Shown one piece after another: positions 1-64,000 of a DNA stretch of 64,000 nucleotides (positions are counted from its first letter, which is position 1; each line of letters begins with the position of its first letter). The stretch spans positions 558,001-622,000 of the forward strand of contig NZ_NEVL01000003.1 in the NCBI RefSeq assembly GCF_002261335.1. The letters are read 5' to 3'. A model generated the notes under the pieces. That model did not search any database. It had not been told where the DNA came from and worked only from the letters and a program-made list of their open reading frames with translations. The position numbers and the translations under genes were made by a program. Source of the stretch: Bordetella genomosp. 1 (lineage in GTDB: Bacteria > Pseudomonadota > Gammaproteobacteria > Burkholderiales > Burkholderiaceae_B).

Positions 1-290
1 TCCAGCGTCTCATACGTATCGCTGCCCTCCTCGACCCGCACGTCGTAGAGCGTGCGGGGATCGATCGGCAGCTTGCCGGCGCGATCCAGGTTGTAGGGCA
101 AGCGATTCTCCAACGGCCCCGCATTCGTGACCGTGGTGGTCGAGGTGGAGGCCGACGTCGTTTGCGCCTGGGCCGGCGCCGCGGCAAGCGAGATCACCGC
201 GCCGGCAATGAGGCTGGCCATGGCACCAAGGCGGGTCGGGAGCCGGCGTTGGGCTTTCGATCTGATCGCCAGGCTTGAACGGTTTCGCAT
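1..290 (-). CDS. Exported protein of unknown function, incomplete at window edge
   Basis: The first 96 codons of a leftward gene are visible and the 3' part lies outside the window. The start is the ATG at 288-290, preceded by a good Shine-Dalgarno sequence (AGGAG, about 6 nt upstream). The N-terminus is basic and is followed by a hydrophobic stretch ending in AAAPAQAQ, a typical Sec signal peptide with cleavage near residue 43. The mature part begins with a Thr/Ser-rich run. The visible residues match no family I recognise. It lies 161 bp downstream of another leftward membrane protein gene and could share its transcript. Confidence 0.6.
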   Translation of the reverse strand, partial: MRNRSSLAIRSKAQRRLPTRLGAMASLIAGAVISLAAAPAQAQTTSASTSTTTVTNAGPLENRLPYNLDRAGKLPIDPRTLYDVRVEEGSDTYETL

Positions 291-451
291 TGCTATCTCC
301 TTTGGAATGCAGGTGTGCGCCGACCGCGAGCGAGCCTGCCCACGGCCGCGCCAGCGGAGCGCGCCAACAGGGACGGTCGGCAGGGTCGGGGTCGGCGGCG
401 ACGCCACTGACGCGTTATCGGGCCACGACGCGAGGCGGCGCAGCGTCCGCG

Positions 452-1852
452 TCATTTCTCCAGCCTGTTCGGCACGACGGCGTAGTCGGGCCGCATCAGC
501 TCGAAACGCTCTCGCCCGGGTGCCCGCAGAATCGCCTGGTAGAAGCGCCGGCCGGCATCGCAGCGCACGGCGGGATCGAGCAACGCCGGTGCCAGCGCGA
601 CCTGCTCGAGCGGTCCGCCGCTCGCCTCGCCTTCGCGCGCCGCCAGCCTGCGCACGAGGGTCTCGTACGTGGACCTGGTGGTGCTGTTGCCGAAGGTCGT
701 GTTGCCCCCGACGCCCATGCGCGCCTTCTGGATCTCGAACCACAGCGCGATCGTCTCCGGCGGCTGACGCCGCAACAGATCGCCGCTGGCAAGAATGCCT
801 TGCGCCACGTCGCGCTCGCCCGCCAGCACCATGCGGTCGCACACGTCTTCGTCGACCGCCTTCAGCAGCGCGATGTACAGATAGAGCTGTTTCTGGAGCA
901 ACGCGCTGCTTTGCGAGCCCAGCCCGTGCAGCCATTCCTGACGCAGCCAGAGCCGCTGGCGCTCAATGGTGAGAAAGCGCGTCGAATGCATGATCATGCT
1001 GTCGCCGAGAATCTGCGCGACCCAGCGTCGGCCGGCCTGGTCGAGCGCATCGCCGGGTTGGTACTGTATTCCGGGGATGATGTCTTCGAGCTCGATGTCG
1101 AAACGGCGCGGCGCAGCGGCTTGCTGCGCTGCCCCTTCCGCCGGCACGGACCGCACGACCACCGCGGGGGGCGGCTCCGGCGCGGCAACGTCGTTGCCAT
1201 CGGTCGGCATCCCAGCGCTGGCGATCGCCGCCGCCATGCGGTCCGCGTTCGAGGCGTACGCCGGCGCATCCGCGCCCGCAGCGGGCCCGGCGGGCGTGGC
1301 GCGCGTGGCGGCGGTGGCGGGCGTGACGGGCGTGACGGCCACCTGCCCGAGGCCATCGTGCTGGAAATACCTGACCCACTGCGTCATCACGTCGTTGCGC
1401 GACGGGTCCAATCCCAGTCCGGAGATGACGACACAAAGAAAGGTGAGGAACCAGGCCAGGGCCAGGCCGCCCTTGTGCGCGGCGGGCCGGACCACCTCGC
1501 CGTTGTCGGCAAGTTCGATTTCCTGGGGCTTGTCCAGCCACTGCTGCAACACGCCCAGGCTGGCGCGGCCGATCAGCACATCGCCGGTCCACGCGAAGAT
1601 GCCCACGCTGGTCGACATCAGCAGCAACATGCCTGCCCACATCTCGACGCCGCCGTGCAGATGCAATCCGTAGGCGCCGACGAGCGCGGCGACGAGCGGC
1701 ACGGGCTGCAACACCAGCGCGACGGCCAGCAATGCGAGAAACACGGTGCCCGAGCCCACGAGTGCATCCAGCGCGTAGAAGGCGCCCACGCCCTGCAGCA
1801 CCATCACCAGCAGGTGCAGCAGGAACAAGACAAGGCCAGGCACGAAATTCAT
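452..1852 (-). CDS. Inner-membrane protein of unknown function
   Basis: This 466-residue protein has about four hydrophobic segments in its first 155 residues (for example VLFLLHLLVMVLQGVGAFYA). A Pro/Ala/Thr-rich linker follows (about residues 170-235), then a soluble, mostly helical C-terminal domain. The open frame reaches 1912, but the ATG at 1850-1852 puts a transmembrane helix directly at the N-terminus and is the likelier start. I do not recognise the family. The arrangement (membrane domain, flexible linker, soluble domain) would suit an envelope-associated scaffold or regulator, but that is only inferred from shape. Confidence 0.6.
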   Translation of the reverse strand: MNFVPGLVLFLLHLLVMVLQGVGAFYALDALVGSGTVFLALLAVALVLQPVPLVAALVGAYGLHLHGGVEMWAGMLLLMSTSVGIFAWTGDVLIGRASLGVLQQWLDKPQEIELADNGEVVRPAAHKGGLALAWFLTFLCVVISGLGLDPSRNDVMTQWVRYFQHDGLGQVAVTPVTPATAATRATPAGPAAGADAPAYASNADRMAAAIASAGMPTDGNDVAAPEPPPAVVVRSVPAEGAAQQAAAPRRFDIELEDIIPGIQYQPGDALDQAGRRWVAQILGDSMIMHSTRFLTIERQRLWLRQEWLHGLGSQSSALLQKQLYLYIALLKAVDEDVCDRMVLAGERDVAQGILASGDLLRRQPPETIALWFEIQKARMGVGGNTTFGNSTTRSTYETLVRRLAAREGEASGGPLEQVALAPALLDPAVRCDAGRRFYQAILRAPGRERFELMRPDYAVVPNRLEK

Positions 1853-1982
1853 GGGAGACCGGATCAGAGAGGGCGACGGGGGGCTTGCGCAGCCGGACAC
1901 ATGCTGTTGCATGCGTCAGCAATGCAGCGCATGATAAATCAAGACGCATCAGCGCGACGCCCCGGCGGCTGGAATGTCTGTC

Positions 1983-1988
1983 TATAAT
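1983..1988 (+). promoter_or_regulatory. Possible -10 element upstream of the ammonia-lyase gene
   Basis: A perfect TATAAT sits 66 bp upstream of the ATG at 2054, in a locally AT-rich patch between divergent genes. No convincing -35 hexamer lies 16-18 bp upstream, so the call rests on the -10 match and its position. Confidence 0.35.
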
Positions 1989-2053
1989 TAGATCGTTAGT
2001 CTTAATCTGGCCCTGGCGCCGTTCCGGCCCGCCCTTCTCTTCTCGTAGCCACC

Positions 2054-3028
2054 ATGACGCAACCCGCCCTGCCCACTTTTGCCGACGTCGAAGCCGCCGC
2101 CGCCCGCCTCCAAGGTGTGTCGCACAAGACGCCCGTCCTCACCTCCACCACGCTGAACGACCTGCTCGGCGCCGAGGTGTACTTCAAGGCCGAAAGCCTG
2201 CAACGCATGGGCGCGTTCAAGTTTCGCGGCGCCTACAACGCGCTGGCGCAGTTCAGCCCCGAGCAGCGTCGTGCGGGCGTGGTGGCGTTCTCGTCGGGCA
2301 ACCACGCGCAGGGCGTTGCCCTGGCCGCCCGCATTCTCGGCATCCCGGCCACGATCCTGATGCCCTCCGATGCGCCCGCGATGAAGATCGCCGCCACCCG
2401 CGGGTACGGCGCCAACGTGGTGACCTACGACCGCTACAAGGAAGACCGCGAGGCGCTTGGCCGCAAGCTCGCGGAAGACGGCGGCCTGACCCTCGTGCCG
2501 CCCTACGACCACTTCGACGTGATCGCCGGCCAGGGGACCGCCGCCAAGGAATTGTTCGAGGAAGTCGGCGCGCTCGACGCGCTGTTTGCGCCGCTGGGCG
2601 GCGGCGGCCTGCTCTCGGGCACGCTGCTGTCGGCCAAGGCGCTCGCGCCGCAGTGCCAGGTGTTTGGCGTCGAGCCGGAGGCCGGCAACGACGCGCAGCA
2701 GTCGCTGCGCAAGGGCAGCATCGTGCACATCGACACCCCGGTCACCCTGGCCGACGGCGCCCAGACCCAGCATCTGGGCAACCTCACCTTCGCCATCATC
2801 CAGCGCGACGTGACCGACATCCTGACCGCCACCGACGCCGAGCTGGTCGAGGCAATGCGCTTCTTCGGCTCGCGCATGAAACAGGTCGTCGAGCCCACCG
2901 GCTGCCTCGGCCTCGCCGGCCTCAAGACGATCGCCGAGCAATGGCGCGGCAAGCGCGTGGGCATCATCATCAGCGGCGGCAACGTCGACCTCGCCCGCTA
3001 CGCCCAACTCGTCGCCGACCCCGCCTGA
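2054..3028 (+). CDS. PLP-dependent threonine/serine or threo-3-hydroxyaspartate ammonia-lyase
   Basis: Fold-type II PLP enzyme of the threonine dehydratase / serine racemase / 3-hydroxyaspartate ammonia-lyase group. The PLP-binding lysine is Lys56 in AFKFRGA. The substrate-loop motif SSGNHAQG is at about 80-87, and the glycine-rich phosphate-binding loop GGGG is at 182-185. At 324 residues it lacks the C-terminal ACT-like regulatory domain of biosynthetic IlvA, so it fits a catabolic or racemase-type member. Expected reaction: elimination of ammonia from a hydroxyamino acid to give a 2-oxo acid. Substrate choice among Thr, Ser and hydroxy-Asp cannot be read from sequence. The gene stands alone, and a repeat cluster begins within 10 bp of its stop. 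Confidence 0.85.
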   Translation: MTQPALPTFADVEAAAARLQGVSHKTPVLTSTTLNDLLGAEVYFKAESLQRMGAFKFRGAYNALAQFSPEQRRAGVVAFSSGNHAQGVALAARILGIPATILMPSDAPAMKIAATRGYGANVVTYDRYKEDREALGRKLAEDGGLTLVPPYDHFDVIAGQGTAAKELFEEVGALDALFAPLGGGGLLSGTLLSAKALAPQCQVFGVEPEAGNDAQQSLRKGSIVHIDTPVTLADGAQTQHLGNLTFAIIQRDVTDILTATDAELVEAMRFFGSRMKQVVEPTGCLGLAGLKTIAEQWRGKRVGIIISGGNVDLARYAQLVADPA

Positions 3029-3035
3029 GCTCCAG

Positions 3036-3275
3036 AAAAGGAGTCAGACTGCATTTTCTGATTGGCCGACACCCGAAAACAAAGGTGTCAGACTGCATTT
3101 TTGGCGTCCGCCCCGCGGCTCGAAAATGTAGTCTGACACCTTTGTTTGATCGCGGCCGGCCCCTCGAAAAGGTGTCAGACTGCAATTTCCCGCTCACGAA
3201 GGCCGCGATAAATGCAGTCTGACACCTTTGTTTTGGTCGGGCCGGGGCTGGATAAGGTGTCAGACTGCAATTTCC
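3036..3275. repeat. Repeat cluster 1: six copies of a GGTGTCAGACTGCA element
   Basis: Six short copies of GGTGTCAGACTGCAATTT lie between the stop of the ammonia-lyase (3028) and the stop of the convergent permease gene (3306). Forward copies are at about 3036-3057, 3084-3102, 3167-3188 and 3254-3273. Reverse copies are at 3123-3147 and 3210-3230. The first copy has GAGTC in place of GTGTC, and the copy at 3123 has TGTAG in place of TGCAG. Adjacent opposite copies could pair as strong hairpins in RNA. The same element recurs near 5.4 kb and 14.4-14.9 kb. Confidence 0.9.
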
Positions 3276-3305
3276 ATGTCGGTCCTGGCGCGCGGGCCCC
3301 GAGCT

Positions 3306-4484
3306 TTAATCGCCCAGGAATTCCGAGAACGCTTCCAGGCCCTCGATGTGGTCGGCGACGACCTTGGCGATGAAGGCCAGCGGCACGGACAGCAGCGTGC
3401 CCCACATCCCCCACAGCCAGGTGAACAGCAGCAGCATCATGAACACGGCGACCGCGTTCATGCGCGCGATCCGGCCGGACATCCAGGTGGTCACCACCAC
3501 CCCGATCAGGGTGGCGATGACCACGGTGCTGCCGGCCACCGCCAGCGCCGTTCCGATCTGGCCAAACTGCAGAAGCGCGGCCACGCCGGTGCCGACCGCC
3601 GTCAGCATCGGGCCGAAGTAAGGAATGATGTGCAGCGCGCCCGCCGCCACCGCCCAGGTGGCCGCGTTCTCCAGGCCGAACATCCGGAACACGATCCACG
3701 ACAACAGCGCCAGCGCCACGTTGGTCACCAGCATCATCACCATGTACATATGGATCGAGCTGTTGATCTGGTCCAGCATGTGCACGCTGATTTTCTTTTG
3801 CGACAGCGTGTTGCCCGCCACCTTCACGAACTTGCGCTTGAACGCGTTGCCGGACAGCAGCAGGAAGAACACCAGAAAGATGCACATGGTGGCCTGGCCG
3901 AGAAACTCGGCCAGGCTCTTGGAGCCCAGCAAGAGGAAGTGATTCAGGTTGGCGTCCGACTTGTCGACCACGACCGGACGCCCGCCGCCCTGCCCGCCCT
4001 TGTCCACCAGCAGGCTCACCGAACTCTTCAGCCGCTCCATCAGCGAGCCGTCACCCGAGGCAAAATCGTCGAACGTGCGCGACAGCTTGCGCGACATGTC
4101 CGGCAGGGCCTGCACGATGGACGCGACCTGGTCGCTGATCGCATAGGCCACGAGCCCCAGCGTCGCGGCAAGAATCAGCATCACGATCATCACCCCCGCC
4201 ACGCGCGGCACCCGCAACCGCATCAGCGCGGCCACCGCCGGGTCCAGGGTGTAGGCGATCACGATGGCGATCATGACCGGCACCACGAACTCCTGGGCGG
4301 CCTTCAGGCTGAACAGCACCGCCAGGACGGTCAGGGTCGTCAGGCAGGCGCCGCGTGCCCAGACGTGCGGCACGGGCGGCTTGGGCTCCGGCACGATGCC
4401 GGCTTCCTGGGCGGTGACTTTCTTTTCTTCTTCCGGCTCCGGCTTGGTGGCCTCGGCGGTAATGGTGGAATCGGCGGCGGTCAT
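3306..4484 (-). CDS. AI-2E family transporter (PerM/YdiK type permease)
   Basis: This 392-residue polytopic protein has about seven or eight hydrophobic helices. An N-terminal cluster covers residues 45-130, a hydrophilic periplasmic-like stretch covers about 130-185, and a C-terminal cluster contains the IIPYFGPML motif typical of the AI-2E/PerM family. Members have been linked to autoinducer-2 export or to Na+/H+ antiport, so the substrate is open. The N-terminus carries an acidic Glu/Lys tail before the first helix. It is a single gene, convergent with the ammonia-lyase gene across repeat cluster 1. Confidence 0.85.
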   Translation of the reverse strand: MTAADSTITAEATKPEPEEEKKVTAQEAGIVPEPKPPVPHVWARGACLTTLTVLAVLFSLKAAQEFVVPVMIAIVIAYTLDPAVAALMRLRVPRVAGVMIVMLILAATLGLVAYAISDQVASIVQALPDMSRKLSRTFDDFASGDGSLMERLKSSVSLLVDKGGQGGGRPVVVDKSDANLNHFLLLGSKSLAEFLGQATMCIFLVFFLLLSGNAFKRKFVKVAGNTLSQKKISVHMLDQINSSIHMYMVMMLVTNVALALLSWIVFRMFGLENAATWAVAAGALHIIPYFGPMLTAVGTGVAALLQFGQIGTALAVAGSTVVIATLIGVVVTTWMSGRIARMNAVAVFMMLLLFTWLWGMWGTLLSVPLAFIAKVVADHIEGLEAFSEFLGD

Positions 4485-4751
4485 ATCAGCGCGTTAATCC
4501 TTCGGGAGCCACGGCGGCACGGTGATGTCGGCGGTCATGGCGGCACACCCGTCCTCCCGATGAACGGCAGGCACAGGACGGGCAATCGGACGCGATATTC
4601 ATGAATCCCCTCAACAATTCGAGTTTCCTGGCCCGAAGCAAATGCCATGCCCAAGCAAACACCGCGCTGGATGCGCGCGCAATCGGCCGGAGGGAGGAGT
4701 CGGTCGGCCTGATAAGCTGTTGGGCGCACGGCCCCCGCCCGCCGCATTTCG

Positions 4752-5366
4752 ATGGACCGCCCCATGCATGTAGAGAAACTGGAACGACAACTCGAATTCC
4801 TGCGGGAAATCGACCGGCTCAAGAGCGTTTTGCGCCAATCCCCGCTGCTCGACCGCAGCCGCCGGGAGAATTCCGCCGAGCATTCCTGGCATCTGGCCAT
4901 GTATGCGTTGGTGCTCGCCGAGTATGCCTGCGGGCCGGTGAATACCCTGCGTGTGATCCAGATGCTGTTATTGCATGACGTGGTGGAAATCGACGTGGGC
5001 GATTTTCCGATCCATGGCGGTCACTCGGCCGCCCTTCAGGCCGAACAGGAGCGCGCGGCGGCGGCGCGCCTGTTCGGGCTGCTGCCGCAACCGCAGGCAA
5101 CCGAGTTTCATTTGCTGTGGGAGGAGTTCGAGCGCGCGGAATCCGAGGATGCCCGCTTCGCGAAGGCGCTCGACCGCTTCCAGCCGCTCTTGATCAACGT
5201 TTACACGGGTGGCGGCACATGGGCCGAGAACGACGTTTCGCTGGAACACGTGCTTTCGCGCTACGGCCCGGCCATCAAGGCAGGCGCGCCGGCCTTGTGG
5301 GCAGTCTGCGAACGCTGGGTGGCGGACCACTTCGCCGGGCGCGGCCCGGCCGCGGCGCGCGACTGA
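4752..5366 (+). CDS. HD-domain phosphohydrolase (5'-deoxynucleotidase/YfbR-like)
   Basis: The 204-residue protein has the HD_3 signature: His in AEHSWH, the metal-binding HD pair in LLHDVVEIDVGD, and a later acidic residue. These are the ligands of the YfbR/HDDC2 group, which dephosphorylates deoxynucleoside 5'-monophosphates. The family assignment is firm; the substrate is inferred. A second in-frame ATG lies at 4764, and neither start has a clear ribosome binding site. Its stop codon runs directly into a copy of the short repeat. Confidence 0.75.
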   Translation: MDRPMHVEKLERQLEFLREIDRLKSVLRQSPLLDRSRRENSAEHSWHLAMYALVLAEYACGPVNTLRVIQMLLLHDVVEIDVGDFPIHGGHSAALQAEQERAAAARLFGLLPQPQATEFHLLWEEFERAESEDARFAKALDRFQPLLINVYTGGGTWAENDVSLEHVLSRYGPAIKAGAPALWAVCERWVADHFAGRGPAAARD

Positions 5367-5423
5367 AAATTGCAGTCTGACACCTTTTCTGCATCGTCCA
5401 ATAAATGCAGTCTGACACCTTTG
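5367..5423. repeat. Repeat cluster 2: two reverse copies
   Basis: Two copies in the same orientation (AAATTGCAGTCTGACACC at 5367-5388 and AAATGCAGTCTGACACC at 5403-5423) follow the stop codon of the HD gene with no gap. They match the elements at 3.0-3.3 kb and 14.4-14.9 kb. The downstream convergent gene ends at 5502. Confidence 0.85.
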
Positions 5424-5501
5424 TTGGGGTCGCTTCGGGAAAGGCGGCCGGGTGGATCCGGGAAAGCCGCACGGCGCGTCGCCGGCCGCCGATGAGCGGA
5501 T

Positions 5502-6008
5502 TTACCGTTTGCCCAGATCGCCCTGCTTGAAATCCACCTCCCCCGCATATCCATACAGTTTCGACACTTTATGGAAATCCTCGGTGGAAAATCCGATCCA
5601 CGAGTAATTCCGCACTGTGCGCTTGCATCGCAGGTCGCGCACGTTGAAGGACAGTGTCGCCTTCTGTTCGGGCACGTTCACGGCCTTGTGCAGCGAAGGG
5701 ACGAAGGCGTAGTCGGTCGTGGGAAAGGTCTTGGTCACGCCCAGGGCGGTACGGACCGTGATGGCGGCCGGGGTGAATTCGTATTGCTTCACGAAAATGT
5801 AGTCGCGGCGCCATGCAACGAACACGAGCAGGCCCAGCAGCACCGTGATCGCGTAGAACGCCGGCGTATCGATGTTGCGGTCGACCGTGTAGCGGTAGCC
5901 GTAGTTGAACACCAGAGAGAGCAGTGCCACGGCGAGCACGAGTTGCCCGGTCTGGTAGGCCAGCCATTTGAAGCGATGCTGAACCGTGATGATCATGCGT
6001 GTATCCAT
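5502..6008 (-). CDS. Small inner-membrane protein of unknown function
   Basis: This 168-residue protein has two hydrophobic helices (about residues 18-40 and 50-68) joined by a short loop, followed by a basic patch (AWRRDY). A roughly 95-residue soluble tail is rich in beta-type sequence (FTPAAITVRTALGVTKTF). This resembles membrane-anchored PH-like proteins such as YcxB, but the match is impressionistic. The open frame extends to 6320; the ATG at 6006-6008 is preferred because everything upstream is low-complexity. A second ATG four codons further in is also possible. Confidence 0.5.
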   Translation of the reverse strand: MDTRMIITVQHRFKWLAYQTGQLVLAVALLSLVFNYGYRYTVDRNIDTPAFYAITVLLGLLVFVAWRRDYIFVKQYEFTPAAITVRTALGVTKTFPTTDYAFVPSLHKAVNVPEQKATLSFNVRDLRCKRTVRNYSWIGFSTEDFHKVSKLYGYAGEVDFKQGDLGKR

Positions 6009-6429
6009 GGGCGGAGGTTGATGCGATCGTGAAATGCCGACGACACGTCGCCGCGCACGCGAATGGTGCATCGAACTGCCGGCCAGATCAAGAACATCGG
6101 CATCTGCGCAGGGGATTGATCCCAAGGCTGGGAATAATCGCGGCCATGTGCCACAGGCGCCCACACGACGGTGTAAATGGAATAGCCGCCCCGGACGGGG
6201 CCGAACGAGACAGGCCTCGATTATCCAATCACGGCTGCGTTCGATATTCGGCCGCGGCAAAATAAAATCAATTTGCCTTCGCAGCGACGTATGCGTAAAT
6301 TCGAGTTGAAAGCCCCGCACTGCGGGGCTGTTTTCTCCCCGGCGCTGCGGCGCCGGTGATCATCGCTCCCCGGACCCGGGGCAAGCCCGGGCCGTGGCTG
6401 AAGACAGGTTTGGCAACGGAGTAGCGACG
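6009..6429. other. Intergenic stretch with no recognised gene
   Basis: No plausible coding frame was found on either strand. The part around 6255-6300 is AT-rich compared with the rest, and a terminator-like hairpin follows at 6311. A toxin gene would be expected here if the downstream antitoxin-like gene belonged to an intact module, but none is present. Confidence 0.5.
6311..6335 (+). terminator. Rho-independent terminator-like hairpin
   Basis: AGCCCCGCA and TGCGGGGCT form a near-perfect stem with a minimal loop, followed by GTTTTCTCC. No rightward gene ends just upstream, so it may end a short RNA or a lost gene, or serve as a leader hairpin for the regulator at 6430. Confidence 0.5.
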
Positions 6430-6750
6430 ATGAGAACCCGTGTTACGCAGGACGAGGCCATGATCGAGCGTTTTCGCGGCGATCCCGGCTTTGCGTTGAA
6501 TGTCGTCAATGGCGTGCTCGAGCACGGCGACCAGGCTGAACTGCTACGCGTGCTGCGCCAGTTGGCGCAGGCGTCCGGCGGCGTGCAGTCGGTCGCAGAG
6601 GCCGCGCAGCTCAATCCCACCCAGCTCTACCGGACCTTGTCGCCCAAGGGAAATCCATCCTTGAGCAGCCTGATGTCCATCCTGAAAGCCATGGGCTTGC
6701 GCTTGTCGATCCAGCCGCTCGATCCTTCGCCGCCGCACCGGCCCAATTAA
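6430..6750 (+). CDS. HigA-like antitoxin / XRE-type DNA-binding protein, unpaired
   Basis: The 106-residue protein resembles the 'addiction module antidote' family found downstream of HigB/RelE-type toxins. It has an N-terminal helical part, then a helix-turn-helix (about residues 60-95: SVAEAAQLNPTQLYRTLSPKGNPSLSSLMSIL, of which the conserved core is the L-x-R-x-LS-x-x-GNPS pattern). The start at 6430 has GGAG eight bases upstream. The frame extends to an ATG at 6394, but that ATG lacks a ribosome binding site. No toxin gene lies on either side. It could be an orphan antitoxin or a domesticated repressor. Confidence 0.7.
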   Translation: MRTRVTQDEAMIERFRGDPGFALNVVNGVLEHGDQAELLRVLRQLAQASGGVQSVAEAAQLNPTQLYRTLSPKGNPSLSSLMSILKAMGLRLSIQPLDPSPPHRPN

Positions 6751-6965
6751 CGCCCGGGCGGGTATTCCGTGCGCGTATCCGGCCTCTCCACGCCGGAATG
6801 ATTTGCTTCGCGTATACGAATTCCGCCGGAAGCGTCTCAACGCAAACAGCGATCGGGGATTTATTCCCCGAAAATGCCTCCTGGCCGACCGTGGGCAGAC
6901 GCGGCCACGGCATTATCCGCAGGCCGTGCACGCCCGTTCCCGGCCTGGGGTCGGCAGTGCTGCCA

Positions 6966-7760
6966 TCAAGCGTCGGCGGCGCCATCCTGCAAATGGATTG
7001 CCAATCCGGTGCGGCCCGCGCCCAACCCCGGTTTCAGGGTGAGTGCCGGGATCTCATAATCGCCGTGATTCTGTTTGCGAAAGGGAATGGGCTCGGTGCG
7101 TTCGAGCGCATCCAGGCGCTGGCCCAATCCGCTGGCGACCTCGCCGAAATTGGCGTCATCGATCTTGCCACTGCGGTAGATCACGTGCGGCGGCAGCACA
7201 TCGAAGCCCGGATAGAACAGCGTGCCGTGCTGGATCGGAAACAGAATATCGTCGATCGAGCCGTTGATGCCACGCGAGGCGTAGTGACTGGCCCAGCCGC
7301 CGGTAGTCACCACCAGCATGGCCCGCTTGCCGGCCATCGTGCCTTCTCCATAGCGGTCGCCCCAGTGGCTGTCCGAGTGTTCGCCCACGCCATAGGCAAA
7401 CCCATAGGCATACACCCGCTCGATCCAGCCTTTCAGGATGGCCGGCATCGAGAACCACCAGAGCGGAAACTGCAGGATCACCGTATCGGCCCAGCGCAAT
7501 TTGTCCTGCTCGGCGGCAATATCCGCGCTTTGCGTGCCGTTCATGAACGCGCGGCGCGATTCCTCCGAGGCATCGAAGCGACCGCCGGCCTTGAAGGCAG
7601 TGTTGTCGGCCGCGTCGAGCGTGGCTTTCCACTGCATCGCATACAGATCGGAGACCTGGACGGCATGGCCGCCCGCGCGCAGGCGCTCGACGGCGAAATC
7701 GCGCAGTGCGCCGTTCAGGGAGCGGGGTTCGGGATGGGCATAGACAATCAGGACATTCAT
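6966..7760 (-). CDS. NAD(P)H:quinone oxidoreductase, flavodoxin-like fold
   Basis: The 264-residue protein belongs to the NQO1/MdaB/YwrO family. An N-terminal flavodoxin strand-loop (VLIVYAHPEPRSLN) binds the FMN/FAD phosphate. The conserved segment FPLWWFSMPAILKGWIERV lies near residues 100-118, and a GG-W-x-SHYASRG stretch lies near 165. Its expected role is two-electron reduction of quinones or related electrophiles in the cytoplasm. It is divergent from a LysR gene 89 bp away, the usual arrangement for an inducible detoxification enzyme under its own regulator. Confidence 0.85.
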   Translation of the reverse strand: MNVLIVYAHPEPRSLNGALRDFAVERLRAGGHAVQVSDLYAMQWKATLDAADNTAFKAGGRFDASEESRRAFMNGTQSADIAAEQDKLRWADTVILQFPLWWFSMPAILKGWIERVYAYGFAYGVGEHSDSHWGDRYGEGTMAGKRAMLVVTTGGWASHYASRGINGSIDDILFPIQHGTLFYPGFDVLPPHVIYRSGKIDDANFGEVASGLGQRLDALERTEPIPFRKQNHGDYEIPALTLKPGLGAGRTGLAIHLQDGAADA

Positions 7761-7812
7761 GGCGGGCGCCTAAAGAATCAATCGATGGCGACACGATAGG
7801 GGCTGGCACGCT

Positions 7813-7829
7813 ATATTGGAAATGAATAT
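7813..7829. promoter_or_regulatory. LysR-type operator candidate (ATATT-N7-AATAT)
   Basis: A perfect dyad, ATATT-N7-AATAT, contains the T-N11-A spacing typical of LysR boxes. It lies between the divergent quinone reductase and LysR genes, 21 bp before the LysR start codon. Confidence 0.55.
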
Positions 7830-7849
7830 CCTGGATACCAGCCATTGCC

Positions 7850-8761
7850 ATGAACAATCCCTTGCGCCAGCTCGACCTGAACCTGCTGGTCACCCTGGAC
7901 GCGCTGCTGGCCGAACACAACGTCACCCGGGCCGCGGAGCGTCTCCACCTGGCGCAGCCCACGGTGAGCGTGCAGCTGGCACGGCTGCGCGAGGCCTTTG
8001 GCGACCCGCTGCTGCTGCCCGGACCGCGCGGCATGCGTCCCACGGCCCGCGCCGACGCCTTGCGCGAGCCGCTGCGCGAGGCCCTGCGGGCCTTGCAGTC
8101 GGCGGTTGCGCCCACGCCGGCGTTCGACCCGGCCCACGCGACGCATACCTGGCGGGTGATGGCATCGGACTACGGCGAATCCACCATTCTGCTGCCCGCC
8201 CTGCCCGGCCTGCGCGCCGCCGCCCCCGCAACGCGGCTGGCCATCCTCGAGCTGACACCACCCACCCTGGCGCGGCGCGCCGAGCTGGGCGAGCTGGACC
8301 TGGCGTTTCACATCACCACCGAGGCGCCGCCGCAGTTGCACCGCCGCAGCATGTTCCACGAACGCTATGTGCTGGTCGCCCGTGCCGGCCATCCGCGCCT
8401 GCAGCGCAAGCCCACGTTGGCGCAATACTGCAAGCTCCATCACGTCATCGTGTCGCCGAACGGCGGCGGTTTTCACGGCCCGGCCGACACGGCGCTGGCC
8501 GAGGCCGGCCTGGCGCGTCACGTCGCCCTGTCGGTGCCGCACTTCCTGTTTCTGGCGAAGGTGCTGACCGAAACGGATCTGGTGGCGATGGCGCCCGAAC
8601 GGCTGGTGCGCGGTAATCCTGCGCTGCGTACGGTCGAGCCGCCCGTCAGCGTGCCGGGCTTCGAGATGGTGATGCTCTGGCACGAACGCGTGCATCGCGA
8701 CCCGGCGCATCGATGGTTGCGCGAGCAAATGCTGGCCGCCGTGGCATCCGCGCCGCAATGA
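7850..8761 (+). CDS. LysR-family transcriptional regulator
   Basis: The 303-residue protein has an N-terminal winged helix-turn-helix (residues 5-64, with the NVTRAAERLHLAQPTVSVQLARLR recognition region) and a C-terminal effector-binding domain. The opening LRQLDLNLLVTLDALLAEHNVTRAA is typical of the NodD/SyrM-like branch. It probably controls the divergent quinone reductase through the dyad at 7813-7829. The effector is unknown. Its stop codon overlaps the terminator of the convergent operon. Confidence 0.9.
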   Translation: MNNPLRQLDLNLLVTLDALLAEHNVTRAAERLHLAQPTVSVQLARLREAFGDPLLLPGPRGMRPTARADALREPLREALRALQSAVAPTPAFDPAHATHTWRVMASDYGESTILLPALPGLRAAAPATRLAILELTPPTLARRAELGELDLAFHITTEAPPQLHRRSMFHERYVLVARAGHPRLQRKPTLAQYCKLHHVIVSPNGGGFHGPADTALAEAGLARHVALSVPHFLFLAKVLTETDLVAMAPERLVRGNPALRTVEPPVSVPGFEMVMLWHERVHRDPAHRWLREQMLAAVASAPQ

Positions 8762-8784
8762 AAAACGGCGCCGCGAGGCGCCGT
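8760..8784 (-). terminator. Rho-independent terminator of the leftward OCD operon
   Basis: Read on the minus strand, ACGGCGCC and GGCGCCGT form an 8-bp GC stem with a four-base loop followed by five T residues. It lies 23 bp after the stop of the ornithine cyclodeaminase-family gene. Confidence 0.75.
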
Positions 8785-8806
8785 GTCTTGCTGCCCTGAC
8801 GGACCT

Positions 8807-9784
8807 CTACCAATGCCAGGGCACGCGCGTGCCGATACCGCGCGCGGTGGCCTCGCGCAGCAGCGCCTGCCCCACCGTGAGGTCCTGCAGTGCCAGGCCG
8901 GTGAGGTCGAACACCGTGATATCGGCCGCGTGGCGCACGAAGGGCGCGCGGCCGGTGAGGATGTCGCCCAGTTCCACCCCGGCCTGCTCCGGCGCCCACT
9001 GGCCTTCGCCCAGACTGCGGGACTGCGCCAGGTCGTCGACGATCAGGCGCGCGCGCGCCAGCAGGCCGTCCGGCAGCTCGCGCTTGCCGCGCGTGTCGGC
9101 GCCCACCGCGTTGATGTGCGTACCCGGCCGCACGGCATCGGCGTGAAACAGCGCCTGGCGGCCGGGCGTCGCCGTGATCACCACGTCTGCCAGGGACACC
9201 GCCACGTCGGCCTCGGGCGCGTGATGCACCGCCAGGCCCGGCGCCGCGACGGCCGATTCGAAATCGGCCACCGGCTGCCCGCCGGCGGTTATGTAGTCGA
9301 CCCGCGCGAGGTTCGGCAGCACGCGGCGTGCGTGCCGGATCTGCACCCGCGCCTGCACGCCCGTGCCGAACACGCAGAGCCGTCGGCTGTCGGGCCGCGC
9401 CAGCAGCGACAGCCCCAGCGCGCCGGCGGCTCCCGTGCGTTCGGTGGTGATCAGGTTGCCGTCGGCCAGACAGCGCGGCCGGCCCGTCGCCGGGTCGACC
9501 AGCATCACGGTGGCCTGGTGCGGCTCGCCGCCACGCTGTCGATTGGCCGGCCAGAAACCGGCCGCCTTGAAGCCCAGCAACGCCTCGTCGGCCACATCTC
9601 CGGCCTTGATGCCGAACACGCCGCCGCCGGCCAGCGCCTCGCGGATCACCGGGAACACGCGGCCCTGGCGCCCGGCGTGCAGCGCGAACGCCTGGCGCAC
9701 GGCTTGGTCCACCATCTCGGGCAGCAACAGCGCCGCCACGTCGGCGTGGTCGAGCAACAGCAGGTCGTCTTTATTATTTGGCAT
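8807..9784 (-). CDS. Ornithine cyclodeaminase / mu-crystallin family dehydrogenase (DauB-like)
   Basis: The 325-residue protein of the OCD/mu-crystallin family has a catalytic-type lysine in FGIKAGD (about residue 69) and a Rossmann NAD(P) loop with FGTGVQA (about 139-145). The family includes ornithine cyclodeaminase, alanine dehydrogenase and DauB, the NAD(P)H-dependent arginine dehydrogenase of D-arginine metabolism. The gene overlaps the upstream DauR-like regulator by 11 bp, so they are co-transcribed. That partnership favours a DauB-type role, but DauA, the flavin D-amino acid dehydrogenase, is absent nearby, so the substrate remains open. Confidence 0.8.
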   Translation of the reverse strand: MPNNKDDLLLLDHADVAALLLPEMVDQAVRQAFALHAGRQGRVFPVIREALAGGGVFGIKAGDVADEALLGFKAAGFWPANRQRGGEPHQATVMLVDPATGRPRCLADGNLITTERTGAAGALGLSLLARPDSRRLCVFGTGVQARVQIRHARRVLPNLARVDYITAGGQPVADFESAVAAPGLAVHHAPEADVAVSLADVVITATPGRQALFHADAVRPGTHINAVGADTRGKRELPDGLLARARLIVDDLAQSRSLGEGQWAPEQAGVELGDILTGRAPFVRHAADITVFDLTGLALQDLTVGQALLREATARGIGTRVPWHW

Positions 9785-10412
9785 CGTTGTACACCGTGGC
9801 GCGGGACACGCCCAGATGCGAGGCGATCACGTCCATCGCCTTGCGCACCTCGAGGAAACCGCCGGCCTTGAGCTCCTGCAGCAAGGCGCGACGCTGGTCG
9901 GCCTTGAGCGACTGCGCCGGCGTGGCGAGCGCGGCCGCGAACTGGTCGATCCGTTCGCGGATGCCATCCGCGCCGACCGGATCCAGCGTCTCGCGCACGG
10001 TGGCGGGCCCGGTGCCGCAGAACAGATCGAGCATGCTCTGCAAGGTGCGCAGCACCGTCACGTCGACGTTCAGGCAGAGCGCGGCCACATACCGGCCGTC
10101 GGCGTCCTTGATCCCGACCGAGGTGCTTTTGGCGCGCCGGCCGTCCGCGAACTGGTTGGCATAGTTGGTCAGCACCTGCGGGTAATCGTCATCGGCGATG
10201 CGCGCCAGCCCCAGCTCGGTCGTGGGATCGCCGACCGCTCGCCCGGACAGATTGTTGTGGATCGCCAGAATCGCGTTGTCCGGCGTGCGCAGGTCGTGCA
10301 CCACCACTTCGCAGAACGGCGCAAAGGTCTCGCCCAGGCCATGGGCGATCTGCTTGACCTGTTCGATGAGCGAGTCCTGCTCGCTCGGGGCGGGCGGCTT
10401 GGCTTTTTTCAT
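9774..10412 (-). CDS. YheO-type PAS / helix-turn-helix regulator (DauR-like)
   Basis: The 212-residue regulator has an N-terminal YheO-like PAS domain (about residues 12-125, with FAPFCEVVVHDLRTPDNAILAIHNNLSGR at its start). Its C-terminal helix-turn-helix is of the HTH_22 type (about 165-212, ending KAMDVIASHLGVSRATVYND). DauR of the D-arginine operon has this architecture. It overlaps the OCD-family gene by 11 bp, and a long perfect palindrome lies 4 bp upstream of its start codon, consistent with autorepression. The ligand may be arginine or a related amino acid; this is inferred from the family. Confidence 0.85.
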   Translation of the reverse strand: MKKAKPPAPSEQDSLIEQVKQIAHGLGETFAPFCEVVVHDLRTPDNAILAIHNNLSGRAVGDPTTELGLARIADDDYPQVLTNYANQFADGRRAKSTSVGIKDADGRYVAALCLNVDVTVLRTLQSMLDLFCGTGPATVRETLDPVGADGIRERIDQFAAALATPAQSLKADQRRALLQELKAGGFLEVRKAMDVIASHLGVSRATVYNDAK

Positions 10413-10416
10413 GACT

Positions 10417-10443
10417 ATACGATTTGTCTAGAACTAATCGTAT
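10417..10443. promoter_or_regulatory. Palindromic operator candidate upstream of the DauR-like gene
   Basis: ATACGATT at 10417-10424 and AATCGTAT at 10436-10443 form a perfect inverted repeat with an 11-base spacer. It ends 4 bp upstream of the regulator start codon, in an AT-rich pocket. Autoregulation is the likely purpose. Confidence 0.6.
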
Positions 10444-10483
10444 TGTACAGATTCGTCCGGGCCGCGCCGCGCCCGCTCAGGCC

Positions 10484-11497
10484 TCAACTGCCGGGACGCG
10501 CATACGCCTCCTCGAAGAAGAAGTCCTTCCAGCCCTGCGCACGGTGATTCAGCACGCCGATATCGTGCAGCTTCTCGGCGTAGACCTGCGTCTGTTGCGG
10601 ATTGATCGTGAAGGTGTTCTCGGGATCGTTGATGATCCGCTGCACCAGTTCGACCGGCAGTTTGGAGTTCTGCTGGCGGATGAACACCTGGGCCGCCTCG
10701 GCCTTGTGGCCGGCGATCCACTGCTCGGCTTCGGCCAGGGCATCGTAGAAGGCCTTGTAGGTCTTCGGATTGTCGTCGTGGAACTTGCGCGTGGTGTAGA
10801 GCACGTTGAAGGTGGCCGGGCCGCCGAGGATGTCGTACGAACTGATCAGCTTGCGGATGGCGGGATTGCGCTCCAGCGCCTGGTAGTAGAACGGTGCGCT
10901 GGAGAAATGCGTGTTCACCTCCAGGCCGCCCGAGATCAGGGCCGCCGTCGCGTCCGGGTGCGGCAGGCTCACGGTGAAGGCGTCGAAGTGCTTGAAATCC
11001 GCCTTGCCGTAGCGCCTGGCCGCTTCGATCTGGAGCGTGCGCGACTGGAATCCCACCCCGGCGGCCGGCACGGCGATGCGATCCTTGGCGGAGAGATCGT
11101 CGATCGACTTGACGGCGGGGTTGTTGGTGATGAGGTAGTTCGGCAAGGCGCCCAGCGCGGCCACCAGCTTCACGTCCTGCTTGCCGCGCGTGCGGTCCCA
11201 CAGCACCAGGGCGGGCGGCACCCCCGCGGACACGAAGTCGAGCGAGCCCGACAGCAGCGCCTCGTTCATGGCCGTGGCGCCGGAGATCTGGTTCCACTCC
11301 ACCGTGATGTCGACGCCCGCGGCCTTGCCGTGCTTCTCGATCAGTTTCTGGTCCTTCACCACGTCCAGGATCAGGTAGGCGATACCGAACTGCTGGGCCA
11401 CGCGGACCCGGCCCTCTGCCTGGGCAGGCGCAACCTGGGCCACGCCGAGGCCGGCCAGCACCAGCGCGGCCAGCGAGCGGGCGGAAAACACTTTCAT
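10484..11497 (-). CDS. ABC transporter substrate-binding protein, NitT/TauT (sulfonate/NMT1-like) type
   Basis: The 337-residue periplasmic protein has a Sec signal peptide ending in APAQA (cleavage near residue 27). An NMT1/SsuA-like fold follows, with recognisable segments around GIAYLILDVVKDQKLIEKHG, SGATAMNEALLSGSLDF and GVGFQSRTLQIE. GGAG lies 7 nt before the ATG. Relatives bind aliphatic sulfonates, taurine, nitrate or pyrimidine precursors. No NitT-type ATPase or permease gene is next to it. The neighbouring ATPase and permease belong to the polar amino-acid importer class, so this binding protein appears unpaired. Confidence 0.85.
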   Translation of the reverse strand: MKVFSARSLAALVLAGLGVAQVAPAQAEGRVRVAQQFGIAYLILDVVKDQKLIEKHGKAAGVDITVEWNQISGATAMNEALLSGSLDFVSAGVPPALVLWDRTRGKQDVKLVAALGALPNYLITNNPAVKSIDDLSAKDRIAVPAAGVGFQSRTLQIEAARRYGKADFKHFDAFTVSLPHPDATAALISGGLEVNTHFSSAPFYYQALERNPAIRKLISSYDILGGPATFNVLYTTRKFHDDNPKTYKAFYDALAEAEQWIAGHKAEAAQVFIRQQNSKLPVELVQRIINDPENTFTINPQQTQVYAEKLHDIGVLNHRAQGWKDFFFEEAYARPGS

Positions 11498-11637
11498 GGG
11501 AGCACTCCAATAGGCGCGGGCACGGCATGCCCCGGTTGGCGCCGCTCAGGCCCGCGTCTGGCCGCGCCGGGAACGGCCGCATCCTCGCAGGGCACGCGAC
11601 CGCTGCGAACGACGGATTTCGCCTATGGAAATGCAAA

Positions 11638-11663
11638 CGCCCGGCACATGCTTATGCCGGGCG
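11638..11663 (-). terminator. Hairpin after the ABC ATPase gene
   Basis: CGCCCGGCA and TGCCGGGCG form a 9-bp stem with an 8-base loop. Read leftward it is followed by a T-containing run (GTTTGCATTT). It separates the amino-acid ABC operon from the binding-protein gene below it, so the latter probably has its own promoter. Confidence 0.5.
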
Positions 11664-11709
11664 GTTGTTAGCGCAACGAACCATTGCCGGCACCGGGGGC
11701 CGGCGGCCG

Positions 11710-12510
11710 TCAGAGCATCTGGCCCAGGAAGGCGCGCGTGCGGGCCTGCTGGGGCGCGCTGAAGAAGGTGGCGGCGGGCGCCTCTTCCACGATCCTGCCC
11801 TGGTCCATGAAGATGACCCGGTGCGCCACCTCGCGGGCAAAGCCCATCTCGTGGGTCACCACCAGCATCGTCATGTGTTCGTCGGCCAGCTGGCGCATGG
11901 TACGCAGCACCTCGACCGTGAGCTCCGGGTCCAGCGCCGAGGTCGGCTCGTCGAACAGCATGATGTCGGGCTCCATGGCCAGCGCGCGGGCGATCGCCAC
12001 GCGCTGCTTCTGGCCGCCCGAAAGTCGGTTGGGATAGTTGTCGCGCTTGTTGAGCAGGCCCACCTTGCGCAGCAGCTCCTCGGCCTGCGGAATGATGGCG
12101 TCGCGCTTCATGCCCTTGACCGTGATGGGCGCCTCGATCACGTTCTGCAGCACGGTCATGTGCGGGAACAGGTTGAACGACTGGAACACCATGCCCATGC
12201 GGCGGCACAGCCGGCGCACGTCGGCATCGGCCACGTAGCGGCTCTGCCCGCCCGGCACGGCTTCGGCCAGCGCCTCGCCCTCGATGTGGATGCTGCCGCC
12301 GTCGATGGTCTCGAGGTGATTCAGGCAGCGCAGGAAGGTGCTCTTGCCCGACCCCGACGGCCCGATCACGGCCACGACCTCGCCCCGGCCGAGCGTGAGC
12401 GACACCTGGTCGAGCACGCGGTTGTCGCCAAACGACTTGACGATGTCGCGCGCCTCGATCATCACGGTGCGCGCGTCGTTGCCCGCGGGCTCATTGATCG
12501 TATTTGGCAT
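11710..12510 (-). CDS. Polar amino-acid ABC transporter ATP-binding protein (GlnQ/HisP type)
   Basis: The 266-residue ATPase has Walker [10 protein letters not shown] (near residue 50), the ABC signature LSGGQKQR, Walker [13 protein letters not shown] and the switch His in VVTHEMG. An atypical 16-residue lead precedes [12 protein letters not shown], so an internal start at 12462 is possible. With the start at 12510 the gene overlaps the upstream permease gene by 20 bp, which supports translational coupling. It energises the importer together with the permease and the lipoprotein binding protein encoded upstream. Confidence 0.92.
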
Positions 12511-13144
12511 AGCGTTTTTCCATGTGCTGGAAGAACCAGGTCAGCACGAGGGTCATGATCAGATAGAAGGCGGCGGCGACCAGGAACGGCGTGGTCGAGA
12601 AATCCCGCTGCACCATACCGCGTGCGGTGCGCAGGATGTCGTTGAGGGCCAGCACGTAAATGAGCGAGGTGTCCTTCACCAGCGTGATGGTCTCGTTGCT
12701 CATGGGCGGCAGGACCCGCTGCACCATCTGCGGCAGCACCACGCGCCGCAGGGTCTGCAGGTAGGTCATGCCCAGCACCTTGCTGCCCTCGTACTGGCCG
12801 CGGTCCACGGACAGGATGCCGGCGCGGAAGATCTCGGCAAAGTACGCCGCATAGTTGAGCGCGAACGCCACGATGGCGGCCGGGAAGTCCGGCAGGCGGA
12901 TGCCGATCACCGGCACGAACGGCAGCGCGAAATAGATGAACAGCATCTGCAGCATCAGCGGCGTGCCGCGCATGAGCCAGATGTAGCCGTTGACCAGCTG
13001 GCTCGCCAGCTTCCAGCGCGAGATGCGGATCAGCGCCAGCCCGAGGCCCAGCGGCACGGCCAGCGCCAGGGTGATGAAGAAGAGCGAGAGCGTGAGCTTC
13101 GCGCCCTGCGCCATCGGCCCCAGGAGGGAGAGTACGTAATCCAT
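12491..13144 (-). CDS. Polar amino-acid ABC transporter permease (HisM/GlnP type)
   Basis: The 217-residue inner-membrane permease has about five transmembrane helices. The EAA-type cytoplasmic loop lies near residues 115-135 ([23 protein letters not shown]), which contacts the ATPase. Length and motifs are those of the His/Glu/Lys/Arg/Orn family. Only one permease gene is present, so it probably forms a homodimer. It sits between the binding-protein gene (81 bp upstream) and the ATPase gene, with which it overlaps. Confidence 0.9.
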
Positions 13145-13225
13145 GTGTCGGTCCGCCCGGCGCCGGAACGCGCGTTCCGGCGCCCTGCCCCCGCGCGCGG
13201 GCGGCGGGCAGCGTGGGCGTCGTCT

Positions 13226-14011
13226 TTATTTGATGATGTCGGCGCCGAACCACTGGGTGGCGATCTTGGCCGAGGTGCCGTCCTTCTTCATGGCGGCGAG
13301 GGTCTCGTCGAGCTTCTTGAGCAGCTCGCCGTCGTCCTTGCGCAGGCCCACGCCGTAGTCTTCGGTGCCGAAGTTTTCGTCCAGCACGCGGTACTCGCCG
13401 GCGCGCTTGGCGGCCAGGTATCGGCCCACGACTTCATCGACCACCACGGCTTCCAGGCGGCCGGCCGAGAGGTCCATCAGCGCGGTCACGTTGTCGCCGA
13501 ACAGCTTGAGTTCCTTCAGGCTGGCGGCCACCGGGGCGTCTTTCTTGATGGCGTCGACGGCGGAGCTGCCATCCTGGGCGCCGACCACGCGGCCGGCCAG
13601 GTCGGCCTTGGTCTTGATGGGCGAGGCGGCGGCGACCAGGATGATCTGGTGGTTTTCCATGTAGGGCGCGGTGAAGCCGATGTTCTTCTTGCGCTCTTCG
13701 GTGATGGTCAGGCCGTTCCAGAGCATGTCGACGCGCTTGCCGTTGAGCTCGGCTTCCTTGGCGTTCCAGTCGATCGGCTTGAATTCCATGTCCAGGCCCA
13801 TACGCTTGCCAGCTTCGCGCGCCATGTCGATGTCGAAGCCGACGAGCTGGTTCTTCTCGTCACGGAAACCCATGGGCGGGAAGTTGTCGTCCAGGCCCAC
13901 CACGATCTTCTTGGCGGCGGCCGCCTGCGGGGCGGGCGCGTTGTCGCCCTGGCCGCAAGCCACGAGCAGCGCGGAGGCGGACACCATCAGAAGTGCAGTC
14001 AGTTTTTTCAT
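13226..14011 (-). CDS. Amino-acid ABC transporter substrate-binding lipoprotein
   Basis: The 261-residue binding protein begins MKKLTALLMV and has a lipobox (LLVAC, Cys19), so it should be a lipid-anchored periplasmic protein. The SBP family 3 signature is clear (VVGLDDNFPPMGFRDEKNQLVGFDIDMA, residues 36-64, and DMLWNGLTITEERK). It is the first gene of the leftward importer operon. The frame is open to 14080, but the ATG at 14009-14011 places the signal peptide at the N-terminus. Next to a DauB/DauR-like pair, a basic amino acid such as arginine is a reasonable guess for the ligand. Confidence 0.9.
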   Translation of the reverse strand: MKKLTALLMVSASALLVACGQGDNAPAPQAAAAKKIVVGLDDNFPPMGFRDEKNQLVGFDIDMAREAGKRMGLDMEFKPIDWNAKEAELNGKRVDMLWNGLTITEERKKNIGFTAPYMENHQIILVAAASPIKTKADLAGRVVGAQDGSSAVDAIKKDAPVAASLKELKLFGDNVTALMDLSAGRLEAVVVDEVVGRYLAAKRAGEYRVLDENFGTEDYGVGLRKDDGELLKKLDETLAAMKKDGTSAKIATQWFGADIIK

Positions 14012-14409
14012 GTTTTCAGTGCGCGAGCACGCAAGAGGAGAGAAACCGGGGCGCCGGGCGAAGGCCACTCTGGCCGTCAAGTCGGGGATGCCGCGCGGCC
14101 GGCCGCGACGGCATTGGGCCGCCGGCCCATGGCCGCGGCGCGGATCCGCACGAAGGCGCCGAATCCGGGATTATATCGGCACCCGCGCGATCGGATCGCG
14201 CTGCGGGCCGGTGGGCGGCCTGCGGTTGGCGGGTTCGATCGGGGGGGAGCAGGTGTCGCGCTTGCCGTTCGCCGGACCGAGTTTGCTTGCGAGCTGCGCG
14301 GTTCTCGCCTGCGCGAGAGCACGTTCATACGGAAACGGGCGTCCGGCGTGACGCACCAACGAGCCGTTTGCACACGCGCCGGTCCGCGTCAGGGGCTCTA
14401 CGGGAAACA
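14012..14409. other. Intergenic stretch without a gene
   Basis: No coding frame here has a start, ribosome binding site or recognisable product. It should contain the promoter of the amino-acid importer. It leads into the largest repeat cluster. Confidence 0.5.
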
Positions 14410-14902
14410 GTCTTACTGGTGTCAGACTGCAATTTCTCGCTGGCGTCACCCCACAACTCCCAGCGTTCGCACCCAGCCTGGACGATCGTCCTATCGGTGT
14501 CAGACTGCAATTTCCGAGGAGCGCGTTCCGACCGGTGTGAGAAGGCCCGGCGGGCGGCTTCTCGCTGTCGAGCCACGGATTGGCGGTAGTCCTACTGGTG
14601 TCAGACTGCATTTTCCCGGCGAAGAAATTGCAGTCTGACACCTTTGTTGGGTGAGCCGCGCGGCGGGTCTGCCAGGCGACGATCCCGCAGGTGGCGGATA
14701 TCAAAAATGCAGTCTGACACCTTTGTTTGGCACGCCACCCTTCCCCCTCGACATGGTCTTTCGTGGGCGGTGGCAGTCGAAAAAATGCAGTCTGACACCT
14801 TTGATTTTGGACCGGGCTACCGTCTTACCGGTGTCAGACTGCATTTTTCGGCGTGGAAATTGCAGTCTGACACCTTTTTAAAAATGCAGTCTGACACCTT
14901 TG
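14410..14902. repeat. Repeat cluster 3: nine copies of the GGTGTCAGACTGCA element
   Basis: Forward copies are at about 14417, 14495, 14596 and 14828. Reverse copies are at 14625, 14703, 14781, 14857 and 14881. A degenerate forward copy lies near 14532. All four good forward copies carry an extra upstream box, GTCYTAYY, which is missing from the clusters at 3 and 5 kb. Four reverse copies (14625, 14703, 14781, 14857) are spaced 75-79 bp apart, and the first two forward copies are 78 bp apart. Two head-to-head pairs (14596/14625 and 14828/14857) have nearly identical 8-10 bp centres and could fold as 18-bp hairpins. Confidence 0.92.
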
Positions 14903-14919
14903 TTTGGGGCGGCGGGGTG

Positions 14920-15519
14920 TCAGGGGCGGCGGAGGGCTTCTACCTGGATCTTGAGTTCGACTTCGGGTTTGAAGCCCATGTCCAGGCCGAAATCGAGGCC
15001 GAAATCGCTGCGCTTGAACTCGGTGGAGACGTCCGCGCCGCAGACTTCGCGTTTTTCCATGAAGTGTTCCATGCACTTGAAGTCGTCGATCTCGAGCTTG
15101 ACCTTGCGGGTGACGCCGCGCAGGGTGAGGTCGCCGGTCGCCTCTTCCGGCTTGTCGCCGTCGAACTTGGTGAACGTGCCCTTGAAGGTGGCGTTGGGGT
15201 ATTTCGCGGCGTCGAAGATGTCGGGTGCGATGGCGTGCTGGTTCATCTCGTCGTGGCCGAAGTCCACGGATTTGATGTCCACCGTCACGTCGATGGTGCC
15301 GGTGCGGGCCGCGCGGTCGAGCACGATCACGCCGCTGCTCCGGTTGAACTTGCCGCGCCAGGTCGACAAGCCGCCCATGTGGTCGGCCTCGAAGCTCGGG
15401 TACGTGTGCGAGGGATCGATGTCGTAAGTCACCGGCGCCGCGTGCACGGGGGCGACGCCCAGCAACAACGCGCCGGACAGGGCGCCGAACAGGGCGCGCA
15501 CAGACAGGGAAGGCTTCAT
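14920..15519 (-). CDS. YceI-family periplasmic protein
   Basis: The 199-residue protein has a Sec signal peptide (residues 1-27, ending VHAAP) followed by a YceI lipocalin-like domain beginning TYDIDPSHTYPSFEADHMGG. Family members bind polyisoprenoid or other amphiphilic molecules in an eight-stranded barrel. The ATG at 15517-15519 is preceded by GGAG at a 7-base spacing; the frame extends further upstream without a ribosome binding site. Cys residues occur near FKCMEHF and VCGAD, a pattern seen in a subset of the family. Its stop lies 18 bp from repeat cluster 3. Confidence 0.88.
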   Translation of the reverse strand: MKPSLSVRALFGALSGALLLGVAPVHAAPVTYDIDPSHTYPSFEADHMGGLSTWRGKFNRSSGVIVLDRAARTGTIDVTVDIKSVDFGHDEMNQHAIAPDIFDAAKYPNATFKGTFTKFDGDKPEEATGDLTLRGVTRKVKLEIDDFKCMEHFMEKREVCGADVSTEFKRSDFGLDFGLDMGFKPEVELKIQVEALRRP

Positions 15520-15827
15520 CGGGGGACTCCATAGAGGGTGGGCACAAGAACACGCCGGGCCAGCCAGCTCACTGCGCAGAGGGAGCAAGACAGACACCGA
15601 ATGTCGGAACAGACTGACACGCTACCTGATGAGTGACCCGGCCCCGGTTGTTCAGTTCCCATTCAGCGCATCATCAACCACAGAAAAATCACTTTTCTTT
15701 ATTTATTTCAATCAATTAAACGACCTTTCGATAATTCACATTAAACAAATCGCTTTAACAAATTCAAGCCACCAACGGGCCAGACGCCGTCGATATTCAC
15801 GCCCTGCCGTGGTGCACTCCCGCTCCG
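15520..15827. other. Intergenic region with an AT-rich island
   Basis: From about 15655 to 15775 the sequence is markedly AT-rich (ACTTTTCTTTATTTATTTC, TTCACATTAAACAAATCGC) compared with the GC-rich surroundings. No gene was found. It may hold promoters for the YceI gene and the broken transporter, or be a remnant of acquired DNA. Confidence 0.5.
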
Positions 15828-16642
15828 TTGCTGCGAGAATGCCGCCTTCGCCGCTCGCCGGTGTCTTCCAAGCAGCAACTCTTGCAGCCCGCCACTTCCC
15901 CCTCCTCCTCAGCCACCCCGCGCGACCCCGGCACGTTGTGGCCGCAACTGGTCCTGACCGGCATCACCGTGATCTGGGGCGGTACGTTCCTGGTGATCAG
16001 CAAGGCCCTGCAGTGGATCGGCCCCTACACGCTGGTCGGCGCGCGCTTTCTGATCGCCGCGGCGATCCTGGGCGCGGTGTTGCGCAGCCGGCTGCGCGGC
16101 ATGACGGGGCACGAGGTGCGCGCCGGCATCCTCATCGGTCTGGGCCTGTATTTCGGTTATTCGCTGCAGACCGTCGGATTGCAGACCATCGACAGCAACT
16201 CGTTTTCACCCTGGCGCCTGGGGAGTTCTATACGGTGCTGGGCGCGCTGGCGATTTCGGCGGAGATCCTGCTGATCGCCCACTTCAGCCAGCATTGCGAT
16301 CCGCGTCGCGTGGCCTTCATGCAGCTGCTCGCGGTGGGCGTGATGGCCCTGGCCACGGCTGTGGCGCTGGGCGAGCGCCAGCCCGAATTCACGCCCGGAC
16401 TGATCGCCAGCGTGCTCGGCCTCGCCGCGGCCTCCGCGCTGATCCAGTTCTGCATGAACTGGGCGCAGCGCTACGTGAACGCGACCCGCGCGACCTTGAT
16501 CTATGCGATGGAGCCGGTCTGGGCCGCGCTGGTCGGTGCGGCGGCCGGCGAGCGGCTGGGCCTCTGGGGGCTGACGGGCGGCACGCTGATCGTGCTCGCC
16601 GTGCTGGTCAGCACGCTGGAGCGGCGCAAGCGCAAGACGTAG
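15828..16642 (+). pseudogene. EamA/DMT-family transporter, broken by internal deletion and frameshift
   Basis: The first part (15828-16203) reads as a normal EamA N-terminal half (VIWGGTFLVISKALQWIGP, then LGLYFGYSLQTVGLQTIDSN). The frame then shifts, and the C-terminal half resumes at about 16205 as FTLAPGEFYTVLGALAISAEILL and runs to 16642. In intact relatives about 50-60 residues, covering two helices, separate these two segments. So roughly 160-170 bp appear to be missing as well as the frame being lost. A GTG at 15861 is an alternative start. A plain sequencing error would not remove the conserved residues. Confidence 0.75.
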
Positions 16643-16683
16643 CGGCCGCGGGCGGACCCGGTAGACGATACGGAGGGGAATTC

Positions 16684-16752
16684 ATGCAAAAGTTCACAGA
16701 ATTCCTATCCAGATCAACGACATACCGCCGTAATCAAACCTCAGATCTCTGA
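16684..16752 (+). CDS. Possible 22-residue small protein
   Basis: ATG at 16684 is preceded by a very strong ribosome binding site (GGAGGGG, 5-7 bases upstream). It opens a 22-codon frame beginning MQKFTEFLSRSTTYRR. Codon use is unlike the neighbours (CTA, AGA, TCA, ACA), and the frame is AT-rich. It overlaps the last 19 bases of the convergent KfrA-like gene. No relatives are recognised, and it may be fortuitous. Confidence 0.3.
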   Translation: MQKFTEFLSRSTTYRRNQTSDL

Positions 16753-17813
16753 CCTGATTTCTTAGGTTTGACAGGCGTTCGGCCGGCCAGCAACTGCTCG
16801 ATCTGGCGGTCGCGCGACGCGAGCTGCGCCTCCATCCGGGCGCACTGGGCCGTGAGATCGTCGAGCCGCGCCTGGGTCATCGCCTGCAGCGCGGCGGCGC
16901 TCTCCACGTCGGCTCGCGCCTGCCGCGCGGCCTGTTCGGCCAGGCCGCGGGCGCCGACCAGCTCCGCCTGCAGACCGTTGCGCTCGCCCTGCCATTGCAG
17001 TTGTTGCTCGCGCAACATGGCGCGGCCGGCGTTCTGCGCCTCCACGATCGCCTTCTCAGCGGCGGCAAGCCGCTCCTCCGCCTGCGCCAGCGCCCGGCGC
17101 AACTGCTGCTGCTCCTGGCGCGCGGCTTCGGCCTCTTCCTGCGAACGGCGCAACGCCTGGCGCTGGGCATCCAGATCACCCAGCCAGCGCCGCTCGTGCG
17201 ACGCGTGACGCTCCTGCTCCGCGGCCAATGCCTGGGCATGGGACTGTGTCTGCTCGCGCAACTGGTCGGCCAGGGCCTTGCGGTCTGCCTCCAGCGCCTG
17301 CTGGCCTTGCACCAGCTCGGCGCGCTCGATGCGCGCCTGCGCCAACGCGTCGCGCAGCTGCGACTGGGCCTCCCCGAGCCGCGCGTCGGCTGCCTGGGTC
17401 AGCGCCAGCGCGTCGCGGGCCCGCGCCTCCAGCTCCTGGGCGCGGGCTTGCAGCAGCAGGCGCTCCTGCAGCAGCTCGTGTTCGCGCTCATCCAGGGCAG
17501 AGCGGGCCTGCACCAGCGCCAGACGCTCGTCGGCCACGGTGTGTGCCCATTCGTCTTGCGCGGCCTCGAGCGCCATCTGCCAGACCTGCGTCACGGCCTT
17601 GGCGACGGGCTCGGGCACGGCGGCGCCGGGCGTGTGCTGCCCCGCCAGACGCGCGCCCAGGTTGCGGAACCACGACTTCAGCATCGGGCCGACCGTATTG
17701 GGCGACCCCCGGCCGAGCTTGAGCCGAACCCGCTCGATGGTGGGCTGATCGCCCTCCATCAGCAGCGCGTCGGCCGCCTGCCACACATCCTGCTCCTGTA
17801 CGCCCTGCGCCAT
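16734..17813 (-). CDS. KfrA-like coiled-coil DNA-binding protein
   Basis: The 359-residue protein has an N-terminal KfrA_N-type DNA-binding domain (residues 1-110, with VWQAADALLMEGDQPTIERV and GRGSPNTVGPMLKSW). A very long Ala/Gln/Glu/Arg-rich coiled coil follows to about residue 340, then a short basic tail. The ATG at 17811-17813 has GGGAGG five bases upstream and is preferred over a TTG at 17879. Plasmid KfrA proteins are architectural repressors that bind their own operator and help partitioning. Here the gene is divergent from a tyrosine recombinase gene across a block of palindromes and is not accompanied by plasmid replication or par genes. Confidence 0.8.
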   Translation of the reverse strand: MAQGVQEQDVWQAADALLMEGDQPTIERVRLKLGRGSPNTVGPMLKSWFRNLGARLAGQHTPGAAVPEPVAKAVTQVWQMALEAAQDEWAHTVADERLALVQARSALDEREHELLQERLLLQARAQELEARARDALALTQAADARLGEAQSQLRDALAQARIERAELVQGQQALEADRKALADQLREQTQSHAQALAAEQERHASHERRWLGDLDAQRQALRRSQEEAEAARQEQQQLRRALAQAEERLAAAEKAIVEAQNAGRAMLREQQLQWQGERNGLQAELVGARGLAEQAARQARADVESAAALQAMTQARLDDLTAQCARMEAQLASRDRQIEQLLAGRTPVKPKKSGQRSEV

Positions 17814-17883
17814 CTCGGCCTCCCAATGTGCCGTTTGCCGGGCGCGCGCAATCGGCGACGCCCCTGATTCGATTGCCAAGCCG

Positions 17884-17922
17884 AAATAAGCGCGGATAAT
17901 CGAAGGTTATCCGACCTTATTT
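17884..17922. promoter_or_regulatory. Nested dyad operator candidate, KfrA side
   Basis: Two inverted repeats share one centre (17903). The inner arms are CGGATAA (17893-17899) and TTATCCG (17907-17913). The outer arms are AAATAAG (17884-17890) and CTTATTT (17916-17922). The whole 39-bp dyad lies 71 bp upstream of the KfrA start, in an AT-rich pocket. KfrA proteins typically bind such sites at their own promoter. Confidence 0.7.
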
Positions 17923-17928
17923 GGCTAC

Positions 17929-17951
17929 TACGTATTATTTAATACGTATTA
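17929..17951. promoter_or_regulatory. Perfect 20-bp palindrome plus direct repeat at the recombinase promoter
   Basis: TACGTATTATTTAATACGTA (17929-17948) is a perfect palindrome with 9-bp arms. The half-site TACGTATTA recurs directly at 17943-17951, overlapping the second arm and ending 4 bp before the recombinase ATG at 17955. This could be an operator for KfrA or the recombinase, or a recombinase binding core. Confidence 0.7.
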
Positions 17952-17954
17952 TGT

Positions 17955-19220
17955 ATGATCTTAGACAATATGGCGCAGCCGTCTGACGAAAAGCCATCCG
18001 AAACGCCGAAAAACCGTGGCGAAAACGCGCCGGGCGCACCCCAGCGCCTCGAAGGCGGGATCGAACCCTCGGCCGGCCCCACGGCGACCCCGGGGCCTCC
18101 CCTCCCCGCCGCCCCGGCGCCCACCGCTGCGCAGCCCGCACCGGCCGAACGGCAGGCCTACGCCCTGCTGGCCGACGCCTCGCCCGGCGTGCGCGCGCTA
18201 CTGCGCGAAGGCGCCTCCGAAAACACGGCCAACGCCTATCGCGCCGCGATCCAGTATTGGTCTGCCTGGCACGCGCTGCGCGTGGGCGCGCCCATGCGGC
18301 TGCCGGTCAGCGGCGAGGCGGTGCTGCGGTTCGTGGCCGATCATCTCGAGCACGCCGGGGTCGACGGCCTGACACATGAGCTGCCGGCAGAAATCGATGC
18401 CGCCCTGGTGGCGCAGCGCGTGAAGCGACGCGCCGGGCCACTGAGCCTCGCAACGGTGCGGCATCGGCTCGCGGTGCTGTCGGAGGCCCACGAAGCGCGT
18501 GCGCTGCCCAATCCGTGCCGCGACCGCGCCGTCCAGATCCTGATGGCGCGGGCGCGCAACGCCTATGCGCGTCGCGGCGTGCAGCCGGCGCGCAAGGCGG
18601 CACTCACGCGCGAACCGCTGGAGCGGATCCTGGCCACCTGCGATGGGTCGTTGATCGGCCTGCGCGACCGCGCGCTGCTGTTGTTCGCCTGGGCCAGCGG
18701 CGGGCGACGCCGCTCGGAGGTGGTGCGCGCCACCTTTGCCAACACGGTGCGCACGACCGAAGGCTGGCAATACATGCTGACGCACAGCAAGACCAACCAA
18801 AGCGGCGCGGTGCGCGCCGACATGGTCAAGCCGATCGTGGGCCGGGCCGCGCAGGCACTGGATGCGTGGCTGACCGCGGCGGGCCTGCGCGAAGGCGCCC
18901 TGTTTCGCCGCGTCCTGAAGGGGGGCCACGTGGGTGGGCCGCTGTCGGCCGAGGCAGTGCGCCGCATCGTCCAGGCGCGCTGCGCGCAGGCCGGACTGGA
19001 GGGCGACTACGCCGCACACAGCCTGCGCTCCGGCTACGTGACCGAAGCGGGCCGCGCCGGCGTGCCGATGGCCGAGGTCATGGCCATGACCGGCCACGCC
19101 AGTGTCACCAGCGTGGCCAGCTACCACCGCGCGGGGGCGGTCGGCGCCTCGCGTGCGGCGCGGCTGCTGGAGGATGCGGACGACGCGCCCCTCACCCGCG
19201 CGCCAACGCCGCCCGGCTGA
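17955..19220 (+). CDS. Tyrosine recombinase / site-specific integrase
   Basis: The 421-residue protein has a Pro/Ala-rich N-terminal extension (about 1-75), a core-binding SAM-like domain (about 78-205) and a catalytic domain. All active-site residues are visible: Arg253 in RRRSE, Lys279, His355 and Arg358 in HSLRSG, His381 in TGHAS and the nucleophile Tyr390. It should therefore be active. A second start (ATG at 17970) is possible; neither has a ribosome binding site. There is no excisionase, phage gene or obvious attachment site beside it. Its only consistent partner is the divergent KfrA-like gene. Confidence 0.88.
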   Translation: MILDNMAQPSDEKPSETPKNRGENAPGAPQRLEGGIEPSAGPTATPGPPLPAAPAPTAAQPAPAERQAYALLADASPGVRALLREGASENTANAYRAAIQYWSAWHALRVGAPMRLPVSGEAVLRFVADHLEHAGVDGLTHELPAEIDAALVAQRVKRRAGPLSLATVRHRLAVLSEAHEARALPNPCRDRAVQILMARARNAYARRGVQPARKAALTREPLERILATCDGSLIGLRDRALLLFAWASGGRRRSEVVRATFANTVRTTEGWQYMLTHSKTNQSGAVRADMVKPIVGRAAQALDAWLTAAGLREGALFRRVLKGGHVGGPLSAEAVRRIVQARCAQAGLEGDYAAHSLRSGYVTEAGRAGVPMAEVMAMTGHASVTSVASYHRAGAVGASRAARLLEDADDAPLTRAPTPPG

Positions 19221-19336
19221 TGCCCGCGCGCCGCCTCGGCGCACGAGCGCCCGCAGCGAGCGCGCAGCGAGCACGCCGCGGCAATGCAGCGGTCGGGCCG
19301 ACGACGCCGCAGCCGGGCGCGCCCCGCCCTCCCCGC

Positions 19337-20110
19337 TTACTTCACGCTCGCGACCGCGTCCAGGATCACGCGCGCCACGTCCTGCGGACGCGACTGCTGC
19401 GGCACGTGGCTGGCGGGCAGCTCGGTGATGCGTGCGCCGATCCGCTGCGCCATCGTGCGTTGCAGGGCCGGCAGGATCATGCGGTCCTGCTGGCTCACGA
19501 CGAACCACGAGGGCTTGGTCTTCCATGCCGCGACCGACACCGGCTCGCCGAACGCGCTCGCCTTGATCGGGCCCTGGGTGGCCGCCATCACGCGGGCCTG
19601 GGCCGCGGGCACGTCCTGCGCGAAGTCGCGCGCCAGGCCGGCCGGCGTGAGGCTGAGCCAGCCATGGCTGTCGGGCACGATGCTGTCGTTGCCGGGCGCC
19701 TTGGGTTGGTTCTGCGTGACCGTGGCGACCGACTGGCCGGCGTCGGGCGCGAACGCGGCCACATAGACCAGGCTCGCGACCTTGGCATGGTTGCCGGCCT
19801 GCGTGATCACGCTGCCGCCCCACGAATGGCCCACCAGCACGACCTTGCCGGGCTGGCTGTCGATCGTGCGTTCGGCGGCGGCCACGTCGCCCGCCAGCGA
19901 TTCGAGCGGGTTCTGCACGGCCTGCACCTGCACGCCCTTGTCCTGCAGCAGCGCGATGACCTTGGCCCAATCCGAGCCGTCGGCAAAGGCGCCGTGCACG
20001 ATCACGACGGACGGGCGCGTTGCATCGGCAACGGGGCTGGCGGCCTGGACCGACAGGCTTTGGGTCAGGCCGGCGGCGAGGAAGGCGGCTGCGATAAGAT
20101 GGCGTTTCAT
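19337..20110 (-). CDS. Exported alpha/beta hydrolase
   Basis: The 257-residue protein has a signal peptide (residues 1-23, ending SVQA) and an alpha/beta hydrolase fold. The oxyanion region is VIVHGAFADGSDW (about 36-48), the nucleophile elbow is GHSWGG (Ser near 94), and His is in the C-terminal ELPASHVPQ. It resembles exported esterase-like hydrolases; the substrate is not predictable. It is divergent from the LuxR/HD gene by 133 bp. Confidence 0.8.
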   Translation of the reverse strand: MKRHLIAAAFLAAGLTQSLSVQAASPVADATRPSVVIVHGAFADGSDWAKVIALLQDKGVQVQAVQNPLESLAGDVAAAERTIDSQPGKVVLVGHSWGGSVITQAGNHAKVASLVYVAAFAPDAGQSVATVTQNQPKAPGNDSIVPDSHGWLSLTPAGLARDFAQDVPAAQARVMAATQGPIKASAFGEPVSVAAWKTKPSWFVVSQQDRMILPALQRTMAQRIGARITELPASHVPQQSRPQDVARVILDAVASVK

Positions 20111-20243
20111 CAGAAATCTCCTGGGATCATGGGTTTCAAGCGACGTTTCGCTTGCTGGATGCCAGTGTGGCCAACCCCGGTTCCGGCCGGTATCGGATGA
20201 TCGACCGATCCCCCCGCCCGCCGCCCGCCTCTACGCTTTCGCC

Positions 20244-21686
20244 ATGATCGCAGCCAGTCCGATAGCCCTGACCGACGCCATCCTGGCGCTCGCCTTCGTC
20301 GGCGACCTCAGCATGGGCCGCGCCACCGACCACTCCCGCCGCGCCGCCTGCCTGGCCGGCTGGCTCGCCCGAGCCGCCGGCGCCGACGACGCCATGCAGA
20401 ACCACGCGCGCGCCGTCGCGCTGCTGCGCTGGTCGGGCTGCACGGCCAACGCCAGCGGCTTTGCCGAACTGCTCGGCGACGATATCGCCGCGCGCGAGGC
20501 CATGATGGCGCAGACGCTCCCGCCCCTGGATGCGCGCACCCAATCGCTGATCGTGCCGCTCGCCGTGATCCACTGCGAAATCTCGGGCGACGTGGCGGTC
20601 ACGCTCGGCATGCCCGAGACGGTGGTGACCGGGCTGCGCCAGGCGTTCGAACGCCACGACGGCAGCGGCTCGCCCCAGGGCCTGGCCGGCTCGGCGATCA
20701 CCCCGGTGGCGCACTACGTCAACGCCGCCAGCGATCTGGAAATCCTGAGCCGCGCACATGGCCGCGAGCGCGCGCTGCGGTTCTTGCAGAGCCAGGCCGA
20801 CGCCAAGTATCCGGCGGCGATCGTGGCGCACGCGATCACGCAGGGCCCCGCGTGGCTGGACGCCCTCGACGCATCGCCACCGGACTGCGCGGCCTGGAAC
20901 CTCCACAGCGCCGGGGCCTGCGACGCCGATCTGAGCCTGCTGGCAGATGTGGCCGAACTCAAGCTGCCCTGGCTCGCCGGCTACTCGCGCCGCACCGCGG
21001 CGCTGGCTCAGCGCTGCGCCCGGCAACTGGGCATGGACGAGGCCACGCAGGCACGCCTGCAGGCCGCGGCGCTGGTGCACGGCATCGGCCGGGCGGCCAC
21101 GCCCAATCATGTCTGGGACACGCCGGGCCGCCTGAGCCCCGACCAATGGGAGAAGGTGCGGCTGATGCCGTACTGGACCGCGCGCGCGGCGCGCCAGATC
21201 CAGGGCCTGGCGGATGCGGCCGAACTTGCCTCGTATGCCTACGAACGGCTGGACGGCGACGGCTACTTCCGCGGCATCGGCGGCGCCGGCCTGGGCCCGC
21301 CGCAGCGGGTGCTGGCCACCTGTGTCGCCCTGCAGGCGATGCTGGAGCCGCGACCCTGGCGCGAGGCGCTGACGCCGGCACAGGCCTCGGCGCTGCTGCA
21401 TGAAGAAGCGCGCGCGGGGCGGCACGATGCCACCGTGGTCGATGCCGCGCTCACCGTGCTGGATGGCGGCCTGCCCGCCGCCCGCCGCGAGTCCGGCCTG
21501 TTGTCGCAGCGCGAGCTCGACGTGCTGCGCCAGATCAGCCTCGGCGCCAGCAACAAGGAGGCCGCACGCACGCTGGACATCAGCCCGAGCACCGTGCGCA
21601 CGCATGTGGAGAGCATCTTTCGCAAGCTGGACTGCACCACGCGGGCGGCCGCCACGCTCAAGGCACTGACGGCCGGGCTGCTATAG
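20244..21686 (+). CDS. LuxR-type regulator with degenerate HD-GYP domain
   Basis: The 480-residue protein belongs to the HD/LuxR fusion family. An N-terminal HD-like helical region (about 1-235) is followed by an HD-GYP-like domain (about 236-410) and a LuxR helix-turn-helix (about 418-478: LSQRELDVLRQISLGASNKE and STVRTHVESIFRKL). In this copy the HD-GYP metal ligands are altered. The HD pair is HG (His279-Gly280), the downstream His-Pro is MP, and the HHE motif reads YAYE (331-334). Phosphodiesterase activity is therefore unlikely, and the domain may only sense a ligand. The start at 20244 is the first ATG that fits the family N-terminus. Confidence 0.75.
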   Translation: MIAASPIALTDAILALAFVGDLSMGRATDHSRRAACLAGWLARAAGADDAMQNHARAVALLRWSGCTANASGFAELLGDDIAAREAMMAQTLPPLDARTQSLIVPLAVIHCEISGDVAVTLGMPETVVTGLRQAFERHDGSGSPQGLAGSAITPVAHYVNAASDLEILSRAHGRERALRFLQSQADAKYPAAIVAHAITQGPAWLDALDASPPDCAAWNLHSAGACDADLSLLADVAELKLPWLAGYSRRTAALAQRCARQLGMDEATQARLQAAALVHGIGRAATPNHVWDTPGRLSPDQWEKVRLMPYWTARAARQIQGLADAAELASYAYERLDGDGYFRGIGGAGLGPPQRVLATCVALQAMLEPRPWREALTPAQASALLHEEARAGRHDATVVDAALTVLDGGLPAARRESGLLSQRELDVLRQISLGASNKEAARTLDISPSTVRTHVESIFRKLDCTTRAAATLKALTAGLL

Positions 21687-21750
21687 GCGCGGCCGGTGGG
21701 CAGCCTGGTCTGCCGCGCAATTCGGCTTAGGCCCGGCCGCGCCGCCGCGT

Positions 21751-22479
21751 CTACCAGCGCACCACGTACGGCCGGTCGCCCAGGCCCCAGGTCGAGCCGC
21801 GCCGCTCGAGCGTGATGTAGGCGCTGTGCCACCCGTCCTCGGATTCGGGCGCCGTGCGCCAGGCCAGCACCGACTTTGCGAGCGCGGGATCCGCCGCCCA
21901 GCCCTGCGCGGGCTGCGGCAGCTTCCATTGGAACTTCACCAGGGCGATCAGGTTGTCGTTGCCGCCATTCGGATTCTTCAGCGGATCGGTGGAATGCAGG
22001 ATCTCCCCCACGACCAGGCCCGGCGGGCAGAACAGCGCGGTGTCCAGCGTGTTGGCGCTGGTGTGCGGCGAGGCCTGGTACACGCGCTTGCCCTCCGCCG
22101 TGAGCGCCACCTGCGTGAGCTGCCCATCGATCTCGTAGCCCGGTTGCAATCCGGGCGCGCGGCCCTCGCCCTTGGGCGACAGCGTGATCAGCTTGTTCTT
22201 CACCAGCGCGTCGACCACCGGCTTCTGGGCCGCGAGCACCTCGGTCGAGGCGCTGGCCGGCAGCGGCGGCACCCCGAGCAACGGCAGGCAGGCCCGCGCG
22301 GGCACGTTGGCGGCGCGCGCCAGCTCGGTCTCCAGGATGTTCCGGATCTTGTCGTCGTCGAGCCCCGGCCCGTCTTCGGAGTGATAGAGCAGGTGCGCAC
22401 CGACCGCGGCGGCCACCAGCGCCGGCACGGCCAGCCACCATAGGGAGATGCGCGTGCGCGGGGCGGGATGGCGGGTCAT
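21751..22479 (-). CDS. Membrane-anchored periplasmic protein of unknown function
   Basis: This 242-residue protein has a single N-terminal transmembrane or signal-anchor helix (about residues 12-31, LWWLAVPALVAAAVGAHLL). A periplasmic domain follows, containing conserved-looking Cys residues (ACLPLLG near 60 and FCPPG near 145) that could form a disulfide. The ATG at 22477-22479 is preceded by GAGGAG, though at about 11 bases. The downstream text (NLIALVKFQWKLP, WHSAYITLERRG) suggests a beta-rich domain. I do not recognise the family. Confidence 0.55.
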   Translation of the reverse strand: MTRHPAPRTRISLWWLAVPALVAAAVGAHLLYHSEDGPGLDDDKIRNILETELARAANVPARACLPLLGVPPLPASASTEVLAAQKPVVDALVKNKLITLSPKGEGRAPGLQPGYEIDGQLTQVALTAEGKRVYQASPHTSANTLDTALFCPPGLVVGEILHSTDPLKNPNGGNDNLIALVKFQWKLPQPAQGWAADPALAKSVLAWRTAPESEDGWHSAYITLERRGSTWGLGDRPYVVRW

Positions 22480-23151
22480 CGCGAAAAACACTCCTCTGTC
22501 GAAAGCGGGACTGGCATGAGCGGGATGGCGGCGGCGCGGCCGCAGGCGTGCGACGGATCGTGCGGCGCAGCTGCGCGGCGGGCGCGGCCCGCGCCCACTA
22601 TAGCGCGGTTGCCCGCGCAACGACCGGCGCGGCAACGCAGGCCCGGACAAGCCGGCGGGCACGCGCGGCGGTCCGCGCCGGCGCCGCCCCAGGACGCGCC
22701 GGGCCGGCCCGCACCCGCGTCGGCGCTCCTTCCGTCACGAAGCGCGCTGGCGCAAGCGGCGCCGACGCACCGACATGCGGCCTCCACACCCGCCGCGAGA
22801 AGTCCCGACACACGCGTCGCGCCGCACGCGTCCCGCTATGTGAGCGCGGCCAATTTTTCCCGCTATCTGAACAGTTTCAAACCATGTTGGTGCACAAGCT
22901 TTCCACCACCTTTCACGCAATCGTTGCGCGCGCAATTAAATGATGGAAAGGTGAATTCCAGCCCTGGAAAACAGGCATTTTTTTACCTGGGTGTCAGTTT
23001 CGACGGGCAACATGAACGAAAGTATTAGGGACCGACACCATCTGCCGATTTCCCGGATCGGCACGCCCCCATACGCTTCATTCCCATTGCCTGGCGCGTC
23101 GCTCATGGGCGCGCGCCAACTCCGCCCATTCCTTTCCGCTCGATCCCTGTC
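22480..23151. other. Long intergenic region upstream of the flavin dehydrogenase operon
   Basis: No gene is supported. The left part is very GC-rich and low in complexity. From about 22845 to 23035 the sequence becomes AT-richer, with homopolymer-containing stretches (CAATTTTTCCC, GGCATTTTTTTACC). GGTGTC at 22989 and GACACC at 23034 face each other over a 40-base interval. The promoter of the 23152-26794 operon should lie here. Confidence 0.5.
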
Positions 23152-24579
23152 ATGCCCACAATGCTCCGGCGATTGTTCAAGACGTCCTGTCTGCTGCTCG
23201 CGCTCGCGGGTGCGCAGCAGGCCTGGTCCGCCACGCCTGCCGCCGAATCCGCCACCCCCGCCTCCCGCAACCCCACCACGGGCGAGTATCTCTCCATCGC
23301 ATCCGACTGCGTCGCGTGCCACACCGTGCCGGGCGGCAAGCCCTACGCGGGCGGCTACGGCATCGACTCGCCGATGGGCAAGATCTGGTCGACCAACATC
23401 ACCCCCTCGCGCGAGTTCGGCATCGGCGCCTACTCGCTGCAGGACTTCTCGCGTGCCGTGCGCGAGGGCGTGGCCCGCGACGGCCATCGCCTGTATCCGG
23501 CCATGCCGTACACCGCGTACGCCTCCATGACCGACCAGGATGTCGAGGCGCTCTATCACTACTTCATGAAGGAAGTGAAGCCGGTGGACGCGCCCACGCC
23601 CAAGACCGAGCTGCCCTTCCCGTTCAGCATCCGCCAGTCGATGATCGTGTGGAACGCGGTCAACTTGTCGTCGGGCCCGTTCCAGGCCGACCCGTCCAAG
23701 TCGGAGCAGATCAACCGCGGCGACTATCTGGTGAACACGCTGGCGCACTGCGCCGCCTGCCACACGCCGCGCGACTTCCTGCTCGCCGAGGATGCCGGCC
23801 GGGCCCTGTCGGGCGGCCAGCTCGGCGCCTGGTTTGCGCCCAACATCACCTCCGATCCGGTCGCCGGCATCGGCGGCTGGAGCGACGCCGAGCTGGTCGC
23901 GTATCTGCGCACCGGCCACGTCAAGGGCAAGGCACAGGCCGCCGGCCCGATGGCCGAAGCCATCGAGCACAGCCTGCAGCACCTGTCCGATCCGGACCTG
24001 CACGCCATCGTGGCGTATCTCAAGCAGACCCGCCCCGTTGCAAGCGGTGAAGCCAAGCCGCGCTACGCCTTTGGCGGACCCGATGACACCGAGGCCCGCC
24101 AGCGCGGCAATCTGGTGCGCGACCTGGATCCCGGCTGGCGCGTCTACTCGGCCACCTGCGCCGCCTGCCATGGCGCGCGCGGCGAAGGCACCGAGTCGTA
24201 CCCCTCGCTGTATCACAACACCGTCACCGGGGCGCCCGACGCGTCGAACCTGATCGCCACCGTGCTGTACGGCGTGCATCGCAAGATCGACGCCCACGAA
24301 GACATCTCGATGCCCGGCTTCGGCCCGCAGGCGTCCTACACCGAACGCCTGTCGGACCAGCAGATCGCCGACGTGAGCAACTACGTGCTGGCGCATTACG
24401 GCCAGGTCGGCCAACGCGTGACGCCGCAGGACGTGGCGCTCGCGCGCAGCGGCGGCCCCGAACCGGCGCTCATCCGCGTGACGCGCTACGCCCTGCCAGT
24501 GGGAGGCGCCGTGGCGGTGCTGCTGCTGATCGCGATTGTGTACCTGGTGGCGCGCCGACGCGCCCGGAAGAAGGCCTGA
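23152..24579 (+). CDS. Triheme cytochrome c subunit of a membrane-bound flavin dehydrogenase
   Basis: The 475-residue exported cytochrome has a signal peptide (ending near SATPAA) and three CXXCH heme sites (CVACH, CAACH, CAACH) spaced as in the alcohol, gluconate and fructose dehydrogenase cytochrome subunits. A C-terminal anchor helix (about 445-468) is followed by a basic tail. It should take electrons from the flavoprotein encoded two genes downstream and pass them to the quinone pool on the periplasmic side. It is the first gene of a three-gene operon, with 2 bp before the next start codon. Confidence 0.9.
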   Translation: MPTMLRRLFKTSCLLLALAGAQQAWSATPAAESATPASRNPTTGEYLSIASDCVACHTVPGGKPYAGGYGIDSPMGKIWSTNITPSREFGIGAYSLQDFSRAVREGVARDGHRLYPAMPYTAYASMTDQDVEALYHYFMKEVKPVDAPTPKTELPFPFSIRQSMIVWNAVNLSSGPFQADPSKSEQINRGDYLVNTLAHCAACHTPRDFLLAEDAGRALSGGQLGAWFAPNITSDPVAGIGGWSDAELVAYLRTGHVKGKAQAAGPMAEAIEHSLQHLSDPDLHAIVAYLKQTRPVASGEAKPRYAFGGPDDTEARQRGNLVRDLDPGWRVYSATCAACHGARGEGTESYPSLYHNTVTGAPDASNLIATVLYGVHRKIDAHEDISMPGFGPQASYTERLSDQQIADVSNYVLAHYGQVGQRVTPQDVALARSGGPEPALIRVTRYALPVGGAVAVLLLIAIVYLVARRRARKKA

Positions 24580-24581
24580 TC

Positions 24582-25166
24582 ATGAAATCGACGAATCCCG
24601 TTTCCCCGTTCCCCGCGCGGCCGCTCGAGAACCCGGCGCGCCGCACCCTGGTCAAGGGCGCCGTGGCCTGGACGGTGCTGGGCGCCGCGCTCGCGCCCCT
24701 GCCGATCCGCCGCGCGCTCGCCGCCGCCCAGGAGAGCGCAGCCGCACCCGCCGCGCTCTCGCCCGCGTTGCAGGCGTTCCAGCGTGCCTCGGTGTTTCTC
24801 ACCGGCAAGGAAGTGAGCGCCGCGATGGCCGCCCGCTGCCACGACGCGCTGACCAAGCGCATGCCCGACATCGACAGGATCGCCGCCGGCGTGAACGCGC
24901 TGGTCGAGCAGAAGCAGCTCAAGCACATGGACGACTACCTGGCGCTGACCGACGTCGATCCCAAGCTGGACCAGGACGCCAAGGAAATCGTGCGCGCCCT
25001 GTATCTCGGCGTGGTCGGCGACGACGCCGAGGCCGAATTGTTCGCCTACGAAGAGGCGCTGATGTACGACGCCACGCGCGACGTGCTGGTCGTGCCGACC
25101 TACGGCCGCGGCTTCAACACCTGGGGCCCCAAGCCCGCGGACAGCAACATCAAGGTTGAGAAATAA
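24582..25166 (+). CDS. Small (Tat-exported) subunit of fructose/sorbitol-type dehydrogenase
   Basis: The 194-residue protein has a twin-arginine-type leader (ARRTLVKGAVAWTVLGAALA, residues 19-38), followed by a helical domain like the FAD-dependent sorbitol/fructose dehydrogenase small subunit. These subunits act as Tat chaperone and escort, carrying the cofactor-loaded large subunit to the periplasm. The gene overlaps the next one by a single base (TAATG), indicating tight translational coupling. Confidence 0.8.
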   Translation: MKSTNPVSPFPARPLENPARRTLVKGAVAWTVLGAALAPLPIRRALAAAQESAAAPAALSPALQAFQRASVFLTGKEVSAAMAARCHDALTKRMPDIDRIAAGVNALVEQKQLKHMDDYLALTDVDPKLDQDAKEIVRALYLGVVGDDAEAELFAYEEALMYDATRDVLVVPTYGRGFNTWGPKPADSNIKVEK

Positions 25167-26794
25167 TGGAATACGATAGCGACGTACTGATCATCGGTTC
25201 GGGCGTGATGGGCGCGCTGGTGGCCTCGCGCCTCGCACGTGCCGGCAAGTCGGTCACGATTGTGGAGGCCGGGCCGCGCGTCACGCGCCCGGAAATCGTC
25301 GAGCGCTTCCGCAACGCACCGGTCAAGCTTTCGCTCACCAACATCAAGCTGCAGGGCGCGGGCTCGCCCTTCCCGAATCCGCCGCACATTCCGTCGACCT
25401 ACGGCGATTACCTGCAGCAGGTCGGTCCGGTGAAATACCCCACCAAGTACCTGCGCGTGGTCGGCGGCACCACCTGGCACTTCGGCTCGGCGCTGTGGCG
25501 CATGATCCCGAACGACTTCAAGACCCAGAGCCTGTACGGCCGCGGCCGCGACTGGCCGATGACCTACGACGAGCTCGAGCCCTACTATTGCCAGGCCGAG
25601 GCCGAGCTCGGCGTCTCGGGCATGGATGGCCAGGACGAAAGCGGCCAGGGGCTGCCGCACCAGTTTCCGCCGCGCTCCGAGCCCTTCCCGATGCCGGGCC
25701 TCGCCGTGCCGTACTTCATGCGCCGGCTGGCCGCGCAGCTGTCGGTGGGCGGCTACAACCCGATCTACGAACCGAACGGCCGCGCCACGCGGGAGTACAA
25801 GGAGCGTCCGCTGTGCTCGGGCAACAACAACTGCAACCCGGTCTGTCCCAGCGGCGCCAAGTATGATGGCACCCGCCACGTCGACGACGCCGAGCGTCAT
25901 GGCGCGCGCGTGCTCGACAACTCGGTGGTCTATCGCATCGAGGCCAACGACCAGGGCAAGATCGTCGCCGCGCACTACAAGAAGCCCGATGGCTCCGAGC
26001 ACCGCCTGACGGCGCGCTATTTCGTGCTGGCCGCCTATGGCATCGAGAGCCCCAAGCTGTTGCTGATGTCGACCTCGGAGAAGTATCCGAACGGCATCGC
26101 CAACAGCTCCGACCAGGTCGGCCGCAACCTCATGGGCCACACCGGCATCGCCATGAACGTGATGGCCAGCGAAGACCTGTGGCCGGGCCAGGGCCCGACC
26201 GAATTGCTGGTCTACATGAACTACCGCGACGGCGCGTTCCGCAAGGACATCCCGAGCTACAAGACCAAGCTGCGCAATACCGTGCCGACCTCGTCGATCG
26301 CCACCGACCTAATGAAGAAAGGCGTGTTCGGCTCCAGGCTGGATGCGGAAATCCGCCGCATCTCGGCGCGCTCGCTCAACTTCGCCGTGGACTTCGAGAC
26401 TGAGCCGCTGCCCCAGAACCGCGTCACGCCGAGCAAGACCAAGACCGACGCGCTGGGCCTGCCCCTGCCCGAGATCTACTACAGCGTGAACGACTACTGG
26501 AACGCCGGCCGCGACTTCGCGGTGAAGGACCTGCAGCGCATGGCGCAGCTGATCAACGCCGACATTCTCAAGATGGACACCGGCCACCAGGATCGCCAGC
26601 ACATCATGGGCACCACCATCATGGGCGCCGATCCGCGCACCTCGGTGGTGGATCGCGATGGCCGCTCGCACGACCATCCGAACCTGTTCATGGTCGGCAC
26701 CAACGTGATGCCCGCCATGGGCTGCGTGAACCCGACGCTGACCGGCGCCGCCGTGTCGCTGCGCACCGCGGATGTGATGTTGCAGGAAGTCTGA
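25166..26794 (+). CDS. GMC-family flavoprotein, large subunit of fructose/sorbitol-type dehydrogenase
   Basis: The 542-residue GMC oxidoreductase has an N-terminal FAD-binding loop (IIGSGVMGALVASRLARAG, residues 8-26). A cysteine cluster, CSGNNNCNPVCP (about residues 214-225), matches the 3Fe-4S ligation motif of FdhL-type dehydrogenases. The C-terminal block GTNVMPAMGCVNPTLTG contains the usual active-site Asn region. It has no signal of its own and should be exported with the Tat-tagged small subunit. The likely substrate is a sugar or polyol such as fructose, sorbitol or a keto-acid sugar; the precise one is not readable. Confidence 0.88.
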   Translation: MEYDSDVLIIGSGVMGALVASRLARAGKSVTIVEAGPRVTRPEIVERFRNAPVKLSLTNIKLQGAGSPFPNPPHIPSTYGDYLQQVGPVKYPTKYLRVVGGTTWHFGSALWRMIPNDFKTQSLYGRGRDWPMTYDELEPYYCQAEAELGVSGMDGQDESGQGLPHQFPPRSEPFPMPGLAVPYFMRRLAAQLSVGGYNPIYEPNGRATREYKERPLCSGNNNCNPVCPSGAKYDGTRHVDDAERHGARVLDNSVVYRIEANDQGKIVAAHYKKPDGSEHRLTARYFVLAAYGIESPKLLLMSTSEKYPNGIANSSDQVGRNLMGHTGIAMNVMASEDLWPGQGPTELLVYMNYRDGAFRKDIPSYKTKLRNTVPTSSIATDLMKKGVFGSRLDAEIRRISARSLNFAVDFETEPLPQNRVTPSKTKTDALGLPLPEIYYSVNDYWNAGRDFAVKDLQRMAQLINADILKMDTGHQDRQHIMGTTIMGADPRTSVVDRDGRSHDHPNLFMVGTNVMPAMGCVNPTLTGAAVSLRTADVMLQEV

Positions 26795-26824
26795 CGCCGG
26801 CCCGTCCGGCGCGCTGCATCACTC

Positions 26825-26852
26825 CACACGGCCACCCTGTGGTGGCCGTGTG
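26825..26852. terminator. Strong hairpin between convergent genes
   Basis: CACACGGCCACC and GGTGGCCGTGTG form a perfect 12-bp stem with a CTGT loop. It lies 30 bp after the dehydrogenase operon and 22 bp before the end of the convergent gene. No T-run follows, so termination efficiency is uncertain. Confidence 0.55.
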
Positions 26853-26874
26853 CGTTCTGGAGGCAGGCTGACCG

Positions 26875-27360
26875 TCAGTCCAGCAGCGCGGCCGCCGCGC
26901 CGCCCGCCAGGATCGCGGCCAGCAGCGCGTCGAGGCTCTCGGCCACGACGCTCACCTCCTCGAACGCCGGCTCCACGCCGTGCACGATCCGGCCCGTGTC
27001 ACGGTCCAGCGCGAGATACGCGTAATCGCCGCCCACGCTCATGAAGATCGGCAGATGACGGGCCCAGAACGCGGTCACCGCCTGCCGGTCGGCCTCGCTC
27101 ATCGCGGCGTCCATGCTGATCTGGCGGAAGGCGTCGGGGCCGAAGGCGTCGTCCGAGGCGGCGGTATAGTCGGCGGCCGCCAGGAACCAGCGGGTGTCGT
27201 CGGCGCTGTTCAGTTGCGTGTACAACGACAGAAACGCCGCGTGGCTGGGCGCGCCCGCCGCAGCGTCCACGGCCGCCGCGAGCTCGCCGGGCGCGGCGCG
27301 GCGCACCGTCCAGCCGCTCGCGGCGAGATGGTCGAGAAAGCGTTCGTGCAGGGTCGTCAT
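26875..27360 (-). CDS. SMI1/KNR4 (SUKH)-like protein
   Basis: The 161-residue cytosolic protein ends in the pattern seen in SUKH domains. A segment FMSVGGDYAYLALDRDTGRI is followed by a Glu-containing strand and a final helix (VVAESLDALLAAIL). SUKH proteins are often immunity proteins against contact-dependent toxins. No toxin gene is adjacent here, so a housekeeping role or a solitary immunity gene are both possible. The start at 27360 (ATG) is preferred; 27405 is upstream in frame. Confidence 0.5.
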   Translation of the reverse strand: MTTLHERFLDHLAASGWTVRRAAPGELAAAVDAAAGAPSHAAFLSLYTQLNSADDTRWFLAAADYTAASDDAFGPDAFRQISMDAAMSEADRQAVTAFWARHLPIFMSVGGDYAYLALDRDTGRIVHGVEPAFEEVSVVAESLDALLAAILAGGAAAALLD

Positions 27361-27607
27361 GGGGTGTCGTAATCGAGAGACGGCGCGCGCCGCGGCAGTC
27401 GCCATGATGCCATCATTCAGTTCGGCGTCATCCCGGCACTGCTAGTATCCCCCCATCGTGTCGGCCACCCGGCCGCCACCGTAAGCGTTCACGTCAATCA
27501 ACGCGCCCGCTGTCCGCACGCCGGACGGGGCGCTGGCGTGCACGCGTGGCTCGCCGCTCCCCGCTGTCGTGCGCATGGCCTGATGACCGCAACGCGGCCC
27601 CTCGCCC

Positions 27608-29053
27608 ATGGCAACCGATACCACCCTCCCTGCTCGCCCTCCCGACACGGCCGAATCGCGCCGCCGCCTGTACACGGCCCTGCTGGTGGCCGCCGCGTTC
27701 TTCATGGAGAACCTCGACGGCACCATCATCACCACCGCCGTGCCGGCGATGGCGCGCGATTTCGGCGTGCTGCCGATCGACCTCAATCCCGGCGTCAGTG
27801 CCTACCTGCTCACGCTCGGCATCTTCATCCCCATCAGCGGCTGGGTCGCCGACCGCTTCGGCCCGCGCCGCATCTTCGCCAGCGCCATCGTGATCTTCAC
27901 GCTGGCCTCGCTGGCCTGCGGCATGGCCGACAGCCTCGGCATGTTCGTCGCGCTGCGGGTGCTGCAAGGCATCGGCGGCGCCATGATGGTCCCCGTCGGC
28001 CGCCTGGTCGTGCTGCGCAGCACGCCCAAGCACCAGCTGGTGGGCGCGATCGCCATCCTGACCTGGCCCGCCCTGGTCGCGCCCGTCCTGGGCCCGCCCA
28101 TCGGCGGCTTCATCACCACCTATGCCTCGTGGCGCTGGATCTTCTATCTCAACCTGCCCATCGGCCTCGCCGCCCTGGCCGCCGCGTGGGTGCTGATCCC
28201 GAACGACCGCGCGGCCACCCGGCGCCCCTTCGACTGGGCCGGCTTCTTCTGGATCGGCAGCGGGCTGTTCTGCGTGCTGTGGGCGCTCGAGCATTTCGGC
28301 AAGCCGACACTCGACTGGTCGGCCATCGGCGTCTGGGCCGTCCTGGGCAGCCTGCTGCTGGCGTCGGGCGTGCGCCACCTGCACCGCACGCCGCATCCCA
28401 TGCTGAGCCTGGCCGCGCTGCGCATCCCGACCTTCGCCGTCACGTGCTGGGGCGGCTCGCTGTTCCGCATGTCGGTCGGCGCCGTGCCGTTCCTGCTGCC
28501 GCTGATGTTCCAGGTCGGCTATGGCATGGACGCCTTCCATGCCGGCCTGCTGGTGATCGCCGTGTTCGCCGGCAACCTGCTGATGAAGGTCTACACCACG
28601 CGGGTGCTGCGGCGCTTCGGTTTTCGGCCCACGCTGCTGGTCAACGGGCTGATCAACGCGCTCGCGCTGATGGCCTGCGCCTTCATCGGCCCCGACACGC
28701 CGGTGGCAGCCACCGCCGTCCTGCTGTTCGTGGGCGGCATGGCGCGCTCGATGCAGTTCACGGCGCTCAACACGCTGGCCTTTGCCGACGTGCCGCAGGA
28801 AGGCATGAGCGCGGCCAACACCCTCTTCAGCACCGTGTTCCAGCTGGCGATCGGCATGGGCGTCGCACTCGGCGCGGTGTCGATCCGGGTGGGCGAATGG
28901 GCCGCGCCCTTCCTGCATCTGCAGGACCTGCCCGGCATCCCGTTCCGGCTCGCCTTCGTCGCGGTCGGCCTGGTGGCGCTGCTCGGCCTGGCCGACAGCC
29001 TCGCGCTGGCGCGTGGCGCCGGCGAACACGTCGCCCGCCCGCAGCCGCGCTGA
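27608..29053 (+). CDS. MFS multidrug exporter, DHA2 (EmrB/QacA) family
   Basis: The 481-residue transporter has about 14 predicted helices. The DHA2 signatures are in the first third (ENLDGTIITTAVPAMARDFG near residues 35-54, then GWVADRFGPRRIFASA, motif A). It is a drug/H+ antiporter by family. It is followed by a YddG-like exporter gene on the same strand. No fusion-protein (EmrA) gene is present, so it probably works alone in the inner membrane. A second DHA2 gene with a very similar layout occurs at 47344. Confidence 0.9.
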   Translation: MATDTTLPARPPDTAESRRRLYTALLVAAAFFMENLDGTIITTAVPAMARDFGVLPIDLNPGVSAYLLTLGIFIPISGWVADRFGPRRIFASAIVIFTLASLACGMADSLGMFVALRVLQGIGGAMMVPVGRLVVLRSTPKHQLVGAIAILTWPALVAPVLGPPIGGFITTYASWRWIFYLNLPIGLAALAAAWVLIPNDRAATRRPFDWAGFFWIGSGLFCVLWALEHFGKPTLDWSAIGVWAVLGSLLLASGVRHLHRTPHPMLSLAALRIPTFAVTCWGGSLFRMSVGAVPFLLPLMFQVGYGMDAFHAGLLVIAVFAGNLLMKVYTTRVLRRFGFRPTLLVNGLINALALMACAFIGPDTPVAATAVLLFVGGMARSMQFTALNTLAFADVPQEGMSAANTLFSTVFQLAIGMGVALGAVSIRVGEWAAPFLHLQDLPGIPFRLAFVAVGLVALLGLADSLALARGAGEHVARPQPR

Positions 29054-29151
29054 CGCCCGCGCGCCGCAGCCGGCCCGGGCGCGCCCGCCCGGCTGCGTTA
29101 CGATGGCGGCCCCGCCCTTTCCATGCCGTACCCGCAGTGAAGCAACGCATC

Positions 29152-30048
29152 ATGACGACCGCCTCCGACGCCGCGACCCGCCGCGCCACCCTCATCGGCC
29201 TGTGCGCCGTGCTGTGCTGGAGCGCCATGGTGGGCCTGATGCGCAGCGTGACCGAGGCGCTCGGCGCGGCGGGCGGCGGTGCGATGCTGTTCACCACCAG
29301 CGCCGTGCTGGTGACGCTGGTGCGGGGCTGGCCCCGCCTGCGCGGCTTCCATCCGGTCTATCTGGTGGTGGGCGGCGCCCTGTTCGTGGCCTACGAAGTG
29401 TGCCTGGCGCTGTCCATCGGCTATGCCCATACCCGCGCCCAGTCGCTCGAACTGGGCATGATCAACTATCTCTGGCCCTGCCTCACGCTGGTGCTGGCCG
29501 TGCTGTGCGGCCAGGCGCACGCGCGCTGGTGGATGTGGCCGGGCGCGCTGCTGTCGCTGGCCGGCATCGTCTGGGTGCTGAACGGCGACGGCTCGGCCTC
29601 GATCACCCGCTTCGTCAGCAACCTGCAGGACAACCCGGTGGCGTACACGCTGGCCTTCATCGCGGCCGGCCTGTGGGCCTGCTATTCGGTGCTGACGCGC
29701 CGCTACGGCCGCGGCCAGAACGGCGTGCCGGTGTTCCTGGCGGGCGCGGCCACCGTGCTGTGGCTCAAGTACGGCCTGAGCGCGGAGCCGGCGCTGCAGT
29801 TCACGGCGGGCGCGCTGGCGCAGGTGGGCATGCTGGCGCTGTTGACCGCCGCCGGCTACAGCTGCTGGAATCATGGCGTGCAGCACGGCAACCTGGCCAT
29901 CATGGCCGCCGGCTCTTACTTCACGCCGGTGCTGTCCGTGCTGCTGGCGAGCCTGTGGTTGCGCACGCAACCCACCCTGGGCTTCTGGCAAGGCGTGGTG
30001 ATGGTGACGGCCGGCTCGCTGGTCTGCTGGCGCGCCACGCGGCGCTGA
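29152..30048 (+). CDS. YddG-like aromatic amino acid exporter (DMT/EamA family)
   Basis: The 298-residue protein has ten predicted helices and belongs to the EamA superfamily. Features typical of YddG include SAMVGLMRSVTEALG at the start, LGMINYLWPCLTLVLAV in the middle and YSCWNHGVQHGNLAIMAAGSYFTPVLSVL near the end. YddG exports aromatic amino acids and paraquat-like compounds. The ATG at 29152 is preferred; a GTG five codons upstream is in frame. It lies 98 bp after the MFS gene and is convergent with a LysR gene. Confidence 0.85.
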   Translation: MTTASDAATRRATLIGLCAVLCWSAMVGLMRSVTEALGAAGGGAMLFTTSAVLVTLVRGWPRLRGFHPVYLVVGGALFVAYEVCLALSIGYAHTRAQSLELGMINYLWPCLTLVLAVLCGQAHARWWMWPGALLSLAGIVWVLNGDGSASITRFVSNLQDNPVAYTLAFIAAGLWACYSVLTRRYGRGQNGVPVFLAGAATVLWLKYGLSAEPALQFTAGALAQVGMLALLTAAGYSCWNHGVQHGNLAIMAAGSYFTPVLSVLLASLWLRTQPTLGFWQGVVMVTAGSLVCWRATRR

Positions 30049-30066
30049 GCGCCGCCGCGCTCAGCA

Positions 30067-30987
30067 TCACAGCGCACGCAGCGGCGCGCGCTCGCCCCGA
30101 TCGTCCGGAAACACCCGCGCGCACAGGAAATCCACCAGCGCGCGCACCTTGGGCGACGGATGTTTGCTCGCCGGCCACTGCACGTAGAACACGCCGGTCC
30201 AGCTGACCTGATCTTCGAGCAGGGCTACCAGCCGCCCGTCGGCCAGCGCGCTCTCCACCGCGAAACGCGGCACGAAGGCGATGCCCAGCCCGCGCAGCGC
30301 GAAGCAGACCCGCGTTTCGAGGTTGTTGGCGATCAGTGTGGCCGGCAGCTGCAGTTCGCCCTCGACCGAGCCGTCGATCACCGGCCACGCCTCGAGCTTG
30401 CCGCGCGTGGGATAGCGGAACTGCAGGCAGCGATGCTGCGCCAGATCGGCCGGCGAACGCGGCGTGCCGCATTCGGCCAGGTAGGCCGGCGAGGCCACGA
30501 GCAGCGACTTGTATTCGCCGAGCCGGCGCGCCGACAGACGCGAGTCGACCGGATGGCCCGAGCGCACCACGGCGTCGAAGCCTTCCTCGATCACGTCCAC
30601 CATGCGGTCGGTGAAATCCAGATCGAGCTGGATCTCCGGATAGGCACGCATGAAGTCGCCCAGCACCGGCAACACCAGCGAGCTCACGATGGGCAGGCTC
30701 ACGCGCAGCCGCCCGCGCGGCGCGCCGCTGCTTTGCGACAGCTCGAGTTCGGCGGCCTCGATCTCGGCCAGGATGCGGCGGCTGCGTTCGAGAAAAAGCG
30801 CGCCCTCGGCCGTCAGGCTGACGCTGCGCGTGCTGCGGTGGAACAAACGCACGCCCAGTTTTTCCTCGAGGCGCGCCACGCTCTTGCCCACGGCCGACGC
30901 GGAGACCCCCAACGCGCGTCCGGCCGCCACGAAACTGCGCGTCTCGGCCACCTGCACGAACACCATGAAGCCGTTCAGGCTGTCCAT
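30067..30987 (-). CDS. LysR-family transcriptional regulator (CrgA/AaeR-like)
   Basis: The 306-residue regulator begins MDSLNGFMVFVQVAETRSF, with an N-terminal winged helix-turn-helix (residues 2-60) and an effector domain. The wording of the N-terminus is that of the CrgA/AaeR branch, which often represses a divergent exporter. The ATG at 30985-30987 is the natural start, although the frame extends to 31020. It is divergent from an MFS gene (31148), with a perfect palindrome between them. Confidence 0.9.
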   Translation of the reverse strand: MDSLNGFMVFVQVAETRSFVAAGRALGVSASAVGKSVARLEEKLGVRLFHRSTRSVSLTAEGALFLERSRRILAEIEAAELELSQSSGAPRGRLRVSLPIVSSLVLPVLGDFMRAYPEIQLDLDFTDRMVDVIEEGFDAVVRSGHPVDSRLSARRLGEYKSLLVASPAYLAECGTPRSPADLAQHRCLQFRYPTRGKLEAWPVIDGSVEGELQLPATLIANNLETRVCFALRGLGIAFVPRFAVESALADGRLVALLEDQVSWTGVFYVQWPASKHPSPKVRALVDFLCARVFPDDRGERAPLRAL

Positions 30988-30999
30988 TGCGATCCCCAT

Positions 31000-31019
31000 T
31001 GCGGACATAGTTGTCCGCA
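31000..31019. promoter_or_regulatory. Operator candidate: perfect palindrome TGCGGACA-N4-TGTCCGCA
   Basis: A perfect 8-bp inverted repeat with a 4-base centre lies 12 bp upstream of the LysR start, in the 160-bp region shared with the MFS gene. It is probably the binding site of that LysR protein. Confidence 0.6.
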
Positions 31020-31147
31020 CAACGAGGAACTGTACCCCACTTTTTCTTTAATGCGCCGCTGTCTATCGTGACGGCCTGATCATCCGAACGAGGCAGCACC
31101 ATGCTCAACCCCTTCCCCGCTCATCCCCTTGCGCCGCAGGTGGCGTC

Positions 31148-32350
31148 ATGAATCCCGCCGCCGCCGACCGCCTGCCCTGGGGCGCCCTGCTCGCGCTCGC
31201 GATGGGCGCCTTCATCACCATTCTCACCGAGGCCCTGCCGGCCGGCCTGCTGCCGCAGATGGCCCAGGGCCTGGGCGTGTCGCCGTCGATGGCGGGCCAG
31301 ACCGTGACCGTCTACGCGGTCGGCTCGCTCGCCACGGCGATTCCGCTGACGGCCTGGACCCAGGGCATGCGCCGCCGCGGCCTGCTGCTGGCCGCGCTGG
31401 CCGGCTTCGCCATCGCCAACGCCGTCACCACCTTCTCGCCCTGGTACGCGCTCACGATGGTGGCGCGCTTCCTGGCGGGCGTGTCGGCCGGCCTGCTGTG
31501 GGCGCTGCTGGCGGGCTACGCCGCACGCATGGTCGCGCCGCACCTGCGCGGGCGCGCCATCGCGGTGGCGATGGTCGGCACGCCGCTCGCGCTGTCGCTG
31601 GGCGTGCCAGCGGGCGCATTCCTCGGCAACCTGATGGGCTGGCGCGCCTGCTTCGGCATCATGAGCGTGGCCGCGCTGCTGCTGATCGTCTGGGTGCGCG
31701 TGCAGGTGCCCGACTATCCGGGCCAGTCGCGCGGCGCGCGCGCCTCGCTCGGCCAGGTGCTGCGCATGCCGGGCGTGCGGCCGGTGCTGTTCGTGGTGCT
31801 GGCCTACGTGCTCGCGCACAACATCCTCTACACCTACATCGCCCCGTTTCTGGAAGCGGCGGGCATGCCGGGGCAGACCGACCGCGTGCTGCTGGTGTTC
31901 GGCCTGGCCTCGCTGGTGAGCATCTGGATCGCCGGCACCTGGATCGACCGTCACCTGCGGGCGCTCACGCTCGCGAGCACCCTGCTGTTTGCCGCGGCCA
32001 CGCTCGCGCTGGGCCTGGCCGGCCGCGACGCCGCGCTGGTATATGTGTCGGTCGCCGCATGGGGGCTGGCCTTCGGCGGCGTGGCGACGCTGTTGCAGAC
32101 AGCGCTCGCCATCCATGCCGGCGCGCATGCCGACGTGGCGCAATCGATGCTGGTGACCTCGTGGAACACCGCGATCGCGGGCGGCGGCCTGGTGGGCGGG
32201 CTGGTGCTGGATTACCTCGGCGTGGCGGCCTTCGCACCGGTGTTGCTGGCCCTGCTGGCCGCCGCGCTCATTGCGATCGTGGGCGGCTGGCCGCGCGACC
32301 GCCAGGTGGCGGGCGCGGCCACACCCGCCACGGCGTGCGACGGCGCCTGA
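31148..32350 (+). CDS. MFS transporter, DHA1-type efflux family
   Basis: The 400-residue protein has 12 predicted helices. It shows the DHA1/sugar-efflux pattern: acidic TEALPAGLLPQMA in helix 1 (about residues 27-39), the loop 2-3 region TQGMRRRGLLLA, and the antiporter motif C-like VGTPLALSLGVPAGAFLG in helix 5. The substrate is unknown. It is divergent from a CrgA-like LysR gene, which suggests induction by a small aromatic or drug-like compound. Confidence 0.88.
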   Translation: MNPAAADRLPWGALLALAMGAFITILTEALPAGLLPQMAQGLGVSPSMAGQTVTVYAVGSLATAIPLTAWTQGMRRRGLLLAALAGFAIANAVTTFSPWYALTMVARFLAGVSAGLLWALLAGYAARMVAPHLRGRAIAVAMVGTPLALSLGVPAGAFLGNLMGWRACFGIMSVAALLLIVWVRVQVPDYPGQSRGARASLGQVLRMPGVRPVLFVVLAYVLAHNILYTYIAPFLEAAGMPGQTDRVLLVFGLASLVSIWIAGTWIDRHLRALTLASTLLFAAATLALGLAGRDAALVYVSVAAWGLAFGGVATLLQTALAIHAGAHADVAQSMLVTSWNTAIAGGGLVGGLVLDYLGVAAFAPVLLALLAAALIAIVGGWPRDRQVAGAATPATACDGA

Positions 32351-32369
32351 ACGCCGCGCCCGGCCGGGT

Positions 32370-33212
32370 TCAGGCGGCGGGCTCGGCCTCGAGCGCCGCC
32401 TGCCCCTGACGCGCGAACACCGAGGGCGCCATGCCGAAATGCTGGCGAAACGCCAGCGTGAACGCGCTGTGGCTCTGGTAGCCGCACCGCAGGGCCACCT
32501 GCAGGATGGGCTCGCCTTCGAGCAGCGCATCGAGCGCGCGCAACAGCCGCAGGCGCTGGCGCCAGCGGCCGAACGTCATGCCGGTGTCCTGCACGAAGTG
32601 GCGGTGCAACGTCTTGCCGCTCATGGCCAGCGTCGCGGCCCAGTCGTCGAGCCCGAGGGACTGGCCCGGCTCCGCGCTGAGCGCGTCGCAGACCTTGGCC
32701 AGACGCGCATCCTTGGGCCAGGGCAGAAAGAACGGCAAGGCGTCGCGCGTGCTGAGCTCCTCCAGCAGCAAGGCGCTCATGAGCTGGCCATGGCGCGACG
32801 CGCCGATGCCCGGCCCGGCCTGCGCCACGCGCAGGATCAGCGCGCGCAGCAGCGCCGACACCTGGATCACACCGTTGTTGATGGACAGGTCGGGCTCGAG
32901 CCCGGGCGCGACGAAGATGCCGTAGACACGGGCGCTGCGCTGCACGGTGAAGCCGTGCGCCACGTTGGGGCCGATCCAGACCGCCGTGGTGGGCGGCACC
33001 ACCCATCGGCCGGTCGAGGCCTCGACGTGCATCAGACCTTCGGCCGCATATAGCAATTGGCTGTAATCGTGTTGATGCGCGGGCACGCGATGCCCGGGCG
33101 GGTAGGCCACCGCCACGCCGGTCACGGCGCCCGTGGGCGCGGCGTGCAGCGATTGTTCGAGCGCGCGGCAATCCTCGGCGGCGAGGTGCGAGAGCGGTAT
33201 GTCTATTTTCAT
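32370..33212 (-). CDS. AraC-family transcriptional regulator with cupin sensor
   Basis: The 280-residue protein has an N-terminal cupin-type sensor (about 25-100, with PPGHRVPAHQHDYSQLLYA) and a C-terminal double helix-turn-helix (about 165-260, with GLDDWAATLAMSGKTLHRHF and LRCGYQSHSAFTLAFRQHFG). The start at 33212 is chosen because it leaves a normal N-terminus; ATG 33233 and upstream starts are in frame. It is convergent with the MFS gene (20 bp apart), a common arrangement for an exporter and its regulator, although the target is unproven. Confidence 0.85.
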   Translation of the reverse strand: MKIDIPLSHLAAEDCRALEQSLHAAPTGAVTGVAVAYPPGHRVPAHQHDYSQLLYAAEGLMHVEASTGRWVVPPTTAVWIGPNVAHGFTVQRSARVYGIFVAPGLEPDLSINNGVIQVSALLRALILRVAQAGPGIGASRHGQLMSALLLEELSTRDALPFFLPWPKDARLAKVCDALSAEPGQSLGLDDWAATLAMSGKTLHRHFVQDTGMTFGRWRQRLRLLRALDALLEGEPILQVALRCGYQSHSAFTLAFRQHFGMAPSVFARQGQAALEAEPAA

Positions 33213-33465
33213 ACAGAAACTGCGAGACTTCATCACGAAGACGCATTCTGCCTGTTTGCCAAAACTGACACAACACTGAATGTCGCAATCTTGCGGGCAT
33301 TGCGGAAATCGCAATCCCGGCCCTCTCGGCACGCAAGGCCAGTCCGCGCGTACGCCCACAACGATTGTCCGTTCTCGAACAGAAACTGTCGGATTGCATG
33401 AAGACGCCCGCGCGGCCGGCCCCTAGACTGTCCGCATCGGCATTGCACTGACCCCGCTACCCATC

Positions 33466-33555
33466 ATGGCCCGCTTCCCGCACGCCCTATCGCGACTACC
33501 CCTGACGCTACGTCGGGGTCCGTCGCGCGCGGCTGCGCGCCCGGACCTGCCCTGA
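33466..33555 (+). CDS. Leucine-rich leader peptide of leuA
   Basis: A 29-codon frame starting MARFPHALSRLPLTLRR lies 76 bp before the leuA start. Residues 8, 11, 13 and 15 are leucine. Three of these are coded by CTA, a very rare codon in a genome with this GC content, which is the hallmark of an attenuation control peptide. Overlapping inverted repeats begin inside the frame (33512) and continue to leuA. Ribosome stalling at the leucine codons would change which repeats pair. Confidence 0.75.
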   Translation: MARFPHALSRLPLTLRRGPSRAAARPDLP

Positions 33556-33627
33556 TTCCCCGCGGACCCCGACCTCGCACACGCTTGCCCCAAGCCAGGG
33601 GAATCAGGCCCATCCCCCTCGCGAGGT
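33512..33627 (+). promoter_or_regulatory. leuA attenuator-like structure: three overlapping inverted repeats
   Basis: Pairing A joins 33512-33522 with 33563-33573 (11 bp, GTCGGGGTCCG). Pairing B joins 33551-33561 with 33598-33608 (11 bp, CCTGATTCCCC). Pairing C joins 33572-33578 with 33621-33627 (ACCTCGC with GCGAGGT, which contains the leuA ribosome binding site GAGG). A and B interleave and cannot easily coexist. No T-run follows B, so the output may be ribosome-site masking or Rho-dependent termination. Confidence 0.65.
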
Positions 33628-33631
33628 TCGC

Positions 33632-35317
33632 ATGCTGCAACACCCCCACACCAAGTACCCGCCCCGACCGCCCGTCGCCCTGCCCGACCGCCAATGGCCC
33701 TCGCGCACGCTGCACGGCGCCCCCATCTGGCTCTCCACCGATCTGCGCGACGGCAACCAGGCGCTGTTCGAGCCCATGAACCGCGAGCGCAAGCTGCGTC
33801 TGTTCGACGAGCTGGTGCGCATCGGCTTCAAGGAGATCGAGGTCGGCTTTCCGGCCGCCTCGCAGACCGACTTCGACATCGTGCGCCACCTGATCGACGG
33901 CGACCTGATCCCGGCCGACGTCACGCCCATGGTGATGACGCAACTGCGCGAAGACCTGATCCGCGACACCGTGCGCAGCGTGCAGGGCGCACGCCGCGTC
34001 ATCGTGCACTTCTACAACGCCATCGCGCCGGCGTGGCGCGAGATCGTGTTCGGCATGAGCGTGGACGAGATCATCGCCATGGTGCGCCATCACATCGCGC
34101 TGCTGGTCTCGCTCACCGACGCCCATCCGGAAACCGAATGGGTGCTGCAGTATTCGCCCGAGACCTTCTGCATGGCCGAGCTGGAGGTGTCGCTCGCGGT
34201 CTGCAACGCCGCCATCGAGGCCTGGGACGCGGGCCCGACGCGGCCGATGATCGTCAACCTGCCGACCACCGTCGAGGTCAGCACGCCCAACGTGTTCGCC
34301 GACCAGATCGAGTGGATGAGCCGCCGGCTCGACCGGCGCGAACACATCGTGCTGTCGGTGCACCCGCACAATGATCGCGGCACCGGCGTGGCCTGCGCCG
34401 AACAGGCCCTGCTGGCCGGCGCGCAGCGCGTCGAGGGCTGCCTGTTCGGCAACGGCGAGCGCAGCGGCAACCTCGACGTGGTGACGCTGGCGCTCAATCT
34501 CTATACCCAGGGCATCGGCCCGGGCCTGGACTTCTCCGACATCGCCGCCGTGGCGCGCATCGCCGAGGCCTGCACCGCGCTGCCGATCCACCCGCGCCAC
34601 CCTTATGTGGGCGACCTGGTGTTCACCGCCTTCTCCGGCTCGCACCAGGACGCCATCGCCAAGGGCTTCGCGGCGCAGCGCGACGGCGCGCCCTGGCGCG
34701 TGCCCTATCTGCCGGTCGATCCCAAGGACCTGGGCCGCACCTACGACAGCATCGTGCGCGTCAACAGCCAGTCGGGCAAAGGCGGCATCGCCTACCTGCT
34801 GCAGCGCGACCGCGGCATCGTGATGCCGCGCCGCATGCAGGTGGAGTTCAGCGCCATCGTGCAGAAGCAGGCCGACAGCAGCGAAGCCGAGCTGAGCAGC
34901 GACGCCCTCTGGCAACTGTTCCGCCAGACCTATCTCGCGCCCGCCGGCGGGCTGCGCTACCTCGGCCACCGGCTGAGCGAAACCGCCGACGGCCGGCAAC
35001 ACATCCAGATCGATCTGGAGACGCCCGCCGGCGCGGCGTGCACGCTGGCGGGCAGCGGCAACGGCCCGGTGGACGCGGCGGTGGCGGCGCTCGGCCTGCC
35101 GCTGCGCATCGACAGCTTCGAGGAGCGCAGTCTCGACGCGGGCGCGGGCGCCCAGGCGCTGGCCGTGATCGAGGCGGCCAGTCCGGGCGTGGCGGGCTCG
35201 CGCTTCGGCGCCGGCATCCACGCCAACATCGTCACGGCCTCGCTGCTCGCGCTGCTCAGCGTGGCGGCGCGCTACGGCCACGCGCTGCCCGCCCAGGAGA
35301 CGGCGGCGGCCGGCTGA
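33632..35317 (+). CDS. leuA: 2-isopropylmalate synthase
   Basis: The 561-residue enzyme condenses acetyl-CoA and 2-oxoisovalerate in the first committed step of leucine synthesis. The TIM-barrel catalytic domain (about 25-310) begins with LSTDLRDGNQALFEPM, the divalent-metal Asp motif. It also contains the HPHNDRGTGVACAEQALLAGA metal-binding His-X-His stretch and GCLFGNGERSGNLD. A linker and a C-terminal LeuA allosteric domain (about 435-550) follow, which gives leucine feedback inhibition. Length and motifs fit the long LeuA2 type (yeast/actinobacterial form). The start has GAGG 5 bases upstream. Expression is probably also controlled by the leader peptide upstream. Confidence 0.95.
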   Translation: MLQHPHTKYPPRPPVALPDRQWPSRTLHGAPIWLSTDLRDGNQALFEPMNRERKLRLFDELVRIGFKEIEVGFPAASQTDFDIVRHLIDGDLIPADVTPMVMTQLREDLIRDTVRSVQGARRVIVHFYNAIAPAWREIVFGMSVDEIIAMVRHHIALLVSLTDAHPETEWVLQYSPETFCMAELEVSLAVCNAAIEAWDAGPTRPMIVNLPTTVEVSTPNVFADQIEWMSRRLDRREHIVLSVHPHNDRGTGVACAEQALLAGAQRVEGCLFGNGERSGNLDVVTLALNLYTQGIGPGLDFSDIAAVARIAEACTALPIHPRHPYVGDLVFTAFSGSHQDAIAKGFAAQRDGAPWRVPYLPVDPKDLGRTYDSIVRVNSQSGKGGIAYLLQRDRGIVMPRRMQVEFSAIVQKQADSSEAELSSDALWQLFRQTYLAPAGGLRYLGHRLSETADGRQHIQIDLETPAGAACTLAGSGNGPVDAAVAALGLPLRIDSFEERSLDAGAGAQALAVIEAASPGVAGSRFGAGIHANIVTASLLALLSVAARYGHALPAQETAAAG

Positions 35318-35332
35318 GCGGCGCCGCCCATG

Positions 35333-35362
35333 AAAAAACGCCCCGATGCTGCCATCGGGGCG
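35333..35362 (-). terminator. Rho-independent terminator of the gluconate dehydrogenase-type operon
   Basis: On the minus strand, CGCCCCGATG pairs with CATCGGGGCG around a four-base loop and is followed by six T residues. It lies between the convergent leuA and cytochrome c genes and serves the leftward operon. Confidence 0.85.
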
Positions 35363-35404
35363 TTCGATACGCGGCAGGCGCCGGCCGCGGCCGGCGCCGC
35401 GCGT

Positions 35405-36703
35405 TCAGCGCTTCGGACCGGGGTCCGCGCCGATTTCCTTGCGCACCTTGGCCACGTCGGAGGCGGTCACGGCCGCGCCCTTGTTGCCCCAGCTGCCTCG
35501 CACGAAGGTGACCACGTCGGCCACTTCCGCGTCGTTCAGGCGCCAGTCGAAGCCCGGCATGCCATACGCGGTGGGTGCGGCCTGGGTGGCCGGCATCTGG
35601 CCGCCCTTGAGCACGATGTGGATCAGCGAGGTCGGATCGCTGGAGTTCACGGTCGAGCTCAGCGCCAGCTGCGGGAACGTCTCGGCGTAGCCCTTGCCGG
35701 TGCTGCGGTGGCAGGCGGCGCAGTTGTTGAGGAACTGCAGCGCGCCGTTGCTGGTGTCGCGGCCCACGCGCAGATCCTGGGCGGCCTTGTCGTCGTAGGC
35801 GAGCTTGGCGTTCGCCTTTTCGTCGACCGGCTTGAGGCTCTTCAGGTACGCCGCGATGGCGTTGAGGTCCTCGTCGCTCAGATGCTGCGTGCTGTCGGCC
35901 ACGACCTGCGCCATGCCGCCGAACGCCGCCGAATGGCTGTTGCGACCGCTCTTCAGGAACGCCACGATGTCGGCCTGCGACCAGCTGCCCAGCCCGTCGG
36001 CGCTGTCGCCGCGCAGGTTCTTCGCGAGCCAGCCTTCGATCACGCCTCCCGAAAGGAACGCCGTGCCGTCGGCATCGGTGAGCGCCTTTTCCTGCAGGCC
36101 CACGCCGCGCGGGGTGTGGCAGGCGCCGCAGTGACCCAGCCCTTCGACCAGGTACTTGCCGCGCAGCATCACCGCCTGGTCGGCGGCCGAGGCGGACGCC
36201 GGCACCGCGTCGGCGACGTCGGGCGCATAGACCCAGCGCCAGACCGTGAGCGGCCAGCGCATCGACAGCGGCCACACGATGTCGGTGTCGCGGTTTTCCT
36301 GGCGCACCGGCGCCACGCCCTGCATGAAGTACGCGTAGAGCGCCTTCACGTCATCGGGCGACACCTTGGCGTACGAGGTGTACGGCATGGCGGGATAGAG
36401 CGTGTGGCCGTCCTTGGCCACGCCATGGCGCACGGCACGATCGAAATCCTCGAGCGTGTAGTTGCCGATGCCGGTGTCCTTGTCGGGCGTGATGTTGGTC
36501 GAATAGATCATGCCCAGCGGCGAATCCAGGCCCAGGCCGCCGGCATAGGGCTTGCCGCCCTTGACCGTGTGGCAGGCCACGCAGTCGCCGGCACGGGACA
36601 GGTACTCGCCCTTCTTGATGAGCGCCGCATCGGCGCCATCGGCGGCGAACGCGGGCAGGCTGACGACAGCGCAGGCCAGCGCCATGATGGTTTGCTTGAT
36701 CAT
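35405..36703 (-). CDS. Triheme cytochrome c subunit of gluconate 2-dehydrogenase-type complex
   Basis: The 432-residue exported protein has a signal peptide (ending PAFAAD) and three CXXCH heme sites (CVACH near 40, CGACH near 190, CAACH near 330). The arrangement is that of the gluconate 2-dehydrogenase cytochrome subunit. Unlike the cytochrome at 23152, it lacks a clear C-terminal anchor helix. It is the last gene of a three-gene leftward operon, 13 bp after the flavoprotein gene, and is followed by a strong terminator. Confidence 0.9.
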   Translation of the reverse strand: MIKQTIMALACAVVSLPAFAADGADAALIKKGEYLSRAGDCVACHTVKGGKPYAGGLGLDSPLGMIYSTNITPDKDTGIGNYTLEDFDRAVRHGVAKDGHTLYPAMPYTSYAKVSPDDVKALYAYFMQGVAPVRQENRDTDIVWPLSMRWPLTVWRWVYAPDVADAVPASASAADQAVMLRGKYLVEGLGHCGACHTPRGVGLQEKALTDADGTAFLSGGVIEGWLAKNLRGDSADGLGSWSQADIVAFLKSGRNSHSAAFGGMAQVVADSTQHLSDEDLNAIAAYLKSLKPVDEKANAKLAYDDKAAQDLRVGRDTSNGALQFLNNCAACHRSTGKGYAETFPQLALSSTVNSSDPTSLIHIVLKGGQMPATQAAPTAYGMPGFDWRLNDAEVADVVTFVRGSWGNKGAAVTASDVAKVRKEIGADPGPKR

Positions 36704-36716
36704 GATGCGTGCCTCC

Positions 36717-38492
36717 TCAAGCCTGGACCAGCGGACCGGGGTTCTTCAGATACTGCTCCCGGATCGCCTTGGCGGCCCAATAGGCCAGCGCGCCGACCAG
36801 GCCGGTGGGGTTGTAGCCCATGTTCTGCGGGAAGGCGCAGGCGCCCATCACGAACACGTTCGGCACGTCCCAGCTCTGCAGGTACTTGTTGACCACGCTC
36901 TCGCGCGGGTTCGAGCCCATGATGGCGCCGCCCGTGTTGTGCGTGCTCTGGTACAGGCGCGTGTCGTAGTGCGCACCCTTCTTGCGGGTGGCGACGAACA
37001 CCTTCTCGTGCTTGATGTTCTTGCCGACTTCCTCCATGCGCTTGCCCATGTAGTCGAGCATCGCAAACTCGTTGTCGTGCCAGTCGAACGTCATGCGCAG
37101 CAGCGGCTGGCCGTAGGCGTCCTTGTAGGTCGGGTCCAGCGACAGGTAGGCGTCGTTGTACGACTGCACCGAGCCGGAGATGCCGATCGTCATGTAGCGC
37201 TGGTAGGTGTCCTGCACGTTGGCCTTCCAGCCCGAACCCCAGCTGGCCGCGCCCGGCGTGGTCGGGGTCTGCTTGATGGGACGGCCGCCGTAGCGCACGT
37301 GACGGATGCTGGCGCCGCCGATGAAGCCGAGCGGGCCGTGGTCGAACTGGTCGCCATTGAGGTCGTCCATGCCGACGCCGCCGGCGCCGGTGCCCACGAA
37401 CGGGTTGAGCTGCGTGCCCTTGGGCAGCAGCACGTTGACCGCGCCGTTCATCTGGTAGGCGTAGTTCTTGCCCACCGTGCCTTCGCCGGTCTTGGGATCG
37501 TAGGGCTTGCCGATGCCCGAGAGCAGCAGCAGGCGCACGTTGTGCATCTGGTAGGCGGTCAGCAGCACCAGGTCGGCGGGCTGCTCGATCTCCTGGCCCT
37601 TCTCGTCGATGTAGGTCACGCCCACGGCCTTCTTGCCGGTGGAGTCGAGGTTGACCTTGATGACGTGCGAGCGGGTGCGCAGTTCGAAGTTGGGCTTCTT
37701 CAGCAGCACCGGCAGGATGGTGGTCTGCGGCGAGGCCTTCGAATACATGTAGCAGCCGTAGTTTTCGCAGAAACCACAGAAATTACAGGGGCCCAAGCGC
37801 ACGCCGTAGGGGTTGGTGTACGGACCCGAGGCGTTGGACGCGGGCGCCGGGTAGGGATTGAAGCCGGCTTCGCGCGCGGCCTTCTCGAACAGCTGGGCAC
37901 CCAGCGTGTTGGCCAGCGGGGCCAGCGGGTATTCCTTGCTGCGGCGGCCTTCGAGCGGGTTGCCGCCCTCGACGATCTTGCCCTGGATGTTGCCGGCCTT
38001 GCCGGACGTGCCGCACACGTCCTCGAAGTGCGTGAAGTGCGGCTCCAGCTCGTCGTACGTGACGCCGAAGTCCTGCAGGTTCATGCCTTCGGGGATGAAC
38101 TTCTTGCCGTAGCGCGTTTCGTAGCGCGTGCGCAGTTCCAGCTCTTCGGGCAGCACGCGGTAGTGCATGCCGTTCCAGTGGAAGCCCGCGCCGCCCACGC
38201 CGTTGCCCAGCAGGAAGGAGCCGTGCTGGCGATACGGCACCGCGGTGTCATTGACGCCGTGGCGGATCGTCACGGTTTCCTTGGACAGGTCCTGGTAGAG
38301 CTTGCCGCGCACCGAGTACGCCAGCTCGTCGAGCACCTTGGGATACTCGGCGTCGGTCGGGGTGTCCTGCATGTGGCCGCGCTCCAGCGCCAGCACGTGC
38401 ATGCCCGCATCGGTCAGTTCCTGACCCAGGATGGCGCCGGTCCAGCCGAAACCGACCAGCACCACATCCACTTTGTCTTTTTTGATTGCCAT
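36717..38492 (-). CDS. GMC-family flavoprotein, gluconate 2-dehydrogenase-type large subunit
   Basis: The 591-residue flavoprotein has an N-terminal FAD loop (VVLVGFGWTGAILGQELTDAG, residues 10-29 being the core). A cysteine cluster, CNFCGFCENYGC (near 235), resembles an iron-sulfur site. The C-terminal block STHNTGGAIMGSNPRESVVN and NMGYNPTGLVGALAYWAA carries the GMC active-site region. It probably oxidises gluconate, 2-ketogluconate or a related sugar acid in the periplasm. It has no signal peptide and is presumably exported with the Tat-tagged gamma subunit encoded 3 bp upstream. Confidence 0.88.
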   Translation of the reverse strand: MAIKKDKVDVVLVGFGWTGAILGQELTDAGMHVLALERGHMQDTPTDAEYPKVLDELAYSVRGKLYQDLSKETVTIRHGVNDTAVPYRQHGSFLLGNGVGGAGFHWNGMHYRVLPEELELRTRYETRYGKKFIPEGMNLQDFGVTYDELEPHFTHFEDVCGTSGKAGNIQGKIVEGGNPLEGRRSKEYPLAPLANTLGAQLFEKAAREAGFNPYPAPASNASGPYTNPYGVRLGPCNFCGFCENYGCYMYSKASPQTTILPVLLKKPNFELRTRSHVIKVNLDSTGKKAVGVTYIDEKGQEIEQPADLVLLTAYQMHNVRLLLLSGIGKPYDPKTGEGTVGKNYAYQMNGAVNVLLPKGTQLNPFVGTGAGGVGMDDLNGDQFDHGPLGFIGGASIRHVRYGGRPIKQTPTTPGAASWGSGWKANVQDTYQRYMTIGISGSVQSYNDAYLSLDPTYKDAYGQPLLRMTFDWHDNEFAMLDYMGKRMEEVGKNIKHEKVFVATRKKGAHYDTRLYQSTHNTGGAIMGSNPRESVVNKYLQSWDVPNVFVMGACAFPQNMGYNPTGLVGALAYWAAKAIREQYLKNPGPLVQA

Positions 38493-38495
38493 CGT

Positions 38496-39212
38496 TCAAC
38501 CCTTCTCGCCGGAGATCGACACGGGGCCGTACGGGTACTTCGCGTTGGGCTGGTCGACCCAGTCCATGAAGTCGCCGCGCGCGCCCGGGAAGCCCACGAG
38601 CTTCCAACCCACCATGCCCTTGTTGCCGCCATACATCGGGTCGGCGAAGAAGCCTTCCTTGGTGTTGGCCAGCAGGTAGCTGAAGAAGGTGGTGGCGGGG
38701 ACCTTGTCGAGCTTGATCTTGTTGCCCTGCAGGTCGTGCAGGATCTGCTCCTGCAGCGTCTTGTCGAGCTCGGCGTAGACCTTGCCGTGCGTCTGGCGGC
38801 TCCAGGCGTTCAGGCCGGCGATGCCGTTGCGGTAGATGTCGCGCGGGGTCTGGTCGAGCTGGTAGCCCATCTCCGGGCGCTGCTCGGTATTGAACGGACC
38901 TTCCATGTACCAGAGCTTGCCGTGACCGTAGGGGTCTTCCATCTGGCGGTCGATGAACTCGGGCACGCCCGCGGCCACGGCGCCGGGGCCCAGGTCGTCG
39001 GCGGGGATGAGGTGATCCACCGCGGCATTGATGAATGCCCACTCTTCCTGGTTGAAATACGTGGGCGTGTAGGGCTTGTTCTGGGCCTTTCTGTCCGCAT
39101 CGCTGCTACAGGCCGTCTGCGAGACGACCATGCCGCCCGCGAGGGTCGTGGCAGGAACCAGCGCTACAGCCTGCTGCAGGAAACGCCTGCGCGGCCGCGT
39201 GTCTTCTGTCAT
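38496..39212 (-). CDS. Gluconate 2-dehydrogenase subunit 3 (gamma) family protein
   Basis: The 238-residue protein has a twin-arginine leader (RPRRRFLQQAVALVPATTLA, residues 6-25) and then a Cys (QTACSSD, near residue 35) that could be a lipidation site. The remainder matches the gluconate 2-dehydrogenase gamma family, with EWAFINAAVDHLIPADDLGPGA near 55-76. It should act as the Tat escort and structural subunit of the flavoprotein. It is the first gene of the operon, and a long inverted repeat lies 150-220 bp upstream. Confidence 0.88.
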   Translation of the reverse strand: MTEDTRPRRRFLQQAVALVPATTLAGGMVVSQTACSSDADRKAQNKPYTPTYFNQEEWAFINAAVDHLIPADDLGPGAVAAGVPEFIDRQMEDPYGHGKLWYMEGPFNTEQRPEMGYQLDQTPRDIYRNGIAGLNAWSRQTHGKVYAELDKTLQEQILHDLQGNKIKLDKVPATTFFSYLLANTKEGFFADPMYGGNKGMVGWKLVGFPGARGDFMDWVDQPNAKYPYGPVSISGEKG

Positions 39213-39760
39213 GTGACTTCTCCGTGATTTTTCCTAGCTGTCACTGCTCGAACTCGAACATGCAATGCCGGAAACACGAACCGCCGAGCTGGTGACAACA
39301 CGCACTGCCTTCCGCGCGGCACGAAGCCCTGCATTCGGCAAGCTGATGCAATCCCTAGTCGGGATAGCCCGAGCGATTATGCGCTTCGCTCACCGGGCAG
39401 CTCATTTACCCGAGTAGATCGCTCGGACTATCCGGGGCAATCCCCTACTCTCATCACAGGTTTAACGCGGCTGTCAGGCTGCGCCGGCGGCCGTGCGCAG
39501 GCCGCGGGCGCCGAGCGGACCTGCCGCTGCGGGCCCGCACGCGCCGCCCGCCCGCCGCGCGGCGTGCCGACGGCGGCAGCGCCACCCGCCGAAACGCCGC
39601 ACTTTCATCCGCGTTTTCAGTTAGTTGCGGGCGCATCGAATCGCGCCCGGCAAGGTTGCGTGCGACGTGCAGCCCTGCAGCGCGGCGTCTGGGTCGGGCG
39701 CGGGTGCCGCGCAACGCGCGCGATCACGATGCCTGCCGCCTGCGCGTCTCAAGCCGCATC
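39213..39760. other. Intergenic region between gluconate dehydrogenase and galU
   Basis: No gene is supported. The half next to the dehydrogenase operon contains a long inverted repeat (39362-39433) flanked by two related sequences, AATCCCTAG (39350-39358) and AATCCCCTA (39440-39448). The other half is very GC-rich and featureless up to the galU terminator. Confidence 0.5.
39362..39433. promoter_or_regulatory. Long imperfect inverted repeat upstream of the gluconate dehydrogenase operon
   Basis: GGATAGCCCGAGCGAT (39362-39377) and ATCGCTCGGACTATCC (39418-39433) are 16-bp arms with a single mismatch, separated by 40 bp. The position, 150-220 bp before the operon start, suits an activator or repressor binding in a loop. 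No regulator gene is adjacent. Confidence 0.55.
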
Positions 39761-39791
39761 AAAAAAGGGCGCCAGGTGTGCCCTGGCGCCC
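39761..39791 (-). terminator. Rho-independent terminator of galU
   Basis: On the minus strand a GGGCGCCAGG/CCTGGCGCCC stem with a short loop is followed by six T residues. It lies about 90 bp after the galU stop. Confidence 0.8.
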
Positions 39792-39878
39792 TCTTGCGGT
39801 GCTTTTCGGTCCGTTGTGGTGCGGCGCAAAAGCAACACACCTTACTCAAGCCTGACGTCCATGCGCCGCACGCGTGGC

Positions 39879-40775
39879 TCACTCCTCGGCCGTGTCGAGC
39901 TGGTGATACTTGCGGCCCAGCTCCACGTTGGCGCGGTAAAAGCCCGCCTTGCTGCCGCAGTCGTAGCGCTCGCCCTCGTACTGATAGCCGAACACGGCGC
40001 GGTCCTTCAGCATGGCGGCGATCGCATCGGTGAGCTGGATCTCGCCGCCCACCCCGGCCTGGGTCTGGCGCAGGTAGGTGAAGATCTCGGGCTCCAGCAC
40101 ATAGCGCCCCACCACGCCCAGGCGCGACGGCGCGTCGCGCGGCGCGGGCTTTTCCACGATGCCGCTGACCTGCATCAGGCGCTCGTCGCGCATCTGGCCC
40201 GACACGATGCCATAGCGATCGGTGTGCTCGGGCTTGACCGGCTGCACGGCGAGCACGCTGCCGCCCTGCTTGCGCGCCACCTCGACCATCTGCGCCGTCA
40301 CCGGCGTGTCGGCATCGATCAGGTCGTCGGCCAGTAGCACCACGAAGGGCTCGTTGCCGACGATGGCTTCCGCACACAGCACCGCGTGGCCCAGGCCCAG
40401 CGGCGCCGACTGGCGCGTGTAGACGCAGTTGACGTGGTCGGGCAGCACACTGCGCACGGTCTCGAGCAGCTCGGTCTTGTTCTTCGATTCCAGCGTGGCC
40501 TCGAGCTCGGGCACACGGTCGAAGTGATCCTCGATCGGCCGCTTGTTGCGGCCGGTGATGAAGATCAGTTCGGTAATGCCGGCGGCCACGGCCTCTTCGA
40601 CCGCATACTGAATCAGGGGCTTGTCGACCACCGGCAGCATTTCCTTGGGCATGGCCTTGGTGGCCGGCAAAAAACGGGTGCCCAGACCCGCGACCGGGAA
40701 TACGGCCTTGCGCACCGCCGGCAGGGGCTTGGCGCCGCGATCGGCGCGCACGGCGCCCGGATGATCCATGGACAT
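39879..40775 (-). CDS. galU: UTP-glucose-1-phosphate uridylyltransferase
   Basis: The 298-residue enzyme makes UDP-glucose from UTP and glucose 1-phosphate for envelope polysaccharides and galactose metabolism. The nucleotide-binding motif [23 protein letters not shown] is near the N-terminus (residues 24-46). [22 protein letters not shown] and GRYVLEP follow, as in bacterial GalU. The ATG at 40773-40775 has GGAG seven bases upstream; a frame continuing to 41288 has no such support. It is divergent from the DUF4142 gene by 181 bp. Confidence 0.93.
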
Positions 40776-40956
40776 CGAAAACTCCAGAAGCGTTCGATGA
40801 AAGCACCGACGGTTGTGAACGCAACGGGCCGCGGTGGCCGGCAGCCTTGCCCACCTGGGCACTGCCGACGCTGCACTGCCGCAATTTCCGTGCCCGGGCA
40901 TGGCGGTTGCTAAGGGTGACCGCATCGAGCCCGCCCCGGGCTCCCGAGGAGACCCC

Positions 40957-41559
40957 ATGCAACCCATCACCCGCACCCACGCCCCCCTCCGCCTGCTCGC
41001 CCTGTCGCTCGCCACCGCGGGCGTGCTGGCCTGGGCCATGCCCACGCAGGCCCAGCAGACCGCCGCGCCGGCCGGCGGCGCCGTCAGCGCGCAACACGAC
41101 AAGGCGATGGGCGAACTGGCGGGCGCCGACAAGGACTTCCTGGAGAACGCGGCGCAGTCGGGCCACTTCGAGATCGAGGGCAGCAAGCTCGCGCTGGAAA
41201 AGTCGGGCAACGCGGACGTCAAGACCTTCGCGCAGAAGATGATCGACGAGCACGGCAAGGTGGGCGCGGCGCTCGCGGCGCTGGCCAAGCAGAAAGGCTA
41301 CGACGCGCCGAGCGGCCCCTCGCTGATGCAACAGGCCAAGCTCAAGACGCTGGACATGAGCGACGACGGCTTCGACAAGCGCTACGCCGAGATGGTGGGC
41401 GTGACCGCCCACGAAGACGCCGTCACGCTGTTCCGCAAGGCCAGCGAGGAGGCGAAGGACCCCGACGTCAAGGCCTTCGCCGCCAAGACGCTGCCGGCGC
41501 TCAAGGAACACCTGACCGCCTCCCGGGCCCTGCAGAGCAAGGTCGGCGGCGGCAAGTGA
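40957..41559 (+). CDS. Exported DUF4142 protein
   Basis: The 200-residue protein has a signal peptide ending PTQAQQ (about residue 35). A helical DUF4142 domain follows ([21 protein letters not shown] near 60-80, and [20 protein letters not shown]). The family is ferritin-like in shape and is usually periplasmic or outer-membrane associated with unknown function. AGGAG precedes the ATG by 5-6 bases. Confidence 0.85.
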
Positions 41560-41563
41560 GCGA

Positions 41564-41833
41564 TCAGGCGAAGCGCGCCAGCGCTTCCTCGCCGGTCATG
41601 CCCGGCGTCACGCCGAGCGCGGCCGCGGCGGCCGACACCGCGGAAATGGCGGTGGTGCGCATGTCGTCGAAATCGTTGACGCCCGACACGATAGCGATGG
41701 CCTCGCCGGTCTTGTCGAAGGTGACGGGGTTCAGATAGCCGCAAGCCAGGATGCCCTTGCCGCCCACCAGCATCAGCAGCGGACGCTTGAGTTCGATACG
41801 GACTTGCTTGAAGGCGGCGAAATCGACGGACAT
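41564..41833 (-). CDS. YunC-like DUF1805 protein
   Basis: The 89-residue protein fits the DUF1805/YunC family: ELKRPLLMLVGGKGILACGYLN near residues 14-35, a typical strand-loop-strand, then an Ala-rich helix. The function is unknown. GGAG lies 9 bases before the ATG at 41831-41833. The stop lies 4 bp from the DUF4142 stop on the other strand. Confidence 0.7.
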   Translation of the reverse strand: MSVDFAAFKQVRIELKRPLLMLVGGKGILACGYLNPVTFDKTGEAIAIVSGVNDFDDMRTTAISAVSAAAAALGVTPGMTGEEALARFA

Positions 41834-41916
41834 GGTGAAACGCTCCAGGATCGGCGCCGCGACGCGCGGCGCAAAGCCGGATGATAAGCCAGCGCGCACC
41901 GGCGCGGATTGACGCC

Positions 41917-42351
41917 CTACGATTCGAACGTGATTTCCACCGATGCCGCGCTGCGATGCGCGGACCCGTGGAACACCGCCTCGATGTTGTTGCCGTCGGG
42001 GTCGAGCACGAAGGCGCCGTAGTAGCCCGGGTGATACGGCCGCTCGCCGGGCGCGCCATTGTCGCGTCCGCCCGCCGCCAGCGCGGCGCGATGAAAGGCC
42101 TCGACCATGGCGGTATCGCGCGCCTGGAACGCGAGATGGTGGCGTCCCGTGAGCACGCCGCAGGCCGCCGCGCTGTCCACGCTAGACACGAACAACTCAT
42201 CGATCCAGAAGAAATCCGGACCGTCCCCGCCCCAGGGCACGGCCAGTGCCTCGCAGACGGCGGCATAGAAGCGCCGGCTGGCCGGCAGGTCTCGTACCAC
42301 CAGTTGGATATGGTCGATAAGGCGACCGCGATGCAACGACTGCGTTTCCAT
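41917..42351 (-). CDS. VOC-superfamily (glyoxalase/bleomycin resistance-like) protein
   Basis: The 144-residue vicinal-oxygen-chelate protein has metal-type ligands His in LIDHIQL (about 14), His in RHHLAFQA (about 72) and Glu in GNNIEAVFHG (about 122). It has the two paired beta-alpha-beta-beta-beta modules of the family. It could be a lyase, a dioxygenase or an antibiotic-binding protein. The gene follows livF by 83 bp and may be part of that transcript. Confidence 0.8.
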   Translation of the reverse strand: METQSLHRGRLIDHIQLVVRDLPASRRFYAAVCEALAVPWGGDGPDFFWIDELFVSSVDSAAACGVLTGRHHLAFQARDTAMVEAFHRAALAAGGRDNGAPGERPYHPGYYGAFVLDPDGNNIEAVFHGSAHRSAASVEITFES

Positions 42352-42434
42352 GTCTGTCTCCCTTGCCGGCCCCGCGCCGGTCCATCCGCCATCGTAACCG
42401 CTGCCGTGCGGCGCGGTGGCGGCAGGCCTGCGGC

Positions 42435-43193
42435 TCAGACGCTCAGGTAGGCCCGCCGCGCCGCCTCGTCGGCGCGCAGCTCGGCCATGGTGCCGTGGTA
42501 GCGGATCTGGCCCTTCTCCAGCACGTAGGCCCGGTCGGCCACCAGCGCCGCGAAGTGCAGGTTTTGCTCGGACAGCAGAATGCTGGCCCCCTGCGCCTTG
42601 AGCTCGAGGATCATCTGCGCCATCTGTTCCACGATCAGCGGCGCGACGCCTTCGGAGGGCTCGTCGAGCAGCACCAGCAAGGGATTGCCCATCAGCGTGC
42701 GTGCCACCGTGAGCATCTGTTGTTCGCCGCCGCTCATCTGGCCGCCGGGCCGTTCCTGCATCGCACCCAGGTTGGGAAAGAGCCGATAGAGCGCCTCCGG
42801 CTGCCAGTGGCGCGCGGGCGTGCCGTCCGGCCACCGGCGCGGCGGCTGGCGCCCCACCTCGAGATTCTCGGCCACCGTGAGATCGGTGAAGATGCGGCGG
42901 TCTTCGGGCACATAGCCCAGGCCCAGCCGCGCCACCTCGTGCGGCTGGCGCCGCATCAGGTCATGGCCCAGGAAGCGCACCGAGCCCTGCCGGCGCGCCA
43001 GCAGGCCCATGATGGCCTTGAAGGTGGTGGACTTGCCCGCGCCGTTGCGGCCCATCAGCGCCACCACCTCGCCGCGTCCCACGTCGAGGTCGAGGCCGAA
43101 CAGGATGTGGGCCGCGCCGTACCAGGCGTGGAGCCCGCGCACCGCGAGCAGCGGCGCCGGCACGGCGGGGGTATCGGGTCGGGTTGCGCTCAT
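42435..43193 (-). CDS. livF: Branched-chain amino-acid-type ABC transporter ATPase, LivF
   Basis: The 252-residue ATPase has Walker A GRNGAGKST (near 48-56), LivF-type YVPEDRRIF, signature MSGGEQQML and Walker B LLVLLDEPSEGVAP. It overlaps livG by 4 bp. Together with livG, the fused permease and the periplasmic protein it makes an importer of the HAAT family, whose ligands include branched-chain amino acids, urea, amides and aromatic acids. Confidence 0.93.
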   Translation of the reverse strand: MSATRPDTPAVPAPLLAVRGLHAWYGAAHILFGLDLDVGRGEVVALMGRNGAGKSTTFKAIMGLLARRQGSVRFLGHDLMRRQPHEVARLGLGYVPEDRRIFTDLTVAENLEVGRQPPRRWPDGTPARHWQPEALYRLFPNLGAMQERPGGQMSGGEQQMLTVARTLMGNPLLVLLDEPSEGVAPLIVEQMAQMILELKAQGASILLSEQNLHFAALVADRAYVLEKGQIRYHGTMAELRADEAARRAYLSV

Positions 43194-43960
43194 GCCGGCC
43201 CCGCCGGGGTCTCGAAGGTCTTGCCCGTGCCGAAATACACCGCCTGCACCTGCGGATCGTTGCGCACCTGCTGCGCGTCGCCCTCGGCGATCAGCCTGCC
43301 GCGCGCCAGCACGATGATGCGATCGGCGTAGGCGAACACCACGTCCATGCTGTGTTCGGTGAAGAGCACCGCCATGCCGCGTTCGACCACCAGCCGCTTG
43401 ATGAGCGCCATGAGCGCGTGGCGCTCGGCCGGCGCCATGCCGGCGGTGGGCTCGTCCATCAGGAGCAGGCGGGGGGCGTTGGCCAGCGCCATCGCCAGCT
43501 CCACCCGCTTGATGTCGCCATAGGCCAGCTCGCTGCACGGCCGCGCGGCCTGCGCCTGCATGCCGACCTGCTCGAGCAGCGCCATGGCCGCGTCGCGGTA
43601 CTGCCCCGCCGCACGCCGCAGCAAGGCATAGGTGCGGCCGTGGTGGGAAAGCAAGGCCATCTGCACGTTCTCCAGCACCGTGAGCGAGGCGAAGGTGGCG
43701 GCGATCTGGAAGGTGCGGCCCACGCCCAGGCGCCAGATGGCGCGCGGCTTGCGGCCCAGCAGCTCGTGGCCGTCCAGGCGCACGGAGCCAGCGCTGGCGG
43801 CCAGCTGGCCATTGACCATGTTGAAGGTGGTGGACTTGCCGGCGCCATTGGGCCCGATCAGGGCGAGCAGCTCGCCGGGCGCGACATCGAAGCTGACGTC
43901 GTCGACCGCGGCCACGCCGCCGAAGGCCTTGGAAAGATGCCTGACCTGCAACAGACTCAT
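43190..43960 (-). CDS. livG: Branched-chain amino-acid-type ABC transporter ATPase, LivG
   Basis: The 256-residue ATPase has Walker A GPNGAGKST (near 37-45), LivG-type GVGRTFQIAATFASLTVLENV and Walker B LLLMDEPTAGMAP. In the signature position it has ELAYGDIKRVELAMAL, in which the usual LSGGQ is replaced by LAYGD, a change often seen in the urea/amide branch of LivG proteins. It overlaps the upstream permease gene by 4 bp and livF by 4 bp. Confidence 0.93.
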   Translation of the reverse strand: MSLLQVRHLSKAFGGVAAVDDVSFDVAPGELLALIGPNGAGKSTTFNMVNGQLAASAGSVRLDGHELLGRKPRAIWRLGVGRTFQIAATFASLTVLENVQMALLSHHGRTYALLRRAAGQYRDAAMALLEQVGMQAQAARPCSELAYGDIKRVELAMALANAPRLLLMDEPTAGMAPAERHALMALIKRLVVERGMAVLFTEHSMDVVFAYADRIIVLARGRLIAEGDAQQVRNDPQVQAVYFGTGKTFETPAGPA

Positions 43961-45852
43961 GCGCCCTCCCCGTCCGCGCCGCGCCGCGGCCAGCGCAGGC
44001 GGAAGAACCCGGCGATGCCCTGCGGAAAGGCCAGCACCAGCAACAGGATCACGCCGCCGAACAGCGCGCGCCAGTACTCGGTGGCGCGCAGCGCGTAATC
44101 CTGCAGCAGGCCGAACGTGGCCGCGCCGACGACCGGGCCGGCCAGGGCCTGGATCCCGCCCAGCAGCACCATGACCAGGCCGTCGATCGACTTGCCCACG
44201 CCCAGCGCGTCGGGCGAGATGCTGCCCTTGGAATACACATAGAGCGACCCGGCCAGCCCCGCGAACAGCCCCGCCAGCGTGAAGGCGGCCCACTGCACGC
44301 GCTTGACGTCGATGCCGACCGCATCGGCGCGCAGCGGCGAATCGCGGCCGGCACGCAGCGCCAGGCCGAACGGCGCGAACACGAGGCGGCGCACGGCCAG
44401 GAGCGCCAGCGTGGTGAGCAGCAGCACGGCGTAGTAATAGGCATTGCCGGAGAGCCAGTCGGCGGGCCAGATGCCGATGATGCCGTTCGATCCGCCCGTG
44501 ACGCCATCCCACTGGAACACCACCGACCACACGATCTGCGCGAAGGCCAGCGTCAGCATCGCCAGGTAGACGCCCGACAGCCGCACGCAGAACCAGCCGA
44601 ACACCAGCGCGCCGAGCGCGCCGGCCAGCGGCCCGAGCAGCAGCGTGGCCGCCATGGGCAGGGCCGCAGTCTTGAGCAACAGCGCCGCGCCATAGGCACC
44701 GAGGCCGAAATAGGCGGCATGGCCGAACGAATGCATGCCGCCCGGCCCCATCAGCAGGTGCAGGCTGACCGCGAACAGCACGAGGATCAGGATGTCCTGC
44801 GCCAGCACCACCGCATAGGGCAGCAGGCTTTCGGCCAGCGGCAGCAGCGCCAACAGCGCGAGCAGGCCCATCACCGCCAGGCGCGCGCCGCGCCCGGCAG
44901 GGCGCAACGGCGGCTCGGCGGGCGCCGCGCTGCGGCTGGCCGACTGCGGCCGGCCGAACAGGCCCCACGGCCGGAACACCAGCACCAGCGCCATGACCAG
45001 GAACTCGACCACCAGCGTGAGCCGGGAGAACGACACCTCGATGCCGAACAGAGAGACATTGCCCAGGAAGACGCAGAGCGCCTTGATCTGCGCCACGATC
45101 AGCGCCGCGACGTACGCGCCCGGGATCGAGCCCATGCCGCCCACCACCACGATCACGAACGCGTCGCCGATGGTGCGCAGGTCCAGGCTCAGGCTGGCGG
45201 GCTCGCGCGGCAGCTGCAGCGCGCCGCCCAGGCCGGCCAGCATCGCGCCCAGCGCGAACACCCCGGTGAAGAGCCAGGCCTGGTTCACGCCCAGGGCGCC
45301 GAGCATCTCGCGATCCTGCGTGGCCGCCCGCACCAGCATGCCCCAGCGGGTGCGCGTGAGCGCCAGCCACAGCAGGCCCAGCACCAGCGGCCCGACCGCG
45401 ATCAGCACGAGGTTGTAGGTGGGATAGGCGCGTCCGAACAGGTCGATCGCGCCGCCCAGGCCCGGCGCGCGGCGGCCGAGCTGGTCTTCCGCGCCCCACA
45501 GCCACAGCGTGGCGTCGTTGATGATGAGCACCAGCGCGAAGGTGGCGAGCAGCTGGAACAGCTCGGGCGCCTTGTAGATGCGTCGCAGGAGCACCACCTC
45601 GATGGCCGCGCCCAGCGCGCCCACGATCAGCGCGGCCGCCATCAGGCCGAACCAGAAGCCGGCCGCCCCCGCGCCCAGCCGCTCGACCAGCGTGTAGGCG
45701 AGGTACACGCCCAGCATGTAGAGCGAGCCGTGCGCGAAGTTGACGATGCGCGTCACGCCGAAGATGAGCGACAGGCCCGCCGCCACCAGGAACAGCGACG
45801 AGGCCTCCGCCAGGCCGTTGAGCAGCTGGGCCAGGAAACCCGTCAGATCCAT
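43957..45852 (-). CDS. Fused LivH-LivM permease of a branched-chain amino-acid-type ABC transporter
   Basis: The 631-residue permease combines two proteins that are normally separate. The first half (about 1-295) is LivH-like (AGLSLIFGVTRIVNFAHGSLYMLG near 24-47, GGMGSIPGAYVAALIVAQIKA near 236). The second half (about 310-620) is LivM-like (GPGGMHSFGHAAYFGLGAYGAALLLK and SGVYLAMLTLAFAQIVW). A Ser/Ala/Arg-rich linker joins them. Fusion fixes a heterodimer in one chain. An in-frame GTG at 45864 is an alternative start. It is followed by livG with a 4-bp overlap. Confidence 0.9.
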   Translation of the reverse strand: MDLTGFLAQLLNGLAEASSLFLVAAGLSLIFGVTRIVNFAHGSLYMLGVYLAYTLVERLGAGAAGFWFGLMAAALIVGALGAAIEVVLLRRIYKAPELFQLLATFALVLIINDATLWLWGAEDQLGRRAPGLGGAIDLFGRAYPTYNLVLIAVGPLVLGLLWLALTRTRWGMLVRAATQDREMLGALGVNQAWLFTGVFALGAMLAGLGGALQLPREPASLSLDLRTIGDAFVIVVVGGMGSIPGAYVAALIVAQIKALCVFLGNVSLFGIEVSFSRLTLVVEFLVMALVLVFRPWGLFGRPQSASRSAAPAEPPLRPAGRGARLAVMGLLALLALLPLAESLLPYAVVLAQDILILVLFAVSLHLLMGPGGMHSFGHAAYFGLGAYGAALLLKTAALPMAATLLLGPLAGALGALVFGWFCVRLSGVYLAMLTLAFAQIVWSVVFQWDGVTGGSNGIIGIWPADWLSGNAYYYAVLLLTTLALLAVRRLVFAPFGLALRAGRDSPLRADAVGIDVKRVQWAAFTLAGLFAGLAGSLYVYSKGSISPDALGVGKSIDGLVMVLLGGIQALAGPVVGAATFGLLQDYALRATEYWRALFGGVILLLVLAFPQGIAGFFRLRWPRRGADGEGA

Positions 45853-45922
45853 TCGGGCAGGCACCGGCAGCGTGACGAGGCCGGCCGCGCGGCGTGGACG
45901 GGCGCGCCCGTGCGCAGCGGCG

Positions 45923-47128
45923 TCACGGGGCCCGGCGCAGCTTGCGCACTTCGTCGTCGGAGGGCTGCACCTTGGCGCCGTCGACGTAGCGGATGTCGAT
46001 CATCACACCCTTGCCGTCTTTCGAGGCGAGCTTGCCCACGTAGGCGCCCATGGTCGACTGATGATCGATCTCGCGGTATTCGATGTCGCCGAACGGAATC
46101 GTGAGCTTGAGGCCCGCGAAGGCCTTGATCAGCGCCTCGGTGTCGGTCGAGCCCGCCTTCCGGATGCCTTCGGCCAGCGACTTGATGGTGCTGTAGCCCA
46201 CCACCGAGCCCAGCCGCGGGTAGTCGTTGAACTTGGCCTGGTAGGCCTTGAGAAAGGCCTGGTGCTCGGGGGTGTCGATGAACTGCCAGGGGTAGCCGGT
46301 GACGATCCAGCCCTCCGGGGTCTCGTCGCGGAAGGTGTCGAGATACTCGGGTTCGCCGGTGAGCACGCTGACCACGGCGGTGTTCTTGAACAGGCCGCGC
46401 GTGTTGCCCTCGCGCACGAACTTGGTCACGTCGGTGGCGAACAGCACGTTGAAGATGGCGTCGGGCCTGGCATCGGCCAGGGCCTGCACCACGCTGCCCG
46501 CGTCGACCTTGCCGAGTGGCGTGGCCTGCTCGGCCACGAACTCCACGTCGGGCTGCGCGGCCTTCATCAGCGTCTTGAAGGTGGCCACGGCCGACTGGCC
46601 GTATTCATAGTTGGGATAGACGATGGCCCAGCGCTTCTTGTTGAGCTTGACCGCCTCGGGCACCAGCATCGCCACCTGCATGTAGGTGGAGGTGCGCAGG
46701 CGGTACGTATAGCGGTTGCCGTCGTGCCAGACGATCTTGTCGGTCAGCGGCTCGCTCGCCAGGAAGAACACCTTTTTCTGGCGCGCGTAGTCGGTGAGGG
46801 CCAGGCCGATGTGCGACAGGAACGAGCCGGTGAGCACGTCGACCCGCTCGCGCGAGAGCAGCTCGTCGGCGGCGCGCACCGCGTCGCCCGGGTTGGCGTT
46901 GTCGTCGCGCACCACCAGCTCGAGCTTCTTGCCGTTGACGCCACCGGCGGCATTGACCTCGTCGAGCGCAAGCTGCATGCCTTTCTTGTAGGGCTCGAGA
47001 AAGGCCGGCTGGGCCTTGTAGCTGTTGATCTCGCCGATCTTGATGGTGCCCTGGGCCCAGGCGGAGGCACACAGCAACAGCGCGCAAGCGGCGCCGGCCA
47101 GCGGAATGGAGCGGATGCGGAGGTTCAT
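45923..47128 (-). CDS. ABC transporter substrate-binding protein, LivK-like
   Basis: The 401-residue periplasmic protein has a Sec signal peptide (residues 1-25, ending ASAWAQ) and a periplasmic binding fold type I (receptor-family-like). Clear motifs are KGMQLALDEVNAAGGVNGKKLEL (about 49-71) and RVDVLTGSFLSHIGLA. It is the first gene of the leftward liv-type operon. The ligand is unknown; relatives of this subgroup also bind aromatic or short-chain acids as well as branched-chain amino acids. Confidence 0.9.
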   Translation of the reverse strand: MNLRIRSIPLAGAACALLLCASAWAQGTIKIGEINSYKAQPAFLEPYKKGMQLALDEVNAAGGVNGKKLELVVRDDNANPGDAVRAADELLSRERVDVLTGSFLSHIGLALTDYARQKKVFFLASEPLTDKIVWHDGNRYTYRLRTSTYMQVAMLVPEAVKLNKKRWAIVYPNYEYGQSAVATFKTLMKAAQPDVEFVAEQATPLGKVDAGSVVQALADARPDAIFNVLFATDVTKFVREGNTRGLFKNTAVVSVLTGEPEYLDTFRDETPEGWIVTGYPWQFIDTPEHQAFLKAYQAKFNDYPRLGSVVGYSTIKSLAEGIRKAGSTDTEALIKAFAGLKLTIPFGDIEYREIDHQSTMGAYVGKLASKDGKGVMIDIRYVDGAKVQPSDDEVRKLRRAP

Positions 47129-47343
47129 GTCTTTCCCTTGCAGACACCGAAAAATTTCGATGTTGGCCCTTGCCCTGGCGCAACGTCCATGCGGATCCGT
47201 CTGGCACCGTCCGCGCGGGGGCGGCGCCGGGAAAAACCGGAAACGGGGACTCGGGCCGGGCGGCCTCGCTTTCTGGTCGCCGCGCGCCGGAGGTCTCCGG
47301 CGCGCAGATCATGGCGAAGTATACCGACTGCCCGCCCCCGGAA

Positions 47344-48717
47344 TCAGGCCGCCTGGGCCTGCTGGACCGGCTCGTTGTCGATGCGGCGGAACACCAGCGC
47401 CGAAGCCAGCGTGACCAGCCCGACCACCACGAAGGCGATGCGGAAGGCCTGGCCGGCGTCGCCGTGGGCCGCGAACACCGACACCAGGCCGCCGCCGATG
47501 GTCACGCCCAGGCCCATGGCCAGCATCTGCACCATCGAGAACAGGCTGTTGCCGCTGCCCGCATCGCGGGTCGACAGGCCTTTGAGGGTGACGCCGTTCA
47601 TGGCGGCGAACTGCATCGAGTTGCTGGCGCCGAACACGCCCAGCACCGCGATCTCGAGCCAGAGCGGCGTCACCGCCGAGAAGCTGGCGAAGGCCGCGAT
47701 CGACAGGCCGACGATCACCGTGTTCCAGAACAGGAAGCTGCTGTAGCCGAAGCGGCGCAGCAGCGGCGCGATCCAGCCCTTGGCAAAGGTGCCGGCGATG
47801 GCCGCGGGCAGCATCATCAGGCCGGAGTGCAGCGGGCTGTAGCCCAGTTGCAGCTGCAACAACAGCGGCAGCAGGAACGGCACCGCGCTCGAGCCCACGC
47901 GGCACACCAGATTGCCGACCAGGCCGGTGGAGAAGTTGTGGTCGCGGAACAGGCCGAGCCGGAACAGCGGATCCGGGTGGCGCCGCGCATGGGCCACGTA
48001 ACCCAGCACGGCCGCCACGCTCACGGCCAGCAGCGCCATCGACACCAGCAGGCGGTGCGGCCCCGGTGGGCCTTCGAGCGCCAGCGAGAACGACACCATG
48101 CAGAGCGACAGCAGCCCGCCGCCCACCCAGTCGAAGCGCGGCGCCTGCGGCAGGCTGTCGTCGGGCATGAACTTCCAGACGCCGAGCAGGCCGAGCGCGC
48201 CGATGGGCACGTTGATCAGGAAGATGGCGTGCCACGAGAGCGACTGCACGAACCAGCCGCCCAGCGTGGGCCCGAGGATGGGGCCGACCTGGCCCGCGAT
48301 CGAGATCATCGCCAGCGCGGCGATGTAGGCCTCGCCGCGGATGGTGCGCAGCACCGCCAGCCGGCCCACCGGCAGCAGCATGGCGCCGCCCACGCCTTGC
48401 AGCACGCGCGCCGCCACCAGTTGCGGCAGCGACTGCGCGGTGGCACAGAACACCGAACCGAGCACGAACAGCAGGATCGACACGAAGTAGACCCGGCGCG
48501 AGCCGAAGCGGTCGGCCAGCCAGCCCGACGCCGGCGTCAGCAGCGCCATGGTCAGCGTGTAGGCCACCACCACCGGATGCATTTCCAGCGCCGATACCCC
48601 CATGCTGCGCGCAATCGAGGGCAAGGCGGTGTTGACGATCGTCGTATCGAGCGCCTGCATGAAAAAACCGCCCGCTATGGTCCATAGCATGGCGGTGTGG
48701 GCGGATGACTTCGGCAT
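47344..48717 (-). CDS. MFS multidrug exporter, DHA2 (EmrB/QacA) family
   Basis: The 457-residue protein has about 14 predicted helices. Helix 1 contains QALDTTIVNTALPSIARSMG (about 19-38, DHA2 motif D1), and GWLADRFGSRRVYFVS is motif A. It is divergent from a LysR gene across 157 bp that contains LysR-type half-sites, so it is probably an inducible exporter. It resembles the exporter at 27608 in layout but is clearly a different sequence. Confidence 0.9.
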   Translation of the reverse strand: MPKSSAHTAMLWTIAGGFFMQALDTTIVNTALPSIARSMGVSALEMHPVVVAYTLTMALLTPASGWLADRFGSRRVYFVSILLFVLGSVFCATAQSLPQLVAARVLQGVGGAMLLPVGRLAVLRTIRGEAYIAALAMISIAGQVGPILGPTLGGWFVQSLSWHAIFLINVPIGALGLLGVWKFMPDDSLPQAPRFDWVGGGLLSLCMVSFSLALEGPPGPHRLLVSMALLAVSVAAVLGYVAHARRHPDPLFRLGLFRDHNFSTGLVGNLVCRVGSSAVPFLLPLLLQLQLGYSPLHSGLMMLPAAIAGTFAKGWIAPLLRRFGYSSFLFWNTVIVGLSIAAFASFSAVTPLWLEIAVLGVFGASNSMQFAAMNGVTLKGLSTRDAGSGNSLFSMVQMLAMGLGVTIGGGLVSVFAAHGDAGQAFRIAFVVVGLVTLASALVFRRIDNEPVQQAQAA

Positions 48718-48832
48718 GGAAAACTGCGGCTCCGGGCAAGGAATTCGGGGGTCGCACGCGATAAGTCGTGCGCGATGGAGTCATTCTAGGTAAGCTGAGG
48801 CCTATCGTGAACCCCTTTAGGCACACTGACTG

Positions 48833-48851
48833 CTATCGATAATTCCGATAG
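48833..48851. promoter_or_regulatory. LysR-type operator candidate (CTATCG-N7-CGATAG)
   Basis: A perfect dyad with T-N11-A spacing lies between the divergent exporter and LysR genes. A third half-site, CTATCG, lies at 48802-48807. The arrangement (recognition dyad plus an extra half-site) is typical of LysR-controlled divergent promoters. Confidence 0.6.
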
Positions 48852-48874
48852 ACCTGTCGTGTCCCCCCGCTGCC

Positions 48875-49735
48875 ATGCTCAATCCCGTCTGGCTCCAGAC
48901 CTTCGTCACGGTCGCCACCGCCCACAGTTTTTCGCAGGCCGGGCGCGAGCTCGGGCTGACCCAGTCCACCGTGAGCGAGCACATCCGCCGCCTCGAAGAC
49001 ACGGTGGGCCGGCGCCTCTACACGCGCGACACGCATTCGGTCGCGCTCACGGCCGACGGCGAGGCCATGCTGGTGCACGCCCGCCTGATCCTGGAGGCGA
49101 TGGCGCACGCCGAGTCGCAGTTCCGCTCGCCGCGCCTGCGCGGCCGGGTGCGGCTCGGCTGTTCCGACGACATCGCGCTCGGCCCCCTGCCCGGCATCCT
49201 GGCCGCGTTCCGCAATGCCCACCCCGACGTGGAGCTGCAGATCACGATCGCCATGACCGGCCGCCTGCACGAGCTGCTCGACGGCGGCGCGATCGACCTG
49301 CTGGTGGGCAAGCGCCGACCCGGCGAGGCGCGCGGCACGCGCTTGTTCACCAGCCATCTGCAATGGATCGCCCGCACCGGCACCGAGGTCGACCTCGGCC
49401 AGCCGCTGCCGCTGGTGCTGGCCGCCGAACCGAGCGTGACGCGCGCCGTGGTGCTGGACGCGCTGGCGGTGGCGGGCGCGAGCTGGCGCATCGTCTGCAC
49501 CAGCAGCTCGCAGGCCGGCAGCAGCGCCGCGGCCCGCGGCGGCCTGGGGCTGACCGTGCGGCCGCAGTTCATGAGCGGCCGCGGGCTCGCGCCGCCCACC
49601 AACGCGGCGGCCCTGCCGGCCCTGCCCGACGTGGAATTCGTGGCCGTGGGCGCCGAGCACCTGAGCCGGCCCGCGGAAACCCTGCTGCAGATCCTGCTCG
49701 ACAGCGAACTGCGCGGCGACTGGACCACCGTCTAG
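48875..49735 (+). CDS. LysR-family transcriptional regulator
   Basis: The 286-residue protein begins MLNPVWLQTFVTVATAHSF, with a winged helix-turn-helix (residues 1-60, FSQAGRELGLTQSTVSEHIRRLE) and an effector domain. The divergent DHA2 exporter is its probable target through the dyad at 48833-48851. Its stop codon overlaps the end of the convergent helicase gene by 4 bp. Confidence 0.9.
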   Translation: MLNPVWLQTFVTVATAHSFSQAGRELGLTQSTVSEHIRRLEDTVGRRLYTRDTHSVALTADGEAMLVHARLILEAMAHAESQFRSPRLRGRVRLGCSDDIALGPLPGILAAFRNAHPDVELQITIAMTGRLHELLDGGAIDLLVGKRRPGEARGTRLFTSHLQWIARTGTEVDLGQPLPLVLAAEPSVTRAVVLDALAVAGASWRIVCTSSSQAGSSAAARGGLGLTVRPQFMSGRGLAPPTNAAALPALPDVEFVAVGAEHLSRPAETLLQILLDSELRGDWTTV

Positions 49736-52011
49736 GCGCGCCGCTCCCCCACGCGCCACCAGCCCGGCAGCAGCGCGCGCACCTTGCCGCGGCGGAAGCG
49801 GTCGTCGATCAGGTGCACCGTGCCGGTGTCGGTCTCGCTGCGGATCACGCGGCCGGCCGCCTGCACCACCTTCTGCAGGCCGGGATAGAGGTAGGTGTAG
49901 TCGTAGGCGGACTCGTCGCCGAAGCGCGCGCGCATGGTTTCCATGATGCGCTCGTTGACCGGGTTGACCTGCGGCAGGCCGAGCGTGGCGATGAAGGCGC
50001 CGATCAGGCGCCGGCCCGGCAGGTCCACGCCCTCGGCGAAGGCGCCGCCCAGCACCGCGAAGCCCACGCCCTGCCCGCTTTCGGTGAAGCGCGCGAGGAA
50101 TCCCGCGCGGGCGGCCTCGTCCATGCCGGGCGCCTGCTGCCAGAGGGGCACGTGGGGCTGGCGCTGGCGCATGGCCTGCACCATCTGCTCGAGATAATCG
50201 AAGCTGCTGAGGAAGCAGAGATAGTTGCCGGGCTGCGCGGCGTACTGCTCGGCGATCAGCGCGGTGATGGGGGCGAGCGACTGGCCGCGGTCGCGCCAGC
50301 GCGTCGACACATTGCCCACCACTTGCACGCGCAACTGATCGGCCGAGAACGGCGCGGCCACGTCGACCCAGGCGGTCGAGGCCGGCAGCCCGAGCGTATC
50401 GAGATGGAAGCCCGCCGGGCTGAACGTGCCGGAGAACAGCACGGTGCTGCGCGCGGCCGCATGGCGTGCCGCCAGGTAAGGCGCCGGCACCACGTTGCGG
50501 ATGCAGATGTCTGATTCGGTCTTGCCGAGCGCGTCGCGCCGGGTGATGTCGAACAGCGCGTGGCTGCCGAAGCTCTCGGCCAGCCGGCCAAACTGCAGCA
50601 GCGTGAAGTACAGGCCCAGCAAGGGATCGTCGGGCGCGGCCGGCCCGCTGGCGAAGTGTTCGGCGAAGGCGGTGCTGGCGCGCTGCGCCGCCTCGCGCAG
50701 ATTGGGCGGCACCATGTCGTGGGCGGCGTAATCGCCCTCCTGCTTCTTCAGCACCGCGCGCCACGAGCGCAGCAGCCCGTCGAGCGGCTTGCGCAGCGCC
50801 ACGGGCGCCAGCGTGCGCGCCGCGCGCACCGCGCCCATCGACACGCTGACGCTGTACATGCGGCGGGCCCGCTCGAGCAGGTTGTGGGCCTCGTCCACCG
50901 CCACCGCCACGCGCCATTGATGCGCCTGCGTATAGGCATAGAGCATCGCGCTGGAATCGAACCAGTAGTTGTAGTCGCCCACCACCACGTCGCCCCAGCG
51001 CGCCAGCTCCTGGCCCAGGTAGTAGGGGCAGACATCGTGCCGGTCGGCCACGGCCCGCACCGCCGCGCGGTCGAGCACCGCGTCGGGTTCGGCCAGGGCC
51101 TCGGCGCGCGCCTCGGGCAGCCGATCGTAGAAGCCGCGGGCCCGCGGACACGATTCGCCGTGGCAGGCGCGATCGGGATGGGCACAACTCTTTTCGCGCG
51201 CAACCAGTTCCACCACCCGCAGCGGCAGCACCTTGCCGGGGCCGGCGTCGAGCCGGGCCAGCGCCGCCAGCGCCAGGCCATGGCCCGGGCCCTTGGCGGA
51301 GAGAAAGAACACCTTGTCGAGGCCCTGGGTGGCGCAGGCCTTGAGCAACGGGAACAGCGTGCCCAAGGTCTTGCCCACGCCGGTGGGCGCCTGCGCCATC
51401 ACCGGATGCCCGTCGCGCGCGGCGCGATACACCGACACCGCCAGCTGGCGCTGGCCGGCGCGCATCTCGCCGAACGGAAACGCGAGCGCTTCGAGCGCGC
51501 CGTCGCGGGCCTCGCGGTGGGCCCGTTCGCGCGCCGCCCAGGCGGCGTAGCGCTCGCACAGGCCCGCGAAGAACTGCGCCAGCGCCGCGGCGTCCAGCGT
51601 CTCGGCCTCGGCCGATTCTTCCTCGGTGTCGAGATTGAAATAGACCACCGCCACGGTCAGGCGCGCCAGCCCGCGCGATTGGCACAGCATGTGGCCGTAG
51701 ACGCGGGCCTGGGCACGATGCAGCGCGCGCTGGTTCTCGCGCAGCGCCGAAAGCTCGCCGCGATAGGTCTTGACCTCTTCGACGCGGGCCGCCACCGGGT
51801 CGTAGCCGTCCGCGCGGCCGCGCACGGTCAGGCCGGCATGCTGGGCGTCGAGGCTGACCTCATGTTCGAAGTGCGCGGGGCGGCGCGCGGCGATCACGGC
51901 GTGGCCCGCCATGCCCTCGAGCGCGGTGGGCGCCGGCGTGAAGCGCGAATCCAGATCGCCCTCGCGCGCCGTGAAATCGCACAGCGTGCGCACCGCCACG
52001 GCGAGATTCAT
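49732..52011 (-). CDS. XPD/DinG-type Fe-S helicase with N-terminal nuclease-like domain
   Basis: The 759-residue superfamily 2 DNA helicase has Walker A APTGVGKT (208-215) and DEAH at 373-376. Four cysteines (276, 283, 288, 328) sit between them, as in the 4Fe-4S domain of XPD and DinG. C-terminal helicase motifs include QAAGRVIRSETDTG near 715-728. The N-terminal ~130 residues carry a PD-(D/E)XK-like pattern, Asp68 with Glu79-Val-Lys81, reminiscent of Cas4/RecB-type nucleases. It overlaps the upstream FAN1-like gene by 4 bp, so the two proteins probably act on the same DNA lesion. Confidence 0.88.
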   Translation of the reverse strand: MNLAVAVRTLCDFTAREGDLDSRFTPAPTALEGMAGHAVIAARRPAHFEHEVSLDAQHAGLTVRGRADGYDPVAARVEEVKTYRGELSALRENQRALHRAQARVYGHMLCQSRGLARLTVAVVYFNLDTEEESAEAETLDAAALAQFFAGLCERYAAWAARERAHREARDGALEALAFPFGEMRAGQRQLAVSVYRAARDGHPVMAQAPTGVGKTLGTLFPLLKACATQGLDKVFFLSAKGPGHGLALAALARLDAGPGKVLPLRVVELVAREKSCAHPDRACHGESCPRARGFYDRLPEARAEALAEPDAVLDRAAVRAVADRHDVCPYYLGQELARWGDVVVGDYNYWFDSSAMLYAYTQAHQWRVAVAVDEAHNLLERARRMYSVSVSMGAVRAARTLAPVALRKPLDGLLRSWRAVLKKQEGDYAAHDMVPPNLREAAQRASTAFAEHFASGPAAPDDPLLGLYFTLLQFGRLAESFGSHALFDITRRDALGKTESDICIRNVVPAPYLAARHAAARSTVLFSGTFSPAGFHLDTLGLPASTAWVDVAAPFSADQLRVQVVGNVSTRWRDRGQSLAPITALIAEQYAAQPGNYLCFLSSFDYLEQMVQAMRQRQPHVPLWQQAPGMDEAARAGFLARFTESGQGVGFAVLGGAFAEGVDLPGRRLIGAFIATLGLPQVNPVNERIMETMRARFGDESAYDYTYLYPGLQKVVQAAGRVIRSETDTGTVHLIDDRFRRGKVRALLPGWWRVGERRA

Positions 52012-53678
52012 GGCGACACCGCCATGCTGTCGGCCTCGGCCCAGCGCACGTGGCAGACCCGCACCGGCAGGCCATGCTCGGCCGCATAGGCCAGCCAGCG
52101 CAGCTGGTTGTCCTGCAGCCGGTCGCCCGGCCCCTTCACCTCGATCAGCTCATAGCGGCCCTCGCCGGGCCAGAAGCGCACCAGGTCGGGCAGCCCCGAA
52201 CGATTGGTCTTGAGATCGTCGAGCAGGCGCGCGAACCACAGCGCCAGGTGCGCCGGCGCGATGCAGGCCAGCGCCTGCTCGAGCAGTTCGCGGCGCAACA
52301 TGCCCCAGAACACGAACGGAGACTGCACGCCCTGCTTTTCGTCGAACCGCGCCAGGATGCGGGCGCGGTGGCTGCCGTCGCGGAGCGCGCCCAGACAGTC
52401 GTCGAACGCGGCGGCGCGGCGGGCGCGGAAACCGGCCTCGTGCAGGTCCGCGGGCCCGCGCTGGAACGGATGAAAGAAGGCGCCCGCCACCGGATGGAAG
52501 ATGGCCTCCCAGCACAGCAGGCCGAACAGCGAATTGATGAGGCCGTTTTCGACGTAATGCACGGGCGCGTCGTCCGCGCCCAGATGATCGCGCGCCACCC
52601 ATTCGACGCGGCTCGCCTGCGCCGGCCGGGGCAGCACCAGCTCGAAGACCTCGGGCGGCGCGGCGCGCACGCGCGGCGGCGGGGGTTGCTCGGCCTGCCG
52701 CGCCAGCCGGGGCAGCATGCGCGCCACCAGCTGGCGTTCGGCCTCGCTCTCGCTGTCGGCCAGGGCCGCGAGCGCCAGCGCATGCGCCTCGGCGTGGCGC
52801 GCCTGGCGTTCGACCACGCGGATCAGTCGCTGCCGCGCGCCGGGATAGGCCGAGGCCCGATAGGCGCGTTCGGCCTCGCGCCAGTCGGCGCGGCGCTCGC
52901 ACCACTGCCCCAGCCGGAACCAGGTCTTGGCCTGCTTGCGCGCGAGCCAGGGCGCCGACGAGGGCCAGGCGGCGATGCGCGCATGCAGCTCGGCCGCCGG
53001 CGCGGGCTCGGGCGCGTCCAGGCTGTCGCGCACCGCCTGCAGGCCGAGCCAGGTGTCCAGGTCGGCGGCGTCGCGGAAGGCCCGCGTGTCCGCGTCGAGC
53101 GCGACCGGCTCGTATTGGAAGATGCCGAGGTCGGCCAGCACGAACTCCGACCAGCTCTGGTCGAGGTTGCCGAAAAACATCAGGCGCAGCCGCTCCGCGA
53201 GCCCGGCGATCTCCACCGACCAGATCGCTTCGCCGGGCGCGGCGCCCCAGGCGCTGCACGGACGCAGATCGGGCCCGCCCAGATGGGCGCGCAGTGCCGC
53301 CAGCAGCGCGTCCTTGCGCCAGGTCGCGCGCGCGCCCGCCGCCGGATACCGGCGCAGCAGCTCTTCCTTGGTGTGCAGCGCGGCCCACGTGGGCCAGTCG
53401 AGCTCGGGATCGGCGCGCAGCCAGCCCAGCGCCAGCAGCGGCGCGGCGGCCGCGGCGATGTCGCCGATCTCTTCGTAATGAAGGCGCGCCGCGCGGAACA
53501 CCCGGTGCCGCCGCATCAGCAGGCGCACGGCGAGCGCGCGGGCCGGCTGCGGCAACTGCGCGAAGGCCGCGAGAAAGTCCTGTTCGGCGGGCAGCAGCAC
53601 ATCGGCGTAGCGCGTGGCCAGCCAGTCCAGCGCGTGCTGGAAATTGTGCAGGTAGTAGTAGCGATGGGCGGGAAACAT
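52008..53678 (-). CDS. FAN1-type VRR-NUC domain nuclease
   Basis: The 556-residue protein has a C-terminal VRR-NUC domain (about residues 400-545). The PD-(D/E)XK catalytic residues are visible in GLPDLVRFW (Asp498) and ELIEVKGPGD (Glu513, Lys515), followed by DRLQDNQ. The long N-terminal helical part, including a TPR-like region, matches bacterial FAN1, a structure-specific nuclease that unhooks DNA interstrand crosslinks. It is the first gene of a two-gene operon with an Fe-S helicase (ATGA overlap). A LexA-box-like palindrome is centred 56 bp upstream. Confidence 0.88.
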   Translation of the reverse strand: MFPAHRYYYLHNFQHALDWLATRYADVLLPAEQDFLAAFAQLPQPARALAVRLLMRRHRVFRAARLHYEEIGDIAAAAAPLLALGWLRADPELDWPTWAALHTKEELLRRYPAAGARATWRKDALLAALRAHLGGPDLRPCSAWGAAPGEAIWSVEIAGLAERLRLMFFGNLDQSWSEFVLADLGIFQYEPVALDADTRAFRDAADLDTWLGLQAVRDSLDAPEPAPAAELHARIAAWPSSAPWLARKQAKTWFRLGQWCERRADWREAERAYRASAYPGARQRLIRVVERQARHAEAHALALAALADSESEAERQLVARMLPRLARQAEQPPPPRVRAAPPEVFELVLPRPAQASRVEWVARDHLGADDAPVHYVENGLINSLFGLLCWEAIFHPVAGAFFHPFQRGPADLHEAGFRARRAAAFDDCLGALRDGSHRARILARFDEKQGVQSPFVFWGMLRRELLEQALACIAPAHLALWFARLLDDLKTNRSGLPDLVRFWPGEGRYELIEVKGPGDRLQDNQLRWLAYAAEHGLPVRVCHVRWAEADSMAVSP

Positions 53679-53726
53679 GCCGGCGGCGGGCCGTGTCGAA
53701 CCAGGATCCAGGGCGATATGCGTGTG

Positions 53727-53742
53727 CTGGATGGATATCCAG
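53727..53742. promoter_or_regulatory. LexA (SOS) box-like palindrome
   Basis: CTGGATGGATATCCAG has the CTG-N10-CAG skeleton of a LexA box with perfect 6-bp arms. It overlaps a possible promoter of the FAN1/helicase operon (TATGAT at 53747-53752 and TTGACT at 53741-53746 on the minus strand). A further half-site ATCCAG lies at 53706-53711. The match departs from the common CTGT-N8-ACAG form, so it is tentative. Confidence 0.4.
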
Positions 53743-53752
53743 TCAAATCATA

Positions 53753-54101
53753 ACAAAACGCCGCGGCCCCTGCCCCGCGGGTGCGGTCGGCGCGGGGGGC
53801 GGGGCTGGCGCGGCGGCGCTGATCCCTGCCGGCCCCGGCCGACCCGCGCGGGCCGGCACGACAGGAATTGCGTGCGCGCGCAACAATTTGCCGCCGCGGC
53901 GTGCCATCACGCCACAGGCCCGCCTCATGCCGGGGAAAAAGCCCGGATTCCGGCCTTGTTTTCACGCCCAGGTCGCACGGTTGCGGGTAAGCTAAGGCCC
54001 GGTCCCTCGCCGTGCGCCCGCCATCCCGCGGGCGCGGGCGATCCCCCGCGCGGCACGCGCGGTGGGGCCGACGCCGTTTTCACCGACTATCAGGAAACGA
54101 C
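53753..54101. other. Intergenic region without a gene
   Basis: Together with the operator region before it, this stretch between the FAN1-like gene and the small rightward gene has no supported coding frame. It is GC-rich, apart from the promoter-like patch beside the SOS-type palindrome. Confidence 0.5.
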
Positions 54102-54359
54102 ATGAGCAGAGAGAACGTCCGCAAACTCCTCTCGATGACCGCCGGCGACAGCGAACTGCGCGAGCGCGTCGAAAGGCTTTGCGACGGCAACGCCATCAGT
54201 TCGGCGGCCCGCGTGGTCCGCCTCGCGGAAGACCTGGGCATCACCTTCCGGATCGAGCCGTTCCTGGTCGAAATGCAGGCGCGCACCCAGGCGGCGCGCG
54301 ACAAGGCCGCCGCCGACGGCCGGCCCGACGACGGGCCGGCGCGCTGGCGCTTCAACTGA
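54102..54359 (+). CDS. Small protein resembling a Nif11 domain
   Basis: The 85-residue protein starts MSRENVRKLLSMTAGDSELR, which resembles the Nif11 leader-like domain (MS-x-E-x-V-x-x-F/L-L followed by D-x-E-L-R). A second helical segment (AARVVRLAEDLGITFRIEPFL) corresponds to the Nif11 'aeeaGf-f' part. The C-terminal tail is Ala/Asp/Pro-rich with no Cys, Ser or Thr core region. AGGA lies 7 bases before the ATG. No lanthipeptide or other peptide-modification enzyme is near, so it is probably not a precursor peptide. The family match is by eye only. Confidence 0.55.
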   Translation: MSRENVRKLLSMTAGDSELRERVERLCDGNAISSAARVVRLAEDLGITFRIEPFLVEMQARTQAARDKAAADGRPDDGPARWRFN

Positions 54360-54393
54360 CGCGCCGGCCTCGCCCGCGCCCGCGTCACGCCCT

Positions 54394-56229
54394 TCACTCC
54401 TGCGGCGCCTCGCGGCTCGCACGTTGCTTCGCCGGCCCTTCGGCCTGGGTCAGGTTGTAGGCCGTGTTGACCAGGCCGATGTGCGAGAAGCCCTGCGGAT
54501 AGTTGCCCACCAGCCGTCGCCGCGCCACGTCGTATTCCTCGGCCAGCAGGCCCAGATCGTTGCGCCGTCCCAGCAGGCTCTCGAACATCGCGTTGGCATC
54601 GTCCAGGCGCCCCTGCATCGCATACGCGTCCGCGAGCCAGAAGCTGCAGGCCAGGAACGCGCCCTCCTCGCCCGCCAGGCCGTCGTCGGTCTTGGCCATG
54701 CTGTAGCGGCGCAGCAGCCCACCCTGCAGCAGCTCGCCCTCGATGGCCGCGACCGTGCCCTGCACGCGCGGATCGTCGGGCGGCAGGAAGCCTACCTGCG
54801 GGATCAGCAGCAGGCTCGCGTCGAGACCGTCGCCGCCGTAGTACTGCACGAAGGTGTTGCGGCGGGCGTCGAAGCCGTGCGTGAGGATGTCGTCGCGGAT
54901 GCGCTCGCGCAGCGCGCGCCAGCGCGCCACCGGTCCGCGCAGGCCGAATTGCTCGCATGACTTGATCGCGCGGTCGAACGCCACCCAGCACATCAGGCGC
55001 GAATGCGTGAAGGCCTGCTTGGGCCCGCGCACCTCCCAGATGCCGTGGTCGAGCGAGTCCCAGATCTTTTCGAGCGGCTTGAGAAACACGTTCTGCAGCC
55101 GCCAGGCCTCGGCCAGCGGCGCCAGCCCGGCCGCGCGCGCCGCGTGCAGCGTCTCGATCAGCTCGCCATACACGTCGAGCTGGATCTGGCCGGCGGCACC
55201 GTTGCCCACCCGCACCGGCTTGCTGCCGGCGTAGCCCGGCAGCCAAGGGACGTCGTGCTCGGGCAGCCAGCGTTCGCCGGCGATGCCATACATGATGTGC
55301 AGCTGGTCGGGATGGCCGGCCGCGGCGCGCAGCAGCCACTGCCGCCAGGCCTCGGCCTCTTCGCGATAGCCGGCGTTGAGCAGCGCGTAGAGCGTGAGCG
55401 AGGAATCGCGCAGCCAGCAATAGCGGTAGTCCCAGTTGCGTTCGCCGCCCAGTTCCTCGGGCAGCGAGGTGGTGGGCGCGGCCACGATGCCGCCGGTCGG
55501 CGAGAACGTCAGCAGCTTGAGCGTGATGAGCGAGCGCACCACCGCCTGGCGCCGGGGGCCATCGGGCCCCTCCCAGCGGCAGCGATGGGCCCATTGCTGC
55601 CACCACGACACGGTGCGCTCCAGGCTCTCCATGCGATCGGCCACGAAATGCGGCGTCTTGTGCGAGCGGTGGTACGACAGCGTGAACGGCACGACCTCGT
55701 CGGCGCACACGCTGAATTCGGCGGTGCTCACCATGTCGTGCCCGTCGAGCGGCACCGGGGTGTGGAGCTCGACCGCATCCGGGCCCGCGATGGCGCTCAG
55801 CCCGTAGTCGCGCCGGCGCACCCACGGCACCGCCTGGCCGTAGTTGAAGCGCAGCACCAGCTCCATGCTCATGTCCACCGTGCCGCGCAGGCCGCGCACC
55901 ACGCGCACCACGTCGACCTTCTCCTCGTCTTCGGAGAGCGGCATGAAGTCGTGTACCACCGCCACGCCGGTGGCCGTCTCGATGCGCGTCTCGAGCACGG
56001 CCGTGTCGGGCACGTAGCGGCGCGTGATGCGCGCCTGCGGCTCTGCCGCGCTGATGCGCCAGCGGCCGTGCGAGGCATCGCCCAGCAAGGCGGCAAAGCA
56101 GGCGGGGGAGTTGAAGTGCGGCAGACAGAGCCAGTCGATGGAACCGTCGCGCGCCACCAGCGCGGCCGACAGCATGTTGCCGATCAGACCGTAGTCCTCG
56201 AGCGGCTTGGGGTAGCCATTGGCCTGCAT
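54394..56229 (-). CDS. Glycoside hydrolase family 15 protein (glucoamylase/trehalase-like)
   Basis: The 611-residue protein has an N-terminal beta-sandwich (about 1-230, DGSIDWLCLPHFNSPACFAALLGD at 28-51) and a GH15 (alpha/alpha)6 catalytic domain. Within it are RNWDYRYCWLRDSS near 266-279 and a Glu in GIWEVRGPKQAF, typical of the catalytic acid region. The family includes glucoamylases, trehalases and glucodextranases; the specificity is unclear. There is no signal peptide, so it is intracellular. It overlaps the upstream SDR gene by one base, so they form an operon. Confidence 0.88.
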   Translation of the reverse strand: MQANGYPKPLEDYGLIGNMLSAALVARDGSIDWLCLPHFNSPACFAALLGDASHGRWRISAAEPQARITRRYVPDTAVLETRIETATGVAVVHDFMPLSEDEEKVDVVRVVRGLRGTVDMSMELVLRFNYGQAVPWVRRRDYGLSAIAGPDAVELHTPVPLDGHDMVSTAEFSVCADEVVPFTLSYHRSHKTPHFVADRMESLERTVSWWQQWAHRCRWEGPDGPRRQAVVRSLITLKLLTFSPTGGIVAAPTTSLPEELGGERNWDYRYCWLRDSSLTLYALLNAGYREEAEAWRQWLLRAAAGHPDQLHIMYGIAGERWLPEHDVPWLPGYAGSKPVRVGNGAAGQIQLDVYGELIETLHAARAAGLAPLAEAWRLQNVFLKPLEKIWDSLDHGIWEVRGPKQAFTHSRLMCWVAFDRAIKSCEQFGLRGPVARWRALRERIRDDILTHGFDARRNTFVQYYGGDGLDASLLLIPQVGFLPPDDPRVQGTVAAIEGELLQGGLLRRYSMAKTDDGLAGEEGAFLACSFWLADAYAMQGRLDDANAMFESLLGRRNDLGLLAEEYDVARRRLVGNYPQGFSHIGLVNTAYNLTQAEGPAKQRASREAPQE

Positions 56230-57041
56230 CAGCCCGCCCCCCGGAATTCCGGATAGAGCGTCATGCCGCCGTCGACGAACAGCGTGGTGCCGGTGACGTA
56301 GTCGGCATCATCGCTGGCGAGCCAGACCGCGGCGCGGCCGATGTCGTCGGGCTCGCCGATGCGGCCGTACGGGATCAGCTTGAGCAGGTCGTTCATGGCC
56401 TGCGGCGTATCCCAGGCCTCGCGGTTGATGGGCGTGCGGATGGCGCCGGGCGCGATGCTGTTGACGCGGATGCGGCGCGGCGCGAGCTCCTGCGCCAGCG
56501 AGCGCATCAGCAGGTTGATGCCGCCCTTGGAGGCGGCGTAGTTGGCCTGGAACGCCCAGGGAATCACTTCGTGCACCGAGCTCATGAAGATCATCGTGCC
56601 CAGCGCGCGCACGCCCGCGGGCGGCATGCCGCGCGCGATGAAGCGCCGCGCCGCCTCGCGGGCGCACAGGAATTGCCCGGTGAGATTCACGTCGATCACG
56701 CGCTGCCATTGCGCCAGCGTCATGTCTTCGATGGCCGAGGGCTGCTCGATGCCCGCGTTGTTGACGAGGATGTCGAGCGGCCCGTGCTCGGCCTCGGCCC
56801 GCGCGAACAGCGCCTGGACCTCGTCTTCCTTGCTCACGTCGGCCTGCAGCGCAATGGCCTGGCCGCCGGCCTGCACGATGTCCTGGGCGACCCGCGCCGC
56901 GCGCGCCGCGGACTCGCCGCCGCTGCTGTGATTGACGGCGACGCGCGCACCGGCCTGCGCCAGCGCCACGGCCACCGCCTGACCGATTCCTGACGACGCG
57001 CCGGTGACCAGCGCGGTTCGTCCTTCCAACACCTTCGGCAT
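56229..57041 (-). CDS. Short-chain dehydrogenase (glucose 1-dehydrogenase-like SDR)
   Basis: The 270-residue classical SDR has the cofactor loop TGASSGIGQAVAVAL (about 14-28), NNAGIEQP (about 94-101), catalytic Ser in FMSSVHEVIP and the YAASKGG motif (Tyr near 167, Lys near 171). The sequence resembles glucose 1-dehydrogenases. TGATG coupling to the GH15 gene (one-base overlap) suggests that the glucose released by the glucosidase is oxidised, giving a gluconate-type product. This is an inference from neighbourhood. Confidence 0.9.
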   Translation of the reverse strand: MPKVLEGRTALVTGASSGIGQAVAVALAQAGARVAVNHSSGGESAARAARVAQDIVQAGGQAIALQADVSKEDEVQALFARAEAEHGPLDILVNNAGIEQPSAIEDMTLAQWQRVIDVNLTGQFLCAREAARRFIARGMPPAGVRALGTMIFMSSVHEVIPWAFQANYAASKGGINLLMRSLAQELAPRRIRVNSIAPGAIRTPINREAWDTPQAMNDLLKLIPYGRIGEPDDIGRAAVWLASDDADYVTGTTLFVDGGMTLYPEFRGAG

Positions 57042-57345
57042 GCCTGTCTCCTTGCGGCAACATCCGGCGCATCGCGCCGTGAATGGCAGGCTCCCCTATT
57101 TTTTCTTCAAGCTTAGCGGCGCATTCGTCAATCCACAACCATCGCCCGCCAGGCCGCGCCAGGCATGACGCTTGCTCTTCGCAACCCTGGCGCGCAGCGC
57201 CCGCACGCCGCGCGCGTACGCCGTATTCTTGCGTGCGCCTGAACACGCGTCCTTGCGACTTTACATACACTATGACTCCCGCCGGCAGGGTTCGCGCGCG
57301 CAACGAGCGCGCGGCCAGGCCGTTGCAATGTTGGAGTCTGCATTG
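57042..57345. other. Intergenic region without a gene
   Basis: This stretch lies between divergent genes. A T/A-rich patch at 57098-57115 and GACTTTACATACACTATG at 57258-57275 are candidate promoter sequence for the two neighbours. No coding frame is supported. Confidence 0.45.
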
Positions 57346-58122
57346 ATGGAAGTCCGTATCGAACCCTACCCCGGCTGCGATGAAGCCGCGCGCTATCTGC
57401 TGGCGGCGCGGCATCGCGGCGAGCCTGGTCCGCGCCTGCCCGAGCACTGCCGGCCGGCCACCTTGGGGCAGGCCCTGGCCGTGCAGATGCGCACGGCCGA
57501 ACTGCAGCAGGCGCAAGGCGCGCCCATCGCCGCCTGGAAAAGCGCGGTCCCCACGCCCGAGAAGATCGCGGTCGCGCCGATCTACGCGCCGTCCGTGCAC
57601 CAGAGCCGCCACGGCACCGCGCCCGCCGCCGATGCCATGGTGCGCATCGAACCCGAGATCGCCTTCGAACTCGCACGCGACCTGCCCGCGCGCGAGGCGC
57701 CCTATGCGCCCGCCGACGTGGATGCCGCCGTCGGCGCCGCGCGTCTCGCGCTCGAGGTGCTGGGCTGCCGCTACAGCGCGCCGCAGCACGTGCCGCTGCC
57801 CGAGCTGCTGGCCGACCACATGTTCAACCAGGGCCTGGTGCTCGGCCCCGAGATCGACGCGCCCGCGCCGGCGCAGATGCCGATCGAGGTGCATGTCGAC
57901 GGCACGCTCCAGGAAGATCACGACGGCGTGCACCCCAACACCGATCCGCGCGCCGGCCTCTACTGGATCGCCGAATTCCTGCGCGCCCAGGGCCTGGGCC
58001 TGCGCGCCGGCCAGCACGTGATCACCGGCTCCTATGCCGGCTACATCGACGTGCCCGCCAATCGCGAAGTCCGCATCGTCTACGGCTCGCTGGGCGAGAT
58101 CGCGCTGCGCTTCGTGCGCTGA
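57346..58122 (+). CDS. 2-keto-4-pentenoate hydratase / fumarylacetoacetase-fold enzyme
   Basis: The 258-residue protein belongs to the MhpD/2-oxopent-4-enoate hydratase family. It has acidic metal ligands in RIEPEIAFELARDLPAR (Glu-x-Glu near residues 100-105) and the fold landmark NQGLVLGPEI (about 162-171). GSYAGYIDVPA lies close to the C-terminus. Such enzymes act at the end of aromatic meta-cleavage or related catabolism, hydrating or decarboxylating an oxo acid. The ATG at 57346 has GGAG about 9 bases upstream. It is followed by a convergent LysR gene only 8 bp away. Confidence 0.82.
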   Translation: MEVRIEPYPGCDEAARYLLAARHRGEPGPRLPEHCRPATLGQALAVQMRTAELQQAQGAPIAAWKSAVPTPEKIAVAPIYAPSVHQSRHGTAPAADAMVRIEPEIAFELARDLPAREAPYAPADVDAAVGAARLALEVLGCRYSAPQHVPLPELLADHMFNQGLVLGPEIDAPAPAQMPIEVHVDGTLQEDHDGVHPNTDPRAGLYWIAEFLRAQGLGLRAGQHVITGSYAGYIDVPANREVRIVYGSLGEIALRFVR

Positions 58123-58129
58123 CGCGCCC

Positions 58130-59038
58130 TCAGGCGGGCGCGCCGCCCTCGCGCGCCCGCGCATAATCCTTCAAGAGTCGCATGAAGCGCTGCGCATGCC
58201 GGCTCGGGCGCTCGAAGCCCGAGCGCACCAGGCTGAGCTGCAGCGGAATCGCTTCCTCCAGCGGCCGCACCTCGATGCCGGGCCAGCCGGCCTGCTGCAC
58301 CGAAAACTCGTCGACGATCGCCACGCCCACGCCGGCCCGCACCAGCGCGCAGGCAAGCTCGGCGCGCACGATGTCGACCGTGGCGTGCCAGCTCACGTCG
58401 GCGCGCTGGAACGCCGCCGCCACCAGTTGGCCGAACGGAATGTTGCGGCTGTAGAGCACCAGCGGATAGGCCGCGAGCTCGGCCAGGCCGACCGCGCGCC
58501 GCGCGGTGAGCGCGTGGCCGGTGGGCATGATGCACACCATCTGCCCCGTGGCGAAGGGCTCGACCACCAGATTGGGATGGTCGATCGGCAGCACCGACAC
58601 CGCCAGTTCGGCCTTGCGGCCCAGCAGCTCGTGCGCCATGTCGGCGAGCAGGGTCGTGTGGTACTTGAGGCGCACGTTCGGAGACTGCGCCAGGAAGCGC
58701 GCGATCACCGGCGGCACGAAGTTGAGCGCGAGGCTCGGGCTCGAGCACAGCGTGAGCGCTCCTTCCGGCTGGCGCGCGAGGTCGCGCGCGAGCTCGTCGA
58801 TGCGCAAGGCCTCGTCGAACAGCGGGCCGACCTCCTCGAACAGCCGCAGCGCCTCGGCGGTGGGCGTGAGCTTGCCGCGGTCGCGCGCGAACAGTTGCAG
58901 GCCCAACGCTTGTTCGGTGTGGGCGATGAGGCGGCTCACCGCCGGCTGCGACACGAACAGCAGCTTGGCCGCCCCGTTCATCGAGCCGGTCAGCATGACC
59001 GCGCGAAACACCTCCATCTGACGCAACTTGAAGCGCAC
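58130..59038 (-). CDS. LysR-family transcriptional regulator
   Basis: The 302-residue regulator has an N-terminal winged helix-turn-helix (MEVFRAVMLTGSMNGAAKLLFVSQPAVSRLI, core at residues 8-38) and an effector domain. It begins with GTG at 59036-59038, supported by AAAGGAG six bases upstream. It is divergent from the dehydrogenase/Bug/DUF1185 operon, which is probably its target through the dyad at 59064-59078. Confidence 0.9.
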   Translation of the reverse strand: MRFKLRQMEVFRAVMLTGSMNGAAKLLFVSQPAVSRLIAHTEQALGLQLFARDRGKLTPTAEALRLFEEVGPLFDEALRIDELARDLARQPEGALTLCSSPSLALNFVPPVIARFLAQSPNVRLKYHTTLLADMAHELLGRKAELAVSVLPIDHPNLVVEPFATGQMVCIMPTGHALTARRAVGLAELAAYPLVLYSRNIPFGQLVAAAFQRADVSWHATVDIVRAELACALVRAGVGVAIVDEFSVQQAGWPGIEVRPLEEAIPLQLSLVRSGFERPSRHAQRFMRLLKDYARAREGGAPA

Positions 59039-59063
59039 GCCCGGCTCCTTTACGGCTGATCCA

Positions 59064-59078
59064 ATAATCGAATGTTAT
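59064..59078. promoter_or_regulatory. LysR-type operator candidate (ATAA-N7-TTAT)
   Basis: A short dyad with T-N11-A spacing sits 26 bp upstream of the LysR start codon and 111 bp before the divergent operon. It is AT-rich in a GC-rich context. Confidence 0.45.
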
Positions 59079-59188
59079 ACCCCCTGGCCAACTGGGCATA
59101 AGCCTGGATTTTCGGCCTTCGGTAGGATTCCCGCATGGGCGGTGGCACGCATCGCCCGGAAATCCGGATCGTTCGATAAGGGACCTGC

Positions 59189-60097
59189 ATGACACTGAAA
59201 TTGGGATTCGTCGGCCTGGGCATGATGGGCCTGCCGATGCTGGAGAACCTGGCCCGCGCCGAGGGCATCGACATCGTGGCCTTCGACCGCGCCGAGGCGC
59301 CGTTCGAGCGCCTGCAGCGCCACCCCGCCTGGCAGCGCAGCCTGCGCCGCGCCGCAACGCTGGCCGAACTGGCCGACCGCGAACTGGTCATCACCATGCT
59401 GCCCAACAGCACCATCACCAACGAGGTGGTCGCGGGACCCGGCGGCCTGGCGGGCCTGCTGGCGCGCGGCAGCACCGTGATCGACATGGGCTCGTCCAAT
59501 CCCGCCGACACCGGCGTGCTGGCGGCCGCCCTGGCCGAGCGCGGCATCGTGCTGATCGACGCGCCGGTGTCCGGCGCGGTGGCCAAGGCCGCGACCGGCA
59601 CGCTGGCCATCATGGTCGGCGCCGAGCCGTCCGACCTCGACCGCGTGCGGCCGGTGCTGGCCCACATGGGCACCACGGTCATCCATACGGGCGCGGTCGC
59701 CTCGGCCCATGCCATGAAGGCGCTCAACAACTATGTGTATGCGGCCGGCCTGCTCGCCGCCTCCGAGGCGCTGCTGATCGCCGACCGCATGAAGCTCGAC
59801 CTCGGCATCTTCACCGAGGTGCTCAACGCGTCGAGCGGCCGCAACGTGGCCACCGAGACCAAGCTGCGCCAGTTCATCGTGCCGGGCACCTTCAACGGCG
59901 GCTTCGCGCTGGCGCTGATGGCCAAGGACCTGGGCACCGCCGACAGCCTGCAGGACCTCACCGGCGTGCAGGCCGAGCAGCTCGCGCTGTGCACGCGCCT
60001 GTGGCGCGAGGCGCGCGAACAGCTGCCCGCCACCGCGGACAACACCGAGATCTATCGCTACCTGCGCGACCGGGCCGCCGACGCCGTCGCGGCCTGA
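59189..60097 (+). CDS. 3-hydroxyisobutyrate/tartronate semialdehyde reductase-type dehydrogenase
   Basis: The 302-residue beta-hydroxyacid dehydrogenase has N-terminal Rossmann GLGMMGLPMLENLARA (residues 8-23). The family hallmark is DAPVSGAVAKAATGTLAIMVG (about 126-146), and the active-site lysine region is HAMKALNNY (Lys near 173). It should interconvert a short hydroxyacid and its semialdehyde using NAD(P). It is the first gene of an operon with a Bug binding protein and a DUF1185 protein, so the substrate is probably the imported acid or a breakdown product. Confidence 0.88.
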   Translation: MTLKLGFVGLGMMGLPMLENLARAEGIDIVAFDRAEAPFERLQRHPAWQRSLRRAATLAELADRELVITMLPNSTITNEVVAGPGGLAGLLARGSTVIDMGSSNPADTGVLAAALAERGIVLIDAPVSGAVAKAATGTLAIMVGAEPSDLDRVRPVLAHMGTTVIHTGAVASAHAMKALNNYVYAAGLLAASEALLIADRMKLDLGIFTEVLNASSGRNVATETKLRQFIVPGTFNGGFALALMAKDLGTADSLQDLTGVQAEQLALCTRLWREAREQLPATADNTEIYRYLRDRAADAVAA

Positions 60098-60162
60098 GCC
60101 CCCCGCAGGACGGACGGACCCGCACGACCGGGCCGCCGACATCCAATAACAGGAGACAACCC

Positions 60163-61128
60163 ATGCCCACCCTTTTCCGCCAGCTCGGCCTGGCAGCGGC
60201 CGCCTGCGTGCTGGCCACCGGCAGCGCACTGGCTGCCTACCCCGACCATCCGATCCGCCTGGTGGTGCCGTTCCCGCCGGGCAGCATCACCGACGTGGTG
60301 GCGCGCGCGCTGGCCAAGGACATGGCCACCGACCTGGGCCAGCCCATCGTGGTGGAGAACAAGCCCGGGGCCAACGGCATCATCGGCACCCACGACGTGG
60401 CGCGCGCCAAGCCCGACGGCTACACGCTCGTGATCGTGGGCGTGTCCACCGCCGCCAGCGGCGTGAGCCTCTTCAAGGACCTGCCCTACCATCCGGCGCG
60501 CGATCTCACGCCGATCGGCGCGATCGCGGAAACGCCCTATCTGCTGGTCGGCTCGCACAAGATGCCGGGCAAGACCGTGGCCGATCTCTACGCCTACGGC
60601 AAAAAGAATCCCGGCAAGCTGACCTATGCCTACGGCTCGGGCAGCGCCCAGGTCTTCGGCGCCAAGCTCGCGAGCATGGGCGACATCAGCGTCACGCCGG
60701 TGCCCTATCGCGGCGGCCCGCAGGCACTCACCGACGTGATCGGCGGCACCGTCGACCTCACCTTCACCGACCTGGCCAACGGCCTGCAGCAGGCGCGCGC
60801 CGGCAAGGTCAAGGTGTACGGCGTGACCACGCCCGAGCGCTTTGCCCTCACGCCCGACGTGCCCACGCTCAACGAGACCGGCGCGCCCGGCTTCGATTTG
60901 ACCGTGTGGTTCGGGCTGATGGGCCCGGCCCAGCTGCCGGCCGACATCACCGCCCGCCTGTCGCAGTCGCTGCAGCAGGCGCTGGCCCGCGACGAGCTCA
61001 AGGACACCTATGCCCGCCAGGGCCTCTCGCCGATGAAGCAGGGCCCGGCCCAATTCGGCGCCTACGTGTCGAGCGAGATCGACAAGTGGGCCGCCATCGT
61101 CAAGGAAACCGGCATTCCGCCGCAATAA
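60163..61128 (+). CDS. Bug/TctC-family periplasmic binding protein
   Basis: The 321-residue protein has a Sec signal peptide (residues 1-24, ending SALAA). The TctC/Bug signature follows: YPDHPIRLVVPFPPGSITDVVARALA (about 25-50), VVENKPGANGIIG and YAYGSGSAQ. This family is greatly expanded in Burkholderiales and binds carboxylates such as carboxylic, amino or aromatic acids. AGGAG precedes the ATG. No TctAB membrane components are adjacent, which is normal for Bug proteins. It probably captures the compound degraded by the neighbours. Confidence 0.92.
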   Translation: MPTLFRQLGLAAAACVLATGSALAAYPDHPIRLVVPFPPGSITDVVARALAKDMATDLGQPIVVENKPGANGIIGTHDVARAKPDGYTLVIVGVSTAASGVSLFKDLPYHPARDLTPIGAIAETPYLLVGSHKMPGKTVADLYAYGKKNPGKLTYAYGSGSAQVFGAKLASMGDISVTPVPYRGGPQALTDVIGGTVDLTFTDLANGLQQARAGKVKVYGVTTPERFALTPDVPTLNETGAPGFDLTVWFGLMGPAQLPADITARLSQSLQQALARDELKDTYARQGLSPMKQGPAQFGAYVSSEIDKWAAIVKETGIPPQ

Positions 61129-61156
61129 CCCGACCGTCTTCGACAAGGAAGTCCGC

Positions 61157-61738
61157 ATGTCATTGATCGAAATCCGCAAGCGCGCCCTGCTCAAGGAAAC
61201 CACCTATCACGAGAATGGCCCCGCGCCCGACCAGCCGCTGGTGCTGGCGGCCGCCTGCGCGGTGATCCGCAATCCCTACGCGGGCCGCTACGAGCCCGAC
61301 CTGATGCCCTTCATGGCCGAGCTGCGCACGCTCGGCACCGAGCTGGCCACCGAGCTGGTCGACACGCTCGGCGGCAAGGACCGCGTGGAGGTCTACAGCA
61401 AGGCCGCCATCGTCGGCATCGACGGCGAGATGGAACACGGCGCCGTCTGGCACGAGGCCGGCGGCTGGGCCATGCGCAGCGCGCTGGGCGAGCCCAAGGC
61501 CATGGTGCCGGCGGTCAAGGCCGTGGCCAGCGCGGGCTACCGCGTGATGGTGCCGGTGCACTACATCCACGCCTCGTACGTGCGCAGCCACTTCAACAGC
61601 ATCGAGATCGGCATCCAGGATGCGCCGCGCCCGCGCGAGATCCTGTTTGCGCTGGTGATGGGCACCGGCGGGCGCGTGCATTCGCGCCTGGGCGGGCTCA
61701 CCAAGGAAGCGGTCAAGGTGCACGACGGCCAGCGCTGA
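61157..61738 (+). CDS. DUF1185 (amino acid synthesis) family protein
   Basis: The 193-residue protein is of the DUF1185/'AA_synth' family. It shows the recognisable segments CAVIRNPYAGRYEPDLMPFM (about 34-53), EVYSKAAIVGIDGEMEHGAVWH and RVMVPVHYIHASYVRSHF. It has a beta-rich YjgF-like look. The function is not established. It is frequently found in operons with Bug proteins and hydrolases or dehydrogenases, as here. The gene lies 28 bp after the Bug gene. Confidence 0.85.
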   Translation: MSLIEIRKRALLKETTYHENGPAPDQPLVLAAACAVIRNPYAGRYEPDLMPFMAELRTLGTELATELVDTLGGKDRVEVYSKAAIVGIDGEMEHGAVWHEAGGWAMRSALGEPKAMVPAVKAVASAGYRVMVPVHYIHASYVRSHFNSIEIGIQDAPRPREILFALVMGTGGRVHSRLGGLTKEAVKVHDGQR

Positions 61739-61743
61739 CCATG

Positions 61744-61805
61744 AAAAAAGCGGCCCGTGCGGGCCGCCTTCGGCTTGGCGACACGGCGGCCCTCGGGGGC
61801 CGCCG
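61744..61805 (-). terminator. Tandem hairpins ending the leftward terC-type gene
   Basis: Read leftward, a first stem (CGGCGGCCC with GGGCCGCCG, 61784-61805) is followed by a second stem (GCGGCCCG with CGGGCCGC, 61750-61767) and six T residues. It lies between convergent genes and gives a strong terminator for the TerC gene. Confidence 0.8.
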
Positions 61806-61820
61806 TTGCCTTTCATCGCC

Positions 61821-63404
61821 TCACGATGCCTCGAGCGCCTGCGGCACCATGCGCACGGCGCGCACCTGCGCGATGCGGCGGCCGTCCAGGCGCATGACCT
61901 CGAAGCGCCAGTCGCGCCACGGCACCACCGCGCCCACCGGCGGCAGCGTGCCCGAGGCCCGCAGCAGGCAGCCCGCCAGCGTGGCGTCGTCGGGATAGTC
62001 GCTCGCCAGCTGCGGCGCGTCGAGGATGCGCGCCACCTCGGTGATCTCGAGACGGCCGTCGAACAGCCACGCGCCGTCGGCCATGTGGGCCGCGCCCGCC
62101 GCGCCCTCGTCACCATGGTCGGGCAGATCGCCGGCCACCGCGGTCAGCAGGTCCATCGGCGTGACCAGGCCCTCGCACACGCCATGCTCGTCGACCACGA
62201 TCAGCAGGTGTTCGCGCGACTCGCGCATGGCGTCGACCAGCTTGAGCACCGGCATGGTCTCGGCCACGTAATGCGGCTCGTGCGACAGCTCGATCAGGTC
62301 CACCGGACCCGGCACGCGCAGCGGCTCCATCACGTCCTTGAAATGCAGCACGCCGATCACGTTGGACGGATCGCCTTCGCACAGCGGCAGGCGCGAGTGG
62401 CCGCGCGCGAACTTCTCCAGCACCACCTCGGCCGGGTCTTTCACGTCGAGCCATACCATCTCGCCGCGCGGGACCATGATGGCGCGGATGTCGCGATTGC
62501 CCATCGACAGCACGCGCTCGATCATGGTGCTCTCTTCCGGTGCGAAGGCGGGCTCGTCCTCGTCGCCGTCGTGGCCGTGCGAGGCGTCGGCCGCGCCGTG
62601 GGCGTCGCCCTCGTGGCGGTCGGCACGCAGCAGGCGCAGCACGGCGCGCGCGGTGCGCTCGCGGCGGCCCAGGCCGTGCACGTCGGGCGTGGTGTTGCGG
62701 CGCGCCAGCTGGTTGAACAGCTCGATCAGGATCGAGAAGCCGATCGCGGCATACAGGTAGCCCTTCGGAATGTCGAAGCCCAGGCCTTCGGCCACCAGGC
62801 TGAAGCCGATCATCAGCAGCAGGCCCAGACACAGGATGACCACGGTCGGGTGGCGGCCCACGAACGACATCAGCGGGCGGCTGGCCAGCATCATCACCAC
62901 CATGGCGATCACCACGGCGGTCATCATGATGCTGAGCTCCTGCACCATGCCCACGGCCGTGATCACGGAGTCGAGCGAGAACACCGCGTCGAGCACCACG
63001 ATCTGCAGGATCACCTGCCAGAACACGGCGTGCTGGGTGCGCTTGCCGCCGGCGCCATGGGCGCGGCCCTCGACGCGTTCGTGCAGCTCCATCGTGCCCT
63101 TGAACAGCAGGAACAGACCGCCCAGGATCAGGATCAGGTCGCGGCCGGAGATCTCGGCGCCGAACACCGTGAACAGGGGCGCGGTGAGCGTGACCACCCA
63201 GGCGATGCTGGCCAGCAGGCCCAGTCGCATGATGAGCGCCAGCGACAGGCCGACCAGGCGGGCCTGGTTGCGCTGATGCGGCGGCAGCTTGTCGGCCAGA
63301 ATCGCGATGAACACCAGGTTGTCGATGCCCAGCACGATCTCAAGCACGATCAGTGTCGCCAGGCCCAACCACGCGGTGGGATCGGCCATCCAGTCAAAAA
63401 TCAT
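61821..63404 (-). CDS. TerC-family membrane protein with CBS and CorC/HlyC domains
   Basis: The 527-residue protein has an N-terminal TerC membrane domain of about seven helices (about 1-225; [24 protein letters not shown] at 18-41 carries the conserved Asp of the ion site). A charged linker rich in His, Asp and Glu follows (about 255-290). Two CBS modules cover about 300-420, and a CorC/HlyC transporter-associated domain covers about 435-520. Relatives (YoaE, YegH) are implicated in metal-ion, chiefly manganese or calcium, efflux or metalation of exported enzymes. The ribosome binding site lies inside a short palindrome next to the start codon. Confidence 0.9.
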
Positions 63405-64000
63405 CTGAGGTCCTCAGGAACAAGAAAACGGAAAGCGCGCGCGCGAGCCAGGGGCACGCGCGCGGCGCGGATGCGGAAACAGGGGGATGCGGGGCGGGAC
63501 GCCCGGATGCGGCGAAACAGGCGCGGGGCGCCGGCGCACGCAGGGAATGCGAGGGACGTGCCGACAGCGAGCGTCGGCGGCGCGGAGCGGGCCGCGCGCA
63601 GGTCGGTGGAGATGGCGGCCGGCGGCGTGGCGATCACGGCGCCGACCCTACTAGGAGGCTCGTCGTGCATAAAAGCGGTTCACCGTCAGGGGGCAGGACC
63701 GCGCGCCGCAGCGCGCCGGGACAGAGGGCCATCGTTCGATGATAGCCAATCGTTCCCTGGCCGGAGACACGCGCTGCCGTGAGGTGGCGTGTCGCCGGGC
63801 CTGTCTTGCGCCGGACGCGATGTCCGGGCCAGAAGTGACAGATGCCCGCAATACTCTCTTTCTTACAGGACTCTGAATAATACCCGAAATCGGGGACCGC
63901 GCAAGCGCGCCGGGCACCCGACTTGCGGCGGCGCGTCCGGCGCCACGCGGCCGGTTGTCGCGGCCCGGCAAAGCTCTTACGCTGGACCGACGGGCGCGTC
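63405..64000. other. Region upstream of terC-type gene without a recognised gene
   Basis: No supported coding frame was found. Next to the start codon, CTGAGG-T-CCTCAG (63405-63417) is a palindrome covering the ribosome binding site. Further out, CCCGAAATCGGG (63883-63894) is a small dyad beside an AT-richer patch with TATTAT on the minus strand. I looked for the yybP-ykoY manganese riboswitch often found before such genes and did not recognise its conserved segments. Confidence 0.5.

Follow-up and report, generated by a model that had tools for sequence, protein, structure and literature searches.

Resolution of chromosome dimers is usually pictured as the work of one Xer-type system per chromosome. 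What role, then, would a tyrosine recombinase of the Cre type, divergently paired with a KfrA-like gene, play in Bordetella genomosp. 1, which has XerC- and XerD-like genes and a dif site in addition to this cassette? The stretch of DNA analysed here (the window, 64,000 nucleotides) comes from a genome of 5.6 Mb in seven contigs, in which the recombinase and the KfrA-like protein each have a single match at an E-value of 0.001. The features of the locus are collected in Table 1. The two genes are divergent and their start codons lie 141 bp apart, in agreement with a previous interpretation of this DNA from its letters alone (the sequence-only reading), which had described such a pair with starts about 140 bp apart. 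The start of the KfrA-like open reading frame was placed at an ATG that is preceded by GGGAGG, and for the recombinase an ATG at position 17970 is an alternative possible start. Our analysis confirms, with small corrections, what had been observed in the sequence and supports in part how it had been interpreted; the kinship of the recombinase with Cre and the position of the locus near dif were both absent from that account. No description of such a cassette was found in titles and abstracts, with subscription papers largely outside the scope of this search.

Table 1. Features of the recombinase/KfrA locus and their positions in the window
Feature	Position	Strand	Description
KfrA-like gene	16734-17813	-	359 aa; N-terminal KfrA_N DNA-binding domain and long helical tail
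Putative recombination core (lox-like)	17884-17922		arm 17884-17899, spacer TCGAAGG 17900-17906, arm 17907-17922
Putative KfrA operator	17929-17956		heptads TACGTAT / TATTTAA / TACGTAT / TATGTAT; extends to the recombinase start codon
Cre-like tyrosine recombinase gene	17955-19220	+	421 aa

Judged by its sequence relatives, the recombinase is Cre-like and not XerC- or XerD-like. It contains a Phage_integrase domain (Pfam, E 1.9e-17), and in a comparison that covered proteins of solved structure only the best relative of the single sequence is Cre of P1 (phmmer, residues 159-409, E 1.4e-10). With a profile of 20 recombinase rows, Cre and variants of it reach about 6e-20 and the best protein other than Cre, an XerC-like one, 1.4e-7; among solved-structure proteins the kinship with Cre thus stands above that with other tyrosine recombinases. 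Against the curated models of XerC and XerD the protein scores 42.7 and 40.2 bits, the respective cut-offs being 335.15 and 329.6. The catalytic set of the Cre type is complete (R252, K279, H355, R358, H381 and Y390) and invariant in all 20 rows of an alignment of 20 relatives, and in a larger alignment R251-R253 and the remaining five residues are the same in all 33 rows. The sequence-only reading had placed the last five of these residues correctly but had named Arg253 in the first position; in the alignment, the counterpart of Cre's catalytic arginine is R252.

The 39-bp nested dyad that had been noticed between the two genes is present and consists of 16-nt inverted arms, 88% complementary, with 7 nt between them. 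The pattern GATAA-N7-TTATC occurs once in the window as compared to 0.00 occurrences expected from shuffles, and the exact core GGATAA-N7-TTATCCG is found at one place in the window's own genome. Inverted arms around 7 bp are also seen by eye in the intergenic DNA of 29 loci with kfrA located upstream, and the core pattern lies within 800 bp of the recombinase in 111 of 133 loci (duplicates included). The arms take the form GGATAA-N7-TTATCC in the closer kin of the window and CGATAA-N7-TTATCG in most others. On pQBR103 the right arm of the core is a variant, and a Methylorubrum megaplasmid carries a perfect dyad with a 6-bp spacer. When 94 distinct 39-mers were compared, in which the ten GATAA/TTATC positions were fixed by the search pattern and are hence uninformative, the pair at positions ±9 proved complementary in 89 (55.4 expected from the columns), the outer TTA/TAA triplets were conserved and the centre of the spacer was asymmetric, with G in 70 and A in 85 of the sequences. 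Symmetric arms and a directional spacer make up the anatomy of a tyrosine-recombinase crossover site, and the dyad looks like such a core site. Of the features of a lox-type site it shows the inverted arms and the asymmetric spacer, although this measures 7 bp as opposed to the 8 bp of loxP.

The core is kept at three loci that have no detectable KfrA (L104 and L126, both from Variovorax, and L148); at L104 a DUF480 protein is found upstream. Moreover, phage Dfl-JY45 and a Bosea plasmid each carry the recombinase with a nearby core, and no KfrA domain was found in the two upstream proteins checked in either of them. On plasmid 3 of Variovorax WDL1 (L183) the recombinase is present and neither core nor KfrA was found upstream. 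Because the exact core is single in the genome and is present beside three recombinases without detectable KfrA, we consider the conserved core that adjoins the recombinase gene as its likely substrate. A recombinase acting elsewhere on the chromosome, as had been proposed, becomes less likely with a conserved core next to the gene and in single copy in its own genome. We also considered that the dyad is a terminator alone, since a terminator scan marks both strands, and rejected this candidate in view of the position between divergent gene starts, the conservation and the asymmetric spacer.

The product of the divergent gene contains a KfrA_N domain in residues 7-129 (Pfam, E 2.8e-24), which bears out the identity that had been assigned to it. 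After the core follows an AT-rich array with a period of 7 bp, of which the palindrome TACGTATTA is a part. This palindrome had been called perfect over 20 bp; it is indeed there but has 9-bp perfect arms around a non-palindromic TT, and its extended arms of 12 nt are 92% complementary. With at most one mismatch TACGTATTA has five matches in the window, four of them at this locus, against 0.30 expected. Over 95 distinct regions, the 7-bp period of the array yields z-scores of 20, 14 and 11 at lags 7, 14 and 21 relative to mononucleotide shuffles. According to the available text of the respective reports, the repeats bound by RA3 KfrA are five 9-nt TGTATTGTA units that surround its promoter, KfrA of RK2 binds an imperfect 24-nt palindrome (PMC7783346), and the KfrA proteins of R751 and RA3 form filaments on operator DNA (PMC7821693). 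By analogy, the heptad array, being of the kind that KfrA proteins bind, would be a candidate KfrA operator. At L104 and L126, where KfrA is not detectable and the core is kept, no heptad array was seen by eye; core and array appear to be associated with different proteins. The heptad array also scores 19-27 in the dif matrix used below, probably as a chance effect of its AT-richness.

Both genes are present in 11 of the 15 genomes of the genus, with kfrA as the divergent partner, and recombinase, kfrA and core are absent together from two of the genus genomes (G006 and G008). From 80 named loci, some of which coincide with the loci labelled G, five were dropped for having less than 500 bp of upstream sequence. 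Among the 75 that were scored, a divergent kfrA is present in 66, the exact core in 61 and both in 58; three have the core without kfrA, eight have kfrA without the exact core (six of these with a looser core) and six have neither nearby. These counts, together with those of the genus, agree with the conserved self-contained locus and the conserved palindromes suggested by the sequence-only reading. The neighbouring genes, whose joint conservation with the gene pair and the palindromes it had proposed to test, vary between lineages of the genus, where the 20 kb around the locus comprise several different gene neighbourhoods (rough gene caller). Moreover, the pair is not specifically chromosomal, since the cassette is also found on large plasmids. 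Order-wide, the recombinase was detected in 13 of 399 genomes at an E-value of 1e-50, six of the 13 belonging to the window's family; a sporadic occurrence, which had been named as evidence against such a locus, is thus approached at the level of the order but not within the genus. In seven genomes of the family (G060, G089, G111, G130, G146, G148 and G197) and in C. testosteroni (G286), core, array and kfrA remain together, but 2-63 kb separate the recombinase from core and kfrA.

With the published dif of B. pertussis (PMC2731167) as a guide, a single dif was found in the window's genome, on the same contig as the recombinase and 161 kb from it, a distance that exceeds the roughly 30 kb reported for the dif activity zone of E. 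coli (PMC2731167). A family sample of 200 genomes gave 39 recombinase matches at 1e-30, among them a decayed fragment about 0.1 kb from dif (G076), and the genus search added two more (G005 and G009). Of the resulting 41 recombinase-positive genomes, 36 have recombinase and dif on one contig; dif is on another contig in four (G148, G172, G181 and G202), and was not found in one (G029). The distance between recombinase and dif is at most 175 kb in 36 of the 36 same-contig cases, and strand and side are the same in 33 of them, the exceptions being G060, G041 and G076. Short distances are favoured by draft contigs; complete chromosomes are free of this bias, and in eight of eight the recombinase lies 0.3-4.1% of the half-chromosome from dif. 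The corresponding values for 49 other integrases from ten genomes with a chromosome-sized contig are 15.8-99.8%, none being under 6% (five lengths were rounded, and in each genome the two best integrase matches were regarded as XerC and XerD). The p-value of 1e-9 for this comparison and the terminus statistics in general overstate independence, because the genomes are related.

Nearness to dif is seen in Alcaligenaceae and Comamonadaceae, and outside the window's family it holds in part. A dif matrix built on five published sites gave scores of at least 30 within 3.5 kb at G517, at G372 and at 11 of the 80 named loci, ten of these 11 being from Polaromonas, Variovorax, Rhodoferax, Acidovorax or Limnohabitans. 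With the threshold lowered to 19, 1.3 matches were obtained per set of shuffled loci. The dif sites of L104 and L123 were recovered by pattern search too. Behind the end of kfrA, dif follows after 50-226 bp at eight measured loci (L097, L115, L117, L123, L128, L130, G139 and G025) and after 530-971 bp in L112, L129, L138 and G191. Two of the loci with compact spacing, G139 and G025, belong to members of the window's family. Pattern search located dif at 10 kb in Comamonas sp. B21-038 and at 9 kb in Dyella jiangningensis, and in C. testosteroni a dif-like site, weaker with its score of 28.2, is 1.1 kb away from the core. The usual polarity is found in 12 of these 16 cases outside the family (exceptions L123, G517, C. 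testosteroni and Dyella). The pattern search in 15 genomes outside the family gave no match at all in nine; among Burkholderiaceae, neither five Pandoraea genomes (G587, G588, G589, G594 and G595) nor the 2.36-Mb contig of G453, which has the size of a second replicon, had a dif scoring at least 26 in the 40 kb around the module, and none scoring at least 22 was present near the module in five plasmid stretches. Taken together, chromosomal cassettes tend to lie near dif.

Both genes are under purifying selection: ten recombinase pairs gave dN/dS values of 0.06-0.21 and seven kfrA pairs values of 0.13-0.33. For the three measured pairs in which the recombinase is separated from the core the ratio amounts to 0.06-0.07. 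A quick tree of 116 distinct recombinases, calculated without bootstrap, mostly follows the host families and has the plasmid copies nested in it; the window's genus is split over three positions, and parts of the tree are unsure owing to several long branches.

We read this locus, with a probability of about one half, as a plasmid-type Cre/lox-like dimer-resolution cassette that is kept at the chromosome terminus near dif and is controlled by KfrA. The sequences show the anatomy of the genes, the kinship with Cre, a conserved and symmetric core, a position close to dif in Alcaligenaceae and Comamonadaceae, and purifying selection; we infer the core as the substrate, the array as the KfrA operator, dimer resolution as the function and a bridging role of KfrA. 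A homotetramer of the recombinase would act on two copies of the core beside its own gene. As there is one core per chromosome, the cores of sister copies would be natural partners, and recombination between them would convert a chromosome dimer, or sister termini that are entangled, into two monomers, side by side with XerCD/dif. The terminus region, in which the cassette tends to lie, is where a dimer-resolving site is of use. KfrA bound to the heptad array would repress the recombinase gene, and may keep sister sites paired by means of its filament-forming tail, just as plasmid KfrA forms filaments on operator DNA. Where the recombinase is displaced, it would have to act on the core in trans. 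A wider proposal, which we put forward tentatively and at somewhat less than even odds, is that many Burkholderiales possess a second terminus system, in which a Cre/lox-like resolver lies near dif and KfrA represses it and pairs sister termini, and that a plasmid-maintenance module has in this way been turned into segregation machinery parallel to XerCD/FtsK.

But could the cassette not simply be a plasmid-derived relic beside dif? According to this main rival, a plasmid multimer-resolution module entered next to dif, perhaps via XerCD, and on the chromosome serves its own upkeep only. The same module does occur on large plasmids, its distribution in the order is patchy, a decayed recombinase fragment is found close to dif in G076, and nearness to dif with a preferred polarity is what would be expected of an element inserted through dif. 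Mobile DNA is described to gather in terminus regions, and integrase or transposase genes to flank 14.2% of dif sites, in the available text of PMC2731167. However, the two flanking dif sites of an IMEX are not seen in the window's own genome, which has one; the compact loci have one strong dif each within 3.5 kb and no second one at the thresholds used, where decayed copies could escape the matrix, and dif was absent from the vicinity of the module in all five plasmid stretches. In addition, the recombinase tree, quick and without bootstrap as it is, mostly tracks host families. Position and polarity alone cannot separate a relic from a functional cassette, but the purifying selection on both genes favours function; we regard a relic as rather unlikely.

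That the dyad is instead a regulatory site, an operator of KfrA or a terminator, with the true recombinase substrate elsewhere, appears improbable. It would fit with dyad and array staying with kfrA when the recombinase is displaced, with the marks of the terminator scan and with the imperfect 24-nt palindrome that KfrA of RK2 targets (PMC7783346). Yet the dyad also stands beside recombinases without detectable KfrA (L104, L126, L148, phage Dfl-JY45 and the Bosea plasmid), its arms enclose a conserved asymmetric spacer of 7 bp, and a separate iterated array exists which by eye is missing from L104 and L126, where KfrA is missing. A tyrosine recombinase with an adjacent core could, finally, be the integrase of a genomic island with the core as its attachment site, and in some genomes 2-63 kb of DNA do separate core and recombinase. 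We consider this very unlikely, as the core is not duplicated in the manner of attL and attR: the exact core is at one place in its own genome and, in genome-wide counts covering the GGATAA form, 21 recombinase-positive family genomes have a core match, with one extra match in two of them (G003 and G010). Since the site at the locus is single in the 21 genomes, no attL/attR pair is seen. Among recombinase-negative family genomes, five of 161 have a core match.

The dimer-resolution cassette proposed here resembles Cre/loxP of P1, the closest solved relative, in that one recombinase is paired with a neighbouring site of two arms and an asymmetric spacer, and in having plasmid relatives. It differs in the 7-bp spacer and the linked KfrA, and in being chromosomal, near dif and fixed in many lineages. 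Laboratory replacements of dif by loxP exist; if our reading is true, they would have a natural counterpart in a resolver of the Cre type that possesses its own site and is kept near dif in no fewer than two bacterial families. With XerCD/dif the cassette shares the terminus location, the one site per chromosome and the use of a tyrosine recombinase; different from that system, however, its recombinase scores far below the XerC and XerD cut-offs, its core has symmetric arms and another sequence, and it occurs in addition to XerCD and dif. It hints at a second, unrecognised route to separating sister chromosomes and would provide many pairs of recombinase and site in which the genome sequence itself reveals the target. 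A chromosomal recombinase gene that adjoins its own site is also known from the single-recombinase Xer system XerS/difSL (PMC2731167, available text), whereas the recombinase here is Cre-like rather than Xer-like, has a KfrA partner and is accompanied by XerCD/dif. Our reading would also give KfrA, so far linked to plasmid stability, a role on the chromosome. The protein has the KfrA_N domain, the helical tail and iterated AT-rich repeats at a promoter in common with KfrA of RA3 and R751, as far as these are described in the available text (PMC7783346, PMC7821693), and differs from them in the 7-bp period of its array as opposed to 9-nt repeats, in the divergent recombinase and in its chromosomal copy.

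The Cre-like tyrosine recombinase occurs in two copies on a single contig of 319,548 bases in one genome (G249), and the putative lox-like core pattern, GATAA-N7-TTATC, was found in the 20-kb stretch of each copy. In another genome (G139) the recombinase gene is split in its N-terminal part by an insertion of about 8 kb, which carries inverted repeats at each end that we take to resemble those of a Tn3-family transposon. A third genome (G076) is without an intact copy and retains only a short, decayed remnant, which contains stop codons and lies about 0.1 kb from the XerCD dimer-resolution site dif. Furthermore, in the recombinase tree the protein of locus L114, which is labelled Pantoea sp. 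18069 (Erwiniaceae), clusters with those of Comamonas and its kin, possibly reflecting contamination or transfer.

When scored with the dif matrix, the putative KfrA operator arrays, for example those of two loci listed below, gave weak dif-like scores of 19-27, which may arise by chance in AT-rich DNA or reflect shared recognition. In the window, the repeat GGTGTCAGACTGCA(A/T)TTT is present in nine copies within about 500 bp, four of them oriented opposite to the remaining five.

Coordinates of the recombinase copies, operator arrays and repeats
Feature	Location	Position
Recombinase, first copy	G249:C2	148038
Recombinase, second copy	G249:C2	293926
Insertion in recombinase gene	L064 (G139)	6479-14709
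Recombinase remnant	G076:C12	279074-279543
Operator array	L087	3346
Operator array	L103	3320
Repeat cluster	window	14401-14901
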